NCBI RefSeq assembly: GCF_009938225.1
Contig: NZ_AP019657.1
Location: 2,170,001-2,234,000 of the forward strand
DNA: 64,000 nucleotides
DNA from: Vibrio ponticus
GTDB lineage: Bacteria; Pseudomonadota; Gammaproteobacteria; Enterobacterales; Vibrionaceae
Direction of reading: 5' to 3'
This document shows positions 1-64,000 of this stretch, piece after piece. The notes beneath the pieces are model-generated. The model was not told the DNA's origin. It saw nothing but the letters and a program-made list of their open reading frames with translations, and did not search any database. How positions within the stretch are numbered: position 1 is the stretch's first letter; every line of letters starts with the position of its first letter. Position numbers and translations under genes: made by a program.

Positions 1-2537
1 ATTGGACCTTCACCCACCCCTTTGATCGCGCCGATACCGTAAACAATCGCACCATCTTCATCAACATTAAAACGGTATAGACCTGAGTTAATGTCTGGCG
101 GTAGCACTTTAAGTTTCATGCGGAAACATTCGTCGACCAGACCAACCACTTTTTCGGTGTTATCCATATCCGCGGTCATTACCGCCGCCATGAACTCTGC
201 CGGGTAGTGAGTCTTTAGCCATAACGTTTGGTAAGAAACCAATGCGTACGCCGCTGAGTGCGATTTGTTAAAGCCGTAGCCAGCAAACTTCTCTACCAAG
301 TCGAAGATTTTCATCGCCAACTCGCCGTCGACGCCATTTTTCACCGCACCATCTTCAAAGGTGGCACGTTGTTTGGCCATCTCTTCCGGTTTTTTCTTAC
401 CCATCGCACGACGCAACATATCTGCACCACCTAGGGTGTAGCCAGACAGTACCTGAGCGATCTGCATTACCTGTTCTTGGTAAAGAATGATGCCGTAAGT
501 GGGATCAAGAATCTCTTTTAATGATTCATGTTGCCACTTTTCATCTGGATAAGAGATCGCTTCGCGTCCGTGTTTACGGTCGATAAAGTTATCCACCATG
601 CCCGATTGTAATGGACCCGGACGGAAAAGCGCTACCAATGCGATGATATCTTCAAAACAGTCCGGTTGCAGACGTTTGATAAGCTCCTTCATACCACGCG
701 ATTCAAGCTGGAATACTGCGGTGGTTTCCGAGTTTTGCAGCACACGGAATGAGGCTTCATCTTGTAATGGAATCGACTCAATACGTACCGGCGCTTCACC
801 GTTGCGCTCAAGGCGCGGGTTAATCAAACCAAGCGCCCAGTCGATAATGGTTAAGGTACGCAGACCTAAGAAGTCAAACTTAACCAGACCCGCGGTTTCA
901 ACGTCGTTCTTATCAAACTGAGTAACAGGAAAATGCCCTTCCGAGTCGGCATAAATCGGCGCAAAGTCAGTAATGGTGGTTGGTGAGATCACCACGCCAC
1001 CAGCGTGTTTACCCGCATTTCGTGTACACCCTTCGAGGATGCGACACATATCAATCAGCTCTTTGACTTCCTCATCAGCCGCATAAAGCTCAGGTAGTGC
1101 AGGTTCAGCCGCGAAGGCTTTTTCCAACGTCATACCTGGATCGGGCGGCACCAATTTTGAAATGCGGTCAACGAAGCCAAATGGATGACCCAGTACACGA
1201 CCTACATCGCGGATTACCGCCTTCGCCGCCATGGTACCAAAAGTAATGATCTGTGATACTGCATCACGACCATACATTTCCGCAACGTGATCAATTACTT
1301 GGTCACGCTTATCCATACAGAAGTCGACGTCGAAATCGGGCATGGATACACGTTCTGGGTTAAGGAAACGTTCGAATAGCAGGTCATATTCAAGCGGATC
1401 GAGATCAGTGATCTTTAACGCATAAGCCACCAATGAACCCGCACCTGAACCACGACCAGGTCCAACCGGGATCGCGTTATCTTTTGACCATTGAATGAAC
1501 TCCATTACGATCAAGAAGTAGCCCGGGAAGCCCATGTTGTTGATTACTTCCAGTTCAATTTCGAGGCGCTCATCGTATTCAGGACGACGCTTTAATCGCT
1601 CTTCTTCATCGGGGAACAGAAACTCAAGGCGATCTTCCAGACCTTCTCGAGATTTCATCACCAAGAATTCGGTTTCTTTCATGCCTTCGGTTGGGAAAGC
1701 TGGGAGGAAGTATTCACCCAAACGGACAGTGACATTACAGCGCTTAGCAATCTCAACACTGTTCTCTAGTGCTTCGGGAATGTCAGCAAATAGCTCACAC
1801 ATTTCCTCTTCACTACGCAGGTATTGCTGAGGACTGTAGTTCTTGGGACGGCGAGGATCTTCTAGTGTGTAACCATCGTGAATCGCCACGCGGATCTCAT
1901 GGGCATCAAACAGCTCTTCGTTGAGAAATACCACATCGTTGGTTGCCACCACTGGCAGGTCTTTTTCCTGAGCCAGTTCAAGCGCAAAGTGTAAATAGCT
2001 CTCTTCGTCAGCACGACCAGTACGAGTAAGCTCCAAATAGTAGCGGTCAGCAAAATGTTGCTGATAAAAATCAACACACTGATCCACCAGCTTTTTATTG
2101 CCTTTCAGCAAAGCTTTACCCACATCACCACTCTTACCGCCCGAGATGAGGATCAAACCTTCTGCGAGATCAATCAACCAGTCACGATCAATCACTGGCT
2201 GATGTTGAACATGTCCGCGTAGATAGGCTTTAGAAATCAGTAACGTTAGGTTCTTATAGCCAACGTTATCCGCCGCCAATACCGTTAATTTAACCAGCTC
2301 ATCACCAAACTCTGGGATTTGCATGGCAAAGTCAGCACCAATAATTGGCTTCACACCGCAACCATGGGCGGTACCATAGAATTTCACCAAGCCACATAAG
2401 TTGGTGAAATCGGTTAATGCCATGGCTGGCATGCCCATTTCGGCCACTTTCTTCACAAGAGGTGGCACTTTCGACAGGCCATCCACCATGGAGAAATCAC
2501 TGTGAACACGAAGGTGAATAAACTTTGGATCTGACAT
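1..2537 (-). CDS. dnaE: DNA polymerase III subunit alpha, N-terminal part
   Basis: This is the replicative polymerase catalytic subunit, adding nucleotides in the chromosomal replisome. The reading frame begins at the ATG at 2537 ([17 protein letters not shown]) and stays open to the left window edge, giving about 845 codons of the roughly 1160 usual for the family, so about 315 C-terminal residues lie outside. The N-terminal PHP domain ([11 protein letters not shown]) is visible, and the polymerase palm carries the catalytic aspartates in MPDFDVDF near residue 400 and a third acidic residue in KFDFLGLR around 555. It lies 43 bp downstream of rnhB in the usual gammaproteobacterial order lpxB-rnhB-dnaE. 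I see no frameshift in the part present. Confidence 0.97.
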
Positions 2538-2580
2538 TAATACTTTCCGGCTTTGACGCTTAACTGACTATTCTACGCGA

Positions 2581-3201
2581 TTACTCTTCGAGTCCGAGTG
2601 CTTTTTTTACTGGTTTGAAGCTTTTACGGTGTTGATCAATCACACCATGCTGCTCAATGGCTTCAAAGTGCGCTTTGGTTGGATAACCTTTGTGCTTGGC
2701 AAAGCCAAACTGTGGGTATTGTTTATCCAACTCTTCCATTTCTTGGTCACGTACCACCTTGGCAATGATAGATGCGGCACTGATTTCTGCCACGCGTAAA
2801 TCGCCTTTAACCACCGCTAACGCATCCATTGGCAACTGTGGACAACGATTGCCATCAATTAGAGCCAAATCAGGTTGTACTTGCAGCCCTGCAATCGCAC
2901 GCTGCATCGCCACCATTGTCGCTTGTAAAATGTTCAGCTCGTCGATCTCTTCAGGAGAACAGCGCCCTACAGACCAAGCCAGTGCTTTTTCTTTAATCTC
3001 TGGCAATAAGGCTAAACGTTTTTTCTCGCTCAGCTTCTTAGAGTCGTTCAACCCTTCAATAGGGTTATTTGGATCAAGAATCACGGCAGCGGTCACCACA
3101 TCGCCCACTAAAGGTCCACGACCCACTTCATCCACACCAGCAATCAGTTGGTAACCTTGCGGGTACTCAAATGGCGGTAACTCTTTTTTCTCTTTCGTCA
3201 T
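2581..3201 (-). CDS. rnhB: Ribonuclease HII
   Basis: RNase HII nicks the RNA strand of RNA:DNA hybrids and starts removal of single ribonucleotides misincorporated into DNA. The 206-residue protein has the family signature [12 protein letters not shown] (Asp24 and Glu25 are catalytic metal ligands), the [12 protein letters not shown] motif, a third acidic residue in LALIDGN near 115 and [12 protein letters not shown] near 140. Length matches the family. Its ATG overlaps the stop of lpxB by 4 bp (ATGA-type overlap), which suggests translational coupling. Confidence 0.97.
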
Positions 3202-4349
3202 ACAACTTTATTCATTTCAATTAGGTTTAACACCGCTTTAGCCGCTTGCTGATCGGCATCTTTGCGGATCGAATGGTGCATCTCAGTAAACTTACTCACC
3301 ATTGCTTGACCATGCTCGCCGAGTAGACACTCTACCTCTTGGCTAAGATTCTCTGGGGTACACTCTTCTTGTAGGAACTCTTTGACCAACTCTTGATCAG
3401 CCAGAATATTCGGCAGCGACACATACTTGGTTTTTAACATCCGGCGCGCCAAGAAGGCGGTAAAGGCATTCACTTTATAACCCACCACCATTGGACGCTT
3501 GACCAGCATGCACTCTAGCGCAACAGTACCTGACGCCAGCATGACTGCATCAGAAGCGGTAATTACGTTCTTAGCCGTATCGTCGATGAGTGTAAACTCG
3601 AGCTCTGGGGCGATCTCTTGCCATGCTGCTTCAAATTGCTCACGACGTTTGTGGTTAACCAGTGCAACCACAAAACCAAGCTCTGGGTCTTTTTCATGCA
3701 GTTGCTTACAAGCTTGAATAAACGGTTCAGCCAGCATTTTAAGCTCGCCACCACGACTGCCCGGCAGCACCGCTAACCAACGTTTGTCTTGCGCTAAGCC
3801 AAGCAATTCACGGGCAGGCACTTTGTCTGATTGCAGAGGAATTGCATCTGCCAAAGTATGACCAATAAACTCACACGGCACATCGAATTTATCGTAAAAC
3901 GCTTTTTCAAATGGCAAAAACGCCAGCACCAAGTTGGTTGCCTTGGCAATACCAAAAATACGCTTTTGTCGCCATGCCCATACCGATGGACTGACATAAT
4001 GCACAGTCTTAATCCCGGCATTTTTCAAATCAAGCTCTAAGCGCAGGTTGAAATCTGGAGCGTCAATCCCGACAAAGACATCTGGTGGATTAGTGGTGAA
4101 GTATTTGACCAACTCGGCTTTGACTTTCAGCAGGCGCGGTAAGCGACCAAGCACTTCGACTAAGCCCATCACCGACAACTCTTCCATATCGAACAGCGAT
4201 TCACAACCTTGAGCAATCATCTTAGGTCCACCAATGCCAACAAATTCCGCGTTCGGATATTGCTGTTTAATTGCTTTGATAAAGCCTTCACCTAAGGTAT
4301 CGCCAGACAATTCACCGGCGACGATGCCAATTCTCAGCGGTCTTTCCAT
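3198..4349 (-). CDS. lpxB: Lipid-A-disaccharide synthase
   Basis: LpxB joins UDP-2,3-diacylglucosamine to lipid X to form the lipid A disaccharide at the inner face of the cytoplasmic membrane. The frame is open to 4397, but the ATG at 4349 ([17 protein letters not shown]) is the better start. It gives 383 residues, close to the 382 of E. coli LpxB, and the extra 16 codons run into an intrinsic-terminator hairpin. The glycine-rich start [19 protein letters not shown] near residue 90 and LPGSRGGE near 195 are typical. It overlaps rnhB by 4 bp. A terminator separates it from lpxA. Confidence 0.96.
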
Positions 4350-4372
4350 CGTAAATTTTCCCCAGCTTAAAA

Positions 4373-4408
4373 ACACAAAAAGACCGCAGTTCATCACTGC
4401 GATCTTTT
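4373..4408 (-). terminator. Intrinsic terminator or attenuator between lpxA and lpxB
   Basis: On the minus strand a GC-rich stem (GATCGCAGT pairing with ACTGCGGTC, one G-T wobble, 5-nt loop) is followed directly by five T residues. It begins about 20 bp after the lpxA stop and ends about 20 bp before the lpxB ATG. It also rules out the longer upstream lpxB start. Whether it fully terminates or only attenuates cannot be told from sequence. Confidence 0.7.
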
Positions 4409-4431
4409 GATACTAATTTGCGCTCAATCGC

Positions 4432-5220
4432 TTAGCGAATAATGCCACGTTCAGTGGATTCAAGCATCTTCAACATTGGCTCAATTGATGCCCACTCTTG
4501 TGCCATCTCTGCCAAAATTGGTTTTACTTCTTCTAGCGTCTTACCTGAACGGTAAATCTCTTTGTACGCTTTTTGTAATGCACGTAGTTCTGGTTTCTCG
4601 AAACCGTTACGCTTTAGACCCACTAGGTTTAGACCAAATGGTGAAGCGTGGTTACCTTGAGCCAGTACGTATGGCAATACGTCTTGCACCACTGCCGAAC
4701 AACCACCAATGTATGCGTAAGCACCTACCGTACAGAATGGGTGAATTGCAGACAGCGCCATCACACCCGCGTAATCACCCACCGTTACGTGACCACCAAG
4801 AATCGCATTGTTACCAATATGAGTATGGTTACCAACGATAACATCGTGCGCAACGTGAGCGTTAACACACAGAAGGTTATCATTACCGATCACAGTCGTT
4901 GCTTTATCTTGTACCGTACCACGGTGGATTTGCACCGCTTCACGAATCACATTGCGATCACCAATCACTACTGTGGTATCTTCACCACCGTATTTCTTGT
5001 CTTGGTTCTCTTCGCCAATCACTGCGTGTGGGAAGATACGGTTATCTTTACCAATCGTAGTGTGACCTTTAATCACAACATGCGACATGATTTCAGTGCC
5101 TTCACCAATCTCTACATGAGAGGTGATGTAAGTAAACGGCCCAACAACAACGTTAGCACCGATCTTTGCACCTTCTTCAACCACCGCCATCGGGTGGATT
5201 TGAGCAGTTTCATGAATCAT
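4432..5220 (-). CDS. lpxA: UDP-N-acetylglucosamine acyltransferase
   Basis: LpxA performs the first step of lipid A synthesis, moving a 3-hydroxyacyl chain from acyl carrier protein to UDP-GlcNAc in the cytoplasm. The 262-residue protein shows the imperfect hexapeptide repeats of a left-handed beta helix (IGANVVVGPFTYI, IGNHTHIG-type turns) through about residue 185. A NAHVAHDVIVGN segment near residue 120 carries the conserved catalytic His region, and a helical C-terminal domain with GFNLVGLKRNGF follows. Length equals E. coli LpxA. fabZ lies 3 bp upstream, so the two are co-transcribed. Confidence 0.97.
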   Translation of the reverse strand: MIHETAQIHPMAVVEEGAKIGANVVVGPFTYITSHVEIGEGTEIMSHVVIKGHTTIGKDNRIFPHAVIGEENQDKKYGGEDTTVVIGDRNVIREAVQIHRGTVQDKATTVIGNDNLLCVNAHVAHDVIVGNHTHIGNNAILGGHVTVGDYAGVMALSAIHPFCTVGAYAYIGGCSAVVQDVLPYVLAQGNHASPFGLNLVGLKRNGFEKPELRALQKAYKEIYRSGKTLEEVKPILAEMAQEWASIEPMLKMLESTERGIIR

Positions 5221-5223
5221 AAA

Positions 5224-5682
5224 TTAAAACTCTCGACGAGCACACTTAAGGTCAGCTGAACATACAACGTCGCCATCAACTTTCGCTGAGCACGAGAATG
5301 CTGCGATGCCACGACGTTCTTTAACAAACTCAACTTCGATCACGAGTTGATCACCAGGAGTTACCGGCTTGCGGAATTTCGCGTTATCTACGCTAGCAAA
5401 GTAGTAAAGCTCGTTACCTGACGGTGCACCGAATGATTTAAATGCCAACAAGCCTGTTGCTTGTGCCATCGCTTCAAGGATCAATACACCCGGGAATACA
5501 GGAAGTTGAGGGAAATGACCAGTAAATTGAGGTTCATTTACAGAAACGTTCTTGATCGCAGTTAAGTATTTCGCTTCTTGGTAATCTGTTACACGATCAA
5601 TTAATAAGAATGGGTAGCGATGAGGTAACAATTCCTGAATCTCAGTAATGTTCATCGTTTTCTTTTCTGTAGTCAAAGTCAT
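5224..5682 (-). CDS. fabZ: 3-hydroxyacyl-[acyl-carrier-protein] dehydratase FabZ
   Basis: FabZ dehydrates 3-hydroxyacyl-ACP in fatty acid elongation and competes with LpxA for 3-hydroxymyristoyl-ACP, so its position next to lpxA is functional. The 152-residue hot-dog-fold protein has [14 protein letters not shown] at the N terminus, the catalytic His in [14 protein letters not shown] and the catalytic Glu in [11 protein letters not shown]. The ATG at 5682 has AGGA 2 bases before it. A second ATG at 5655 ([13 protein letters not shown]) is possible, so the first nine residues are uncertain. Confidence 0.96.
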
Positions 5683-5778
5683 ATTCCTATTTTGAATGCT
5701 AAATTCATTTTCTGGCAGGCATTATACCCAAGTATGCGTCTGTTGCTACGTAGTTCAAGCCGCATAGGGGCATATAGA

Positions 5779-5812
5779 CAAAAAAGACCCGCCCTTTGCG
5801 AGTCTTTTTCCT
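5779..5812 (-). terminator. Intrinsic terminator between lpxD and fabZ
   Basis: On the minus strand the stem AAGACTCGC/GCGGGTCTT (one T-G wobble, loop of about 5 nt) is followed by a T-run. It starts about 11 bp after the lpxD stop. fabZ-lpxA therefore probably needs its own promoter in the roughly 95 bp before the fabZ ATG, or depends on readthrough. Confidence 0.75.
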
Positions 5813-5822
5813 AGCAACGGAA

Positions 5823-6854
5823 TTAAGATTCCGTTTTCTCTTCCAACTGTTTTTCAACAGCTTTGAGACGTTTATTCATTTCGTCAATACGATGCACGCG
5901 AGTTGCGGTCTTGCGCCACTCTTTATTTGTTTGTAGCGGAATACCTGATGAGTACATACCTTTTTCTTCGATACCACGCATTACCATGCCCATACCGGTA
6001 ATGGTTACACCATCAACAATCTCGATATGGCCATTAATTACGCTCGCGCCACCGATAATGCAGTACTTACCGATCTTAGTACTGCCAGCCACTACTGTAC
6101 CACCTGCCATCGCTGTACCATATCCGATCTCTACGTTATGGGCGATTTGCATTTGGTTATCAATAATGACGTTATCCGCAATTACAGTGTCATCTAATGC
6201 ACCACGGTCAATGGTGGTACACGCACCAATTTCGACACGGTTACCAATGCGCACTGTGCCAAGTTGAGGGATCTTGATCCACTCACCTTTTTCGTTTGCA
6301 TAACCGAAACCATCGCTGCCAATCACTGTGTTAGCTTGAACAAGACAATCGCTACCTAATTCAACGTTGTGATAGATACTAACATTAGCCCAAAGCTGAG
6401 TGTTGCTACCAATTTTAGCGTGTTGACCAATAAAGCAACCCGCGCCAATGATGACGTTATCACCAAGCTCAGCACCCGCCTCGATAACCGCGTTAGCGCC
6501 AATTGAAACGTTGGCTCCAAGTTTCGCTGTTGCATCGATGACTGCTGAAGGTGCAATACCTGCTGCAGCTTTCGGTGTGGTATCTAGCGCTTGCGCCACT
6601 TTAGCAAAAGCAACGTAAGGATCATCAACAACCAGAGCATTGCCCTGGCATTGCTCTAATTGAGCGGCTTTCACCATGACCACTGTTGCTTGGCATTGCG
6701 CTAAATGTTTCGCGTACTTTGGATTAGACAAGAAAGTCACATGACCTTGCTGCGCTTTATCCATTGGTGCAACCATAGTGACTGTCGCTGTCGCGTCACC
6801 ATGTAGCTCGCCCCCAGTAATTGTTGCCAATTCGGCTAATGTCAGTGTCTTCAT
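5823..6854 (-). CDS. lpxD: UDP-3-O-(3-hydroxymyristoyl)glucosamine N-acyltransferase
   Basis: LpxD adds the second 3-hydroxyacyl chain, on nitrogen, in lipid A synthesis. The 343-residue protein (E. coli 341) has an N-terminal uridine-binding domain (residues 1 to about 100). A long hexapeptide-repeat beta helix follows, including [18 protein letters not shown], whose HN pair matches the conserved catalytic His region. The C-terminal helix begins near [13 protein letters not shown]. It sits 6 bp after skp. The order bamA-skp-lpxD links outer-membrane protein and lipid A assembly. Confidence 0.97.
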
Positions 6855-6860
6855 AAACGT

Positions 6861-7370
6861 CTATTTTAATGCTTTGATTACGTCTTCAGAGATGTTGTAC
6901 TCAGGTTTTGAGTATTGCAGTGCTGTGATATCAATAACCATATCGTAGCCTTTCTTCTCTGCAACTTCTTTAACTGCTTTTTGAATCAGTTGGAATAGCT
7001 TCGCTTTTTCTTGAGCTTCACGACGAGCAGACGCTTGCTCTAGTGCTTGTGCTTTTACTTTGTACTTGCTGTCAAGTTGACCGATCTCGATGCGGATTTT
7101 TTCCACTTCTTCTTGACCAAGTAGCTCGCCATCACGCTTCAGCTTTTCAATTTTAGTTCTTGCTTCAGCTTGAATCGCTTTTAGCTCATCCGCTTTGTCT
7201 TTGAACTCTTTCTGCATTTGTTGCAGCACAGCTTCACGTTGAGGAAGCTCTTGGAACACTTGTGCGGTATTCACGTATGCAATTTTCTGTGCAGCTTCTG
7301 CAGCATGAGCAAAAAGAGAAGATGTCATTACCAAAAGGCCAAGACCAGCCGCTTTAATTGTTTTATTCAC
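6861..7370 (-). CDS. skp: Periplasmic chaperone Skp/OmpH
   Basis: Skp is a trimeric periplasmic chaperone that holds unfolded outer-membrane proteins before BamA inserts them. The 169-residue precursor has a cleavable signal peptide (MNKTIKAAGLGLLVMTSSLFAHA). A long charged helical region of about residues 45-130 follows, rich in Lys, Glu, Gln and Ala, which forms the tentacle coiled coil. Family length is about 160. It lies 15 bp downstream of bamA, its functional partner. Confidence 0.95.
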   Translation of the reverse strand: MNKTIKAAGLGLLVMTSSLFAHAAEAAQKIAYVNTAQVFQELPQREAVLQQMQKEFKDKADELKAIQAEARTKIEKLKRDGELLGQEEVEKIRIEIGQLDSKYKVKAQALEQASARREAQEKAKLFQLIQKAVKEVAEKKGYDMVIDITALQYSKPEYNISEDVIKALK

Positions 7371-7385
7371 TTTAAAGTCCTTTAA

Positions 7386-9809
7386 TTAGAAGGTTCTGCC
7401 GATAGTGAAAGTGAAGAATTCTTCGTCATCACCTTCATAAATTTCAATTGGTTTCGCAACCGAGAATACCAGTGGTCCCATCGGAGACATCCACTGCAGT
7501 GCGACACCATAAGAAGCACGATAGTTACCTGGATCTGAGTAATCATAGTAGTACTTTTCATCCACGCCTTCACGGAAGACAAACTCCGTATCCCAAACAC
7601 TCGCGGCATCAATAAATGCACTGGTTCGGATTTGACTGCGCACTTCTTCCGAAGCGAACGGCGTTGGGAAAATCAGCTCAAGACTCGCAAGTGCTACGGC
7701 GTTACCACCAACAGAGTCATCACTCGTAACCAAACATGGGTTGCCTAAACTACATTGTACACCGTCTACGCTGCCACCACTTTGTGATTGAACCGCTCGA
7801 GGCCCCACACTGTTTGAACCAAAACCACGTAGCGTCGTAAAGCCACCAGCATAGTAGTTCTCATAGAATGGGAATAGGTTATCGTTACCATTGGTTTGAC
7901 CGTAACCATTACCATACCCTAAACGACCGCGCATCAGCAGTGAAAAATCATGCTTTTTCGTCAGTGGAATGTAATTTCTTACATCATATTGCAGTTTAAA
8001 GTACTTCGCATCTGAACCCGGCACTGTCATCATGTAAGAAGCGCGCTGATAGTTACCGGCTGTTGGGAAGTAACCTTTGTTTAGGTTGTTGCGAGTCCAA
8101 GATAAATTGATGTCGAAGTCATTCGTGATAATGTCTTCACCTTCCTCAACACCGATACTCTTAGCAAATAGCTGGGCTTGATCATAAGTCGGCACATTAC
8201 CGATCTTGTTGTGAGTGTAACCCACACCAAATTCAAAACGGTTCAGTTCGTCAAACGGGAAACCCCACGTCAAGTTAGCCCCATAACTTTCGTTGGTATA
8301 GTCAACAATACCAGCTTCTGACGCTTCAAAGGTGTTGTAGAAAACTTTACCGCCCAGACTGACCCCATCTAGGTTCCAATACGGGTCACGATACTCTAAC
8401 GTTAGGTTTTTCGAGTAGTCGTTCATCATCGCACTGATACCAACGCGGTTACCTGTACCGGCAAAGTTATCTTGCTGTAGACCAACTTGGAAACTGACGC
8501 CCGATTCTGTACCGTAGCCAACACCAAAGTTAATGCTACCAGAGTTGGCTTCTTTCACCTTGTACACAAGGTCTACTTGGTCATCACTACCTGGTACGCG
8601 GACGGTTTGCACATCTACGGTCTCAAAGAAACCCAGACGGTTCAAACGACCTTTACTGGTCTCAATCGCTTTTGAGTTGAGCCAACTACCTTCCATCTGG
8701 CGCATTTCGCGGCGCAATACTTCATCTTTAGTGGCATTGTTACCAATAAAGCGAATGTCACGCACGTAAACACGTTGACCAGGCTCGACACTGACCACGA
8801 GTGAAACCTGTTTCGTTTCTTCATTGAACTCTGGAATGGTGCGCACTTGCGGGTAAGCATAGCCTGCTTCACCCAGTACTCGCTTAACGCCTTCTTCTAG
8901 GGCCGTCACTGCTGAACCTTTATAGACCTCACCTGGCTCAAACGTCACTAAACGCTCAAACTCGGCTTCTTTACCGATGAGATCACCGCGGAACTTAACG
9001 CCTTCAACCGTGTATTGCTCACCTTCACTGATATTCAGAGTGATATACACCCCTTTCTTATCCGGAGAGATTGACACTTGTGTCGAAGTCACTTGGAACT
9101 TTAAATAACCGCGGTCAAGGTAGTAAGTACGCAAGGCTTCAATATCACCCGCCAGTACTTGTTTCTGATACTTATCATCAGAGAGGAAGTTCCACCAAGA
9201 AACATTGGCATTAAGATTGAAGCGCGACATCAACTCATCATCAGTAAACACTTGGTTACCGATAAAGTTAATTTGCTGGATCTTAGCCGACACACCTTCA
9301 GTGAAGACAAACTTTAGGTCAGTACGATTACGTGGTAGAGGCGTGATTACCGCCTGTACAGTCGCGTTATACTTACCAACACTGTAATAAAAGTCTTCTA
9401 GACCTTTCTCAATGTTAGATAAGGTGGTGCGATCGAGCGCTTCCCCCACTCGGATACCCGAAGCATCCAAGTTTTGTTGCAACTGCTCATCTTTAATCGC
9501 GCTATTGCCAGAAAAAGAGATCGTTGAAATCGTCGGTCGCTCAGTAACTTGGATTACTAATACGTCGTTATCTCGCGAAACCTTAATATCTTCAAAGTTA
9601 CCGGTCGAATAAAGAGCACGGATAATTTCCGCCACATCCTGATTGCTGACGGTATCCCCGATTCGGATTGGCATTTTTAGTAATGCCGCACCAAGAGCAA
9701 CGCGCTGTAAACCTTCGATCTGAATATCTTGCACTACAAAACTGTCGGCTGCGTTTGCTGAAACGCTGGTTGCCAAAAGTGTTGCTAACAGAATTTTTTT
9801 CATCGCCAT
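7386..9809 (-). CDS. bamA: Outer membrane protein assembly factor BamA
   Basis: BamA is the central Omp85-family insertase of the BAM complex, folding beta-barrel proteins into the outer membrane. The 807-residue precursor has a signal peptide ending near ANAA (residue 20-21). Five POTRA domains follow up to about residue 420 (starting [14 protein letters not shown]), then a 16-strand barrel. The conserved loop-6 motif appears as TLRGFG near 660, and the protein ends FTFTIGRTF with a terminal Phe as expected for an outer-membrane barrel. The upstream neighbour is rseP and the downstream one skp, as in E. coli. Confidence 0.97.
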
Positions 9810-9848
9810 ATATGTTTTAGTTATTCCTTACTACAACCTTCATCCACG

Positions 9849-11207
9849 TTATAAGCGCGCAAAGTCGTTAAAAATCGCCACGGCCATCAGGGCAAATATA
9901 ATTGCGCCACCAAATCGGTAGCCCATCTCCTGCACCTTCTCTGGCACAGGACGTCGAATAATTGCTTCAATGGCAAAGAACAATAAATGTCCGCCATCAA
10001 GCATTGGCAACGGAACCAAGTTAATAATACCGAGGTTGACACTGATTAACGCTAGGAAGCCTAAAAAGTATACCAGTCCATAATCAGCCGTCGTTCCTGC
10101 CCCTTTTGCGATCGTAATCGGTCCGCTGAGGTTATTTAGGCCAACGTCGCCTACCACCAGTTTTTTCAACATGGTGACTGTCAAATCAATAACCTGACCC
10201 GTTTTGTCTACCGCTTTGCCGATAGACTCAAATACACCAAATTGCAGGTTGAAGCGATAGTTTTCAGGCCATTCTGCGACCTCAGGAGCGATTCCCGCAA
10301 AGCCAATTGTGGTTCCATCGCTGAGTGCTTTACTTTGTGGAATCAAAGTCAGCGATACCGCCTGCTCACCACGCATCACCTCAACATCGAGTGGAATATT
10401 CGGATTACTTCTAACCAGCTCAACCAGCTGCTGCCACTGGTCAATTGCTTGTTGATTCATTGCGATAATCTTATCGCCCGCCATCAAGCCAGCAGTATAA
10501 CCCGCCCCACCCTCTGAAATACTCGCAAGTGTGGTTGAAATCTCTGGGGTATACGGCCTAAAGCCCAGCGCAGACATTGCCGACTGACTGTCAGGATCAA
10601 ACTGCCAGCCATCAAGGTTCAACGTTACTTGCTGTTCCATACCGATACTATCGCTTGGCACCACAGTCATCGTTAGCGTCTGTTCACCAATATGCGACAC
10701 TAACTGCATGTTCACCGATTCCCAATCCGCGGTTTTGACGCCGGAAATCGCTTTTAGTTCCATGCCAGACTCTAAACCTGCTTGGGCAGCGATCGATTGG
10801 GGTTGAATATTACCAACGACCGGTTTAACTGCAGGTACACCAATCAGAAACACCAACCAGTAGGCAAAAATCGCAAACAAAAAGTTAAATGCAGGACCGG
10901 CAGCCACGATTGCCGTGCGTTTCCAAAGTGCTTTTTTATCAAATGCGAACTGTTGCATCTCTGCTGGAACTTCGTCAACACGGCTATCAAGCATCTTAAC
11001 GTAGCCGCCAAGCGGGATCATTGAGATGGTGTATTCTGTGCCATCTTTGCCCACCTTGCGCCAAATTGATTTACCAAAACCAATCGAGAAGCGCTCGACT
11101 TTCACGCCACAGCGACGTGCAACCCAAAAATGCCCAAACTCATGTACCGCAACTAGAATACCTAGGGCAACGATAAATGAGACAAAGTTCCATAAGATTG
11201 CTGTCAT
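9849..11207 (-). CDS. rseP: Site-2 protease RseP
   Basis: RseP is the intramembrane zinc metalloprotease that cleaves RseA after DegS and so releases sigma E; it also clears signal peptide remnants. The 452-residue protein has HEFGH at residues 22-26 in the first membrane segment, two PDZ domains in the periplasmic part (about 125-320), and the LDGGH motif near residue 402 that completes the zinc site. Its start overlaps the dxr stop by 4 bp. Regulation of the envelope stress response thus sits beside bamA, whose clients trigger it. Confidence 0.97.
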
Positions 11208-12412
11208 GCTCTGCGTCCGCTAATAAAATTCAGTGCCAGAGAACGAGCGATTTTGTCGACCTCTAAGATGCTCTCCAAACTATCACAATTTAGCTGTGCA
11301 TTCATCGAACAAATCCTTTCGGTTACCCAATTATTGACGCGCGCAATATGGGTGAACGGGATCTGACGATTGAGGAAAGCCTCAACGGCAATTTCGTTCG
11401 CGGCGTTGAGCGCTGTCGTGGCATGCTGACCGATGTAACAAGCATCAATCGCCAGCTTCAAGCAAGGGTAACGCTGAAAATCAGGCTCAAGGAAGGTCAA
11501 CTCACCGACTTTGGTAAAGTCGAGTGGCTTCACACCAGCCGTGACACGCTCAGGGTATGACAAGGTCAATGCAATCGGTGTCGCCATGTCTGGTTCACCA
11601 AGCTGCGCCAATGTCGAACCATCTTTGTATTGCACCATCGAGTGGATCACCGATTGAGGGTGAATTACAACCTTCATCTGCTCGCGACTGGCGTTAAACA
11701 ACCACTTCGCCTCGATGTACTCCAGACCTTTATTCATCATGGTGGCAGAGTCCACCGAGATTTTTGGTCCCATCGACCAGTTCGGGTGAGCGATAGCCTG
11801 CTCTGGCGTGACGTGTTCAAGTTCGTCAAGATTAGAGTAACGGAATGGACCACCCGAGCCTGTTAGCAAGATGTGTTCAATACCGTGCTCCGCCAACTGA
11901 CAATGTCCAAGGTTGGTTTGAATCTCGGTTGGTAAGCACTGGAAAATCGCATTGTGCTCACTGTCCACTGGAAGCAACTCAGCGCCACTGTGCCTAACCG
12001 CATCAACAAACAGCTGACCAGACATCACCAACGCTTCTTTATTTGCCAGCAACACACGTTTACCTGCTTGAACCGCAGCCATGGTTGGCATTAGACCCGC
12101 AGCGCCGACAATCGCAGCCATTACCGTGTCCACTTCGCTTAAAGACGACACATGACACATCGCCTCAACACCGGCAGAGACCTCTGTATGTAGACCTAAA
12201 GACTTCAGAGTATTTGCCAATGTCTGTGCTGAATGCTCATCAGCCATAACCGCATATTTGGGCTGCCATTTGACACATAGCTGGGTCATTTTTTCGACAT
12301 TTTGACCGGCAACTAAGGCAACGACTCGGAAGTGTTCAGGGTTGTTTTCAATAACCTTCAATGTGCTCGCACCGATGGAGCCGGTTGCACCGAGAATTGT
12401 TAAATTACGCAT
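11204..12412 (-). CDS. dxr: 1-deoxy-D-xylulose 5-phosphate reductoisomerase
   Basis: Dxr (IspC) makes 2-C-methyl-D-erythritol 4-phosphate with NADPH, the committed step of the non-mevalonate isoprenoid pathway. I take the ATG at 12412 ([17 protein letters not shown]), which puts the Rossmann motif at the very N terminus and gives 402 residues. The open frame upstream to 12445 adds 11 atypical residues. [10 protein letters not shown] near 150 (metal site), LTGSGGPF near 180 and NKGLEYIEA near 228 are present. It overlaps rseP by 4 bp. Confidence 0.96.
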
Positions 12413-12457
12413 AGCGAAAAACCGATAGTTAAGAGAGCGAGACAAGCCTCGCCCTTC

Positions 12458-13303
12458 TTAAGAGAATAAGAAATAAAGAAGCGCAAATACAGGGAATGCA
12501 GCAGTTAAGCTGTCGACACGATCGAGCACACCACCATGCCCAGGAATGATATTGCTGCTGTCTTTAATACCTGATACGCGTTTAAACATACTTTCGACGA
12601 GATCGCCAAGTACAGAAATAACCACAGTAATTAGAGTGATTGCGATAAAGGCAGCGACGCTGGAAAACTCAATATCAAACCACTCAGCCGTGCCCCAGCC
12701 GACGAGCAGTGACGTAATCAAACCACCAATCAAACCTTCAACGGTTTTATTAGGGCTGACGTGTGGCGCCATCTTACGTTTACCTAAGCTCTTGCCAGCA
12801 AAGTAGGCTCCACTGTCCGCAGCCCAAACGATAAAGCAAACATACAGAACCAGTTTGGCACCATGATAAGGATCAGTCAGAACCCCTTCGGCACGCAACA
12901 TCACAATGCTCCATAAGAATGGCAGCATAGTCAGAATACCAAATAGGTGACGCAGCAGTTTCGAGCCTTGCCACAAAGAAGCTGATTTCGGGTAAGTGAT
13001 CGCGAGCGCGCTTGAGAATAGCCACCAGATAAAGCCTGCACTTAGTACAGCATAATGGCTAACAGATAGATGATTGAGGCTATATGCATCAAAGGGAATC
13101 AATGCAAAACTTAAACCCGTAACAACCAAACTAGGCAGTAGGGCGACAATACGATTATTGGTTTCGACAAATTGGGTCCATTCCCAAAAACCAATCAGAG
13201 TAACACCAGCAATTAGAGCGATAAAAAGAGGTAGAGAAAGCTTAAAAATCGCCAAAATCACTAATGGAGCCAGGATAAGCGCGGTGATAATTCGTTGTTT
13301 CAA
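12458..13303 (-). CDS. cdsA: Phosphatidate cytidylyltransferase
   Basis: CdsA makes CDP-diacylglycerol from phosphatidate and CTP, the precursor of all membrane phospholipids. The 281-residue integral membrane protein has several hydrophobic segments and ends with the family signature beginning SMFKRVSGIKDSSN and continuing to PGHGGVLDRVDS (about residues 235-262). It lies between uppS and dxr, with 10 bp to uppS and about 45 bp to the dxr ATG. This is the conserved uppS-cdsA-dxr order. Confidence 0.97.
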   Translation of the reverse strand: MKQRIITALILAPLVILAIFKLSLPLFIALIAGVTLIGFWEWTQFVETNNRIVALLPSLVVTGLSFALIPFDAYSLNHLSVSHYAVLSAGFIWWLFSSALAITYPKSASLWQGSKLLRHLFGILTMLPFLWSIVMLRAEGVLTDPYHGAKLVLYVCFIVWAADSGAYFAGKSLGKRKMAPHVSPNKTVEGLIGGLITSLLVGWGTAEWFDIEFSSVAAFIAITLITVVISVLGDLVESMFKRVSGIKDSSNIIPGHGGVLDRVDSLTAAFPVFALLYFLFS

Positions 13304-13313
13304 ACTTGAGTCC

Positions 13314-14069
13314 TTATTGGCATTCCATCAATGCTCTAACTTGTTCGCCAGTGCATCCGAAACGACGTTCACGTTCGATAAACCAAGTAACAGCTTCGAT
13401 TAAGCTATCCTCGTTAAATTCAGGCCAATAAATAGGGGTAAAATACATCTCAGCATAAGCAAGTTGCCACAACATGAAGTTGCTAATGCGACATTCACCA
13501 CTAGTGCGAATCAGCAGGTCAACTTCTGGCAAATCTGACATTGTCAGGTGCTGAGTAATTAAAGATTCATTGATATCTTCAACACCAAGCTCACCACATT
13601 GCACTTGTTGGGCAATTTGTCGGGTTGCTTCGGTTATGTCCCATTTACCGCCATAGTTGGCAGCAATATTAATTACCATACCGCTATTGCCTGCGGTCAA
13701 TTCTTCCGCTTGAGCAATTTTCTGTTGTAGACGTTGATTAAAACGACTGGTATCGCCAATCACGCGAAGACGTAAGCCATTCTTGTGGAGGCGTTTAACT
13801 TCAGTAGAAAGAACGGTAATAAACAGCTCCATCAACACGCCCACCTCTTCTTCTGGGCGGCGCCAGTTTTCACTGCTAAAAGCAAATAGAGTGACTGCTT
13901 TAATACCTAAGCGAGCGGCAGTAGAAATGGTTTTGCGTACGGCAGACACACCGTTTTTATGACCAAATACTCGAGGTTTGCCTTGCGCTTTAGCCCAGCG
14001 GCCGTTGCCATCCATGATGATAGCGATATGTTTAGGAAGCAAGTCAGGTGAGAGTTGTGAATTTTGCAT
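13314..14069 (-). CDS. uppS: Undecaprenyl diphosphate synthase
   Basis: UppS is the cis-prenyltransferase that builds the C55 lipid carrier for peptidoglycan and O-antigen synthesis. The ATG at 14069 ([11 protein letters not shown]) gives 251 residues, near the 253 of E. coli; the open frame to 14111 reads back through the adjacent terminator and is unlikely. [13 protein letters not shown] near residue 20 holds the catalytic Asp, VFGHKNG and FSSENWRR follow, and [15 protein letters not shown] carries the product-end signature. Confidence 0.96.
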
Positions 14070-14109
14070 AGAGGTATCTAGGTAACTAGCAGGGGTCAAA
14101 GAGTAGCAC

Positions 14110-14146
14110 AAAAAAGCACTATGCGCAGAGCACAGTGCTTTTTTTT
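14110..14146. terminator. Terminator between frr and uppS
   Basis: The arms AAAAAGCACT and AGTGCTTTTT flank an 11-13 nt loop, with A-runs and T-runs on both sides, so the hairpin could work in either direction. It lies 17 bp after the frr stop and separates the translation genes (rpsB, tsf, pyrH, frr) from the uppS-cdsA-dxr-rseP-bamA group. Confidence 0.8.
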
Positions 14147-14162
14147 GAAGGAGATAGAAGAA

Positions 14163-14720
14163 TTATACTTCCATCAACTCTTTTTCTTTCGCAGCTAGTA
14201 CGTCATCCACATTTTTAACAGCAACGTCTGTTAGTTTTTGGATTTCGTCTTGACCTTTACGCTCTTCATCTTCAGAGATTTCTTTATCTTTTAGAAGTGC
14301 TTTTAGGTCGCTGTTTGCGTCACGACGGATGTTACGAACTGCAACACGTGCGCCTTCAGCTTCGCCACGTACAATCTTAACTAGGTCTTTACGACGCTCT
14401 TCCGTTAGTGGTGGAAGTGGAACGCGAATGATAGTACCCGCTGACATAGGGTTTAGACCTAGGTCAGATTGCATGATCGCTTTTTCAACTTTTTGCGTTA
14501 GTTCGCGGTCGAAAACAGTGATAGCTAGCGTACGTGCATCTTCCGCTACAACGTTAGCTACTTGGTTAAGAGGCGTTGGTGCACCGTAATACTCTACAGA
14601 TAGACCAGATAGCAGGCTTGGGTGCGCGCGACCCGTGCGAACTTTAGAAAGGTTGTTCTTTAGAGCTTCAACACTCTTTTCCATGCGCTCTTGCGCGTCT
14701 TTTTTGATTTCGTTAATCAC
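14163..14720 (-). CDS. frr: Ribosome recycling factor
   Basis: Frr splits post-termination ribosomes together with EF-G. The 185-residue protein has the expected length and family features: an N-terminal helix with [15 protein letters not shown] (about residues 26-40), [10 protein letters not shown] near 52 and a C-terminal helical bundle with RRDANSDLK near 132. It is preceded by pyrH in the order rpsB-tsf-pyrH-frr. A 9-bp-stem hairpin without a T-run (14776-14803) lies between it and pyrH. Confidence 0.98.
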
Positions 14721-14775
14721 GGTTTCACCTTAATAATTCTTCTTTCTCAAAGAAATTTTAACAGGGCTATTCGGT

Positions 14776-14803
14776 GAGTCGCTAATTTTCCAAATAGCGA
14801 CTC
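14776..14803. other. Hairpin between pyrH and frr
   Basis: A perfect 9-bp inverted repeat (GAGTCGCTA / TAGCGACTC, 10-nt loop) lies just after the pyrH stop. There is no T-run on the minus strand, so this is more likely an RNA-processing or stability hairpin than a strong terminator. Confidence 0.5.
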
Positions 14804-14809
14804 GACAGA

Positions 14810-15541
14810 TTAAGCTTTATCAGTAATCAAAGTACCTTCAGCTTCACCCATTACCACGCGACGTAGTGCACCTGGTTTGTTCATATTGAATACGCGGATT
14901 GGCATTTTGTGGTCGCGAGCAAGTGTAAATGCTGCTAAATCCATCACTTTCAGTTCTTTATCAAGAATCTCAGCGTAACTTAGCTTATCATACAGCTCTG
15001 CGTCTGGGTTTGCTACTGGGTCAGCAGTAAATACACCATCAACTTTCGTCGCTTTTAGAACTACGTCAGCTTCGATCTCGATACCACGTAGACACGCAGC
15101 TGAGTCAGTTGTAAAGAATGGGTTACCAGTACCTGCTGAGAAGATTACTACACGACCTTGACGTAGTTCACGAATCGCATCTGCCCAGTTGTAATCGTCA
15201 CACACACCTTTTAGTGGAATCGCAGACATTACGCGTGCATTTACATAAGCGCGGTGTAGCGCGTCACGCATTGCTAGACCATTCATTACAGTTGCTAGCA
15301 TACCCATGTGGTCACCCACTACGCGGTTCATACCTGCTTCAGCAAGACCTGCACCACGGAATAGGTTACCGCCGCCAATTACCACACCAACTTGAACACC
15401 TAGTTCTACCAGCTCTTTTACTTCCTGCGCCATACGGTCAAGAATTGCAGGATCAATACCAAAACCTTCTGAGCCTTGAAGTGCTTCACCACTCAGTTTT
15501 AATAAGATACGTTGATATGCTGGTTTAGGGTTCGTAGTCAT
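14810..15541 (-). CDS. pyrH: UMP kinase
   Basis: PyrH phosphorylates UMP to UDP in pyrimidine nucleotide synthesis; the bacterial enzyme is a hexamer of the amino acid kinase fold. The 243-residue protein has [11 protein letters not shown] at the N terminus (phosphate-binding Lys), [11 protein letters not shown] near residue 55 and [16 protein letters not shown] near 135, and fits the family length of about 241. A terminator separates it from tsf upstream. Confidence 0.98.
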
Positions 15542-15655
15542 GGATTTTACCTTCCAAAAAGAGAGTTATTAATTAACAGTCATGAATGGATACTAGATAA
15601 ATAGTTTGTCATTTATCAATACCAATTCATCACGATTAAAAATCGCAAGCTGATC

Positions 15656-15688
15656 ATAAAAAGACCGCAGCCATGGCTACGGTCTAGA
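15656..15688 (-). terminator. Terminator after tsf
   Basis: On the minus strand the stem AGACCG/CGGTCT continues inward with a further GCC/GGC pairing and is followed by TTTTTA. It starts about 20 bp after the tsf stop and closes the rpsB-tsf unit. Confidence 0.8.
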
Positions 15689-15708
15689 TATCTCAGCGTC
15701 TCTAAGGA

Positions 15709-16551
15709 TTAACCTTTTTGAGCTAGAGCTACTTCTTCAGCGAAGCTTAGGCCTTCAGCTTTCTCGATACCTTCACCTACTTCTAGGCGAATGAAGTTAG
15801 AAACTGATGCACCGCGCTCTTTTAGGATTTCACCAACAGACTTCTTAGGTTCCATAACGAAAGGCTGACCAGTTAGTGAAACTTCGCCAGTGAATTTCTT
15901 CATGCGACCTTCAACCATCTTCTCAGCGATTTCTTTAGGCTTGCCTTCGTTCATAGCGATTTCAACTTGAACTTCACGCTCTTTAGCAACTACGTCAGCT
16001 GGTACGTCAGTTGGGTTAACGTATTCTGGACGTGATGCAGCAACGTGCATTGCAACGTGCTTAAGAGTTTCTGCGTCGCCTTCACCAGCAACAACTACAC
16101 CGATTTTCTCACCGTGACGGTAAGAAGCAACAGCAACACCTTCAAGGTACTGTACGCGACGGATAGCAACGTTTTCGCCGATTTTAGCAACTAGAGCAAC
16201 ACGCTCTTCTTCAAACTTAGCAATTAGCTCTTCAACAGAAGCTTTAGAAGCTAGAGCTTCTTCTGCTACTTTCTCTGCGAATGCAGTGAAGTTGCCGTCT
16301 TTAGCAACGAAGTCAGTTTGACAGTTAACTTCAAGAAGAACAGCTACGCCGTCTGCGTCTTTGATGATGATTGCGCCTTCAGCAGCTACGTTACCTGCTT
16401 TCTTAGCAGCTTTAGCAGCACCTGATTTACGCATGTTTTCGATTGCTAGTTCGATGTCGCCGTTAGTTTCAACAAGCGCTTTCTTACATTCCATCATACC
16501 TGCGCCAGTACGTTCGCGCAGTTCTTTTACTTGAGCAGCAGTAACAGCCAT
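15709..16551 (-). CDS. tsf: Elongation factor Ts
   Basis: EF-Ts is the nucleotide exchange factor that regenerates EF-Tu-GTP. The 280-residue protein has the N-terminal UBA-like domain with [16 protein letters not shown] (residues 11-26), the EF-Tu contact motif [10 protein letters not shown] near 80 and the core repeats typical of the gammaproteobacterial form (about 283 residues). It follows rpsB, from which it is separated by a terminator-like hairpin, the usual ribosomal operon arrangement. Confidence 0.98.
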
Positions 16552-16582
16552 TCTGTATTCCTCGGTTGATTCTGGATAGGGT

Positions 16583-16614
16583 AAAAATCAGGGGCCTACA
16601 TTGTCGGCCCCTGA
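16583..16614 (-). terminator. Terminator/attenuator between rpsB and tsf
   Basis: A 9-bp perfect stem (TCAGGGGCC / GGCCCCTGA, 8-nt loop) is followed on the minus strand by TTTTTA. It probably lowers tsf expression relative to rpsB by partial termination, as described for this operon in E. coli. Confidence 0.75.
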
Positions 16615-16682
16615 TGATAACTATAACTCAGTATATGCGACAAATAGGTTGCACATACACTAAGAAAGACTCGGAGCCGCTA

Positions 16683-17411
16683 TTATTCAGCTTCTACGAA
16701 ACCGTCTTTTTCAGCTACAACAGCAACGTCTTTGTTACGACCTTCAGTTACAGCAGAAGCTGCAGCGTTTAGGTATAGTTGTACTGCGCGGATTGCGTCG
16801 TCGTTACCTGGGATGATGTAGTCTACGCCGTCTGGGTTAGAGTTAGTATCTACCACAGCGTATACTGGAATACCTAGGTTGTTAGCTTCTTTAATCGCAA
16901 TGTGTTCGTGATCAGCGTCGATTACGAATAGAGCGTCAGGTAGACCGCCCATGTCTTTGATACCACCAAGAGATTTCTCTAGCTTCTCCATTTCACGAGT
17001 GCGCATTAGAGCTTCTTTCTTAGTTAGTTTGTCAAAAGTACCGTCTTGAGACTGTGCTTCAAGATCTTTTAGACGCTTGATAGACTGACGAACAGTTTTG
17101 TAGTTTGTTAGCATACCGCCTAACCAGCGGTTGTTAACGTAGTACTGGTTGCTTGCGATTGCAGCTTCTTTAACAGCTTCAGATGCAGCGCGTTTAGTAC
17201 CTACGAATAGAACTTTACCTTTCTTCTCGCCAACTTTAGCTAGTTCAGCTAGAGCTTCGTTGAACATTGGTACAGTTTTTTCTAGGTTGATGATGTGAAC
17301 GCGGTTACGAGCACCAAAGATGAATGGCTTCATTTTTGGGTTCCAGTAACGAGTTTGGTGACCGAAGTGAACACCAGCTTTCAGCATATCGCGCATTGAT
17401 ACAGTTGCCAT
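16683..17411 (-). CDS. rpsB: 30S ribosomal protein S2
   Basis: S2 is a late-assembling small-subunit protein. The ATG at 17411 ([19 protein letters not shown]) has a good AGAGGA ribosome binding site about 8 bases before it and gives 242 residues, matching the family. The open frame to 17444 adds 11 residues that overlap this site and the leader. [23 protein letters not shown] and [15 protein letters not shown] are family motifs. It is the first gene of the rpsB-tsf operon. Confidence 0.98.
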
Positions 17412-17597
17412 TTTAAAATCCTCTATGGGGTTAGGCCTCCACATCCCCCATGATTCCGACTAAGCTTCTGCTCAGCACCCCGGAATATGTGTCGGAATGT
17501 GTGTGATTTAAAGATAAATGTTTAGTGGAACTCGCGAGCTTCGCCGACTTCACAAAGAAACCGAAGAGAACAGACGATGATTCCGGCGCGCTTTATA
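17412..17597 (-). promoter_or_regulatory. rpsB leader region (candidate S2-binding leader) with a -10-like box
   Basis: The sequence before rpsB can form a long hairpin from ATTCCGAC/GTCGGAAT arms (about 17450-17500), with CCGGGGTGC near its top, followed by CCCC/GGGG-rich segments close to the ribosome binding site. Autogenous control of rpsB-tsf by S2 through a conserved leader is established in gammaproteobacteria, and this looks like that element. A TATAAA box at 17592-17597 with a GC-rich discriminator downstream (GCGCGCC) may be the promoter, as in growth-rate-controlled genes; I could not place a convincing -35. Confidence 0.5.
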
Positions 17598-17774
17598 TCA
17601 CATTTCACCCCTTATTGGCTAGTAAAAATTCCCTCTAACCCGATCACTAAAACCGTGTTTTCTGCCTTCCACGCCTTACCATGAATCACTCAGTTCGCTT
17701 TGTAACAGAATACAACTGTTCAGCATAACTCAAGGTCAAATCGCCCTCAGCTCTCACCTCTGTTTGTAAGTCAC

Positions 17775-17803
17775 TTGGGTATAACGCTTCTTCCTGCTAA
17801 AAT
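17775..17803 (+). promoter_or_regulatory. Promoter for map
   Basis: TTGGGT and TAAAAT are separated by 17 bp, a good sigma-70 match, with a predicted start near 17810. This is about 42 bp before the chosen map ATG. The 17445-17774 stretch otherwise holds only the divergent rpsB leader and promoter, and I see no gene in it. Confidence 0.55.
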
Positions 17804-17851
17804 GGGGCAATTCGCACATTTATGTGCTGTAAAGAAAGTAGAGAAAAGCCA

Positions 17852-18730
17852 ATGTCAATCAAGATTAAAACGGCTGAAGAAGTCGAACGTATGCGTCTAG
17901 CTGGCAGCCTTGCTGCTGAAGTACTAGAAATGATCGAACCTCATATTAAAGAAGGGGTAACGACAGATGAACTCAACCAAATTTGTCACGATTTTGCTCT
18001 AGAGAAAGGCGCTTACTCTGCACCACTCGATTACCATGGTTTTCCTAAATCAATCTGTACGTCGATCAACCATATCGTTTGTCACGGCATTCCTGCGACG
18101 CAAGACGAAATGGGTGCTAATGGTCAAATGAAGCCAGCAGTACTAAAAAATGGTGACATCATCAACGTGGATATCACTGTGATTGTACCTGACGATGAAA
18201 ACGCTGACCTTAGCGTACGCCCTGCCGGTTACCATGGTGACACATCTAAGATGTTCTTTGTTGGTGATGTTTCACCTGAAGACAAACGTCTGTGTATGGT
18301 CACTCAAGAAGCGCTTTATGTCGGTATGCGCCAAGTAAAGCCAGGTGCAACTGTCGGTGATATCGGTACTGCGATTGAGAAATACATCAAGACCAACAAC
18401 AAAAACAATCCACGCAATAAGTTTTCTATTGTGAAGGATTTCTGTGGTCACGGTATTGGCAACGAATTCCATGAAGAGCCGCAAGTGGTGCACTACCGCA
18501 ATAGCGACCGTCGCCAATTCAAAGAAGGTATGTGTTTCACCATTGAACCAATGATCAACGCAGGTAAATTTGGTTGTACCGTTGACGCAGAAGATGATTG
18601 GACGGTTTACACTGGTGACGGTAAGAAGTCAGCGCAATACGAACACACTATCGTTGTTACCAAAGATGGTTGTGAAGTGTTAACACTGCGCAGTGATGAC
18701 ACCATTCCTCGCTTTATGAAAAACGCTTAA
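17852..18730 (+). CDS. map: Methionine aminopeptidase, type I
   Basis: Map removes the initiator methionine from nascent proteins. I chose the ATG at 17852 (MSIKIKTAEEVERMRLAG) because homology begins there; the frame is open to 17822, but the first ten residues look unrelated. At 292 residues it is longer than E. coli Map (264) because of extra residues in the first half (around GANGQMKPA and VIVPDDENADLS) and before the catalytic His (NNKNNPRNK). The five metal ligands are in NVDITV, HGDTSKM, CGHGIG, FTIEPMI and YEHTIVV. rpsB is divergent. Confidence 0.96.
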   Translation: MSIKIKTAEEVERMRLAGSLAAEVLEMIEPHIKEGVTTDELNQICHDFALEKGAYSAPLDYHGFPKSICTSINHIVCHGIPATQDEMGANGQMKPAVLKNGDIINVDITVIVPDDENADLSVRPAGYHGDTSKMFFVGDVSPEDKRLCMVTQEALYVGMRQVKPGATVGDIGTAIEKYIKTNNKNNPRNKFSIVKDFCGHGIGNEFHEEPQVVHYRNSDRRQFKEGMCFTIEPMINAGKFGCTVDAEDDWTVYTGDGKKSAQYEHTIVVTKDGCEVLTLRSDDTIPRFMKNA

Positions 18731-18735
18731 TCTCG

Positions 18736-18765
18736 ATATCCCCGCTTTTGCGGGGATATTTTTTT
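18736..18765 (+). terminator. Terminator after map
   Basis: The stem ATATCCCCGC/GCGGGGATAT with a TTTT loop is followed by a seven-T tail, ending map transcription about 90 bp before glnD. Confidence 0.9.
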
Positions 18766-18854
18766 GTGTCATATGATTTGATAAAGTGGAACTCATCAGC
18801 CAATCACCTAGTGATATACCGCCTTAACTTGGTCCACGAAGCACGGATAGCCCT

Positions 18855-21479
18855 ATGCCTTTTCAATCGCCACTCACCTTTAGTGACGAACAAATTAATG
18901 TTAGTGAGCTAAAGTCACAATTAGAACAGTTTGCCGACTATCAAAAGCAAGAATTTAAGAACCATCATCCGGTCAGCGACTTAGTGATTGGTCGTTCTGA
19001 TTACACCGATCTGCTGCTGACCCGTTTGTGGCAATACTATGGATTCTCGCAATTGCCACACATCAGCTTAGTCGCCGTCGGTGGCTATGGTCGTGGTGAA
19101 CTTCACCCGCTGTCTGACATCGATATCTTAGTCTTATCGAAAAAAACACTGCCGGATGCGCTGGGTGCTAAAGTGAGTGAGTTCATTACCTTACTTTGGG
19201 ATTTACGTTTAGAAATCGGTCATGCGGTTCGTACCGTCGATGAGTGCGGAGAGATTGGCAGTAAAGACCTCACCGTCGCGACTAACCTGCAAGAAGCGCG
19301 CTTACTGACTGGATGTGAAGAAACCTTCCACCTACTAAAGATGACGGTGCACTCGGAATCGTTTTGGCCAAGTGAGATTTTTTACAAGGCGAAAGTTCAA
19401 GAGCAAACGCAGCGCCATGCTCGCTATCACGATACCACTTACAACCTAGAACCCGACATTAAGTCTACTCCGGGTGGTCTGCGCGACATTCATACCTTAA
19501 GTTGGGTCGCTCGCCGCCACTTTGGTGCAACTTCGTTATTCGAGATGAGCCGCTACGGTTTTCTTACTGATGCAGAATATCGCGAGCTCGTTGAGTGCCA
19601 AGAGTTTCTCTGGCGCGTGCGATTTGCTTTGCACATTGAACTTCGTCGCTATGACAATCGCCTCACTTTTGCTCATCAGCCCCCTGTAGCGGAAACTCTA
19701 GGGTTTGTCGGTGAAGGCAACCGCGGTGTCGAAATGATGATGAAAGAGTTCTACCGCACGCTACGCCGCGTGGCAGAGCTTAACAAAATGTTGCTGAAAC
19801 TGTTTGGTCAGGTGATCTTAAATCGTGGCGTAGAAAGCTCGGTACAAATCATTAGCGAAGATTTCCAACGTCGTGGCAGCCTAATTGAAGCGCGCAAACC
19901 TGCTCTGTTCCAAGCTCGCCCGGAAACGATACTCGATATGTTCCTACATATCGCCAATGACTCCACTATTGAGGGAGTGGCACCACCAACGCTGCGCCAA
20001 CTGCGCACCGCGCGTCGCCGCTTCAACAAATTCTTGCATACCATTCCTGAAGCGCGCGAAAAATTTCTCGAACTTTGCCGCCATCCTAATGCTCTGCACA
20101 ATGCGTTTGGTCTAATGCACAAGCTCGGAGTACTAGCGGCTTACCTGCCGCAGTGGAGCCAAATCGTCGGGCAAATGCAGTTTGACTTGTTCCACGTCTA
20201 TACCGTGGACGAGCACAGCGTTCGACTACTTAAACACATCAATACATTCAGTTACGCGAAAAATCACAACAAACACCCGATCTGCTGTGAAGTGTATCCA
20301 CGCATTCAGAAAAAAGAGCTGCTGATCATCGCGGCTATTTTCCATGACATTGGCAAAGGTCGTGGTGGTGACCACTCAGTGATCGGTGCTGAAGAAGCTT
20401 ATGCGTTCTGCCGTGAGCATGGTTTATCTACCCCTGAATCTAACCTAGTCTCTTGGTTAGTACGCAACCATCTCTTGATGTCAGTCACCGCTCAACGCCG
20501 CGATATTTATGATCCCGATGTGATTGCCGAATTTGCTAAACAAGTGCGCGATGAAGAGTACCTTGAGTACTTGGTATGTTTAACCGTCGCCGATATCTGT
20601 GCGACTAACCCAGAACTGTGGAACAGTTGGAAACGCACCCTACTCGCTGAACTGTTTTACTCGACCCAAAGAGCCCTGCGCCGCGGTTTAGAGAACCCGG
20701 TTGATGTGCGAGAGCGTATTCGCCATAACCAACAAATGGCGTCGGCTCAGCTGCGTAAAGAAGGGTTTAGTAGCCGTGAGATTGAACTGATTTGGCAACG
20801 CTTTAAAGCCGATTACTTCTTACGTCACACCCATAAACAGATCGCTTGGCATTGTAGCAACTTACTGCGCCATGATGATCCAACCCAACCTTTGGTTCTG
20901 ATCAGTAAAAAACCGACCCGAGGTGGCACTGAAGTGTTTGTCTACACCAAAGACCAAAAGGGGATATTCGCCACTGTCGTTGCCGAACTAGACCGACGCA
21001 ACTTTAACGTCCATGACGCCCAAGTCATGACCAGTAAAGATGGCTATGTACTCGATACCTTTATGGTGCTCGACCAGCATGGCAACCCGGTTGAAGAAGG
21101 TCGTCATAAAGCCGTAGAGAAGCACCTTGTGCATGTGTTGGCAGATGGTCGCCCAACCAAGATCCGCACTCGACGTACCCCACGCAACTTACAGCACTTT
21201 AAGGTCAAAACCACCGTCGACTTTCTACCAAGTAAGAGTAAAAAGCGCACCACCTTGGAGTTTGTTGCCCTCGATACCCCCGGGCTGCTTGCGACCGTCG
21301 GGGCAACTTTTGCCGATTTAAACATTAACCTTCATGCCGCGAAAATCACCACGATTGGCGAGCGTGCAGAAGACTTTTTTATCATTACCGGTGCAGAAGG
21401 CGGAAAACTGAGTGAAGAAGAAGAGTTGGCACTGCGCGAGTGTTTGATCGCCAATGTCGCGGAGCTTGCTCCAAACTGA
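18855..21479 (+). CDS. glnD: Bifunctional uridylyltransferase/uridylyl-removing enzyme
   Basis: GlnD senses glutamine and uridylylates or de-uridylylates PII proteins, setting glutamine synthetase activity and NtrC signalling. The 874-residue protein has the nucleotidyltransferase motif GGYGRG (76-81) with Asp88 and Asp90 as metal ligands. A helical linker and an HD domain with FHDIGKGRGGDHS near residue 495 (the uridylyl-removing site) follow. Two ACT domains at about 695-775 and 805-874 bind glutamine. Its length matches the family. Confidence 0.97.
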   Translation: MPFQSPLTFSDEQINVSELKSQLEQFADYQKQEFKNHHPVSDLVIGRSDYTDLLLTRLWQYYGFSQLPHISLVAVGGYGRGELHPLSDIDILVLSKKTLPDALGAKVSEFITLLWDLRLEIGHAVRTVDECGEIGSKDLTVATNLQEARLLTGCEETFHLLKMTVHSESFWPSEIFYKAKVQEQTQRHARYHDTTYNLEPDIKSTPGGLRDIHTLSWVARRHFGATSLFEMSRYGFLTDAEYRELVECQEFLWRVRFALHIELRRYDNRLTFAHQPPVAETLGFVGEGNRGVEMMMKEFYRTLRRVAELNKMLLKLFGQVILNRGVESSVQIISEDFQRRGSLIEARKPALFQARPETILDMFLHIANDSTIEGVAPPTLRQLRTARRRFNKFLHTIPEAREKFLELCRHPNALHNAFGLMHKLGVLAAYLPQWSQIVGQMQFDLFHVYTVDEHSVRLLKHINTFSYAKNHNKHPICCEVYPRIQKKELLIIAAIFHDIGKGRGGDHSVIGAEEAYAFCREHGLSTPESNLVSWLVRNHLLMSVTAQRRDIYDPDVIAEFAKQVRDEEYLEYLVCLTVADICATNPELWNSWKRTLLAELFYSTQRALRRGLENPVDVRERIRHNQQMASAQLRKEGFSSREIELIWQRFKADYFLRHTHKQIAWHCSNLLRHDDPTQPLVLISKKPTRGGTEVFVYTKDQKGIFATVVAELDRRNFNVHDAQVMTSKDGYVLDTFMVLDQHGNPVEEGRHKAVEKHLVHVLADGRPTKIRTRRTPRNLQHFKVKTTVDFLPSKSKKRTTLEFVALDTPGLLATVGATFADLNINLHAAKITTIGERAEDFFIITGAEGGKLSEEEELALRECLIANVAELAPN

Positions 21480-21610
21480 TCTTATCCGCAAATTGATAAA
21501 AATATAGACAGTTCAACTATATCGGGCTCAAATAGGCTGCTACATTAAAAGTGTTCAATTTCACCTAAGCCAAGCTTAGGTCGCCAAACTCACGATTAAT
21601 GAGGTAGCCT

Positions 21611-21994
21611 ATGTTTCCACACTTAACGGGTCTAGGCATACAAGATCCCAAACAGATTGAGCGCTATTCTTTGCGTCAAGAAGCCCACAAAGACGTACTC
21701 AAAATCTATTTCCGCAAACAAAAAGGCGAGCTCTTCGCCAAAAGCGTTAAATACAAATATCCACGCCAAATTAAAAACGTACTGGTTGACAGTGGCAGTC
21801 ACAAGTATAAAGAAGTCACCGAAATCAACCGCAATCTCACCCTAGTGATTGATGAACTCAATAAACTCACGAAACCAGAAAAAAGCGCCGAAGTGGACGT
21901 AAAACAGAAAATCCTGTCTGACTTACGTCATTTAGAAAAGGTGGTGTCGAGCAAAATTGCCGAGATAGAGGCAGATTTGGAGAAGCTGAAGTAA
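21611..21994 (+). CDS. yaeH: UPF0325/DUF3461 family protein (YaeH-like)
   Basis: This conserved gammaproteobacterial protein of unknown function is recognised from [24 protein letters not shown] and a charged Lys-rich body ([15 protein letters not shown]). The 127 residues have no signal peptide or membrane segment. The C terminus from about residue 75 is likely a coiled coil ([20 protein letters not shown]). It follows glnD by about 130 bp in the same direction. No molecular role is established. A palindromic element starts 5 bp after its stop. Confidence 0.9.
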
Positions 21995-21998
21995 GGCT

Positions 21999-22142
21999 GG
22001 GAACACAAAGCGATGACATCGCTTTGTTACGGATGAGGGAACGCTGCGCTACGGAGTTTGCTCCATTCCATAAGCGTTAGCGTTCCGTAAGCGAAGCGCA
22101 TTATGCTGAGCGCTCCCGAAGCATGGCAATGCCATGCGTTCC
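21999..22142. repeat. 144-bp palindromic intergenic element (MITE/REP-like candidate)
   Basis: The element is bounded by GGAAC and GTTCC and contains several nested palindromes. There is an 11-bp inverted repeat around 22005-22027 and a long imperfect hairpin from GGAACGCT (22038-22045) to AGCGTTCC (22079-22086) with an inner GGAG/CTCC stem. An AGCGC/GCGCT stem lies at 22095-22114 and an 8-bp palindrome GCATGGCA/TGCCATGC at 22121-22137. The GGAACGC heptamer recurs at the boundaries. It sits exactly between two convergent genes. No ORF is present. The structure suggests a multicopy structured repeat, but I see only one copy here. Confidence 0.55.
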
Positions 22143-22155
22143 AAAATCCATGAGA

Positions 22156-22659
22156 TTACATCCAACCCGCGTATTTGCCGACTAGGTAAAGTGCGACACC
22201 CGCCATCACACCGGCGACGATGTCATCAATCATAATACCTAAGCCGCCGTGGATGCGTTTATCTAGCCAACCAATTGGCCACGGTTTTACCATGTCAAAA
22301 AAGCGAAACAGGATAAAACCCGTCAGTAGCCATTTCCAATCGGTCGCAGAAAGTTGCAACATCGGCACGACCGCCATGGTAATCCAAAAACCAGCAAACT
22401 CATCCCAAACAATCGAGCCGTGATCATGCACGCCCATATCGTCAGAGGTAACTTGACAGATCTTTACACCGATCACACAAGCCACCAGCACCGCCAGCAA
22501 ATACCCACTTAATGGCAATTGAACCAACAGCAAATAGAAAGGGATCGCGGCTAACGTCCCCATCGTGCCTGGCACGACTGGAGAGAGACCACTACCAAAA
22601 CCCGTAGCGAGTAAATGCCAAGGGTTCTTTAAAGAGATCAGAGAAAGAGGGTTTGTCAT
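22156..22659 (-). CDS. pgpA: Phosphatidylglycerophosphatase A
   Basis: PgpA removes the phosphate from phosphatidylglycerol phosphate in the inner membrane. The 167-residue protein has the PgpA motifs GFGSGLSPVVPGTMGTLA near residue 20, DDMGVHDHGSIVWDEFAGFW at about 72-91 (acidic catalytic residues) and several hydrophobic segments. It lies 9 bp after thiL in the conserved order nusB-thiL-pgpA. Confidence 0.96.
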   Translation of the reverse strand: MTNPLSLISLKNPWHLLATGFGSGLSPVVPGTMGTLAAIPFYLLLVQLPLSGYLLAVLVACVIGVKICQVTSDDMGVHDHGSIVWDEFAGFWITMAVVPMLQLSATDWKWLLTGFILFRFFDMVKPWPIGWLDKRIHGGLGIMIDDIVAGVMAGVALYLVGKYAGWM

Positions 22660-22668
22660 AATTCGCTC

Positions 22669-23640
22669 TTAATTGGTTTTGAAATGATCGTAGCCATGAA
22701 GTTGCCACGCAAGTTGTTGACCTTGCTGAGTCAAAGTTAGCTCACCGCTATCGTTAATCGAGCCGATACGCGTGACCAAACAATCAATATTACTCAATGC
22801 ATGCCACATCGCTTGCTGCTGGTTTTCCGGGACAGTAAAACAAAGCTCATACTCTTCACCACTTGAGAGTGCGTATTGCTGCGCTTGTTGCTCACTCCCG
22901 ACAAACGCCAATAGCTGCGGCGAGAGCGGTAATTGTTCTACTTGTAATTGAGCACCGACACCAGAGCGCTTAAGTATATGACCTAAATCGGAAATAACAC
23001 CATCAGAAATATCAATCGCCGCACTAGCGATGCCTCTTAGTGCCTCGCCAACTTGGATTCGAGGCGTCGATAAATAATGACGTTTTTGCAGTTCATCAGC
23101 ATGAGGTTTGGTTAAATGTGCCGGCTCCAGTACCACATCCAGCCCGGCTTGACTGTCGCCTAGCCACCCTGTGACATAAACACCATCGCCCGGCTTCGCA
23201 CCACTACGTTGCAAGGCTTTACCGTGCGGGATCAAACCTTGCACCGTCAAGGTCAAACTTAGCGGTCCTTTGGTGGTATCCCCACCAATAAGCTGAATAC
23301 CATATTGATCAGCAAGCGCGAAGAAACTATCACAGAAAGGGGCAAGCCAAGCTTCGTCCACCTCGGGCATGGTTAAAGCAAAAGAGACCCATGCTGGCGT
23401 CGCTCCCATTGCAGCTAAATCGCTGATATTAGATGCTAGCGCCTTGTGTGCGACCCAAGCCGGATTCGCCGAAGATAAGAAATGGGTTCCCGCAACAAGC
23501 GTGTCAGTACTGATTGCAATTAGAGAGCCCACAGGCGCACTCACTAATGCACAGTCATCACCTGCCGCCAACACCACATCGCTGCGTGGTGTTTGTCGAC
23601 CAACAAAATATTTTTCGATCAGATTGAATTCGCCAGACAT
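22669..23640 (-). CDS. thiL: Thiamine-monophosphate kinase
   Basis: ThiL phosphorylates thiamine monophosphate to the coenzyme thiamine diphosphate. The 323-residue protein belongs to the PurM/SelD fold: AAGDDCALV near residue 27, ISTDTLVAGTHF near 45, IGGDTTKGPLSL near 118 and DISDGVISDLGHI near 210 are the nucleotide and metal motifs. It is separated from nusB by a terminator, unlike the tight coupling in some relatives, and is followed closely by pgpA. Confidence 0.96.
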   Translation of the reverse strand: MSGEFNLIEKYFVGRQTPRSDVVLAAGDDCALVSAPVGSLIAISTDTLVAGTHFLSSANPAWVAHKALASNISDLAAMGATPAWVSFALTMPEVDEAWLAPFCDSFFALADQYGIQLIGGDTTKGPLSLTLTVQGLIPHGKALQRSGAKPGDGVYVTGWLGDSQAGLDVVLEPAHLTKPHADELQKRHYLSTPRIQVGEALRGIASAAIDISDGVISDLGHILKRSGVGAQLQVEQLPLSPQLLAFVGSEQQAQQYALSSGEEYELCFTVPENQQQAMWHALSNIDCLVTRIGSINDSGELTLTQQGQQLAWQLHGYDHFKTN

Positions 23641-23675
23641 AGGATAGAGAAATGATGGAGTTAGGCTGTAGTATA

Positions 23676-23706
23676 TAAAAAAGGTCAGCGAATGCTGACC
23701 TTTTTA
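23676..23706. terminator. Terminator between nusB and thiL
   Basis: The perfect stem AAAAGGTCAGC/GCTGACCTTTT with a GAAT tetraloop and T-runs on both strands lies 13 bp after the nusB stop. thiL-pgpA transcription must come from readthrough or from a promoter in the roughly 35 bp before thiL. Confidence 0.85.
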
Positions 23707-23718
23707 GTTTTAAATCGA

Positions 23719-24186
23719 TTATTTCTTACGTACGTGCGGTGCTGCTTTATCTAGTACACCGTTCACGAATTTGTGGCTGTCTTCCGCAGCGAACACTTTA
23801 GCAAGTTCGATCGCTTCGTTGATAACCACTTTGTAAGGAACGTCTTCACGACGAGTCATCTCATACATAGCAAGACGCAGCAGCGCAAGCTCCATCAAAT
23901 CCAAATCTTGCATTGGACGTGAAGTGTATGGACGAATCTTACAATCTAGCTCTGTGTGACTTAGCACAACACCTGATAGAAGGTCACGGAAGTAAGCAAC
24001 GTCAGTGTCTGGTGCAGTTAGTGCAGGCTCTGATGCGTGATGCTCTTCCTCATCATACTTACCACCTGATAAAAACTGCTCTTCAATTGTGGCAACATTG
24101 TCTTTAGTAATTTGCCAAGAGTAGATCGCTTGTAGAGCGAATCGACGTGCATTACGACGTGCGGCTGGTTTCACACTGGCCCCCAT
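23719..24186 (-). CDS. nusB: Transcription antitermination factor NusB
   Basis: NusB binds boxA RNA with S10 (NusE) to keep RNA polymerase from terminating on rRNA operons. The 155-residue all-helical protein has the Arg-rich N terminus ([19 protein letters not shown]), [12 protein letters not shown] near 100 and [24 protein letters not shown] near 118, all typical. Its ATG overlaps the ribH stop by one base (TAATG), so they are translationally coupled. Confidence 0.97.
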
Positions 24187-24656
24187 TAGGAATCAATTTC
24201 TGAAAGAACGTTAATCATCTCAAGTGCGCTTAGTGCAGCCTCTGCACCTTTATTACCAGCCTTGGTTCCTGCGCGCTCAATTGCTTGGTCAATTGTATCA
24301 ACGGTCAATACACCAAATGCTACTGGAAGGCTGTATTCCAGAGAAACTTGTGCAAGACCTTTGTTACATTCACTACAAACATAGTCAAAGTGTGGAGTAC
24401 CGCCACGAATTACTGTACCTAGAGATACAATCGCGTCGTACTTACCTGTTTTCGCTACACGTTGAGCTACAAGAGGCAGTTCAACCGCACCAGGACAACG
24501 AACAACAGTGATGTTGTCTTCGCTTACTTGTCCATGACGCTTTAAAGTATCGATTGCACCAGACAATAGACTTTCGTTAATAAAACTGTTGAAACGAGAA
24601 ATAACGATAGCAATTTTTGCGTTTGGCGCTGGGAAGCCACCCTCGATCACTTTCAT
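24186..24656 (-). CDS. ribH: 6,7-dimethyl-8-ribityllumazine synthase
   Basis: RibH condenses the pyrimidinedione with dihydroxybutanone phosphate in riboflavin synthesis and forms capsid-like assemblies. I chose the ATG at 24656 ([16 protein letters not shown]), giving exactly the 156 residues of E. coli RibH; the open frame to 24707 adds 17 residues outside the family. [22 protein letters not shown]-type CPGAVELPL and ALGTVIRG-like [16 protein letters not shown] are present. A terminator separates it from ribBX. Confidence 0.96.
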
Positions 24657-24749
24657 AAGCCTTCCTTTAACTATGTTCATCAAGTGAGAATCGCCGGATT
24701 CTAGCACAAAACTGTGAGCAATATCTAATAGGTTTTTACATATAGAAAA

Positions 24750-24782
24750 CGAAAAAGCGAGACGCCATCGACACCTCGCTTA
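24750..24782 (-). terminator. Terminator between ribBX and ribH
   Basis: On the minus strand AAGCGAG pairs with CTCGCTT around a 13-nt loop and is followed by TTTTTC. It begins about 25 bp after the ribBX stop. Confidence 0.65.
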
Positions 24783-24807
24783 ATTAGTTGATAAATAACA
24801 GCCTAGA

Positions 24808-25914
24808 TTACTCGGTTACATACTCAACCACATTCAAACCAAAACCACCCAAAGCATGGTAACGCTTGTTGGTAGAGGAAAGTAGGCGCATATCATGCAC
24901 ACCAAGATCCGCTAAGATTTGTGAACCAACCCCCACTCGACGCGATGTGCCCTGCTTTTTCGCCAGTGTTGGTGCGTTGCCTTGATCTTGCGCTTCAAAC
25001 ATTTTAACTCGATGAATCAGTAAATCGGTCGGCTCTTCGTTACCAAGAATCACTAACACACCGCCATCTTGACCAATGCGCTTCATCGCTTTATCAAGCG
25101 TCCAACTGCGCTCAGCATTGCGGTCACTGCGCAGCAAGTCAGTGAAAGTATCTTGCAGGTGCACGCGCACTAATGGCGCTTGATCCGCACTCTCTTTACA
25201 CAGTGCATAATGCACTTGGTTATCGATGGTATCGCGGTAAGTCACCAAATTAAACTCACCAAATTCAGTTGGCAGCTTACACTCTGCCACTCGTTCGATG
25301 GTCGTTTCAGTATTGTTACGGTACTCAATGAGATCCGCGATGGTGCCTAGTTTTAAACCATGCTTTTCGGCAAACACTTCCAGATCTGGGCGGCGCGCCA
25401 TGGTGCCGTCATCGTTAAGAATTTCAACAATCACAGATGCTGGCTCTAAACCCGCTAAACGCGCCAAATCACAACCAGCTTCAGTATGACCCGCACGAGT
25501 TAGTACACCGCCTTCCTGCGCTGCCAACGGAAAGATATGCCCAGGTTGAACTAGGTCTGCCGCTTTGGCATCTGGAGCAACTGCTGCTTGTACGGTACGT
25601 GCGCGGTCAGCAGCAGAGATACCTGTGGTCACCCCTTCAGCCGCTTCAATCGACACGGTAAAGTTAGTGGTGTATTGCGCATTGTTGTCTTGCACCATTG
25701 GTGGCAAACCAAGATTTTCACAACGTGCACGCGTCATTGTCAGGCAGATCAAACCTCTTCCATAAGTCGCCATAAAGTTAATCGCTTCTGGCGTAATATG
25801 TTCTGCGGCCATAATAAGGTCGCCTTCGTTCTCACGATCTTCGTCATCCATCAGGATAACCATTTTTCCTAAACGAATATCTTCGATAATTTCTTGAGGC
25901 GTACTAATTGGCAT
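24808..25914 (-). CDS. ribB: 3,4-dihydroxy-2-butanone 4-phosphate synthase with degenerate GTP cyclohydrolase II domain (RibBX)
   Basis: The N-terminal half (to about residue 205) is a full RibB domain: [20 protein letters not shown] holds the acidic metal ligands, and [16 protein letters not shown] and the RAGHTEA motif are intact. The C-terminal half resembles RibA, but the zinc site is gone: where RibA has HSECLTGD and RCDCG, this protein reads HLQDTFTD and RNAERSW, with no cysteines. It therefore should not act as GTP cyclohydrolase II. Such RibBX proteins are known in Proteobacteria, and a separate ribA must exist elsewhere. It is 368 residues long. Confidence 0.9.
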
Positions 25915-25991
25915 TTTCCATTCCTATTTCTGACAGGTTTTGTTTGTAGCGAATTAAGGGCATATTGCAGGGCATAGTGCCCTATTTGCCA

Positions 25992-26645
25992 TCAGGCAAA
26001 GCCATTTTGTTGTAAAAATTCCATCGTGATACGTGACTCTGGCGCTTGAGGTTGCTGACTGGTCAGCAGTCGTTCCATATAGCGAGCCAATACATCGACT
26101 TCCAAATTCACTTTGCGTCCAACATGGAAGTCGGCAATCGTCGTCTCTTCACCGGTGTGTGGCACGATGGTGAGCTTAAAGGCATTTTTACGTAGCGCGT
26201 TAACCGTTAGACTAATCCCATCGACGGTAATTGAACCTTTTTCCGCGACGTACTTACTGATCTCTTCTGGCATCTCTACCCAGAACTCAATCGCTCGGCC
26301 AACTTGATTGCGCTCGACAATCTCGCCAACCCCATCAACGTGCCCTGATACAATGTGTCCACCAAAACGTGTGGTAGGCAACATCGCTTTTTCAAGATTC
26401 ACTTTTCCACCAACTTGATATTGGCTAAAGCCGGTTTTGTTAAGTGTTTCTAATGATAAATCCGCTGTATAACTATGATCGTTATAGGCAACCACAGTTA
26501 GACAGACGCCATTAGTAGCAATGCTATCACCGAGCTTAACATCGCTCATATCCAGCTTGCCGCTATCAACAGTAACACTAATATCTTCGCCCTTTGGCGT
26601 AATGGCAGTTAGCGTACCAACTGCTTCTACAATTCCAGTAAACAT
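25992..26645 (-). CDS. ribE: Riboflavin synthase, alpha chain
   Basis: This enzyme dismutates two 6,7-dimethyl-8-ribityllumazine molecules to riboflavin. The 217-residue protein is the typical tandem of two lumazine-binding barrels: MFTGIVEAVGTL starts repeat one and GHIVSGHVDGVGEIV (about 97) starts repeat two. NGVCLTV and DGISLTVN mark the equivalent sites. It sits 2 bp after ribD. In E. coli nomenclature the same gene is called ribC. Confidence 0.96.
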   Translation of the reverse strand: MFTGIVEAVGTLTAITPKGEDISVTVDSGKLDMSDVKLGDSIATNGVCLTVVAYNDHSYTADLSLETLNKTGFSQYQVGGKVNLEKAMLPTTRFGGHIVSGHVDGVGEIVERNQVGRAIEFWVEMPEEISKYVAEKGSITVDGISLTVNALRKNAFKLTIVPHTGEETTIADFHVGRKVNLEVDVLARYMERLLTSQQPQAPESRITMEFLQQNGFA

Positions 26646-26647
26646 AA

Positions 26648-27754
26648 CTATTGTTCTTTATAGAGTGGTTTCGCAATGATACGAATATCTGGGCCGACTT
26701 GAGTAACGTCTTTGATCTCCAAATCGATAACTTGTGACATTGCCGTCAAACCAAGCGCGCCGATCAAGCCACGACCATCGCTTCCCATCAGTTTAGGCGC
26801 TAAATAGAGTACCAGCTCATCGACTAAGCCAAGCTTGATCATCGAACTTGCTAACGTCGCTCCGGCTTCCACCCATAAGTGGTTGATGTTGTGATCGGTC
26901 GCTAAGACTGCCACTAAATGTTGCAGGTCAATTTGCCCCTGTTCATCGAGCTTAGCCGTCACCTCGCCCTGCTCAGATACACGCAGAATGTCGCCCTCAG
27001 TGGCAAACAACTTCAGCTCAGGATGCAATTGATTCTGACGGTCTAAAATCACCCGCAGTGGTTGACGCACTAACTCCGGTTGGTAGCTCGCTTGAACCGA
27101 TAGCGGTAAATCACTCCATCGCACATTCAGAGAAGCGTTATCATCAATAACCGTTTTGCTAGTAGAGAGAATCGCCCCAGACTTAGCACGCAGTCGCTGC
27201 ACATCTTGGCGAGCTTGAGGAGAAGTGATCCATTGACTTTGACCATTTGCCAACGCCGTCTGACCATCAAGACTGGCCGCCATTTTAAGTTGCACAAATG
27301 GCTTGCCCGTTTCCATACGTTGAAGAAACGCTGGATTTAGCGCCCGAGCGTCAGCTTCTAACAAACCGACCTGTACTTCAATGCCGGCATCACGCAGCAT
27401 TCCGATACCTCGCCCGGCAACCTGCGGGTTAGGATCTTGCATCGCACAGACCACTCGCGCCACTTTGGCTTTAATTAACCCTTCAGCACAAGGCGGGGTT
27501 CGACCATAGTGAGAGCATGGCTCTAACGTAACATAGGCCGTCGCACCTTGAGCACGCTCGCCAGCCATACGTAAAGCATGAACTTCGGCATGAGGCTCCC
27601 CGGCTTTGGCGTGATAACCTTCACCGACAATCTCATCCCCCTGAGTGATCACACACCCCACATTAGGGTTTGGTGCGGTGGTATAAGTACCACGCTGTGC
27701 AAGTTTGATTGCGCGCAGCATCATGGCGTGATCTTGAGCACTGAATTCAGCCAT
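26648..27754 (-). CDS. ribD: Riboflavin biosynthesis deaminase/reductase RibD
   Basis: RibD carries out the second and third steps of riboflavin synthesis. The N-terminal deaminase has the zinc motif with His55, Glu57 (HAEVHAL), Cys80 and Cys89 (PCSHYGRTPPC). The C-terminal reductase (from about residue 147) has KMAASLDGQTALANG and VEAGATLASSMI for NADPH and substrate binding. The 368-residue length matches E. coli (367). It lies 12 bp downstream of nrdR. Confidence 0.97.
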   Translation of the reverse strand: MAEFSAQDHAMMLRAIKLAQRGTYTTAPNPNVGCVITQGDEIVGEGYHAKAGEPHAEVHALRMAGERAQGATAYVTLEPCSHYGRTPPCAEGLIKAKVARVVCAMQDPNPQVAGRGIGMLRDAGIEVQVGLLEADARALNPAFLQRMETGKPFVQLKMAASLDGQTALANGQSQWITSPQARQDVQRLRAKSGAILSTSKTVIDDNASLNVRWSDLPLSVQASYQPELVRQPLRVILDRQNQLHPELKLFATEGDILRVSEQGEVTAKLDEQGQIDLQHLVAVLATDHNINHLWVEAGATLASSMIKLGLVDELVLYLAPKLMGSDGRGLIGALGLTAMSQVIDLEIKDVTQVGPDIRIIAKPLYKEQ

Positions 27755-27766
27755 AATTACACCTAC

Positions 27767-28216
27767 TTAATCTTCGAGTTTCGCGATTTCTTCGCCAAAC
27801 TCACGGATATCTTCAAAACTGCGGTAAACCGACGCGAAACGAATATAGGCAACTTTATCGAGCTCTTTCAATTGCTCCATCACTAAGTTACCGACCATTT
27901 CACTCGGCACTTCACGCTCGCCCGTCGCACGCAACTTAGATTTGATCATGCTAATTGCAAGCTCGACAGCATCTGCGCTCACTGGGCGCTTCTCTAATGC
28001 ACGCTGCAGTCCACCAACCATTTTATCTTCATTAAATGGTTCGCGGTTACCGTTAGATTTTATTACGCGAGGCATGACTAGCTCAGCGGTTTCAAATGTC
28101 GTAAAACGCTCGCTACACGCCAAGCACTGTCTGCGACGGCGCACTTGATGGCCATCAGCCACTAATCGAGAATCGATAACTTTGGTATCGGTCTCGGAGC
28201 AAAAAGGACAATGCAT
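27767..28216 (-). CDS. nrdR: Transcriptional repressor NrdR
   Basis: NrdR represses ribonucleotide reductase genes according to ATP/dATP. The 149-residue protein has a zinc ribbon with Cys3, Cys6, Cys31 and Cys34, the RRRRQC basic stretch that contacts DNA and an ATP-cone domain from about residue 49 ([15 protein letters not shown]). AGGTAAT immediately precedes the ATG. It starts the nrdR-ribD-ribE-ribBX unit. Confidence 0.97.
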
Positions 28217-28267
28217 ATTACCTCCATATCAATGCCAGTAGTGTAGCGGAATTAACAACTTGAATAA

Positions 28268-28296
28268 AAGAAAAAGGGGCTTGATAGCCCCTTTTC
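28268..28296. terminator. Terminator after proA
   Basis: AAAGGGGCT/AGCCCCTTT with a TGAT loop and T-runs on both sides lies about 75 bp after the proA stop and ends the proBA transcript before nrdR. Confidence 0.85.
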
Positions 28297-28371
28297 ACTG
28301 CATATTTCGCATATTACCGCAATTAGTTACGGGAGCTGCAACGATCTTGCAGCGTCGAATATGAGCCGTGT

Positions 28372-29622
28372 TTAACTGCGCGCCAAGTAGTTGGCTTTAC
28401 CCACCCACTTATAGCTGGTTAACTCTTCTAAGCCCATTGGACCACGAGCATGCAATTTCTGCGTCGATACAGCCACTTCAGCACCAAGACCAAATTGTGC
28501 ACCATCGGTAAAACGCGTCGATGCGTTAACGTACACCGCTGCCGAACCTACAGAGTTAATGAAACGCTCCGCATTCTCTAAGCTATTAGTCATGATCGCA
28601 TCTGAGTGGCTAGCATTGTGCACACGCATATGATCAATCGCTTCAGCCACATCCGCCACCACTTTCACACCTAAGGTGTAGCTTAACCATTCAGTGTCGA
28701 AATCGCCTTCACCCGCGTCACGCAGATCTTGAGCGTTACCCAACAGTGCCTTCGCCTTTGGTTCTGCCACCAGTGCCACTTTACCGTTTAGGCGCTCTGC
28801 CAACATTGGTAAAAACTCAGCCGCGACTGTTTCATCCACCAGTAACGTATCCAAAGCGTTACACGCCGAAGGACGTTGCACTTTCGCGTTTTCAACCACA
28901 TCAAGTGACTTAACCAGATCAGCCGTTTGGTCAACAAAGATATGACTGATACCAAAGCCACCAATAATCACCGGAATGGTACTGTTCTCTTTACACATTT
29001 TGTGCAGACCAGCACCACCACGTGGGATGATCATATCCACGTAGTCATCGAGTTTAAGTAATTGCGAAACCAATTCACGATCAGGCTTTTCAATGTACTG
29101 CACCGACGCCGCAGGTAGACCTGCTTTATCCAAGGCAACTTGAATGACCTTCACCAGCTCCATGTTAGAGAAGAAGGTTTCTTTACCACCACGTAAAATA
29201 CTCGCATTACCCGTTTTTAAACACAAAGCAGCAATATCAATGGTCACATTCGGACGCGCTTCATAGATGACGCCAACCACACCAAGCGGCACGCGACGGC
29301 GAGATAGAGACATGCCATTTTCCAGCACTTTGCTATCGATTTCACTGCCAACAGGATCGTTAAGGCTAATTACGTTGCGCACATCGTTAGCAATCCCCGC
29401 TAAACGCGCGTCATTAAGTAGCAAGCGGTCAAGTAGCGCGTCAGTCAGACCCGCTTGGCGACCTAATTCAATGTCTTTTTCGTTAGCAGCCAAAATTGCT
29501 GCTGAGTTCGCTTCTAGCTCGTCAGCGATAATTGCTAACGCTTGGTTTTTCTGCGCAGTCGAAGCTGTCGCTAGTACGAAAGCAGCGTCCTTCGCTGCTT
29601 TACCCATATTAGTTAAATCCAC
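28372..29622 (-). CDS. proA: Gamma-glutamyl phosphate reductase
   Basis: ProA reduces gamma-glutamyl phosphate to glutamate semialdehyde with NADPH, the second step of proline synthesis. The frame starts at a GTG (29622) with AAGGAAGTGAC just before it. At 416 residues it matches E. coli ProA (417). YEARPNVT near 122, [11 protein letters not shown] near 139 and the catalytic Cys in [12 protein letters not shown] near 253 are intact. proB lies 95 bp upstream. Confidence 0.97.
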
Positions 29623-29717
29623 GTCACTTCCTTACTGTCCTTGACCACTTCAAACTCGCTCTGGCATTCAAACCGCTGTCACCATTGCCCATCTCAAGTA
29701 GTTAGGATGAATATTTG

Positions 29718-30857
29718 TTATTCTTGAATCACGACCATGTTGTCGCGGTGCATCACTTCTGAGCCATAGTCATAACCTAAAATGGTTAAGATATCTTTAC
29801 TATGGTGACCAAGGATCTTATCCATATCATTACTTGAATAAGCCGAAATACCACGGGCAACTAATTTGCCTGCTTGGTCATTAATGCGTACTACATCACC
29901 ACGGCTAAACTTGCCGCTTACTTTAATTACGCCTTTCGCCAGTAAGCTACTGCCTTTACCTACCACCGCATTCACTGCGCCTTGGTCGATAACAAACTCA
30001 CCTGTTGCAGCGGGTCCTGCAAGAATCCAACGCTTACGGTTCTCTAACGCCTCTTCACAAGGAAGGAAACGCGTCCCTTGAGGCTCGTCGCCAAGAGAAT
30101 CAAAGATTACATTTGGCGCACTACCAGCAGCAATAATCACCTCAATACCTGCACGGCGCGCAATATCCGCCGCTTGCAGTTTGGTTGCCATACCACCTGT
30201 ACCTAAAGTCGTGCCACTGCCACCAGCGATTTTACGCAATGTGTCATCAATGGTTTTCACTTCTTTAATCAATTCTGCGTTTGGATCTTTGCGCGGATCT
30301 GCGGTAAACAAACCTTTTTGGTCGGTCAGTAGCAGCAGTTTATCTGCGCCACATAAAATACCCACCAACGCCGATAAGTTATCGTTATCGCCCACTTTAA
30401 TTTCGTTGGTCGCAACGGCGTCGTTTTCGTTTACCACGGGAATAATTTCATGCTCGATAAGCGCATTTATCGTGTCACGCGCGTTTAGAAAACGCTCACG
30501 GTCATTCAGGTCAGCGCGCGTTAAAAGCATTTGACCAATTTTCATGCCGTAAATGGCGAACAGAGATTCCCAGGTTTGAATCAACTGACTCTGCCCCACT
30601 GCGGCAAGCAATTGCTTGCTCGACATCGCGTTGGGCAGTGCGGGGTAACCAAGGTGCTCACGACCTGCCGCAATAGCGCCAGACGTTACAATAACCACTG
30701 AGTGGCCAAGTTTTTTAAGCTCTGCACACTGACGTACCAACTCCACCATATGAGCACGGTTTAGTTGTAGCGTACCGCCAGTTAGTACACTGGTACCAAG
30801 TTTGACAACCACTGTTTGTGGTTGAGCAACTTTTCCGCATTGTTGATTCGTTGTCAT
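29718..30857 (-). CDS. proB: Glutamate 5-kinase
   Basis: ProB makes gamma-glutamyl phosphate and is the feedback-inhibited first enzyme of proline synthesis. The 379-residue protein has the amino acid kinase domain ([12 protein letters not shown] near residue 17, [14 protein letters not shown] near 60, [21 protein letters not shown] near 145, [12 protein letters not shown] near 220) and a C-terminal PUA domain from about 285. In E. coli the first-half kinase and PUA domains have the same layout. It precedes proA in an operon. Confidence 0.97.
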
Positions 30858-30923
30858 GATAAATTGAATTAATAAAAAACAAGAGCTGTTGTTTTATCAA
30901 TCAAAAGCGAATTAAACAAGCAG

Positions 30924-30949
30924 AAAAGGCGCTAATCAGCGCCTTTTTA
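30924..30949 (-). terminator. Terminator after crl
   Basis: AGGCGCT/AGCGCCT with a 4-nt loop and T-rich flank on the minus strand, about 30 bp after the crl stop. It isolates crl from proBA. Confidence 0.8.
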
Positions 30950-30977
30950 CTAGTCAATGAGGATTATCAGAGTCAAG

Positions 30978-31367
30978 TTAGACAAATTCGACCGATTCTT
31001 TATGCAGCGTCACCTTCATTGCATATTCTTCTTGCAACATCTCTAACAAAGATTGGTGAAAGCTATTTTGGATGCGATTCACATCCGCGACTGCGCTTTT
31101 CGGCAAAGATTCCTCAACCCATTCCCCTTTGTTGTTGTACTTACCGATGCGATAGCGCGCAGCAAATTGATTATCTTGTTGTTCAAGTTCCATCCACCAC
31201 CCCCAGAACTCCCGCTCTTCCGGTGACTTCTTGTCATTGACGCAAACACCTAAACAATCAAAAAGATAGAAACCTTCTTTGCTTTGCGATTCTCGTAGAT
31301 AAGGACCTAGCGCCCTCAGACTGGATAACAAGCGAAAATGAGTCGGAATCTTGGTCACTTTTGACAT
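30978..31367 (-). CDS. crl: Sigma factor-binding protein Crl
   Basis: Crl binds sigma S and helps it assemble with core RNA polymerase in stationary phase. The 129-residue protein shows the Crl features: PTHFRLLSSLRALGPYLRE at the N terminus, FYLFDCLGVCVND near 33 and the WGWWMELEQQ segment near 58. The E. coli protein is 133 residues. The gpt-frsA-crl-proBA neighbourhood is shared with E. coli. Confidence 0.95.
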   Translation of the reverse strand: MSKVTKIPTHFRLLSSLRALGPYLRESQSKEGFYLFDCLGVCVNDKKSPEEREFWGWWMELEQQDNQFAARYRIGKYNNKGEWVEESLPKSAVADVNRIQNSFHQSLLEMLQEEYAMKVTLHKESVEFV

Positions 31368-31395
31368 ATTGACTCTCCATAGTTTTAGTTATTTA

Positions 31396-31422
31396 GTTAG
31401 GCACAAACCCCATGTGCCTAAC
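31396..31422. other. Inverted repeat between frsA and crl
   Basis: A 10-bp perfect repeat GTTAGGCACA/TGTGCCTAAC with a 7-nt loop lies midway in the 83-bp gap between the crl ATG and the frsA stop. It has no T-run, so it is a processing hairpin or operator rather than a clear terminator. Confidence 0.45.
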
Positions 31423-31450
31423 CTTACTGTTAACTAAATTAGTAGAGAAG

Positions 31451-32698
31451 TCATCTCATTAACTCATCTTCTAGCCATTTAATCGCCAAATCGAGCGCTT
31501 GCTCATATCCTTGTGTAATTGTTTTGGAACTGATTTTCTTCGCTCTACCGTAATCACTAAAAAGTGCCACCAGTTGATTATCGCTCAACGGAGAAACCGG
31601 GTCGCCTTCGAGGCTCAAGGCAAGAATAGGCACTCGTGTCTTACGACTGCCCAAGATACCTTGTGCTTTCAAAGACCAAGCACGCATTTGCGCAGACAAA
31701 CTACCAATTTCAACCACATCTTTACCGATACGAGTCGCTAAAAGATCTAAATACATCTTCGACATCTTCTTGAGCTTTTCAGGCGAAGAGAGAATGTCGT
31801 GAATCGGCGCACCAAGTGCGACGCACGCTTTAATCTTGGTTTGCTCCATAAATGACAAACGCACTAAAGCGTTACCACCAAAACGAAAACCAATTAAACC
31901 GACACGGTAGTGGTCAACCCATGGAACGGAAGGCAAATGGTCCAATACCGCCTGATGGATACATGAGGTATCTTCGGTCAACGGCCAATGGCTAGAATGA
32001 CCAATCGATGGCATATCGACGGTTAACATTGCAATGCCTTTCGGCGCGAGATAATCGCGGAATAAACGCCACATATCACTTTGCAATGAATCGAGCCCGG
32101 CACTAACCATCACCACAGGCTGAGGTTTTTCTGTGCTGGTTAAATGCAAGTGAGCGATGACTTTTTTATTCTTAAACGGTACTTCGAGGCGCTTAACTAC
32201 AAAACGAGTTTTCTCAGTTGCTTCTTGATAAGCTTTATTAGCAAGCACCTGGGCTTGCAGCGCTAAATTGTCATTTTTCAGGTGTGGGTAGCCAGCAATG
32301 CTAAAGCACAATGACGCGTTAAACAGCTCATCCGCCACCGCTTCGCCTTGTAAGTCATGCGCACGCTTTTGATGCAGCATACCCAATTTAGTCCACTCAT
32401 AAGTCCAGTTGCCACTGTGATAGCCCATCACGGTATCAAGCCACTGATCATGAGTGCGAGAATGGTTAGAGCCCGCAATACGCGCAAGCACTTCTTCCAT
32501 CTCAATTGGGTCAATCCCTTGCCAAGTCCACTGCAAACGGTGAAGGTTGCGATACCAGCTGCTGTTGTCTTTCTCACGCATCTCATCAAGTAGAACGCGA
32601 TTGGTTGGCATATAGCGGGTAAGTTCGGAAGTCTCCTTAGCCTGCTTATGTTTGACAAACAGGGTTTCTGAGAGATTCTTATTATCTGTCTCTGACAT
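31451..32698 (-). CDS. frsA: FrsA family alpha/beta hydrolase-like protein
   Basis: FrsA binds the glucose-specific IIA protein in E. coli and affects the balance of respiration and fermentation. The 415-residue protein aligns along its whole length with E. coli FrsA (414): NLSETLFVKHKQAKETSELTR at the N terminus, WTWQGIDPIE near 56, IAMLTVDMPSIGHSSHW near 218 and VPWVDHYRVGLIGFRFGGN near 255. The nucleophile elbow reads GFRFGG, without the usual Ser, as in the E. coli protein, so classic esterase chemistry is doubtful. It lies between gpt and crl. Confidence 0.93.
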   Translation of the reverse strand: MSETDNKNLSETLFVKHKQAKETSELTRYMPTNRVLLDEMREKDNSSWYRNLHRLQWTWQGIDPIEMEEVLARIAGSNHSRTHDQWLDTVMGYHSGNWTYEWTKLGMLHQKRAHDLQGEAVADELFNASLCFSIAGYPHLKNDNLALQAQVLANKAYQEATEKTRFVVKRLEVPFKNKKVIAHLHLTSTEKPQPVVMVSAGLDSLQSDMWRLFRDYLAPKGIAMLTVDMPSIGHSSHWPLTEDTSCIHQAVLDHLPSVPWVDHYRVGLIGFRFGGNALVRLSFMEQTKIKACVALGAPIHDILSSPEKLKKMSKMYLDLLATRIGKDVVEIGSLSAQMRAWSLKAQGILGSRKTRVPILALSLEGDPVSPLSDNQLVALFSDYGRAKKISSKTITQGYEQALDLAIKWLEDELMR

Positions 32699-32805
32699 AT
32701 GTAGGTACCTAGCTTTGATGTCTGTAACCCCTTAAAGCTATTAGCTCCTTGAAAATAAGGCAATAGCCAGAGCACGATTTCATTAAGCTTTATCCGTTAC
32801 AACGG

Positions 32806-32836
32806 TAAAAAAAATGACCCTTGCGGGTCATTTTAT
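32806..32836 (-). terminator. Terminator after gpt
   Basis: AAAATGACCC/GGGTCATTTT with a TTGC loop and a run of eight T residues on the minus strand, starting about 15 bp after the gpt stop. Confidence 0.9.
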
Positions 32837-32850
32837 CAATGTTACAAATA

Positions 32851-33315
32851 TTATTTTTGCTTGCGATTAATTGGCTCAACGTATTGAACAACAGTGTCCC
32901 ATGGTTGCTCAATCCAAGTATCTTGAGCAATATCTACTACGTAATCGTCAAGCAGTGCTGCACCCGATGGCTTAGCACATACAGCAATGAGTTTCGCTTT
33001 AGGGTACATTTCACGTAGTTTACGTGCTGTGTCACCACTATCTACTAGGTCTTCTACGATTAGGTAGCCTTCACCGTCACCTTCTGGCGCTTTTAGTACG
33101 CTCATATCACGTTGATGATCGTGATCATAGCTAGAGATACAGATAGTATCTACGTAACGGATACCAAGTTCACGAGCTAGAATCGCGCCAGGTACTAGAC
33201 CGCCACGGCTTACCGCCCAAATACCCTTCCACTGTTCTGCAGGCATTTGTTTTTCAGCAAGTTGACGGCAGTAGTTCTGCATGTTGTCCCAAGTAATAAT
33301 GAATTTTTTACTCAT
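32851..33315 (-). CDS. gpt: Xanthine-guanine phosphoribosyltransferase
   Basis: Gpt salvages guanine and xanthine to GMP and XMP at the inner membrane. The 154-residue protein has the PRPP-binding motif [14 protein letters not shown] near residue 85, [21 protein letters not shown] VSRGGLVPG near 36, and the E. coli-like ending. AGGTTATTACA precedes the ATG. A PurR-like operator overlaps its predicted promoter. Confidence 0.96.
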
Positions 33316-33415
33316 TGTAATAACCTAATTATGTAATAGTCTTGCGTCCCCTGATACGCATGAGAGCTCCGATGCAGAAACTAGCAGAGTGCGCACAGTT
33401 GAATGGGGACAAGCT

Positions 33416-33456
33416 GCGCAAACGATTATTCTACCCAAACAAACATACAATACCAA
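33416..33456 (-). promoter_or_regulatory. gpt promoter with overlapping PurR-like operator
   Basis: On the minus strand TTGGTA (33456-33451) and TAGAAT (33433-33428) are 17 bp apart, a good sigma-70 promoter. At 33416-33431 the sequence GCGCAAACGATTATTC keeps the central GCAANCGNTT core of the PurR operator with three mismatches at the ends, overlapping the -10 and start site. Repression by PurR with hypoxanthine or guanine is inferred. Confidence 0.6.
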
Positions 33457-33469
33457 TGGGGAATTAAAA

Positions 33470-33554
33470 GAAAAGCCATAGCAGTGTGACCAACTATGGC
33501 TTTTGTAATTGTCTAAAATAAAGCACTAGCACCCCGACATGCTAATGCTTGCTG
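33470..33554 (-). terminator. Two hairpins downstream of the NCS2 permease
   Basis: Close to the stop, AGCATTAGCA pairs with TGCTAGTGCT and is followed by TTTATTTT (about 33515-33550). Further on, AAAAGCCATAG pairs with CTATGGCTTTT (33471-33504). Together they should end the permease transcript before the gpt promoter. Confidence 0.65.
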
Positions 33555-33558
33555 ATAA

Positions 33559-34848
33559 TTAGGCAATTAAGTATTTGATGATAAAGATAGCAGATAGTAC
33601 CCACACGCTGATTGAAACATCACGACCTTTACCGCTAAGTAGCTTAATTGCGGCATAAGAAATAAAGCCAAGAGCAATACCTTCAGCAATTGAGTAAGTC
33701 AGTGGCATCAACAAGCATGTCACAACAACCGGTGCCGCTTCAGTTAGGTCACGCCAATCAACGCTGACCAAACCAGACATCATTAAGATCGCTACGTAGA
33801 ACAATGCACCTGCTGTCGCGTACGCTGGAATCATGCCTGCCAGTGGAGCGAAGAACAGAGCCAATAAGAACAATAGACCAACAACAACAGCCGTTAGACC
33901 AGTACGACCACCAGCGGCAACCCCTGCCGTTGACTCAACAAAAGAAGTGGTGCTTGAAGTACCAAGTACCGCACCTACCGAAGTTGCAGTAGAGTCAGCC
34001 AATAGTGCTTTGCTTAAACGTGGCAGCTTACCATCTTCTTTAATCAGGTTAGCTTTTGTTGCTACACCAACGAGTGTGCCAGCAGTGTCAAACAGATCAA
34101 CAAATAGAAAGGCAAACACTACCGAAATCATACCCACTTCAAATACATCAGCGATGTTCATTTGCATCAGTGTCGGTGCAATACTTGGTGGCGCAGACAT
34201 TAGACCGCCCCATTGCACATCACCAACGACAATACCAATCGCCGTAATAATTAGGATCGCGATCATCACCGCACCGCGGACACCGCGATAAACTAAGCCG
34301 ATAGTCAGGAAGAAACCAAGAGCTGCTAGCGCTGGTTTAAGACTGGTAATATCGCCACGGCTGACTAATGTTGCTGGGTTATCAACCACGATACCTGCAT
34401 TTTGCAAACCGATAAATGCCAGGAAAAGACCGATACCCGCAGAAATGCCGGTACGAAGAGAAAGTGGGATAGAGTTGATAATCCATTCACGCACTTTGAA
34501 GATACTCAAAGCCATAAATAAGATACCAGAAACAAACACAGCACCTAGGGCAACTTGCCAGGTGTGACCCATACCTAACACAACGCCGTAGGTAAAGAAC
34601 GCATTCAAGCCCATACCAGGTGCTAAAGCGATTGGGTAGTTAGCCACTAAACCCATAATAAAACAGCCAATAGCAGCCGCTAAACAGGTCGCGACAAACA
34701 CTGCACCTTTATCCATACCCGCATCAGCTAGCATCGCTGGGTTAACAAAGATGATGTAAGCCATGGTTAAAAAGGTGGTTAAACCTGCGATAATTTCCGT
34801 TTTGACAGTGGTGCCATTTTCACTGAGCTTAAACAGTTTCTCGAACAT
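33559..34848 (-). CDS. NCS2 family purine permease (adenine/guanine/hypoxanthine type)
   Basis: This 429-residue inner-membrane transporter belongs to the AzgA-like branch of nucleobase:cation symporters. It opens LFKLSENGTTVKTEIIAGLTTFLTMAYIIFVNPAML, and shows APGMGLNAFFTYGVV near 80, GIGLFLAFIGLQNAGIV near 140, DLFDTAGTLVGVATKA near 250 and SSTTSFVESTAGVAAGGRTGLTA near 295. About 14 membrane segments are expected. A perfect PurR operator in its leader and the neighbouring gpt point to purine uptake and salvage. The exact base cannot be told from sequence. Confidence 0.9.
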   Translation of the reverse strand: MFEKLFKLSENGTTVKTEIIAGLTTFLTMAYIIFVNPAMLADAGMDKGAVFVATCLAAAIGCFIMGLVANYPIALAPGMGLNAFFTYGVVLGMGHTWQVALGAVFVSGILFMALSIFKVREWIINSIPLSLRTGISAGIGLFLAFIGLQNAGIVVDNPATLVSRGDITSLKPALAALGFFLTIGLVYRGVRGAVMIAILIITAIGIVVGDVQWGGLMSAPPSIAPTLMQMNIADVFEVGMISVVFAFLFVDLFDTAGTLVGVATKANLIKEDGKLPRLSKALLADSTATSVGAVLGTSSTTSFVESTAGVAAGGRTGLTAVVVGLLFLLALFFAPLAGMIPAYATAGALFYVAILMMSGLVSVDWRDLTEAAPVVVTCLLMPLTYSIAEGIALGFISYAAIKLLSGKGRDVSISVWVLSAIFIIKYLIA

Positions 34849-34869
34849 GGTCGAATCCTATAAAATTTT

Positions 34870-34885
34870 AAGTAAACGTTTGCGT
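34870..34885 (-). promoter_or_regulatory. PurR operator in the NCS2 permease leader
   Basis: The minus strand reads ACGCAAACGTTTACTT, which satisfies every fixed position of the E. coli PurR consensus ANGCAANCGNTTNCNT. It lies 22 bp before the permease ATG and about 16 bp downstream of a TATAAT box at 34901-34906, so PurR would bind just past the start point. Confidence 0.85.
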
Positions 34886-34900
34886 AATCGATTGGCTGGG

Positions 34901-34906
34901 ATTATA
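34901..34906 (-). promoter_or_regulatory. -10 box of the NCS2 permease promoter
   Basis: A perfect TATAAT on the minus strand, about 53 bp before the ATG. The matching -35 is weak (TGGAAT at 17 bp), as expected for a promoter that relies on a strong -10. The 34907-35211 stretch upstream holds no ORF or further motif that I can support. Confidence 0.55.
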
Positions 34907-35211
34907 AAGTTATCAAATAGCAAATTCCAGATAGAATTATCACTCTAATTAATATTTTTCTTCCAAGAAGTTATCCTCTAGCAGACACATTGACCATTAA
35001 ATTACTTTTTAGTCATATTTTTCAATAACTAAACTCGAAAAAACTAGTGACGGTAATTTGGTGACAATTCGTACCATGTACTAAACTTTCAAGCGAAAAA
35101 TAGTCATTAGCGATAAAAAATGCCGCTATATCCTGCATGGACGAGGAGGATTTGGCTTCAGAATGGTAATTTAAAGAGACACAAACTTATGGTTTGTTGC
35201 TTTTGCGGGAT

Positions 35212-35240
35212 AAAAAAACGCCACTCAAGATGAGTGGCGG
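35212..35240 (-). terminator. Intrinsic terminator of a leftward small transcript
   Basis: On the minus strand the perfect 8-bp stem CGCCACTC/GAGTGGCG with a 5-nt loop is followed by seven T residues. No annotated-size gene lies upstream of it on this strand before pepD, so it must end a short transcript that starts within 35241-35560. Confidence 0.9.
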
Positions 35241-35323
35241 TTGAATCATGTTCAGCTAAAACTGCAGCTGTAAAAAAATTCCAATAATAGGGGTGAACAA
35301 ACTGTTCAGAAACAAGCTAAAAC

Positions 35324-35410
35324 CTAGTAGCCAAAGCTTGTTGGGTATACAAAGTTACTTGTATAAACAGAGCTGTTTATCCAGAACATTGCACTTGGTA
35401 AACCTTTCAT
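35324..35410 (-). CDS. Small ORF (28 aa) inside the candidate small RNA
   Basis: The ORF starts at the ATG at 35410 (MKGLPSAMFWINSSVYTS) and ends with a TAG at 35324; the last residues are NFVYPTSFGY. AAAGGTGAT lies about 5-8 bases before the ATG, a proper Shine-Dalgarno site. The peptide is rich in aromatic and Ser/Thr residues, lacks acidic residues and is too short for a clear membrane helix. I recognise no family. The lone promoter, start site and terminator around it support real expression. VcdP of V. cholerae, 29 residues, is the nearest kind of precedent. Confidence 0.5.
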   Translation of the reverse strand: MKGLPSAMFWINSSVYTSNFVYPTSFGY

Positions 35411-35527
35411 GCTATCACCTTTAAATCAATGCAAATAAAACAAAACGTTGATTTCTCGGTTCCTTGGAGGCGATAAATCGGACTCATCCTTTGAGCGTTT
35501 TTTCTTCAACTCGTGAAGTTGGTAGTA

Positions 35528-35606
35528 AATATACCTCAAAGAAAATTAATTACAAGCTCTGGTGTGATAAAAGTCTCAAAAAAAATCAAAATTTGATCTA
35601 TATCAA
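35528..35606 (-). promoter_or_regulatory. Promoter with CRP-like and FNR-like sites upstream of the small RNA
   Basis: Beyond the -35/-10 pair, TGTGATAAAAGTCTCA (35563-35578) matches the CRP consensus TGTGA-N6-TCACA with one mismatch. TTGATCTATATCAA (35593-35606) fits the FNR consensus TTGAT-N4-ATCAA perfectly and also resembles a CRP site with one change per half. Both lie just upstream of the small RNA promoter and about 265-310 bp before pepD, so they could serve either direction. The rest of 35607-35872 has no clear pepD promoter. Confidence 0.5.
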
Positions 35607-35872
35607 ATGTTTTATGTAATTAAATTACAGAAATAATACTATTCAGGCAGGTTTTATTTCATAGCGATGAAAACGATTGCTTATCTTAAATCGTCACCAA
35701 CTCACTTTATTAAACGCTAAATGATAAATACTCTCACCCCTCTACTCTCTTTGTTACGAGAGTGATATGCTAGCTTCCTCTATTTTGTAGGTCAGCTTTA
35801 GTGTTTCATTCCAATAAGGAACAAAAGCGTTATAAAGCAAGATTTGACCTTAAGTAATATAAGGAGTCATCC

Positions 35873-37342
35873 GTGTCTGAGTTCCATTCTGAAATCAGCA
35901 AGTTATCACCTGCTCCACTTTGGCAGTTCTTTGATAAAATCTGTTCTATTCCTCACCCTTCTAAGCATGAAGAAGCGTTAGCACAATACATTGTAAGCTG
36001 GGCACAAGAGCAAGGTTTAGACGTACGCCGCGATCCAACCGGTAACGTATTTATCAAAAAACCAGCGACGCCAGGCATGGAAAACAAAAAAGGCGTGGTT
36101 CTGCAAGCGCACATTGATATGGTGCCGCAGAAAAATGAAGATACTCAACACGACTTTACCACTGATGCGATTCAACCATACATTGATGGTGAGTGGGTTA
36201 CCGCAAAAGGCACGACGCTAGGCGCTGACAACGGCATCGGTATGGCTTCATGTCTAGCCGTTCTTGCTTCAACGGATATCAAACACGGTCCAATTGAAGT
36301 TCTGCTGACCATTGATGAAGAAGCAGGCATGACTGGTGCATTCGGTCTTGAAGCAGGCTGGCTAGAAGGTGACATCCTACTTAACACCGACTCAGAGCAA
36401 GAAGGCGAAGTTTACATGGGCTGTGCTGGCGGTATCGATAGTGAGTTAACGCTGACTGTCGAACGTGAAGCAATCCCTGCGGGTTACACTACCCGTCAGC
36501 TCGTATTGAAAGGTCTTAAAGGCGGTCACTCTGGTTGTGATATTCACACAGGTCGTGGTAACGCAAACAAACTACTGGGCCGCTTCCTAGCGGGTCATGC
36601 GCAAGAACTAGACCTACGTCTGGTTGAATTCCGCGGTGGTAGCCTACGTAATGCCATTCCTCGTGAAGCATTTGTAACGGTTGCACTGCCTGCTGAAAAC
36701 GAAGCGAAACTGGCGGAGCTTTTTGAGTTCTATACAGAGCTTCTTCGCGCAGAGTTAGGTCGTGTGGAAACAGACATCGTGACCTTCAACCAATCAGCGC
36801 AAGCGGAAGCCATCTTTACTGTTGCGACTCAACAACGCTTTATTGCCACTCTAAATGCATTACCAAATGGTGTAGTGCGCATGAGTGATGACATTGAAGG
36901 CGTAGTAGAAACATCACTTAATGTGGGTGTGATTACGACTGATGCCGATAAAGTGACTGTATTGTGTTTGATTCGCTCTTTAATTGACTCTGGCCGCTCT
37001 CAAGTAGAAAGTACCTTGACTTCGATTGCTGAACTAGCAGGTGCGAAGATTGTATTCAGCGGTGCGTACCCCGGCTGGAAACCAGATGCAGATTCAGAGA
37101 TCATGCAAGTATTCCGTGATCTGTACGAAAACATCTACGGTCATAAGCCAAATATCATGGTGATTCACGCAGGTCTAGAGTGCGGTCTATTTAAAGAACC
37201 TTACCCGAATATGGACATGTTGTCGTTTGGTCCAACGATCAAATTCCCTCACTCGCCAGATGAAAAAGTAGAGATCAGTACCGTGGCTCTATTCTGGGAA
37301 CAAATGGTGGCACTGCTAGAGAATATTCCAGCGAAGGCATAA
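35873..37342 (+). CDS. pepD: Aminoacyl-histidine dipeptidase (peptidase D)
   Basis: PepD is a cytoplasmic zinc dipeptidase that cleaves Xaa-His dipeptides such as carnosine. The start is a GTG with AAGGAGTCATCC before it. The 489-residue protein (E. coli 485) has the M20 metal motif VLQAHIDMVPQKN near residue 80, TLGADNGIGMA near 117 and TIDEEAGMTGAFG near 148. FRGGSLRNAIPREA is in the lid domain and MVIHAGLECGLF near 423 provides the last ligands. It is followed by its own terminator. Confidence 0.96.
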   Translation: MSEFHSEISKLSPAPLWQFFDKICSIPHPSKHEEALAQYIVSWAQEQGLDVRRDPTGNVFIKKPATPGMENKKGVVLQAHIDMVPQKNEDTQHDFTTDAIQPYIDGEWVTAKGTTLGADNGIGMASCLAVLASTDIKHGPIEVLLTIDEEAGMTGAFGLEAGWLEGDILLNTDSEQEGEVYMGCAGGIDSELTLTVEREAIPAGYTTRQLVLKGLKGGHSGCDIHTGRGNANKLLGRFLAGHAQELDLRLVEFRGGSLRNAIPREAFVTVALPAENEAKLAELFEFYTELLRAELGRVETDIVTFNQSAQAEAIFTVATQQRFIATLNALPNGVVRMSDDIEGVVETSLNVGVITTDADKVTVLCLIRSLIDSGRSQVESTLTSIAELAGAKIVFSGAYPGWKPDADSEIMQVFRDLYENIYGHKPNIMVIHAGLECGLFKEPYPNMDMLSFGPTIKFPHSPDEKVEISTVALFWEQMVALLENIPAKA

Positions 37343-37372
37343 TCACCGCCCATTAGTATAACTAATCCAAAA

Positions 37373-37398
37373 AGCCAGCTTGCATTAGCTGGCTTTTT
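37373..37398 (+). terminator. Terminator after pepD
   Basis: The 8-bp stem AGCCAGCT/AGCTGGCT with a 6-nt loop and a TTTTT tail starts 30 bp after the pepD stop. Confidence 0.9.
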
Positions 37399-37468
37399 AT
37401 CAAATAACGATAAATTTCTTTTGTCGTTACGAATAGACATTTTCGTTAGTCACGACGAAATCAGGTTG

Positions 37469-37582
37469 TTACAGTCCCCCTCCTTGAAGCGTCTTTGGGC
37501 AAACCATCTTGCCTTCTTCAAGCCATAACACCGTGTTGTTATGCTGGGAGCACTCCATCCTGGGGTGTCTTATTTCTCTCAT
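37469..37582 (-). other. Possible small ORF or structured RNA (37 or 29 codons)
   Basis: In the 400-bp gap between pepD and rimB the minus strand has an ORF from the ATG at 37582 (MREIRHPRMECSQHN) or the inner ATG at 37558 (MECSQHNNTVLWLEEG) to a TAA at 37469, ending CPKTLQGGGL. The composition (two Cys, Trp, mixed charge) looks protein-like, but neither ATG has a convincing ribosome binding site. The same DNA can pair ATAACA with TGTTGTTAT and CCCC with GGGG, so an RNA is an alternative. I recognise neither a protein nor an RNA family. Confidence 0.25.
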
Positions 37583-37686
37583 GTACTAATCTGTAATAGG
37601 TAGTCGCTCTCAAGCGCACATTTCGAGATATCAGTTATTGGCTTTGATGATAAATCGAGCTAATTATAACTAAGCTCTCATTGTGC

Positions 37687-37705
37687 ATGTCTGGTATTCA
37701 GACAT
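37687..37705. promoter_or_regulatory. Inverted repeat upstream of rimB
   Basis: A perfect 7-bp dyad ATGTCTG-GTATT-CAGACAT lies 40 bp before the rimB ATG, where an operator would be expected. I cannot assign it to a regulator. Confidence 0.4.
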
Positions 37706-37745
37706 AGGGCGATAATGTCACTTATTAGTATTAACAAATAACTGA

Positions 37746-38198
37746 ATGACTGCGATGAAGAAAGAAAAACTACTTGTAGGTTGGTGTGAAACGCTAAGCC
37801 TACCAGGACTTGGTATTGATAAAATTAACGCGAAAGTTGATACCGGTGCTAGAACATCTTGCTTACACGCGTTTAAAGTAGAGAGCTTCTCAAAGGAAGA
37901 GACACAATGGGTGCGTTTTTGGTTACATCCAATCCAGCACAACACGGAAGTAGAAATCGTATGTGAAGCAAAAGTGGTCGATGCTCGCGTTGTTCGCGAC
38001 TCTGGCGGCCATGAAGAAAAACGCTATGTAATTGAGACTGAAATGAGCTTGGGTGGTCAAACTTGGCCAATCGAAATCACTCTAAATAACCGCGAAAATA
38101 TGGCGTTTCGTATGCTACTAGGTCGTACCGCTATGCACGGTCGTATCCAAGTAGACCCTGTGGAATCTTTTTTAGTCCCGTTTGAGGAAAACAAATAA
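37746..38198 (+). CDS. rimB: RimB-like retropepsin-fold protein (DUF785/COG4067)
   Basis: Proteins of this family act as small aspartic proteases next to RimK; in Pseudomonas the RimABK system controls glutamylation of ribosomal protein S6. The 150-residue protein has the aspartic protease-like core [17 protein letters not shown] (Asp in DTGA near residue 33), a Trp-rich middle and [15 protein letters not shown] [10 protein letters not shown] near 127. Only one DTG motif is present, so the active form would be a dimer. Its TAA overlaps the rimK ATG (TAATG). The first three codons are uncertain because of a second ATG at 37755. Confidence 0.85.
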
Positions 38199-39103
38199 TG
38201 AAAATTGGTATTCTGTCTCGCAACTCGAATCTGTACTCAACTCGTCGTCTGATCGAAGCGTGTGAAGTTCGAGGCCATGAAGTGAAAGTGGTTGACGCTC
38301 TGCGCTGTTACATGAATATCAATTCTCAAAAGCCCGAAATTCACTTTAAAGGTGAAGAGCTTTCTGGCTATGATGCGATCATTCCTCGCATCGGTGCATC
38401 GGTGACTTTTTACGGCACTGCAGTACTGCGTCAGTTTGAGATGATGGGTGTATACCCAGTCAACGAATCAGTAGCGATCACTCGCTCACGTGACAAACTG
38501 CGCTCAATGCAATTGTTATCGCGTAAAGGCATCGGTATGCCTATCACTGGTTTTGCAAGCAAACCAGATGATGTTAAAGACCTACTAGAAATGGTTGGCG
38601 GTGCGCCAGTCGTTATCAAACTGCTTGAGGGAACTCAAGGTATCGGTGTTGTTCTTGCGGAAACTCGCAAAGCAGCAGAAAGTGTTGTTGAAGCTTTCAT
38701 GGGTCTGAAAGCGAACATTATGGTACAAGAATTCATCAAAGAAGCTGGCGGTGCGGATATCCGTTGTTTCGTAATTGGTGACAAAGTGATTGCAGCGATG
38801 AAACGTCAAGGTGCAGAGGGTGAGTTCCGCTCAAACCTACACCGTGGCGGTAGCGCATCACTGATTAAGATCACACCAGAAGAACGCCGTACTGCAGTTG
38901 CTGCTGCGAAAATAATGGGTCTAAATGTGGCTGGGGTCGATCTACTTCGTTCTGACCGTGGTCCATTAGTCATGGAAGTAAACTCATCTCCGGGTCTTGA
39001 AGGTATTGAGGCCGCAACTGGTAAAGACATTGCTGGAATGATTGTCGAATTTATTGAGAAAAACGCGGCAAGTAAAAGGACTAAAACTCGTGGCAAAGGC
39101 TAA
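38198..39103 (+). CDS. rimK: RimK, ribosomal protein S6 glutamate ligase
   Basis: RimK adds glutamate residues to the C terminus of ribosomal protein S6 and can make poly-glutamate. The 301-residue ATP-grasp enzyme equals E. coli RimK in length (300) and opens [40 protein letters not shown] near 135 is the ATP-grasp lid, followed by [22 protein letters not shown] near 170 and VAGVDLLRS with [14 protein letters not shown] near 245-270 for metal binding. It is the middle gene of a three-gene overlapping operon. Confidence 0.95.
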
Positions 39104-40154
39104 AAAGAATCGTGCTTTTGAATTTCTCGGCGAATCCGTAGCGCCGGGGGAACGTAAGGTAATCGAGTTAGAAGCGGCCAAGCTTTACACTCATTCACCT
39201 TTATCGATTCCAGTCGAAATCATCAACGGCAAATTGGCGGGTCCAATTTTGATGGTAAACGCTGCAATCCATGGCGATGAATTGAATGGCGTAGAAATCG
39301 TACGCCAGCTAATCAATACCATTGATGCTAGCAAACTGAGAGGCACGCTTATCGCTGTGCCGATCGTTAACGTATTTGGTTTTATTCACAAGTCACGCTA
39401 TCTGCCTGACCGTCGTGATTTAAACCGTTGCTTCCCGGGTAGTGAAAAAGGCTCGCTTGCTTCACGTATGGCGCACACCTTCTTCTCTCAGGTAGCAACA
39501 CAATGTGATTACATTCTAGACCTGCACACTGGTGCAATTCACCGTACCAACTTGCCTCAAATTCGTGCGGATTTGAGCAATGCGGAAACACTGCGAATTG
39601 CTCAAGCGTTTGGTACGCCAGTAACGATTGATGCCCCGCTACGCGATGGTTCACTTCGTAGTGAAGCAGAACGTTTGGGCATTCCGGTGCTGACTTACGA
39701 AGCGGGTGAAGCACTGCGCTTCGAACCAATCTGTATTAGTGCGGGTTACTTAGGTGTTCAACGCGTGATGCAAGCAATTGGCATGCTTCGTACTAGCCGT
39801 AAGAAGATCCCAAATACTGTGATCGCGAAATCGACTAGCTGGTTACGTGCCGAGAGCGATGGTATTTTGCGTACCGTTGTGACGCTGGGTGATCGTGTCG
39901 AGAAAGACCAAGTACTTGCTTATATCAGTGCACCTCTTGGTCACAGTGAGATTGAATTGGTTGCGCGCAAAGGCGGCATCGTCATCGGTCAGCAAACTCT
40001 ACCTTTGGTTAACGAAGGTGATGCAATCTTCCACCTTGCTTACTTTGAAGGTGACGACGAAGAAGCAGAACTGCTGGTTGAAGAGTTTATTGAAGATGTT
40101 ATCGATGCGGATCTTGAGCCGCTGACAACCGGTCAAATCAATACTCCATCCTAA
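39090..40154 (+). CDS. M14-type zinc enzyme, succinylglutamate desuccinylase/aspartoacylase family
   Basis: The protein belongs to the AstE/AspA branch of M14 zinc carboxypeptidase-like enzymes: [12 protein letters not shown] holds the His and Glu zinc ligands, DLHTGAIHR the third His, and [10 protein letters not shown] a candidate catalytic Glu. The C-terminal third (from about residue 260) is a small beta domain. I choose the GTG at 39090 (reads [15 protein letters not shown]), with AAAAGGA before it, 14 bp inside rimK; an ATG at 39042 lacks a good site. This gives 354 residues. Coupling to rimK suggests it trims glutamate tails or a related amide bond; that is inference. Confidence 0.85.
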
Positions 40155-40172
40155 TCACAGCGATTTCGATCT

Positions 40173-40200
40173 AAAAATGCCCGCATTCGCGGGCATTTTT
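40173..40200. terminator. Bidirectional terminator between the rim module and the NSS transporter
   Basis: AAAAATGCCCGC/GCGGGCATTTTT with an ATTC loop lies 16 bp after the stop of one convergent gene and 16 bp after that of the other, serving both. Confidence 0.9.
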
Positions 40201-40215
40201 GTTTCTGCTAATCCA

Positions 40216-41577
40216 TTATCCGAATGAAGCCCAGATAACCGTCGCAACTAGAATTGGGCAGACAAACTTGACGTACGCTGGCCACAATTTACCAAACCAA
40301 CCTTGAGTAAATTCAGGGTAACCTTGCTCTAGCTCTTTAATCTTAGAGTGACGATTCCAAACCCAGCCACCAAATAGACAGAACAACAATGCCGCCATTG
40401 GTTGCAGATACTGAGTCGCTACGGTTGCCACCAAGCCAAACATCTCACCAAAGTTGTAAACAATCACCACGCTAAATAGCGCAATCAGGCCACCTAATAC
40501 CCAGCTTGTTGGACCGCGTTTAGTATTAAAACGTTCACCCACCAGCGATACTGGACACTCCAACATCGAAATCGAAGACGTTAAAGCAGCAATGGTCAGC
40601 AGTAAAAAGAACACCCCTGCAAATACTTGACCCAGTAATCCTAAGCTGTCGAACATCAGGGGTAATACGGTAAATACCAAAGTATCAGAGCTTAATAGCG
40701 AGCCATCTTCAGCGTAGATCTGTACCCCTTTTTGCATTGCGACAAACATCGCTGGCATCACAACCAAGCCCGCGATAAATGCCACAGCAGTATCAACCAA
40801 AGTTACGTTCATCGCCATTTTAGGCAAGTTTTCTTTCTTACTTAAGTACGAACCGTAAATCAGCATTGAACAGCCGCCAATCGTTAGCGAGAAGAAGCCC
40901 TGCCCCATTGCGGCGAGGATCAGCTTACGATCAAAAACTTTTTCAAAGTCAGGTACGAGGTAGTGCTTCAACCCTTCTACTGCCCCAGCTTGAGTCATGA
41001 TGTAAACAAACAGCAGACCAAATAACACAAATAGTGCCGGCATCAAGCGTGTTGACCACTTTTCAATGCCTTGCTTAACGCCACCTTGTACGATTAGGAT
41101 CGTGAGAACATAAAAAACAAGTGTACCAAATAGGTTGCGTTCTACACTGAATCCTTTAAACCATGCCGTTGCCGACTCAAAACCAAAAATGTCTGTCACC
41201 GCGCCAAATAAGAAGCAAATCAACCAGCCACCGACAATGCTGTAAAAGGCTAAAACCGCACATGGCACGCTAAGACCGATCCAGCCAACCACACTGCCAA
41301 GGTTTTTACCTAACGGGTTAGTGGTCAGTGAACGCATGCTGTCTACTGGGTTAGCTTGCCCATATCGACCAATTGCCATTTCCACTACCAACATTGGAAA
41401 TGCGACCACTAAGATCATCACTAAATAAACCAGTAAGAATGCGCCACCACCATTGCTGGCCGCTTGCGTAGGAAAACCCCAAATATTACCAAGACCGACA
41501 GCTGCGCCTGCAGCGGCTAATACAAAACCCAGTCGGGAGCCGAAATGTTCACGGCCAGAAGAAGTTGCTTGTGTCAT
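40216..41577 (-). CDS. Neurotransmitter:sodium symporter (NSS/SNF) family transporter
   Basis: NSS proteins take up amino acids or amines with sodium, fitting an organism with a sodium pump. The frame is open to a GTG at 41586; I prefer the ATG at 41577 (MTQATSSGREHFGSRLG), giving 453 residues. The helix-1 signature GAAVGLGNIWGFPTQAASNGGGAFLLVY carries the unwound sodium/substrate site. About 11-12 membrane segments are visible, including LLLTIAALTSSISMLE near 340. Length agrees with bacterial TnaT/MhsT-like members. The substrate is unknown. Confidence 0.9.
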   Translation of the reverse strand: MTQATSSGREHFGSRLGFVLAAAGAAVGLGNIWGFPTQAASNGGGAFLLVYLVMILVVAFPMLVVEMAIGRYGQANPVDSMRSLTTNPLGKNLGSVVGWIGLSVPCAVLAFYSIVGGWLICFLFGAVTDIFGFESATAWFKGFSVERNLFGTLVFYVLTILIVQGGVKQGIEKWSTRLMPALFVLFGLLFVYIMTQAGAVEGLKHYLVPDFEKVFDRKLILAAMGQGFFSLTIGGCSMLIYGSYLSKKENLPKMAMNVTLVDTAVAFIAGLVVMPAMFVAMQKGVQIYAEDGSLLSSDTLVFTVLPLMFDSLGLLGQVFAGVFFLLLTIAALTSSISMLECPVSLVGERFNTKRGPTSWVLGGLIALFSVVIVYNFGEMFGLVATVATQYLQPMAALLFCLFGGWVWNRHSKIKELEQGYPEFTQGWFGKLWPAYVKFVCPILVATVIWASFG

Positions 41578-41732
41578 ACCACTCACACAAATATCAATGA
41601 ACTAGTGAGCTAGTACACTATATCAATTACCACCATCAATCAATACGCCACAGTGATTTATTCTGATTTTTTATTTAATTCGCTCGTGATAACTCTACAG
41701 ATTAAAAACCTATTAGTGGTGATAAAAACAAC

Positions 41733-41757
41733 AAAGGCGCCTATTGGCGCCTTTTGA
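41733..41757. terminator. Terminator after the YggN-family gene
   Basis: AAAGGCGCC/GGCGCCTTT with a TATT loop lies 14 bp downstream of the yggN stop. The stretch 41578-41732 before the NSS gene otherwise shows only AT-rich promoter-like sequence. Confidence 0.85.
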
Positions 41758-41770
41758 AAATGCAATCAAC

Positions 41771-42514
41771 TTAAATTGAGAAGACTTGATAATCTTTCAA
41801 TTCTGGTATCTTTTTCAGAACATCCTGTTCTTGCTCTGCCATTTGATCCAGTGAATCACAAAACTCTTGCGACTGCTGTTCCGCTTGTTTGGCATGTTCC
41901 AGCATACGCTGTTCGATGCGAGCTTTGAGTTCATACATACTTTCAGAAAGCTCGGTTAAGTTGAGCCCTCCATCTTGCTGCATCTTTTCTGACAAGACAC
42001 CCATTGCGTCCCCCATAAACTCAGAGGTGAAGATTTCTTTCGCTTTAGCAAAATCTTCCGCCCAAGACTCCGTCATCTCGCTAAAACTTTGCGCTGGTAA
42101 GATCAAATCACCATCTTTGTAGTAACGCGCTTCAACGTCAGCGTAGAACTCTTTTACGGCTGTTTTAACGTCATCAAACGCGCCCGGTGCATCTAAACTC
42201 TGCGCGACATCATCAATTAGATCATTGGCTAACGCGACACTCTCATCTGCCATTTTCTTCGCTTGTGGAATGTAGGCATTCATCTTCTCGCGGTAGGCTT
42301 TGATCGCTTGCTCTTGCTCTGAGGTCAGCGCAATTTTCTTACCATCAATAAAAAGGTTGTTGTCGCCGTCTAATTTAGCGTTATCACCATTCGCTTGGGT
42401 GATTTCAAGCTGTTCACCATCCAACGAGATTTGGTTTTGCAAATCGACACGGCATTGAGCCGCATAGCTACTGCTGCAAAATAGAACTAAAGATAGGGTA
42501 ACTAAATGCTTCAT
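41771..42514 (-). CDS. yggN: YggN/DUF2884 family periplasmic protein
   Basis: The 247-residue protein begins with a clear signal peptide (MKHLVTLSLVLFCSSSYA, cleavage before AQCRVD) and has the YggN-family pattern CRVDLQNQISLDGEQLEI and LFIDGKKIALTSEQEQAI. A long acidic helical body follows, rich in Glu, Lys and Met. Two cysteines (mature N terminus and EFCDSL near 224) could form a disulfide. No function is established. It stands alone between two intergenic gaps. Confidence 0.85.
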   Translation of the reverse strand: MKHLVTLSLVLFCSSSYAAQCRVDLQNQISLDGEQLEITQANGDNAKLDGDNNLFIDGKKIALTSEQEQAIKAYREKMNAYIPQAKKMADESVALANDLIDDVAQSLDAPGAFDDVKTAVKEFYADVEARYYKDGDLILPAQSFSEMTESWAEDFAKAKEIFTSEFMGDAMGVLSEKMQQDGGLNLTELSESMYELKARIEQRMLEHAKQAEQQSQEFCDSLDQMAEQEQDVLKKIPELKDYQVFSI

Positions 42515-42576
42515 GACCTTCTCTCAATCAGTTGTAGAATATATTGTTACTATAACATCTATGCTAAAAATGGATG

Positions 42577-43056
42577 TTAACGTACTGTCACGATAGCGTA
42601 GGCTGTCGATTTGCCACCAATGTTCAGTTCCACTTCGTCATCTTGATACTTACCTTTGAGTAACTTGCCCATCGGCGACTGAGTCGTCAGTAAGTAGATG
42701 CTCGCCTGTTGATGCTCGACTTCCAATCCCCCTGCACAGGGGGCGATGAAAAAGCGCTTTATGGCTCCTTGTTCGTCCTCTACCTCAACATAAGCCCCTA
42801 CTGCGATGGCTTGTTGATCGAAGTCTCGCAATTGAAGCTGGCGCATCAGATTGAGTTCATTCTCGCTCTCTTGAACACGCATTGCTTGTCCATGGGCAAG
42901 GTAAGAGGCTTCTAATGCCAAAGTGTCATATTTATGCTCAGGCACTGTTTCTTCATCAGTCGCGGCATCAATGGCACGCTGAGTGGAAGAACGCGCTATC
43001 TCTAACTTGTCTTCCAAAGCGATGACGATAGCGTCAAGGATTGCTTGTTTATCCAT
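42577..43056 (-). CDS. GreA/GreB-family (Gre-fold) protein
   Basis: The 159-residue protein has an N-terminal helical hairpin (residues 1 to about 75) with an acidic tip, DAATDEETVPEH. A C-terminal FKBP-like beta domain includes IYLLTTQSPMGKLLKGKYQDDEVELN, the Gre signature. Gre factors enter the RNA polymerase secondary channel to rescue arrested complexes. It is clearly divergent from true GreA and GreB, so it may be a channel-binding regulator of the Gre/Rnk kind rather than a cleavage factor. It lies between yggN and dinB. Confidence 0.75.
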   Translation of the reverse strand: MDKQAILDAIVIALEDKLEIARSSTQRAIDAATDEETVPEHKYDTLALEASYLAHGQAMRVQESENELNLMRQLQLRDFDQQAIAVGAYVEVEDEQGAIKRFFIAPCAGGLEVEHQQASIYLLTTQSPMGKLLKGKYQDDEVELNIGGKSTAYAIVTVR

Positions 43057-43103
43057 ATCTAACGAAATTAAGAAAATAACGGCACGCAGAATAGCATGTT
43101 CAT

Positions 43104-44168
43104 CTAAAAGAAGCTCAACTGCTTACTTTGATCTTCCGGTTTTAGCATCACACTTAAACCAAGTAAGCGGATCTCTCGCCCATTCTGTCGCTGTAACACA
43201 TCGCGAAGTAACTGGCGAAAGTCATCAAGCTCAAGTTGCGGATGGATATGTTCAATGGTGGTGAGCTGAAAATCGGCGAACTTGACCTTGATGCCTTGCT
43301 TAATGATCGCTTTATCTGGGCTCGCTTTGATTAAGCGTGCCTCTAGCTCAGGAAACAACTTTTGTTCGATCACCTGCCAACACTCATCATAGGAGACAAT
43401 GTTATGACTAAAAGTGCGCTCTACGCCGACAGACTTACGTTCACGCTCAGTGATCACTTCTCGCTCATCAATACCATGGCTGCGTTTCCACAACGACTCG
43501 CCTTGACGACCAAATCTACGCAATAACTCGCGATAGTCGGCTTGTTTGATGTCTTCGCAGAGATAAAAGCCCGCTTGATGCAATTTTTCTAAGCTGACTT
43601 TACCAACACCTGGTATTTTCTCGAGTGGCAATTTATCCACCACCTGCTGAACTTGCTCTGGCGGGATAACATATTGACCATTGGGCTTATTTATATCAGA
43701 CGCAACTTTAGCGAGAAACTTTATCGGCGCAACACCAGCGGAAGCGGTCAGATTAAGCTCATTAAAGATATCTCGCCGGATAGCTTCGGCGATAAGCGTC
43801 GCTGAGCCACGGCAAAGCGTCGCGTCGGTAACATCCAAGTAGGCTTCATCAAGCGACAGAGGTTCGATAATCGCGGTATAGCGTTCAAAAATAGCCCGAA
43901 TTTGCTGGGAAACTTGTTTATAAACATCCATTCGACCGCGAACGACCAAAAGATTGGGACATAGTTGAATCGCTCGAGCCGTTGGCATCGCACTGCGAAC
44001 CCCAAACTTACGCGCTTCATAGTTACAGGTACTGATGACACCGCGCTGTTTCTCACTACCACCGACCGCAAGTGGTCTTCCGCGGTACTCAGGAAAATCT
44101 CGCATTTCGACCGCAGCAAAAAAGCAATCCATATCGACATGAATTATCTTTCGAACTCGCTCCGACAT
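43104..44168 (-). CDS. dinB: DNA polymerase IV
   Basis: DinB is the Y-family translesion polymerase of the SOS response. I chose the ATG at 44168 (MSERVRKIIHVDMDCFFAAVE) rather than the one at 44180; it gives 354 residues (E. coli 351). Asp in HVDMDCFF and the Asp-Glu pair in EPLSLDEAYLDVTD near 105 are the catalytic metal ligands. KFLAKVASDINKPNGQ and IPGVGKV are finger and helix-hairpin-helix parts, and the end QSKQLSFF resembles a beta-clamp-binding motif. A perfect LexA box lies 16 bp upstream. Confidence 0.97.
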   Translation of the reverse strand: MSERVRKIIHVDMDCFFAAVEMRDFPEYRGRPLAVGGSEKQRGVISTCNYEARKFGVRSAMPTARAIQLCPNLLVVRGRMDVYKQVSQQIRAIFERYTAIIEPLSLDEAYLDVTDATLCRGSATLIAEAIRRDIFNELNLTASAGVAPIKFLAKVASDINKPNGQYVIPPEQVQQVVDKLPLEKIPGVGKVSLEKLHQAGFYLCEDIKQADYRELLRRFGRQGESLWKRSHGIDEREVITERERKSVGVERTFSHNIVSYDECWQVIEQKLFPELEARLIKASPDKAIIKQGIKVKFADFQLTTIEHIHPQLELDDFRQLLRDVLQRQNGREIRLLGLSVMLKPEDQSKQLSFF

Positions 44169-44183
44169 GACCGCACCCAAACA

Positions 44184-44199
44184 CTGTTTAAAAAAACAG
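44184..44199. promoter_or_regulatory. LexA (SOS) box of dinB
   Basis: CTGTTTAAAAAAACAG fits the consensus CTGT-N8-ACAG exactly and lies 16 bp before the dinB ATG. dinB should therefore be induced by DNA damage. Confidence 0.85.
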
Positions 44200-44329
44200 T
44201 ATAGATAATCAAGCGTGTAAATAAAACTGTTTATCTCTACTTAGGTAGCATTTATCGACGCTATTGATAGCTTGCATTGTTACAACTCTTTAGTATTGCG
44301 AGTGTTGCAAAATAGAGAATGGATGCAGT

Positions 44330-45544
44330 GTGAATAAAAAAATCTTAGTTGTTGAGGACAGCCTGACGTTTCGCAACTATTTAGAACAATTGTTGACGCC
44401 AGCTGGCTATCAAGTTTTGTGCGTGGAGAACTTAGCCCAAGCCGAGGCGATTTTAGCCATCGAACCCGAGTTTCTTTGTTGTATTCTCGATTACTGCTTG
44501 CCCGATGCGCCCGATGGCGAAGTCATTGAGTTAGCACTCGCTTACCAACACAAAGTGATTGTACTCACAGCCCTGATTAACCCAGAATTACGGGAAAAAA
44601 TGTTGGTTAAAGGCGTGGTCGACTATCTCATCAAAGATAGCACGGCTTCTGTCGCCTATCTGCTGCCACTGGTGCAACGTTTAGAGAAAAACCAACACCA
44701 TCGATGCCTAGTTGTCGACGACTCCCAGACAGTACGCAATCACGTGGTGCAATTGCTCGACCGTCAATACATCAGTTCAGTACAAGCCGAAAATGGTGAG
44801 CAAGCACTTACTGCTTTACACCAAGATCCGCAAATCACTTTTGTTATCACCGACCATGATATGCCAGAAAAAGATGGCGTGACGATGGTGCGTGAGATCC
44901 GTCAAGCATGGAATAAGAATCAACTCGCGGTGCTAGGGTTATCAGCCTCCGAAGATCCAACACTGACCGCACTGTTTCTCAAAGCGGGCGCCAATGATTT
45001 TCTCAATAAGCCTTTCCATCCCGAAGAGTTTTACTGCCGCGTACATCAAATCCTTGATATGAAAGAGACCAGTAACAAACTCTATCGCATGGCGAACCAA
45101 GATGCGTTAACGGGTTTATGGAATCGTCGTTACTTGTTCAATCAAGCATGCAATGGCTGCCAAGAGCGAAATATTGCCATGCTGGATATTGATCACTTTA
45201 AGCAAGTTAACGATAACTATGGGCATGATGGTGGCGATAGCGCACTGGTGACCGTAGCGAAAATACTGCAGCTCTATTTTCCTCAAGATATCGTGGCTCG
45301 CTTTGGTGGCGAGGAGTTTTGCATTCAAACATGCAGTGACTTCGCTTCATTTGCGGAACAGCTAGAAAAGCTGCGTCAACGCGTTGAGCAAACCACCATC
45401 TACCACAATGACCAAGAGATCAAACTCACCATCAGTATTGGTGTTGCCAGTGCGCAAACCACTCTCGATGAGCAAATTAAATTGGCTGATGATCGGCTCT
45501 ACCACGCAAAGGAAAGCGGTCGTAATTTAGTTGTCACCCAGTAA
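44330..45544 (+). CDS. Response regulator with two receiver domains and a GGEEF diguanylate cyclase
   Basis: The 404-residue protein starts at GTG (44330). Receiver 1 (about 1-118) has the phospho-acceptor Asp54 in CCILDYCLPD; receiver 2 (about 126-243) has Asp175 in FVITDHDMPEKDG and the NKPF Lys. The cyclase domain has DALTGLWNRR near 258, DIDHFKQVND near 286 and the active GGEEF at 326-330, so it should make cyclic di-GMP. The usual inhibitory RxxD site reads FPQD (317-320), lacking Arg, so product inhibition is probably lost. No histidine kinase is adjacent. Confidence 0.92.
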   Translation: MNKKILVVEDSLTFRNYLEQLLTPAGYQVLCVENLAQAEAILAIEPEFLCCILDYCLPDAPDGEVIELALAYQHKVIVLTALINPELREKMLVKGVVDYLIKDSTASVAYLLPLVQRLEKNQHHRCLVVDDSQTVRNHVVQLLDRQYISSVQAENGEQALTALHQDPQITFVITDHDMPEKDGVTMVREIRQAWNKNQLAVLGLSASEDPTLTALFLKAGANDFLNKPFHPEEFYCRVHQILDMKETSNKLYRMANQDALTGLWNRRYLFNQACNGCQERNIAMLDIDHFKQVNDNYGHDGGDSALVTVAKILQLYFPQDIVARFGGEEFCIQTCSDFASFAEQLEKLRQRVEQTTIYHNDQEIKLTISIGVASAQTTLDEQIKLADDRLYHAKESGRNLVVTQ

Positions 45545-45554
45545 TGACAAGTAA

Positions 45555-45584
45555 TAAAAAACCGGCTTGTGAGCCGGTTTTTTG
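45555..45584. terminator. Terminator after the diguanylate cyclase gene
   Basis: AAAACCGGCT/AGCCGGTTTT with a TGTG loop and a T-run, 13 bp after the stop; it also faces the end of nqrM on the other strand. Confidence 0.9.
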
Positions 45585-45598
45585 TTTAACCATACCAA

Positions 45599-45832
45599 TT
45601 AGGCGATGCGATCTTTTTCCCATGCAGCAAGTTTTTCCGCTCGTGCCGCTTCACGTGCTTCGCGCTTTTTACGTGCATCACATGGCTCTGGGCAGTTACA
45701 TACTTTTTCAATGCCTACCGCACCTAAACCGCCACAGCTTCCTTTGACCACTTTTTTCTGGAAGATATAGCCAACTGCCATAGCAGCAATTACCGCCATG
45801 AAAACACCAAAAGTGATTAGAAATGTACTCAT
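45599..45832 (-). CDS. nqrM: Na+-NQR maturation factor NqrM
   Basis: NqrM (DUF539) is needed to deliver iron to the Fe site of the NqrD/NqrE subunits. I chose the ATG at 45832 (MSTFLITFGVFMAVIAAMAVG), giving 77 residues with one N-terminal membrane helix; the open frame to 45907 overlaps the end of apbE. The four conserved Cys are at 33, 45, 47 and 51 (KGSCGG, KVCNCPEPC), followed by a charged helix. It lies 22 bp after apbE. Confidence 0.93.
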   Translation of the reverse strand: MSTFLITFGVFMAVIAAMAVGYIFQKKVVKGSCGGLGAVGIEKVCNCPEPCDARKKREAREAARAEKLAAWEKDRIA

Positions 45833-45854
45833 ATTGATACGCTCACTTAACTGA

Positions 45855-46859
45855 TTATTTGTTGATATATGGCTTGTAGGCTTCTGAAGCCAACTCTTTA
45901 AAGCCATCTGCTGTTTTCACAATCATGAAAACTGGAATATTGTTGTCATTGGCAATCTGCATACCGCGCGTTTCGCCCAATACCATCAAGCCAGTCGCTA
46001 AACCATCCGCCGTCATTGATGACTTATCGAGTACCGTTACCGACACCACTTTGTGATTAATCGGCTTACCGGTTTGTGGGTCGATAATGTGTGAGTATCG
46101 CACACCATCGCTTTCAAAGTAATTACGGTAATCACCACTGGTCGCTACCGCCATATCACCAGGCTCGATGATCTCTTGAATACCACGAGAGTCAACCGTT
46201 GGTTTCTCAATCGCAATACGCCAAGCAACACCCTCGCGGTTTAAACCTTTAAGGCGCATTTCGCCGCCCACTTCAACCATATAGTTTTGGATACCTTCTG
46301 CTTGCAGATAGTTCGCAACGACATCCACACCCCAGCCTTTGGCAATGGTAGAAAGATCCACATAGAGGTTGGGGATATCTTTCGTTAGTTGGTTGCCATC
46401 GACAGAAAGGTGTTCAATACCAATATTGGCACGACGCGCAGCCAGCTCTTCATCGCTCGGTACGACATCAGGGCGCGCTTCTGGACCAAAGCCCCACAAG
46501 TTCACGAGAGGACCTACTGTAACATCCAGTGCACCAAGAGTAAGACCGTTTAAGCGAATCGCTTCTTTCACTACCGTCGCAGTTTGCGGCGATACCGTAA
46601 ACGGCTCAGCTGATTGGTGTTGGTTAAAACGACTTAGCTCAGAGTCTTTACGGTAAGTCGACATTTGGTCGTTTACTTCTTCAAGTAGACGGTCAACTTC
46701 GGTTTGAATCGCTTCTGGCGCAGGTAGGCCATCTTGCTCAATATATTTAATATTATAAGTGGTCCCCATCGTTGGACCGCTTAAATGAATTTGCTCTACA
46801 GGTTTCTCACAACCAGCCAATACCAATAGAGAAGCAAATGCAACAAGCCACTTTTTCAC
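45855..46859 (-). CDS. apbE: FAD:protein FMN transferase ApbE
   Basis: ApbE attaches FMN through a phosphoester bond to Thr of NqrB and NqrC. The start is a GTG with AGGAG seven bases before it. The 334-residue precursor is a lipoprotein (VLAGC, Cys17). GPTMGTTYNIKY near 28, NLWGFGPEARPDV near 126, VDLSTIAKGWGVDVVA near 168, VEVGGEMRLKG near 196 and SHIIDPQTGKPI near 258 are the flavin- and metal-binding motifs. It follows nqrF and precedes nqrM. Confidence 0.96.
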   Translation of the reverse strand: MKKWLVAFASLLVLAGCEKPVEQIHLSGPTMGTTYNIKYIEQDGLPAPEAIQTEVDRLLEEVNDQMSTYRKDSELSRFNQHQSAEPFTVSPQTATVVKEAIRLNGLTLGALDVTVGPLVNLWGFGPEARPDVVPSDEELAARRANIGIEHLSVDGNQLTKDIPNLYVDLSTIAKGWGVDVVANYLQAEGIQNYMVEVGGEMRLKGLNREGVAWRIAIEKPTVDSRGIQEIIEPGDMAVATSGDYRNYFESDGVRYSHIIDPQTGKPINHKVVSVTVLDKSSMTADGLATGLMVLGETRGMQIANDNNIPVFMIVKTADGFKELASEAYKPYINK

Positions 46860-46977
46860 TTGTTTACTCCTATCTCAATTTAGAAAACATAAGAAAGCTG
46901 TTATTGAAAACCACTGCTGAAAGCTCTAGTTGCTATTCATCAGCTCTCTTATATTCACTAGAACCATAAAATTATGG

Positions 46978-46998
46978 CTGACAAAAGCGTCAGCCATC
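46978..46998 (-). terminator. Hairpin between nqrF and apbE
   Basis: GGCTGAC/GTCAGCC with a 6-nt loop follows the nqr operon on the minus strand; the tail AATTTT is only moderately T-rich, so termination may be partial. Confidence 0.45.
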
Positions 46999-47015
46999 TC
47001 TTAGAGTAATTTCAA

Positions 47016-47137
47016 CTCATTGATGTGCTAGCAAGGCAGCAAATCAATCCTTCCCTAGGAGCATAGATAACTATGTGACTAGGGCGGCCGGCGAACCGGA
47101 GGATTTATGCAGCTAACACCGCTAGCGCTTCAATGAG
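47016..47137. repeat. Structured 122-bp palindromic element after nqrF
   Basis: The outer arms (47016-47036 and 47119-47137) pair as CTCATTGA/TCAATGAG plus GCTAGC/GCTAGC with a few mismatches and wobbles. Between them lie two hairpins: CCCTAG-GA-GCATAG closing on CTATGT-GA-CTAGGG around ATAA (47053-47084), and CCGG-CGAA-CCGG (47088-47099). The fold is a three-way junction. It begins 8 bp from the nqrF stop codon. It looks like a structured intergenic repeat or a 3'-UTR RNA element; it matches no riboswitch class that I can recall. Confidence 0.5.
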
Positions 47138-47144
47138 GCAGAAA

Positions 47145-48371
47145 TTAGCCACCGAAGTCATCTAGAAGAATGTTCTCATCCTCTACACCAAGATCTTTCA
47201 GCATGCCGATAACCGCTGCGTTCATCATTGGTGGACCACACATGTAGTATTCACAATCTTCTGGCGCTTCGTGATCACGTAGGTAGTTCTCGTAAAGCAC
47301 GTTGTGGATGAAGCCTGTGTAACCATCCCAGTTATCTTCTGGTAGTGGATCAGACAGTGCACAGTGCCATACGAAGTTGTCGTTCTCTGCCGCTAGGCCA
47401 TCGAAATCTTCTACGTAGAACATTTCACGCTTAGAACGCGCACCGTACCAGAAAGACATCTTACGCTTAGAGTGTAGACGTTTTAGCTGGTCGAAAATGT
47501 GCGAACGCATTGGCGCCATACCTGCACCACCACCAACGAATACCATCTCGTTATCCGTGTCTTTCGCGAAGAACTCACCAAATGGACCAGAAATAGTACA
47601 CTTGTCGCCTTCTTTTAGAGACCAGATGAACGATGACATGATGCCAGGTGCTACGTCTGGGTTATTCGGCGGCGGAGTTGCGATACGAACGTTCAGCATG
47701 ATGATGCCGTGCTCTTCTGGGTAGTTCGCCATAGAGTATGCGCGAATTGTTTCTTCGTTCACCTTAGACTCGTAACGGAATAGGTTGAACTTCTCCCAGT
47801 CTTCACGGTATTCCTGAGGAATATCGTAATCTGCGTATTTCACGTGGTGAGCAGGCGCTTCAATCTGGATGTAACCACCAGCACGGAAAGGTACTGATTC
47901 GCCATCTGGAATTTGTAGCTTAAGCTCTTTGATGAATGTCGCTTTGTTATCGTTAGAGATAACCGTACATTCCCACTTCTTCACGCCGAAGATTTCTTCA
48001 GGAAGCTCGATATCCATGTCAGTTTTCATTGCAACTTGACATGCTAGACGCTCACCTTCACGTGCTTCACCTTTAGTAATATGGTCAAGCTCGGTAGGTA
48101 GGATGTCGCCACCACCTGATTTAACTTTTACGCGACACTGACCACATGAGCCACCGCCACCACAAGCAGAAGATACGAATACGCCTGCACCCGCAAGTGC
48201 AGTCAGTAGCTTGCCGCCTGGTTGTGTAACGATCGCCAAGTTAGGGTCATCGTTCACAGAAATTGTAATGTCACCTGTTGGTACTAGCTTAGATTTAGCG
48301 AAAAGAATCACTAAAACTAGCGCCAGTATAATCAGGGTAAACATCACTACACCAAAAATAATAGTAGACAT
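47145..48371 (-). CDS. nqrF: Na+-translocating NADH:quinone reductase subunit F
   Basis: NqrF is the NADH-oxidising entry subunit. The 408-residue protein has one N-terminal membrane helix and a ferredoxin-like domain with the 2Fe-2S cysteines 70, 76, 79 and 111 ([12 protein letters not shown] and RLACQ). A FAD domain ([13 protein letters not shown] near 210) and an NADH domain ([17 protein letters not shown] near 275) follow, ending LLDDFGG. It is the last nqr gene, 33 bp after nqrE. Confidence 0.98.
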
Positions 48372-48404
48372 TAACTATTCCTTATTTGCTGCGGTTTACC
48401 CGAC

Positions 48405-49001
48405 TTACAGTTGAACACCAGAGAAAGACATAAAGCCCAACGCCATTAGACCTACAGTAATGAACGTGATACCTAGACCACGTAAACCTGGAGGCACGTC
48501 AGAGTACTTCATTTTCTCACGGATACCTGCAAGAGCTACGATAGCGAGCATCCAACCCACACCAGAACCGAAACCGTAAACAACAGATTCAGCAAAGTTG
48601 TAGTCACGTTGTACCATGAAAGATACACCACCGAAGATTGCACAGTTTACTGTGATCAGCGGTAGGAAGATGCCTAGCGCGTTGTACAGAGGTGGGAAGA
48701 AACGGTCTAGAACCATCTCTAGGATCTGTACAAGTGCAGCGATTACACCGATAAAGGTGATGAAGTTTAGGAAGCTAAGGTCTACGCCCTCAACTAACGC
48801 ATTCTCTTTCAGTACAAGGTTGTACACTAGGTTGTTTACCGGTACAGCGATAGTCAGTACTACCACAACCGCAACACCTAGACCGAAAGAGGTCTTTACT
48901 TTCTTAGATACCGCAAGGAATGTACACATACCTAGGAAGAAAGACAGTGCCATGTTTTCGATGAAAATCGATTTAACTAACAGACTGATGTAATGTTCCA
49001 T
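48405..49001 (-). CDS. nqrE: Na+-translocating NADH:quinone reductase subunit E
   Basis: NqrE is an integral membrane subunit that, with NqrD, holds an iron centre between half-helices. The 198-residue protein has about six membrane segments and the conserved Cys in [14 protein letters not shown] near residue 26 and VNCAIFGG near 120. Length matches V. cholerae NqrE. It lies 7 bp after nqrD. Confidence 0.97.
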
Positions 49002-49008
49002 GACGCCC

Positions 49009-49641
49009 TTACTCCTTCGCTTCTACTTGTTCTGGCTTCAGAATGCGGATTACCCAGATTAGGAAGCCGATCAGGAAGAATGCAGATGGTGCTAGTAGCA
49101 TTAGACCGTTAGGTTGGTACCAACCACCATTGCTCACTAGAGGTAGCACTTCCATACCGAACAATTTGCCTGAGCCGAATAGTTCACGGAAGAAACCAAC
49201 AGTGATTAGAACGAAACCGTAACCAAGACCGTTACCAATACCATCGATAAATGATGGGAATGGAGCAGACTTCATCGCGAACGCTTCAGCACGACCCATT
49301 ACGATACAGTTGGTAATGATAAGACCAACGAATACAGATAGCTGCTTAGAGATATCGTATAGGTAAGCTTTCAATACTTGGTCTACCACGATTACTAGAG
49401 ATGCGATGATCGCCATTTGAACGATGATACGCACACTGTTAGGAATGTGGTTACGGATTAGCGAAACAAATAGGTTAGAGAATGCAGTAACGAACATTAC
49501 CGCAATCGTCATAACGAATGCTGTCTCTAGTTTGGTTGTTACTGCAAGAGCAGAACATACACCAAGAACTTGTAGCGCGATTGGGTTGTTATCCAACACC
49601 GGCGCCATAATGCTCTTTTTAATGTTTTGTGCACTAGACAT
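49009..49641 (-). CDS. nqrD: Na+-translocating NADH:quinone reductase subunit D
   Basis: NqrD pairs with NqrE as an inverted six-helix membrane protein. The 210-residue protein shows [18 protein letters not shown] near residue 24 and [15 protein letters not shown] near 108, whose cysteines are iron ligands. Its ATG overlaps the nqrC stop by one base. Confidence 0.97.
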
Positions 49642-50426
49642 TAGTTCAGACCTCCGTCACGAACTTTTGCTAGGAACGGACCAAAGCCCATATCGCCTAA
49701 CCAGAAGTCGAATGTACCTTGAACACCGTTACCAGTCAGTGTTGCGCCTGATAGGCCATCAACACCGTGCTCAGAACCTGCTGGTGCGCCACCTTTAACA
49801 ATCTTGATTGCTGGTTTGTGGTTTTCGTCGAATAGTTTCTTACCAACGAATTGTGCGCGCCAAGATGGGTTCTCAACTTCACCACCAAGTCCAGGAGTTT
49901 CACCCTGTTCGTAGTAAGTGATACCGTCAATAGTGTTACCGTCAGTTTGAACAGCCACGAAAGCGTACATCATTGACCATAGACCCGTACCGTGTACTGG
50001 GATGATCACTTTAGACACTTCGCCACCTTGTTTAACTAGGTAAACAATACCTACGTCAGCACGACGAAGGATCTTCGCCTTGTCTTGTTCAGCCGTTAAC
50101 TTGATTGAGTGAGTAGGCTCTTTCGCAGCTTTACGCTGATCGTAGTTTGCCGCTGTTAAACCATCTTCAGTTTTCTCAACGAAGTTACCAGTTTTAAAGT
50201 CTACTAGACGAGGCTCAATGTACTCTGCAAATAGCTCAGGAACTTTCTTGCCATCGGCTTGAATACCTGCAACTTCAACGATTTTCGATTGTTTATCTAG
50301 AATCGCGTTTGCTTTTTGTTGGCCACGTAGAGCGACTGCCGCTGTTGATACAACGATTGAGCACACTAAGCTCAATGCGATAACAACAAACAGCGTCTTT
50401 TTAATGCTATCGTTATTACTTGCCAT
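49641..50426 (-). CDS. nqrC: Na+-translocating NADH:quinone reductase subunit C
   Basis: NqrC is a membrane-anchored flavoprotein facing the periplasm. The 261-residue protein has one N-terminal helix (about 11-32) and the flavinylation motif [10 protein letters not shown] at 223-232, where the Thr of SGAT (229) receives FMN from ApbE. It overlaps nqrB by 11 bp and nqrD by 1 bp. Confidence 0.97.
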
Positions 50427-51660
50427 AGCGTGCTAGTCTCCGCTTGATGTTCTTCTCGATGACTACATGGTCGAACAGAGGTGCAAATAGGTTCGCGAAT
50501 AGAATCGCCAGCATCATACCTTCTGGGTACGCTGGGTTAACTACACGAATCATCACACACATTGCACCAATCAAAATACCGTACCACCACTTACCTGAGT
50601 TAGTGAATGACGCTGATACTGGGTCGGTTGCCATGAAGAACATACCGAATGCGAAGCCACCTAGAACTAGGTGCCAATGCCAAGGCATGCTAAACATTGC
50701 GTTTGAATCAGAACCGATAACGTTGAACAGCGTCGCTGTTGCAATCATACCGATCATCACACCCGCAATAATGCGCCATGAAGCGATTCGCATGTAAACG
50801 ATCATTGCCGCACCAATCATAAGTGCCAGCGTTGATACTTCACCAATTGAACCTGGGATGTTACCGATAAACGCATCCATCCAAGTAATTGGAGCACCAG
50901 TGATGTTGTTGATCAGAGCACCGTTACCACCTTGAGCCCATTGGCTTAGTGCTGTTGCACCAGAGAAGCCATCAGCTGCAGTCCATACTAAGTCACCTGA
51001 AATCTGTGCTGGGTAAGCAAAGAATAGGAAAGCACGACCAGCAAGCGCTGGGTTAAGGAAGTTACGACCTGTACCACCGAAGATCTCTTTAGCAACAACA
51101 ACACCAAAGGTAATACCTAGTGCTGCTTGCCATAGAGGTAGCGTTGGCGGAACAATCAATGCGAATAGAATCGAAGTAACAAAGAAACCTTCGTTGACTT
51201 CGTGCTTACGCACCATACAGAACAGCACTTCCCAGAAACCACCCACAAGGAATACAGTGGCATAAATTGGTAGGAAGTATGTCGCACCAAGAATCATCTT
51301 GCTGCCAACACCTGCATCAGCCGCAATCGTGCCGCCTAGCATCTCTGTTAACCAGTAGTGCCAGTTGCCTGCTACTACTGCCGCTAGTTGCTCACCAGCG
51401 TACATGTGGTTAAGTGCTGCGATAGCTTGGCCACCCGCGTTGTACATACCCCAGAACATTGCTGGGAATACCGCGAACCAAACCATGATCATGATACGTT
51501 TTAAGTCAACGCTATCACGAACGTGCGAGCTTTTTTGTGTCACTAGACCAGGCGTGTAGAAAACTGTTGCTACAGCTTCGTACAGGGCAAACCATTTTTC
51601 ATGCTTACCGCCTGGCTCAAAGTGATGCTCGATGTCTTCAAGAAACTTTTTAAGAGCCAT
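50416..51660 (-). CDS. nqrB: Na+-translocating NADH:quinone reductase subunit B
   Basis: NqrB is the largest membrane subunit and contains the sodium path and covalent FMN. The 414-residue protein has about ten membrane segments and the flavinylation motif SGAT at 233-236 (Thr236, the same position as in V. cholerae). [23 protein letters not shown] near 195 is conserved. It lies 5 bp after nqrA. Confidence 0.98.
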
Positions 51661-51665
51661 GAAAA

Positions 51666-53006
51666 TTACCCTTCCTTCTCAATCGTGTCTAAGCACTCAC
51701 GAAGTAACATGCCGTACTCGTATTTACCTGGACATACAAAGGTACACAAAGCTAGATCTTCTTCATCCAGTTCTAGAGCACCCAGCGCTTGAGCACTGTC
51801 TGTGTCACCAGCACATAGATCGCGAAGTAGCAATGTCGGCTCCATATCTAATGGCATTACACGCTCGTAACTACCGATTGGAACCATTGAGCGGTCACTA
51901 CCGTTGGTCGAAGTTGTCATGTTGAACAACTGACCTTTGAATAGGTGACCTAGGAAAGATTTCGTAACAGAGAACTTGTTCTTACCAGGCATAGCCCAGC
52001 CAAGCAGTTCTTTCTCACGACCTTCACGTAATACCGAAACCTGTTGGTGGTAACGACCTAGGTACGCGTGTGGACCAATAGCGTGAGTACCAGTTAGTAC
52101 TGAGCCAGAAATCACACGAACTTCACCAGGCATTAACTCGTTGTCAGTCAACTCTTCTAGGCTCGCACCAATGATTGTACGAACTAGACGTGGCTTGTTC
52201 ACCACTGGACCTGCTAGAGAGACAACACGCTCAACAGATAGCTCACCAGTTAGGAACAACTTACCGAACGCAATCACGTCTTGGTAGTTGATGCTCCACG
52301 CCACATTGTTTGCATTTACTGGGTATAGGAAATGCATGTGGGTGCCAGCAAGACCTGCTGGGTGAGGACCGTCAAACACGTGCTCTTCAACATTTGACTG
52401 AGAAGAACGAGGAAGGCTTGAGCCAGATTTACAAACGTAAACCTTGTCTTCCGTTAGGGCTGAAAGGACGTCAAGACCAGCGACGAACGCTTCTTTCTCT
52501 TCGTTGATAATCAACTCAGGCTGAGCTGCAAGAGGATTAGTATCCATTGCAGTCACAAAGATAGCCTTAGTAGAAGAAGCAACAGCTGGTACCTTGCTGA
52601 ACGGACGAGTACGTAAAGCTGTCCAAAGACCTGAATCAATCAGCTGAGTTTTGATCGTTTCACGATCTAGACCTGCTAGTTGACCAGCTTCAAACTTGTC
52701 GAAAGTAACCTGTTCGTCACCTGCAGCTTCAATCACTACTGATTGAAGTACACGTTTCGCACCACGGTTAACTTCGATAACTTTACCGCTGATTGGCGAA
52801 GTAAATTTAACGCCTGGGTTCTTCTTATCTTCAAAAAGAACTTGAGCTTTCTTTACTTCGTCACCTACGCGGACATGCATAGTAGGACGCATGCCAACGT
52901 ACTCTTCGCCAAGCAAGGCGACTTTCTTGATGGATTTACCATCATTAATCACCTGGGTAGGAGTTCCTGCGATAGGAAGGTCCAGACCCTTCTTTATTGT
53001 AATCAT
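51666..53006 (-). CDS. nqrA: Na+-translocating NADH:quinone reductase subunit A
   Basis: NqrA is the cytoplasmic subunit of the sodium pump. I chose the ATG at 53006 ([20 protein letters not shown]), which gives 446 residues as in V. cholerae; the frame is open to 53102, but the extra 32 residues are not family-like. A lipoyl-like domain ([26 protein letters not shown]) and [18 protein letters not shown] near the end are visible. It is the first gene of nqrABCDEF. Confidence 0.97.
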
Positions 53007-53316
53007 ACGCACTTGCACTACTTTATCGGGAAAAAGATTCTTTAATTGCGTAACTTTTAGACACGACATCAGTGTCCGGTTCTGGTGCGTCTGTGGCACC
53101 AAAATCGCAACATCCTATTAAAACTCTCGTCACATATTAATTGCGAGATTCATCAGGGGCGATAGTCTATCATCAATTGGGAATATGATGCCATGACCAA
53201 TGGGGGGGATACTGCGAATAAATGTTAGGAATTGAGTTTAAAAGGTTAAAGAATAGTCATAACTTTGAAGTGTCGCACATCGTGACAAAACTCTAACTCG
53301 CTTGAAAACTAATGAT

Positions 53317-53347
53317 AATTAACATAATGAAACAAATTATGTTAATT
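53317..53347. promoter_or_regulatory. 12-bp inverted repeat upstream of nqrA
   Basis: AATTAACATAAT and its exact complement ATTATGTTAATT are separated by 7 bp, about 310 bp before the nqrA ATG and 87 bp after the bolA stop. The GTTAATT half-sites recall ArcA boxes, and TGATAAT just before recalls half a Fur box; neither is a full match. The rest of 53007-53433 is AT-rich with no gene; I could not place the nqr promoter securely. Confidence 0.4.
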
Positions 53348-53401
53348 TGTCGCAATTCTTTTTTTGTTTCCACATTGTTAATGGCTTTATAAATCGCCGA
53401 C

Positions 53402-53430
53402 AAAAAAAGCAGCCTTAGCTGCTTCTTTTA
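53402..53430 (-). terminator. Terminator after bolA
   Basis: AAGCAGC/GCTGCTT with a CTTA loop and a run of seven T residues on the minus strand, a few bases after the bolA stop. Confidence 0.85.
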
Positions 53431-53433
53431 AAG

Positions 53434-53739
53434 TCACTTATCGCCACCTAAACACATTGGGCTATGCGGCGCTTGTTGCACCTCACTCCACTCTTGCGGT
53501 GTGTAGGTATGGATCGCAAGAGCATGAATATGATTAGCTAATTCATCCGCTAATGTTTGATTCACCAAACGATGTCTTGCAATCAAACGTAAGCCTTCAA
53601 ATTGTTCACTGACCACGATCACTTTGAAATGGCTTTCCGACCCTGGCGCGACGTTGTGCATAAAGCTTTCATTAATAACATCAAGATGAGTTGGGGTGAG
53701 TTGTTGGTGTAGTTTGGTTTTAATCGTCTCTTCCATCAT
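53434..53739 (-). CDS. bolA: BolA family transcriptional regulator
   Basis: BolA works with monothiol glutaredoxin and affects cell shape and stationary-phase genes. The 101-residue protein fits E. coli BolA (105): [26 protein letters not shown] at 19-44 and [33 protein letters not shown] at about 51-83, including the conserved His ligands. GGAG stands seven bases before the first ATG; a second ATG follows at 53736. It is divergent from rlmG. Confidence 0.95.
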
Positions 53740-53894
53740 GATAAAACTCCACTTCCTATTAACAGTATGACTATTTATTTATGTTATTCGGGCATCTTAG
53801 ACTGCTCGAACTTAAATCTAAAGGTTTTAGTTTCCAGTTCCTTCGTCATCTGCGACAATTTCACTTAACTTAACATCCATCAAGCGTTCCATTT

Positions 53895-55025
53895 ATGAAA
53901 ACTGAGCTTACCCTCTTCGACCGCACTTTCTCTCTTTTTCGTTATCCTGTTAGAAACAATGAAACCTTGCAAGCATGGGACGCTGGCGATGAATATCTTA
54001 TTTCTCACGTTGAAGAGATGGCGTTAGGTGAACCCAAGAACATCCTGATTTTGAATGACAGCTTCGGCGCACTAAGTTGCTGGTTTTCTACTGAACATAA
54101 TGTCACGGTGCTAAGTGACTCCCATATTGCTCACCAAGCAATTAAGCACAACCTCGCACACAACCATTGTCGCAGTGTGACATTAGTTGATAGTTTGCAT
54201 TCTCTGCCTGAAAACATCGATCTAGTGCTAATGCAGATCCCTCGTAATAACCGCTTTTTAACTTGGCAACTTAGCCAACTTCGTCAGGTGCTAGCGCCAA
54301 ACGTTGCCGTTATCGCGGTTAACAAAGCAAAAGAGATTCACTCATCAACACTAAAGCTTTTCGAGAAATACCTTGGTGAAACGAAAACTTCTTTAGCCTG
54401 GAAAAAGCACCGACTGGTATTTAGCTTTGCCAATTGTCCGCAGCCAACAAACGTTGAACCATTCACCACCTGGATGGTGGATGAACACGGCATAACACTT
54501 AAAAATCTACCTAACGTCTACTCTGGCGAGAGCCTAGACCAAGGTGCGCGTTTTATGCTCAAGCATCTACCGACAGGTGACCAATTTAGTAACGCTATCG
54601 ATCTCGGGTGTGGCAACGGTGTGCTGTCGGTCAAACTGGCGCAGCAAAATCCACAAATGCAGATTACCTGTGTTGACGAAAGCTTTATGGCAGTCGCATC
54701 GGCCACACAAAACTTACAAGATAATCTCGGATCAGATCGAGATTTACGCTTTGTTGACAATAACTGTCTAGATGGTTTTGCCGCTGGCGAGTATGATTTG
54801 GTGGTTTGTAATCCTCCTTTCCACCAGCAACAAGCGGTCACTGACCATATTGCGTGGCAGATGTTCTGTGATGCAAAGCATGTTATGCAAACTGGCGGAC
54901 AATTATTAGTTATCGGTAATCGCCACCTCGGATACGATGTGAAGCTAAAACGTCTGTTTGGTAAATCGAACGTCAGCTTAGTTGCGTCAAATAAGAAATT
55001 TGTGATTTTACAAGCAACTAGGTAG
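53895..55025 (+). CDS. rlmG: 23S rRNA (guanine-1835-N2)-methyltransferase RlmG
   Basis: RlmG methylates G1835 of 23S rRNA. The 376-residue protein is a tandem of a degenerate and an active methyltransferase domain. ILILNDSFGALSCW near 50 belongs to the inactive half, AIDLGCGNGVLS near 233 binds SAM and DLVVCNPPFHQQ near 298 is the NPPF catalytic motif. It agrees with E. coli RlmG (378), including FARFMLKHLP-like GARFMLKHLP. The related RsmC is shorter and was considered less likely. Confidence 0.92.
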   Translation: MKTELTLFDRTFSLFRYPVRNNETLQAWDAGDEYLISHVEEMALGEPKNILILNDSFGALSCWFSTEHNVTVLSDSHIAHQAIKHNLAHNHCRSVTLVDSLHSLPENIDLVLMQIPRNNRFLTWQLSQLRQVLAPNVAVIAVNKAKEIHSSTLKLFEKYLGETKTSLAWKKHRLVFSFANCPQPTNVEPFTTWMVDEHGITLKNLPNVYSGESLDQGARFMLKHLPTGDQFSNAIDLGCGNGVLSVKLAQQNPQMQITCVDESFMAVASATQNLQDNLGSDRDLRFVDNNCLDGFAAGEYDLVVCNPPFHQQQAVTDHIAWQMFCDAKHVMQTGGQLLVIGNRHLGYDVKLKRLFGKSNVSLVASNKKFVILQATR

Positions 55026-55081
55026 TCATTTATTATCGACTTAAATCTGAGCTTTTCAGCGAATTAGAAAAGGAAATGACA

Positions 55082-55651
55082 ATGAGAAAACTGGTTCTAG
55101 CCGCGTCAATCGCACTGTTGACGGCTTGTTCTGCGCCACAACAAGCACAACTTAACTTTGCTCCTCGCGCCGAGTTAAGCAATAGCAATATCGTCAATGG
55201 CAGTACTTTTACGCTAACCAGTAAAGACGTACGCTCAGCACAATATGTTGCGCTAGTCGATAGCGGTCGCTCTAACATCGAGCCAATCCACGCAAAACAA
55301 AACGTACGTGTAACGCTAGAAAATGCATTACTTGAGCAGTTCCAATCTCAAGGCTTCCGCAGTTCAGTTAACAGCGAAAACTCGATTGAAATCGAAGTTC
55401 AAGAACTGCTTGTATCTGTAAAACATTCTGTAATGGAAAATGAAATGGATGCAAGACTGGTACTAGAACTGACGGCTGAAACGCCACAAGGTAAACTCGT
55501 CAAAACTTACACAGGCACTGCAGAGCGTACTGGTGCACTAAGCGCGTCAGACGAAGAGATTGAACAAGTGCTTAACGATGTAGCGAACCTAGTGCTACGT
55601 GAAGTGGCTAACGACCGTGAACTACAAAGCTATATGCAGGAGCGATTCTAA
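55082..55651 (+). CDS. yajG: YajG family lipoprotein
   Basis: This outer-membrane-type lipoprotein has no established function. I chose the ATG at 55082 because AAGGA lies about seven bases before it, whereas the ATG at 55076 is too close. The 189-residue precursor has the lipobox LLTAC (Cys16). A YajG-like beta body follows with DVRSAQYVALVDSG and VELSVK-type LVLELTAETPQGK. bolA-yajG-ampG is also the E. coli order, here with rlmG and a cyclophilin inserted. The stop overlaps the next ATG (TAATG). Confidence 0.88.
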   Translation: MRKLVLAASIALLTACSAPQQAQLNFAPRAELSNSNIVNGSTFTLTSKDVRSAQYVALVDSGRSNIEPIHAKQNVRVTLENALLEQFQSQGFRSSVNSENSIEIEVQELLVSVKHSVMENEMDARLVLELTAETPQGKLVKTYTGTAERTGALSASDEEIEQVLNDVANLVLREVANDRELQSYMQERF

Positions 55652-56196
55652 TGTGGAAATACGCTATCGCGTGTGCTGCATTGGTTTCTAGCCTTGCTTT
55701 TGCTGGACCAAAAGTTGAAATGGAAACCAATCTAGGCTCATTTGTGATTGAGTTAAATCAAGAGCAAGCGCCTGTTTCTGTTGCTAACTTTTTAAAATAT
55801 GTCAATGACGGCAGTTATGTCGGCACTCAGTTTCACCGTGTCATTCCTGGCTTTATGGCACAAGGTGGTGGCTTTGATCGTAATATGAATCGCGCCCCAA
55901 CTTACCCGCCAATCAAAAATGAAGCCAACAATGGGTTAGCAAATGAAACCGCGACAATCGCTATGGCTCGTACCAATGATCCAAACTCAGCGACACGTCA
56001 GTTTTTTATCAACCTAGCTGATAATGACTTCCTCAACTACAACTCGCGTCCACCTGGTTACGCAGTGTTTGGTGAAGTGGTACAAGGCTTTGACGTTGTA
56101 CAACAGATGGCAAAACAACCCACCCATTCCGTGGGTCGCTATCAAGACGTGCCCGTCGAGGCGATTATCATAGAGAAAGTCACCATTCTCAAATAA
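55651..56196 (+). CDS. ppiA: Periplasmic peptidyl-prolyl cis-trans isomerase, cyclophilin type
   Basis: Cyclophilins speed folding at proline bonds. The 181-residue precursor begins with a short signal peptide (MWKYAIACAALVSSLAFA) and shows the cyclophilin core GTQFHRVIPGFMAQGGGF near residue 56, with the catalytic Arg, IAMARTNDPNSATRQFFINL near 106 and GYAVFGEVVQGFDVV near 136. It therefore acts in the periplasm. It is translationally coupled to yajG. Confidence 0.93.
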   Translation: MWKYAIACAALVSSLAFAGPKVEMETNLGSFVIELNQEQAPVSVANFLKYVNDGSYVGTQFHRVIPGFMAQGGGFDRNMNRAPTYPPIKNEANNGLANETATIAMARTNDPNSATRQFFINLADNDFLNYNSRPPGYAVFGEVVQGFDVVQQMAKQPTHSVGRYQDVPVEAIIIEKVTILK

Positions 56197-56203
56197 TTGA
56201 CTA

Positions 56204-56232
56204 GGCTCCCACTAAAACTGGGAGCCTTTCTG
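56204..56232 (+). terminator. Terminator after the cyclophilin gene
   Basis: GGCTCCCA/TGGGAGCC with a 7-nt loop followed by TTTCT, 8 bp after the stop. It excludes the long upstream reading-frame extension of ampG. Confidence 0.8.
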
Positions 56233-56265
56233 TTTTCAACCTCTCAACAAATACAAGGAATCGTT

Positions 56266-57618
56266 ATGGCGAACGCGTCTCTGTCATGGGCAGACACAGT
56301 ACGTAGTTACCTTGATAAACGCTTACTCTGGGTATTTATGCTCGGTTGTTCTAGTGGTTTTCCTTGGGTCTTAATCGGCTCAAATATGTCAGGCTGGCTG
56401 AAAGATGCAGGTTTGACTCGTGCTGCTATCGGCTACTTTGGTAGTGTTTTTGCGGTTTACGCAATTAACTTCCTTTGGGCACCACTGGTTGATCGCGTCA
56501 AACTACCAATCCTTAACCACTATTTAGGTCAACGACGCAGTTGGATATTCCTTTGTCAGTCGGTGGTTTTGGTTTGCACCTTATTTATCGCTGGCGTCGA
56601 TCCTGCGAAAAGTTTGATGATGACTTCCATGCTGGCGCTCTGCATCGCTTTAGCATCCTCGACTCAAGATATTGCCATTGATGCTTACCGCATTGATACC
56701 TTCCCTAAATCAGAATCGTCTAAGCTACCGCAAGCTTCAGCGATGGCGGTGATCGGTTGGTGGACAGGTTACTCACTGCCAGGTTACCTCGCGTTCATCA
56801 ATGCTGACAGTATCGGTTGGAATGGGGTTTACTACGGTATGGCAGCAATTGTCGGCTTGTTAATGCTGTTCACGCTACTGGTGGGTGAACCAAAAACCAA
56901 TCGTGAGCAACTGCAAGCCGAAGCCGAGAAAAGACACAGCGCGGTGGTTAGAAACCCTGTAGTGGCTTGGCTAACCGTTACAGTGTTAGAACCTTTCATC
57001 GACTTCTTTAGACGCAATGGCTTCCGAGTTGCCTTAACTTTGCTGCTGTTTGTGTTCCTATTTAAGATTGGGGAAGCGTTTCTTGGTCGTATGTCGATTA
57101 CCTTCTATAAAGAAATCGGCTTTAGCAACGAACAAATTGGTTACTACTCCAAGCTGATTGGTTGGGGGCTAACCATGTTGTTTACCCTAATCGGCAGCAT
57201 GGTCAACGTAAAGTTTGGTATTGTTCGCGGTCTAATGATTGGCGGTATCGCTATGGCGGCAAGTAATCTAATGTTTGCTTGGATTGCCAAAGTAGGTCCG
57301 AGTGAGCAGATCTTCCTTGCGACTCTGGTGGTGGATAACTTCACCTCTGCATTTTCGACGGTAGCATTTGTGTCCTTCTTAACGGTGGTTACTGGACAAG
57401 CATTCTCGGCAACCCAATATGCCCTACTTGCCTCTTTAGGCAACTTCGGTCGAACGACTCTCGCCTCTTTCAGTGGTGAATTGGTCGACTACCTCGATGA
57501 CTGGTCAACGTTCTTTGTTCTGACGGCACTGATGGTGATCCCAAGCTTAATCATGCTTTACTCGTTGCGTCATTACTTTACCGATATGCTCGAGCGTGCA
57601 AGCAAAAACCACGAGTAG
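56266..57618 (+). CDS. ampG: AmpG family muropeptide permease
   Basis: AmpG imports anhydro-muropeptides for cell-wall recycling and influences AmpC induction. The start at 56266 (MANASLSWADTVRSYLDKRLL) has AAGGAATCGTT before it; the open frame upstream runs through a terminator. The 450-residue protein of the major facilitator superfamily has about 12-14 membrane segments, SGFPWVLIGSNMSGWLKDAGLTR near 25, STQDIAIDAYRID near 130 and SALASLGNFGR-like YALLASLGNFGRTT near 387. It converges with chrR. Confidence 0.93.
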   Translation: MANASLSWADTVRSYLDKRLLWVFMLGCSSGFPWVLIGSNMSGWLKDAGLTRAAIGYFGSVFAVYAINFLWAPLVDRVKLPILNHYLGQRRSWIFLCQSVVLVCTLFIAGVDPAKSLMMTSMLALCIALASSTQDIAIDAYRIDTFPKSESSKLPQASAMAVIGWWTGYSLPGYLAFINADSIGWNGVYYGMAAIVGLLMLFTLLVGEPKTNREQLQAEAEKRHSAVVRNPVVAWLTVTVLEPFIDFFRRNGFRVALTLLLFVFLFKIGEAFLGRMSITFYKEIGFSNEQIGYYSKLIGWGLTMLFTLIGSMVNVKFGIVRGLMIGGIAMAASNLMFAWIAKVGPSEQIFLATLVVDNFTSAFSTVAFVSFLTVVTGQAFSATQYALLASLGNFGRTTLASFSGELVDYLDDWSTFFVLTALMVIPSLIMLYSLRHYFTDMLERASKNHE

Positions 57619-57641
57619 CGGTACAGGCTAACTAAAAACGC

Positions 57642-57668
57642 AAAAAGGTCGCAATTGCGACCTTTTAA
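57642..57668. terminator. Bidirectional terminator between ampG and chrR
   Basis: AAAAGGTCGC/GCGACCTTTT with an AATT loop and T-runs on both strands separates the convergent genes. Confidence 0.9.
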
Positions 57669-57682
57669 CTTTTAACAAGCGA

Positions 57683-58345
57683 CTATGGGTAGAGACCTTT
57701 GCCAAACAAATTAAATACGCGAGCCACCCCTTGAGTAAACAACAGCGGTTCTGTCAGTACAGTGAGGCACAAACAATCTTCACCTTTCTTGGTAAAGGGA
57801 CTGTGCTTGACTGAGGCATCTTTGAGCATATAGTCGCCAACTTCATAATGCCCATCTTCGTCACTGAATCCGCCATGTAGCACCAAAGTAGACTCAAGCC
57901 CTTTGTGGGTATGCTGAGGAATCTGTACATCTTCGCTGATGTATAACAGATTGATCCTTGCCTCTTCACCTAATTCAATTTCGGCACTGAACACTTTGCC
58001 GCCGTAACTTTTCCATTCACCGATGTTATCGACGAAGCGACTGAGTGACAGTGGCAGCTTAAACTGCTTATCCTTGAGGATAATCGTTCGATTCTTACGA
58101 TTAAACTTAAATGGCTCAGGATCTTCTTCAAGGACAACAATTTTATCCAACATGGCAGAAAGATCGTCACAGTCCTCGATAGTACTTGCGCACAACGCTT
58201 CACCTGCTTGCTCTTCGAACTGGGCGCACAACTTCTGGCATTGTGGACAAATCTCGACATGAGTGGCTATGGCGAAACTGTTTCCAGCGTCCAACTCACC
58301 TTCGACGTAGGCGCGCAACATCTTTTCACTTGGGTGATAACTCAT
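57683..58345 (-). CDS. chrR: ChrR family zinc anti-sigma factor
   Basis: ChrR holds its ECF sigma factor inactive until singlet oxygen or related oxidants act on it (known in Rhodobacter). The 220-residue protein has the ZAS zinc motif His29-x3-Cys33-x2-Cys36 (HVEICPQC) and a C-terminal cupin. The cupin carries the full second zinc site (His145, His147, Glu151, His181) and the CLC pair (Cys191, Cys193), matching Rhodobacter ChrR with a constant shift of four. All sensing residues are present. It overlaps the sigma gene by 4 bp. Confidence 0.92.
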   Translation of the reverse strand: MSYHPSEKMLRAYVEGELDAGNSFAIATHVEICPQCQKLCAQFEEQAGEALCASTIEDCDDLSAMLDKIVVLEEDPEPFKFNRKNRTIILKDKQFKLPLSLSRFVDNIGEWKSYGGKVFSAEIELGEEARINLLYISEDVQIPQHTHKGLESTLVLHGGFSDEDGHYEVGDYMLKDASVKHSPFTKKGEDCLCLTVLTEPLLFTQGVARVFNLFGKGLYP

Positions 58346-58926
58346 AATTGCTCCGCCTCTATTTCATTTCGTAGTTTCTCAACCGCTAAGCGCAAGCGCG
58401 ATTTCACGGTCCCTAAAGGAATATCGAACATGTCAGCAACTTGCTGATGTGGCAGCTCTTCGAGATATACGGCTTGGACCACTTTACGCTGAGCTTCGGG
58501 CAGAATTTCCAAAAACTTTAATACCTGCTCTTTGAGCATTTCATGTTCTGGAGCATAGTGCTCGACTAAGTCAGGCGGCAAAAAGTCTGACGGCCAGATG
58601 TCATCTGCCAAAACGTGCGCCTCCCGACCTTTCTGTTTCCGAAGTAGATCAAAACACAGGTTACGTGCAATCGTGTAAACCCAAGTCGAGAGAGAGCTTT
58701 TACTCCCATCAAACAAGGCACATTTTTGCCACACAGTAGCCATGGTTTCCTGAACCAGTTCAATCGCGACCTGCTCATTACCCATGTGCTTGTAAGCAAA
58801 CTGCTTCAAACGTGGCGAGAAGTGATTGAATATCAAAGCGAAAGCCTTCTTGTCGCGGCTCTTCACCTGTTCCATGCATTCTGTCCAATCGGCTCGAGAA
58901 AATGCATTTGTATCTTGTACGCTCAT
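58342..58926 (-). CDS. ECF sigma factor (ECF11/RpoE-ChrR type)
   Basis: The 194-residue protein has sigma region 2 (KAFALIFNHFSPRLKQFAYKH near 28, IELVQETMATVWQK near 55, STWVYTIARNLCFDLLRKQ near 80) and region 4 (QRKVVQAVYLEELPHQQVADMF near 143, PLGTVKSRLRLAVEKLR near 170). No region 3 is present. With chrR overlapping it by 4 bp it forms the photooxidative-stress pair known from Rhodobacter. A sequence resembling the RpoE consensus lies upstream, suggesting autoregulation. Confidence 0.92.
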   Translation of the reverse strand: MSVQDTNAFSRADWTECMEQVKSRDKKAFALIFNHFSPRLKQFAYKHMGNEQVAIELVQETMATVWQKCALFDGSKSSLSTWVYTIARNLCFDLLRKQKGREAHVLADDIWPSDFLPPDLVEHYAPEHEMLKEQVLKFLEILPEAQRKVVQAVYLEELPHQQVADMFDIPLGTVKSRLRLAVEKLRNEIEAEQL

Positions 58927-58961
58927 TTACCACATCCTTGAAGTTGCGATATCAACCGTTG

Positions 58962-58986
58962 TACGACTACAAACGCAAAGCGATCA
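58962..58986 (-). promoter_or_regulatory. Candidate ECF11-type promoter of the sigma-chrR operon
   Basis: TGATCG at 58986-58981 and TA at 58963-58962 are 17 bp apart, compared with TGATCC-N18-TA reported for Rhodobacter RpoE. The -35 reaches into the last codons of the LON-domain gene. It is suggestive only. Confidence 0.35.
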
Positions 58987-59556
58987 CTCTTTCTCAATTG
59001 CAGCCGTCAAAAAGCGCATTGCTTCCGAACAATCCTTTTGCTGAACCAAATAGTCGAATTGTTTTAGATTGACCGGCAAAAGCTCTATCCAACGCTGACT
59101 CACCCACGACGCATCATCAAAGAAACATTGCTCGTACAACTCACCAATTTGCGGAAACTGCAAATACACTTTCTGTAATTGTAGACTGATATAGTGTTGC
59201 TCTTCAGGGACCGACTTCACATCCCAACTGGGTAGATACTCAACCTTAGCGAATCGTAAGCCGTCTGACTCTACCCGCACCCGCTTGGTGCAAAAACGTT
59301 TGATACCTACTACAGTTATTCCCAACAGACCATCGGGCAGAGATTCGAAATCGACAATTCTGACTAATGCTCCATTGTGTGATAGTTCACCACTAGGATG
59401 ACGATCATCTCGCTCATATAAACAAATGCCAAATGTCCCGTCACCTTTACTCGCTTCAGTCACTAAACGTTTGTAACGTGGCTCGAAAATTCTCAGCCGC
59501 ATTTTCCCTTCAGGCAACACCACTGAGCCGAGCGGAAAAAGCATAATCTCTGACAT
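58984..59556 (-). CDS. LON substrate-binding domain protein
   Basis: The 190-residue protein is a stand-alone Lon N-terminal (PUA-like) domain: MLFPLGSVVLPEGKMRLRIFEPRYKRLV at the N terminus and FGICLYERDDRHP near 47, with no ATPase or protease domain. The ATG at 59556 (MSEIMLFPLG) has GGGAAGT just before it and is preferred over the one at 59568. The function is unknown. It is not a broken lon: the frame ends cleanly after a helical tail. Confidence 0.85.
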   Translation of the reverse strand: MSEIMLFPLGSVVLPEGKMRLRIFEPRYKRLVTEASKGDGTFGICLYERDDRHPSGELSHNGALVRIVDFESLPDGLLGITVVGIKRFCTKRVRVESDGLRFAKVEYLPSWDVKSVPEEQHYISLQLQKVYLQFPQIGELYEQCFFDDASWVSQRWIELLPVNLKQFDYLVQQKDCSEAMRFLTAAIEKE

Positions 59557-59743
59557 GATACTTCCCAAATTTCTGACTCAGTTATCAATACGGGATCATG
59601 CTCATAATCGATCATTCACTGTTCATGTTGATAGTTTGACACTGCTAAAAAAACACACCAACCGATTGCGTAAACGATACCTGGCTCAAATTTTCTGCAA
59701 AAAAATGAAAAGTTCCTTCTATACTTGTTCTTTTATCCTCAAG

Positions 59744-59759
59744 TGTGATCGTGATCTCT
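59744..59759 (+). promoter_or_regulatory. Possible CRP site upstream of the OmpK/Tsx-family gene
   Basis: TGTGATCGTGATCTCT has one perfect CRP half-site and a weak second half (two mismatches). It lies about 138 bp before the ATG. The remainder of 59557-59896 holds no gene; the long frame upstream of the signal peptide is not family-like. Confidence 0.3.
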
Positions 59760-59896
59760 CTAAATTTACATTTTTGCTGCAAATGACACTTTCATTTGAG
59801 ATAAATATCAATATTATTCACCACCGAAAGCAGGCACAGCAACAGTTGTGCAACAAGAATATAAACATCATGTTTCACACTAAAGAGAGTTCACTT

Positions 59897-60697
59897 ATGC
59901 GTAAATCACTTTTAGCTCTTGGCGTTGTAGCAGCAGTATCAGCAGTGCCAGCACAAGCAGAATACCTATTTGGTTTTGGTAGCATGTACCTAGATTACCA
60001 AAAATGGGATCACGGCTTCGGTAACGATGATTCTAACTTTGGTCAAGAAATCTCTGAACGTAACCAAGCGGTGATCGGTATCGAAGGTGGTGCTGTATTC
60101 GATTGGGGTCAAATCTACGGTTTCTACGACTACGAAGGTGTTGATCGTGCAGGTGACAACCGTGGTGCATCACTAAAAGGTACTATCCACTACAACCTAA
60201 CTGATTCAGGCATCAGTCTTTACGCTCAAGTGTACAACACAGACAAAGATAAAGGTCCGACTCTACACGAACAAAACCGAGTACTTGGTCTTGGTTATAC
60301 AGGACTAAAAGGTGATGGTTGGGGCTTCACACCATTTATTGGTTTCCACCAAGTGAACACTGAAGCAAACAGTGAAGGCGTTGCAATTTCTGGCTCTAAC
60401 GGCGGTATGTTTGGTTACGTGGGTTACTACAATACTGACATCGCTGGTCAAAACTTCACTTTCTCAACTTGGAATGAACTGGAATTTGCACGTAACGACG
60501 AGTACGCAGCTGTTCAAAGTACAGACTTCGCATCGGGTGTGGGTTCAGAAAGCTGGGGTCTAAACGGTAGCTTGAATGCAATGTGGAATGTCACTGACCA
60601 TATCTCTACTGGTGTTCTTTACCGCTACACTGTCAACAAACTAGCACGTAAAGATTACCAAGATATCCTGATCTACCGTGTTCAGTACAACTTCTAA
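59897..60697 (+). CDS. Outer membrane channel, OmpK/Tsx (nucleoside channel) family
   Basis: I start at the ATG at 59897 (MRKSLLALGVVAAVSAVPAQA) because a signal peptide begins exactly there and AAGAGAGT precedes it; the open frame runs back to 59555 without homology. The mature protein of about 245 residues is rich in Gly, Tyr and Asn. It shows alternating beta strands (EYLFGFGSMYLDYQKWDHG, VFDWGQIYGFYDYEG) and ends in Phe (YRVQYNF), as for a 12-strand barrel. It probably passes nucleosides or similar small solutes. It differs from the classic Vibrio OmpK phage receptor. Confidence 0.8.
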   Translation: MRKSLLALGVVAAVSAVPAQAEYLFGFGSMYLDYQKWDHGFGNDDSNFGQEISERNQAVIGIEGGAVFDWGQIYGFYDYEGVDRAGDNRGASLKGTIHYNLTDSGISLYAQVYNTDKDKGPTLHEQNRVLGLGYTGLKGDGWGFTPFIGFHQVNTEANSEGVAISGSNGGMFGYVGYYNTDIAGQNFTFSTWNELEFARNDEYAAVQSTDFASGVGSESWGLNGSLNAMWNVTDHISTGVLYRYTVNKLARKDYQDILIYRVQYNF

Positions 60698-60734
60698 ACC
60701 AAGTTAGACAAGCAGTACAAATTGAATTTTGACT

Positions 60735-60760
60735 AAAAGGCACCTTCGGGTGCCTTTTTT
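60735..60760 (+). terminator. Terminator after the outer-membrane channel gene
   Basis: AAAAGGCACC/GGTGCCTTTT with a TTCG tetraloop and T-run, 38 bp after the stop. Confidence 0.9.
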
Positions 60761-60825
60761 ATTTGCTTTCCCATCTCATGCCATTATCCTCTGCAACAGT
60801 ATTAAGTTGGTTGCGATAACATTGT

Positions 60826-61707
60826 ATGAATATTACGGTAGTGGGGCCCGGTGCGATTGGTTCTCTATGGGCAAGTTATCTGCATGATGCCGGGCATCAT
60901 GTCTGCTTATGGAGCCGTCAAAACACAGCGGCATTAATGGTTCAACGAGATGATCATCCTGCGCAGCGATTCACCAATAATGATCCTCAGTCTCTACTGC
61001 AGGCAGATATCCTGTTGGTCACTCTCAAAGCGCCATTAGTTGAACAGGTGTTGAGTAGTATTCGACAGCATATCGCGCCAGAAGCGATCGTGATGCTCAT
61101 GCATAACGGCATGGGAACAGCGGATAGCGTCAAAGCCTTAATGCCTGATAATCCGCTCGTATTAGCAACCACTACGCATGGGGCTTACCGTAAGAGTGCC
61201 AACCATGTTCTGCATACTGGACAGGGCAAAACACTCTTGGGCGCAGCGAACCACAACGGCAAACAGTGTGGATTTTTGGTTGATGTGTTTAACCATGCGC
61301 TAACTGAAGTCGCTTGGCACGATGAAATCGACCATGCGCTGTGGAACAAACTCGCGATCAATTGCGCAATAAATCCACTCACCGCAATCCATCAAATCCG
61401 CAATGGTGAATTAGCCCAAACAGAGTTTCGCGACCAACTGCAATCCATCATTAATGAAGTCTGTTGCGTGATGCAAGCGGAAGGAATTGATGCGGTAGAA
61501 GCCAATTTAACGGCTATGGTTGATCAAGTGATTCATGCCACCAGCAATAACTTCTCTTCAATGGAGCAAGATATTGCCCATCAGCGAACAAGCGAGATAG
61601 ACTTTATTACAGGCTATCTTATTAAGTGCGCAAACAAACACAACATAAGTGTGCCAACCAACCATGCCTTATATAAGGCGATTAAACAGATTGAACAAAG
61701 CTGGTAA
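60826..61707 (+). CDS. panE: 2-dehydropantoate 2-reductase
   Basis: PanE reduces ketopantoate to pantoate with NADPH in coenzyme A synthesis. The 293-residue protein starts MNITVVGPGAIGSLWASYL (Rossmann GxGxxG), has VTLKAPLVEQVL near 65, MLMHNGMGTAD near 88 (catalytic Asn), and LWNKLAINCAINPLTAI near 173 with the catalytic Lys. It is followed 15 bp later by yajL; the panE-yajL pairing is also seen in E. coli. Confidence 0.94.
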   Translation: MNITVVGPGAIGSLWASYLHDAGHHVCLWSRQNTAALMVQRDDHPAQRFTNNDPQSLLQADILLVTLKAPLVEQVLSSIRQHIAPEAIVMLMHNGMGTADSVKALMPDNPLVLATTTHGAYRKSANHVLHTGQGKTLLGAANHNGKQCGFLVDVFNHALTEVAWHDEIDHALWNKLAINCAINPLTAIHQIRNGELAQTEFRDQLQSIINEVCCVMQAEGIDAVEANLTAMVDQVIHATSNNFSSMEQDIAHQRTSEIDFITGYLIKCANKHNISVPTNHALYKAIKQIEQSW

Positions 61708-61722
61708 CGAGGTCATAAAACG

Positions 61723-62322
61723 ATGAGTAAAAAAGTACTGGTTCCCATCGCCACAGGTACAGAAGAGATGGAAGCGGTGACCATCATCGATATGATGGTT
61801 CGTGCTGGCTATGAAGTGGTCGTTGCGAGTGCTGAATCCGACGGAGGGCTAACTATGAAAGCCTCTCGCGGTGTTACGCTAAGTGCAGACTGCCGCTTAG
61901 TGGATATTGCCGATGATGAATTTGATGCGGTGATCTTACCTGGCGGTGTCGGTGGTTCAGAAGCATTTCGCGACAGTACTGTGTTAGTCGAAATCGTGCG
62001 CCAACAAATGTACGAAGGCAAATTAGTTGCCGCGATTTGTGCCGCCCCGGCCTTGGTACTTGCCCATCACAACCTCTATCCAGATGCATTGATGACATGC
62101 CATCCAAGTTTTGAAAGCCACATTCCGGCGAAAAACTGGCGCGTTAAACGTGTCACCTATGATGTGAACCACAATCTACTGACAAGCCAAGGTCCAGGCA
62201 CCGCGCTTGAATTCGCGATGGAAGTGATCATCCGTTTATCAGGCAAAGCGCATGCATGGACAGTGGCCGAGCCGATGGTGACGATCCCGACTCTTCATTA
62301 TCATGAAATAGGTGAAGCATAA
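61723..62322 (+). CDS. yajL: DJ-1/PfpI family protein YajL
   Basis: YajL is the bacterial DJ-1 homologue, implicated in protection from oxidative and carbonyl stress. The 199-residue protein has Glu16 and the reactive Cys106 (LVAAICAAPAL) at the same positions as DJ-1, plus GGVGGSEAFRDS near 75. Length agrees with E. coli YajL (196). Its stop overlaps the csdA ATG (TAATG). Confidence 0.94.
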   Translation: MSKKVLVPIATGTEEMEAVTIIDMMVRAGYEVVVASAESDGGLTMKASRGVTLSADCRLVDIADDEFDAVILPGGVGGSEAFRDSTVLVEIVRQQMYEGKLVAAICAAPALVLAHHNLYPDALMTCHPSFESHIPAKNWRVKRVTYDVNHNLLTSQGPGTALEFAMEVIIRLSGKAHAWTVAEPMVTIPTLHYHEIGEA

Positions 62323-63533
62323 TGCTTGATGTTGCAGCTATTCGCCGCCAGTTTCCTGCGCTGAACCAAGACATCAATAGCCAATCACTGGTGTATCTCG
62401 ACAGCGCCGCGACAACGCAGAAACCCCAAATTGTGATTGATGCTATCAGCGGATACTACAGTGCGCAAAATGCCAACGTACATCGCGGTAGCCACAGCTT
62501 AACCGCCAAAGCAACCGTGCAATTTGAAGCAGCTCGAAGCAGCGTCGCGCAATTTATTAACGCATCAAGCGAGAAAGAGATCATTTGGACACGCGGTGCA
62601 ACCGAGGCGCTTAACCTTATCGCGCAAACATACGCTCGCAATACGCTGCAAGCAGGTGATGAAATCCTAATTGGCGAGATGGAGCATCACGCGAACATCG
62701 TGCCTTGGCAGATTGTCGCAGAGCAAGTTGGAGCTAAAATTGTTAAAGCGCCAATGACGCTAGATTGCCAACTTGATAGCGCTGAATTTTGCAAACTATT
62801 GAGCGAAAAAACCAAAATTGTCGCCCTTGCTCATACCACGAATGTCACTGGCACGCGCCAGCCAATTGAAAACTTGATTGATCTTGCCCATAAAGCAGGG
62901 GCGGTAGTGGTGATTGATGCCGCACAAGGCATTGTGCATGAAGCTATCGATGTCCAAGCGTTAAATGCAGACTTTTTAGTCTTCTCCGGGCACAAGATCT
63001 TTGCCCCTGCTGGGATTGGTGTGCTTTACAGCAAGCTGGAACTACTGGAAGCAATGCCGCCTTGGCACGGTGGTGGTAAGATGGTTGAAAAAGTCTCGTT
63101 TGACGGTACAACCTACAGCCAACTACCTGGCAAGTTCGAAGCGGGCACGCCTAATGTCGCCGGCGCTATCGCGTTAGCGACAGCAATTGCATGGTACAAC
63201 CAATTTGAGCGCCGTCTGGTGGAACAGCATATTCATCGCTTAGTTGAGCTTACTTATCAAGCGTTGATGCAATATGACGATATTCGCGTGATTGGCTATC
63301 AAGCCAATGCCTCTGTACTCTCCTTTGTCGTCGATGGCGTGCATCACCAAGATGTCGCGACCTTACTCGATCAGCAAGGTATCGCCGTTCGTTCTGGTCA
63401 TCACTGCGCCCATCCGCTAATGGATGCGCTAGGCATTACTGGCACGATTCGTATTTCTTATGCGATTTACAATGATGAGCAAGATGTAGCGCGTGTACTA
63501 CAAGCCATTGATAAGTGCTTAGATATGCTTTAA
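62322..63533 (+). CDS. csdA: Cysteine desulfurase CsdA (SufS-like class II)
   Basis: CsdA takes sulfur from cysteine (or cysteine sulfinate) with PLP and hands it to CsdE or tRNA and cofactor pathways. The 403-residue protein has YLDSAATTQKP near residue 26, MEHHANIVPW near 121, VFSGHKIFAPAGIGVLY near 220 with the PLP Lys, and VRSGHHCAHPLMDALG near 357 with the catalytic Cys. Agreement with E. coli CsdA (401) extends through EAMPPWHGGGKMVEKVSFDG. No suf or csdE gene is visible next to it. Confidence 0.9.
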   Translation: MLDVAAIRRQFPALNQDINSQSLVYLDSAATTQKPQIVIDAISGYYSAQNANVHRGSHSLTAKATVQFEAARSSVAQFINASSEKEIIWTRGATEALNLIAQTYARNTLQAGDEILIGEMEHHANIVPWQIVAEQVGAKIVKAPMTLDCQLDSAEFCKLLSEKTKIVALAHTTNVTGTRQPIENLIDLAHKAGAVVVIDAAQGIVHEAIDVQALNADFLVFSGHKIFAPAGIGVLYSKLELLEAMPPWHGGGKMVEKVSFDGTTYSQLPGKFEAGTPNVAGAIALATAIAWYNQFERRLVEQHIHRLVELTYQALMQYDDIRVIGYQANASVLSFVVDGVHHQDVATLLDQQGIAVRSGHHCAHPLMDALGITGTIRISYAIYNDEQDVARVLQAIDKCLDML

Positions 63534-63556
63534 TGCCAGCGAAACGCTGAATAGAC

Positions 63557-63581
63557 AAAGAGCCTCATACGAGGCTCTTTT
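63557..63581. terminator. Bidirectional terminator between csdA and ndk
   Basis: AAGAGCCTC/GAGGCTCTT with an ATAC loop and T-run, between the convergent stops of csdA and ndk. Confidence 0.9.
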
Positions 63582-63597
63582 CATTTGCAGTCGATAA

Positions 63598-64000
63598 CTA
63601 TCGAGGGCAGATTTCTGACTCAGGGAAGAAGAACGCAATCTCACGCTCAGCAGACGCTGGGCTATCTGAACCGTGTACTGAGTTATAACGCATACTCAAG
63701 GCGTAATCAGCACGAATAGTGCCGCATGCCGCTTCTTCAGGGTTGGTTTTACCCATCAGTTCACGGTAACGAGCAATCGCATCTTCTCCTTCCAACACTT
63801 GCACCATAATCGGACCAGAAGTCATAAACTCCTTCAATGCTGGGAAAAACTCTTTGCCTTCATGTTCAGCATAGAAGCCACTTGCCTGCTCATCGTTAAG
63901 ATGAACCATTTTCGCTGCTACAATGCTTAAACCTGCTTTTTCAATACGGTTGTAAATTTCACCTACTAGGTTACGTTTCACCGCGTCGGGCTTAACAATA
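63598..64000 (-). CDS. ndk: Nucleoside diphosphate kinase, partial
   Basis: Ndk balances nucleoside triphosphates by phosphate transfer through a His. The frame is open to the right edge: bases 63982-64000 read IVKPDA before [11 protein letters not shown], so about the first eight residues of the roughly 141 lie outside. The catalytic His is in [21 protein letters not shown] near the C terminus. The apparent start inside the window at 63981 is an internal GTG (Val). Confidence 0.96.

Follow-up and report, generated by a model that had tools for sequence, protein, structure and literature searches.

The vcdRP locus of Vibrio ponticus and a conserved structured leader that may control VcdP translation

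Introduction

The closest described relative of the locus presented here is vcdRP of Vibrio cholerae, according to the main text of PMC8672173 a 306-nt RNA encoded on the negative strand between vc2278 and vc2279, with the VcdP open reading frame (ORF) at 104-193 and a seed at 223-232 having four cytosines at its distal end. As further described there, vcdRP is repressed by CRP via a site upstream of the -35 element, and its RNA associates with Hfq and is processed by RNase E into pieces, of which the 3' ones retain pairing activity. VcdRP pairs with ptsG, treB, nagE and ptsHI, VcdP binds hexameric GltA and activates citrate synthase, and a vcdP stop codon destabilises the full-length RNA (PMC8672173, main text). 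The base-pairing sequence and the ORF are both stated to be conserved in all species tested. SgrST of E. coli is like VcdRP, as far as it is described in the same text, in that a small ORF precedes a 3' segment whose pairing reduces PTS synthesis, but differs in the action of the peptide and in transcriptional control (PMC8672173).

Two mRNAs controlled by CsrA also bear on the present locus. CsrA recognises GGA in loops (PMC11633198, PMC7492729); in V. cholerae it depends on a linked pair of such motifs and increases the translation of toxR (PMC11633198), and in ymdA one CsrA site lies in a hairpin that sequesters the Shine-Dalgarno (SD) sequence, with another just upstream (PMC7492729).

Results and Discussion

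Identity and layout of the locus

In the window, by which we mean the whole 64,000-nt stretch of V. ponticus DNA that was analysed, a minus-strand RNA is predicted in the gap that separates the gene of an NCS2 permease (33559-34848) from pepD (35873 onwards), and the same two genes stand beside vcdRP in the relatives G424 and G471. We take vc2278 and vc2279 to be the NCS2 permease and pepD genes. An earlier note, made from the sequence alone, had described here an intrinsic terminator, a 28-codon ORF with a ribosome binding site and a structured 3' segment with CCCC, all of which we found again (Table 1). The promoter that it gave as CTTGTA-17-TATATT stands in the same place, although the best reading is TTGTAA with a 16-nt spacer, one base over.

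Table 1. Predicted and observed features of the vcdRP locus of V. ponticus, with positions in the window.
Feature	Position	Strand	Remarks
CRP-like site TGAGA-N6-TCACA, putative	35578-35563	-	centre about -50 from the predicted start; sequence only
Promoter TTGTAA-16-TATATT	35528..35555	-	-35 at 35555-35550, -10 at 35533-35528; sequence
vcdRP transcript	35520-35212	-	309 nt; predicted start 7 nt after TATATT, as in G424
Leader helix P1, CTTCA/TGAAG	35504..35518	-	5/5 pairs change on both sides (100 distinct rows)
Leader helix P2, GCTCA-AAGGA-TGAGT	35482..35496	-	3/5 pairs with two-sided change; pairing in 98.8% of cells
ANGGA motif 1	35491-35487	-	loop of P2
SD hairpin, predicted	35414..35474	-	ATCGCCT (35474-35468) can pair with AGGTGAT (35420-35414)
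Near-invariant block CGCCTCCANGGAACYGAG	35455..35472	-	165 leaders compared
ANGGA motif 2	35465-35461	-	within near-invariant block, predicted internal loop
Inner helix P4	35454-35448 (AAATCAA) and 35429-35423 (TTGATTT)	-	6/7 pairs change on both sides
Shine-Dalgarno AGGTGAT	35420-35414	-	three bases 5' of ATG
vcdP, 28 codons, MKGLPSAMFWINSSVYTSNFVYPTSFGY	35324..35410	-	ORF list, conservation, coding constraint
Hairpin GAACA/TGTTC	35295..35307	-	directly 5' of the seed; sequence and folding
CCCC seed of VcdR	35290..35293	-	RNA position 228-231; sequence and published seed
Intrinsic terminator	35212..35239	-	stem 35239-35219, T run 35218-35212; sequence

That note had also likened the RNA to dual-function VcdRP, with an orthology that it could not demonstrate and that comparison of relatives now supports. 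For the relatives, the start codon was placed at the published +104 and the remaining positions were read from there, whereupon G424, a V. cholerae-like relative with an assembly of 4.1 Mb in two contigs, gave a stop at 193, CCCC at 229-232 and a T run ending at 306, which are the published values, and G471 gave a stop at 193, CCCC at 231 and an end at 309. The V. ponticus ORF spans +111 to +197 of the RNA. Compared with the main-text description of V. cholerae vcdRP, the synteny, strand, promoter, CRP-like site, element order, peptide, CCCC seed and terminator are alike, while the RNA has 309 rather than 306 nt and VcdP has 28 rather than 29 codons, starting at +111 rather than +104 (PMC8672173). 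Since the published spacing is reproduced, in G424 exactly, together with the same synteny and element order, orthology is well supported and it is nearly certain that this already known locus is the vcdRP of V. ponticus, from which we infer its transcription and function; what the locus as such adds is one more species for a regulator already known.

Promoter-like sites numbered 6 against 5.5 expected over both strands of 2.5 kb, so that the promoter alone is not above chance, and terminator-like sites numbered 5 against 2.0; because of the chance-level promoter count, the case for the locus rests on comparison, with conservation deciding. The vcdRP copies of the relatives carry the same promoter elements upstream. 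The putative CRP site lies upstream of the -35 element and agrees at 9 of 10 positions with TGTGA-N6-TCACA, the CRP consensus. By orthology with V. cholerae, CRP-cAMP would repress vcdRP, and the RNA would be made when sugars are abundant.

In an Rfam scan of the 64,000-nt window no family matched the vcdRP locus at gathering score, and a relaxed scan of 35190-35600 gave seven weak matches, all within 35203-35365 on either strand and far below gathering, none of which overlaps the leader. Phages held no vcdRP DNA, and the exact leader pattern was absent from viral contigs. The sole gathering-score match in the window was t44 RNA (17430-17523, minus strand).

The VcdP peptide and the VcdR pairing part

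An intact ORF of 27-31 codons was present in 151 of the 152 same-genus leader loci read. Codon-level conservation, a check that the earlier note had proposed, was borne out: over 83 distinct 28-codon ORFs pN/pS was 0.38 in frame, whereas the alternative frames gave 1.24 and 0.84 (1500 sampled pairs for each of these two), and most of the variation in the vcdP alignment falls at third codon positions. Frameshifts and stop codons across Vibrio, which had been named as what would speak against the ORF, were not found where the leader is present, except in the broken gene of G499, but 29 same-genus loci have no ORF. The C-terminal end of VcdP mostly resembles F-x-YP-x-x-FGY, and the V. ponticus peptide matched the VcdP profile at E 6e-21, this profile having been built with the peptide included. 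The V. ponticus genome encodes the citrate synthase TIGR01798 (794 bits), having a Phe at 384 with Met counted, which, by a numbering that leaves out the Met, is presumably the published F383 of GltA. By orthology, VcdP would activate citrate synthase, as demonstrated by others in V. cholerae.

CCCC was found within 140 nt past the stop codon in 150 of the 152 same-genus leader loci, with three cytosines in G473, one of the two exceptions. Through this seed the 3' half of the RNA would, again by orthology, pair with PTS mRNAs and thereby slow sugar uptake. In pairing predictions the treB start region reached -23.3 kcal/mol and so surpassed every one of 43 background starts, for which the best value was -22.0 and the median -11.7 kcal/mol, and that of ptsH reached -18.1 kcal/mol, with three of the 43 being better; for ptsG (-14.8) and the best guess for nagE (-10.6 kcal/mol) there was no seed-dependent site in the stretch examined. 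With a longer stretch and a changed seed, treB still gave -19.6 and ptsH -16.0, a loss of only 2-4 kcal/mol. These models give no more than partial support to the predicted pairing of VcdR with treB and ptsH in V. ponticus. Five loci (L079, L080, L081, L090 and L091) carry CCCC once more, in the loop of a hairpin that precedes the terminator, possibly a doubled seed.

A structured leader upstream of vcdP

The leader, which went unmentioned in the earlier note, was the best-conserved stretch of the vcdRP transcript in our alignments. We compared 165 leaders (130 distinct strings): 152 same-genus, two from genus g18, nine of the Moritella group (of 11 matches) and two of the Plesiomonas group; 150 of the 156 leader genomes from the genus scan were read, the six omitted being mostly weaker, and two were added from the order scan. 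The block CGCCUCCANGGAACYGAG had 16 of its 18 positions unchanged in 163 of the 165 leaders, in a search whose pattern already fixes much of the block and missed none of the 165. The two exceptions were G200, with a 1-nt deletion, and G499, with a G-to-A change that was the only one beyond N and Y in the 164 full-length blocks, where N was A in 121, T in 21, G in 18 and C in four, and Y was C in 133, T in 30 and A in one. The invariance of the block is claimed for these 165 loci only.

Covariation was assessed in 100 distinct rows, where 14 of 25 pairs changed on both sides and 94.0% of the cells could pair, in an alignment that had been fitted to the structure so that the pair counts lean in its favour. 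The covariation score was 0.227, compared with 0.085 in shuffled alignments, none of 500 of which reached it, and with no more than 0.058 after sliding. Helices P1, P2 and P4 covary, and the helix of ATCGCCT with the Shine-Dalgarno shows no two-sided change (0 of 8 pairs; 93.5% of cells paired). The V. ponticus sequence AGGTGAT is TGGTGAT in an 11-locus same-genus clade that includes G424, which breaks one pair of this helix. A CGATTT/AAATC pairing suggested by single folds was dropped, as several relatives, compared by eye, do not keep it. We consider it highly probable that the leader forms a genuine structured element and that it serves the ORF.

The leader contains two copies of ANGGA, the recognition core of CsrA. 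Motif 1 is kept in 150 of the 152 same-genus leaders and in each of the 13 from outside the genus, the two deviating same-genus leaders having GAGGA or TTGGA with the ORF intact. The conservation of the block goes beyond what ANGGA requires, which counts against a pure CsrA reading, and a ligand-sensing riboswitch would fit this excess as well as the covarying helices round a near-invariant internal loop next to the strand that pairs with the Shine-Dalgarno; it would also fit the Rfam result, where the one gathering-score match lies elsewhere and no relaxed match falls on the leader. However, the freest position of the block is exactly the N of ANGGA, the motif is present twice, and all leaders read precede vcdP, whereas riboswitches often serve several genes, so that we regard a riboswitch as distinctly unlikely.

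Leader and ORF as one unit, VcdR as another

A covariance model run on 394 genomes of the order found the leader in 43, confined to its own family and to f2 (Moritella, three contigs) and f11 (Plesiomonas, one contig). The leader model matched 156 of 196 same-genus genomes, and a second leader model matched 247 of 329 family genomes, spread over 9 of 13 genera, the matches being mostly weak in the seven of these genera from which no leaders were compared here. In a class sample of 369 genomes the leader was found in its own genome alone, apart from one match at E 0.009 that was taken as chance.

Among the 40 same-genus genomes without the leader, 38 were matched, some of them weakly, by a model built on the 3' half (E no higher than 0.1). 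We read the best 30 VcdR matches of these 40 genomes and removed one that was not syntenic (L207); eight further genomes had weaker, unread matches and two reduced genomes had no match. All 29 loci retained adjoin pepD, 23 of them also with the NCS2 gene within the flanks examined, and CCCC is kept in 27. A VcdP-like frame at E<1e-3 was found in none of the 29 (best 0.036) but in 7 of 7 positive controls. On the leaderless genomes the leader model gave three weak matches (E 0.024 to 0.18), at loci with decayed remnants. L182, L185 and L186, without an intact leader, still show traces of P2 and of the beginning of vcdP (AAAGGTTTACCCAGTGG) and seem to be loci caught mid-decay.

The one leader without an intact ORF among the 152, that of G499, has an early stop together with its motif-2 change and retains CCCC. 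In G427, the second of the two leader loci that do not have CCCC within 140 nt of the stop, leader and ORF occur twice in tandem, followed by one VcdR with its seed (L222, about 1345-2040). Two leader matches each were also noted in G981 and G1002 in the family scan. From these patterns of sequence, leader and ORF behave as a single unit, from which VcdR is separate. In a tree of pepD with 110 rows, of which 79 have both parts and 29 only VcdR, the other two being G499 and Plesiomonas, the change between these states takes eight steps, a rough number from a quick, single-gene tree, with well-supported branches forcing at least three; because Moritella and Plesiomonas carry the leader, we infer these changes to be losses.

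The leader might instead be kept for RNA stability, RNase E processing or Hfq loading rather than for control of translation, as could be suggested by the RNase E processing, the Hfq binding and the stop-codon effect on the full-length RNA in the main text on V. cholerae; but the pairing activity stays with the 3' pieces (PMC8672173) and 29 syntenic VcdR loci manage without a leader, making this improbable in our view.

The nine Moritella-group loci have leader and peptide with a terminator soon past the stop, and CCCC within 140 nt after the stop was absent in all nine. The VcdR model scored 17-24 bits there (E 0.006 to 0.21), compared with 79-108 bits in four positives, which may reflect a degenerate VcdR remnant. 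Neither pepD nor the NCS2 gene was found in the flanks examined for five of these loci (L054, L055, L215, L217 and L218). In Plesiomonas pepD adjoins the leader; the two Plesiomonas-group loci have TTCATCCCTA with three cytosines, and the VcdR model gave 20.3 bits in one and no match in the other. We see about even odds that vcdP and its leader form an older, self-contained module of an undescribed class of cis RNA switch, operated by CsrA or sensing a ligand, with VcdR being separable and often outliving it, and, on the same reading, that this module is common to Vibrionaceae, Moritella and Plesiomonas. If so, dual-function RNAs could be assembled from modules with separate controls and taken apart again. 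The natural series of losses indicates that peptide and base-pairing RNA can part, and the wider sampling, with partings both ways (VcdR without ORF, and leader and ORF without seed), qualifies the main-text statement on conservation of both parts (PMC8672173).

CsrA as the proposed input

The leader has two linked GGA motifs, one in a hairpin loop (motif 1) and one in a predicted internal loop (motif 2). This arrangement, with motif 1 in P2 and motif 2 above the SD helix, is the layout of the ymdA leader, and CsrA control is proposed for that reason; the likeness, of two GGA sites in an SD-pairing hairpin and just upstream, is one of site layout, with CsrA binding of the vcdP leader being putative (PMC7492729). 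The toxR 5' UTR resembles the proposal in that Vibrio CsrA acts positively via paired GGA motifs, but has five (G)GGA motifs rather than two ANGGA (PMC11633198).

In the proposed mechanism the leader would serve translational control of VcdP, with a CsrA dimer bridging the two motifs, the first in the loop of P2 and the second next to the strand that can pair with the SD. We give this explanation as a whole, a vcdRP orthologue with a leader through which CsrA governs how VcdP is translated, a probability of roughly 0.6. Direct control of the leader by CsrA stands at about one chance in two. Activation of VcdP translation upon CsrA binding, as in E. coli ymdA, would be the likeliest direction, and a CsrA control that activates is offered, by that analogy, as a rather doubtful part of the proposal.

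CsrA was found in 16 of 17 chosen genomes, the one without a match being 75% complete; since the chosen genomes include leaderless ones, this presence does not discriminate. The two ANGGA motifs per RNA could also make the leader a trans sponge of CsrA, as CsrB and McaS are, giving the transcript a third function; yet two sites are few for a sponge, and the VcdR loci without the ORF are also without the leader, so we hold this to be very improbable.

A switch that exposes the Shine-Dalgarno was further considered by folding. With the motif-2 hairpin forced, the Shine-Dalgarno became more than 0.6 unpaired in just 1 of 117 distinct same-genus leaders, in none of the two g18 and eight Moritella-group leaders and in one of the two from the Plesiomonas group. 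When the upstream part of the V. ponticus leader was shuffled, 10-17 of 60 shuffled sequences hid the Shine-Dalgarno equally well or better, and over eight leaders at three lengths this number ranged from 0 to 54 of 60, so that a hidden Shine-Dalgarno is nothing unusual. Release of the Shine-Dalgarno by simple folding was thus left unsupported, and because of these two results the effect of CsrA could go in either direction.

Neither CsrA nor the leader occurs in the main text of PMC8672173, although according to its legend the alignment in Fig. 1C spans promoter regions and marks the terminator, so that the conservation of the leader is visible there. We found no description of a leader with covarying helices and a near-invariant block in the openly available journal literature on VcdRP, VcdP and Vcr082, including PMC8672173 and PMC9960880. 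VcdRP and CsrA came together merely in a passing mention and a reference title, and the main text of PMC7858070 contains no Vcr, vc2278 or vc2279. The leader would add a testable second, post-transcriptional input, probably CsrA, to a peptide that steers citrate synthase.

A perfect TTGAT-N4-ATCAA palindrome, which is the FNR-box consensus, lies on the minus strand at 35593-35606, about 80 bases upstream of the predicted vcdRP start, with imperfect forms seen by eye in some relatives.
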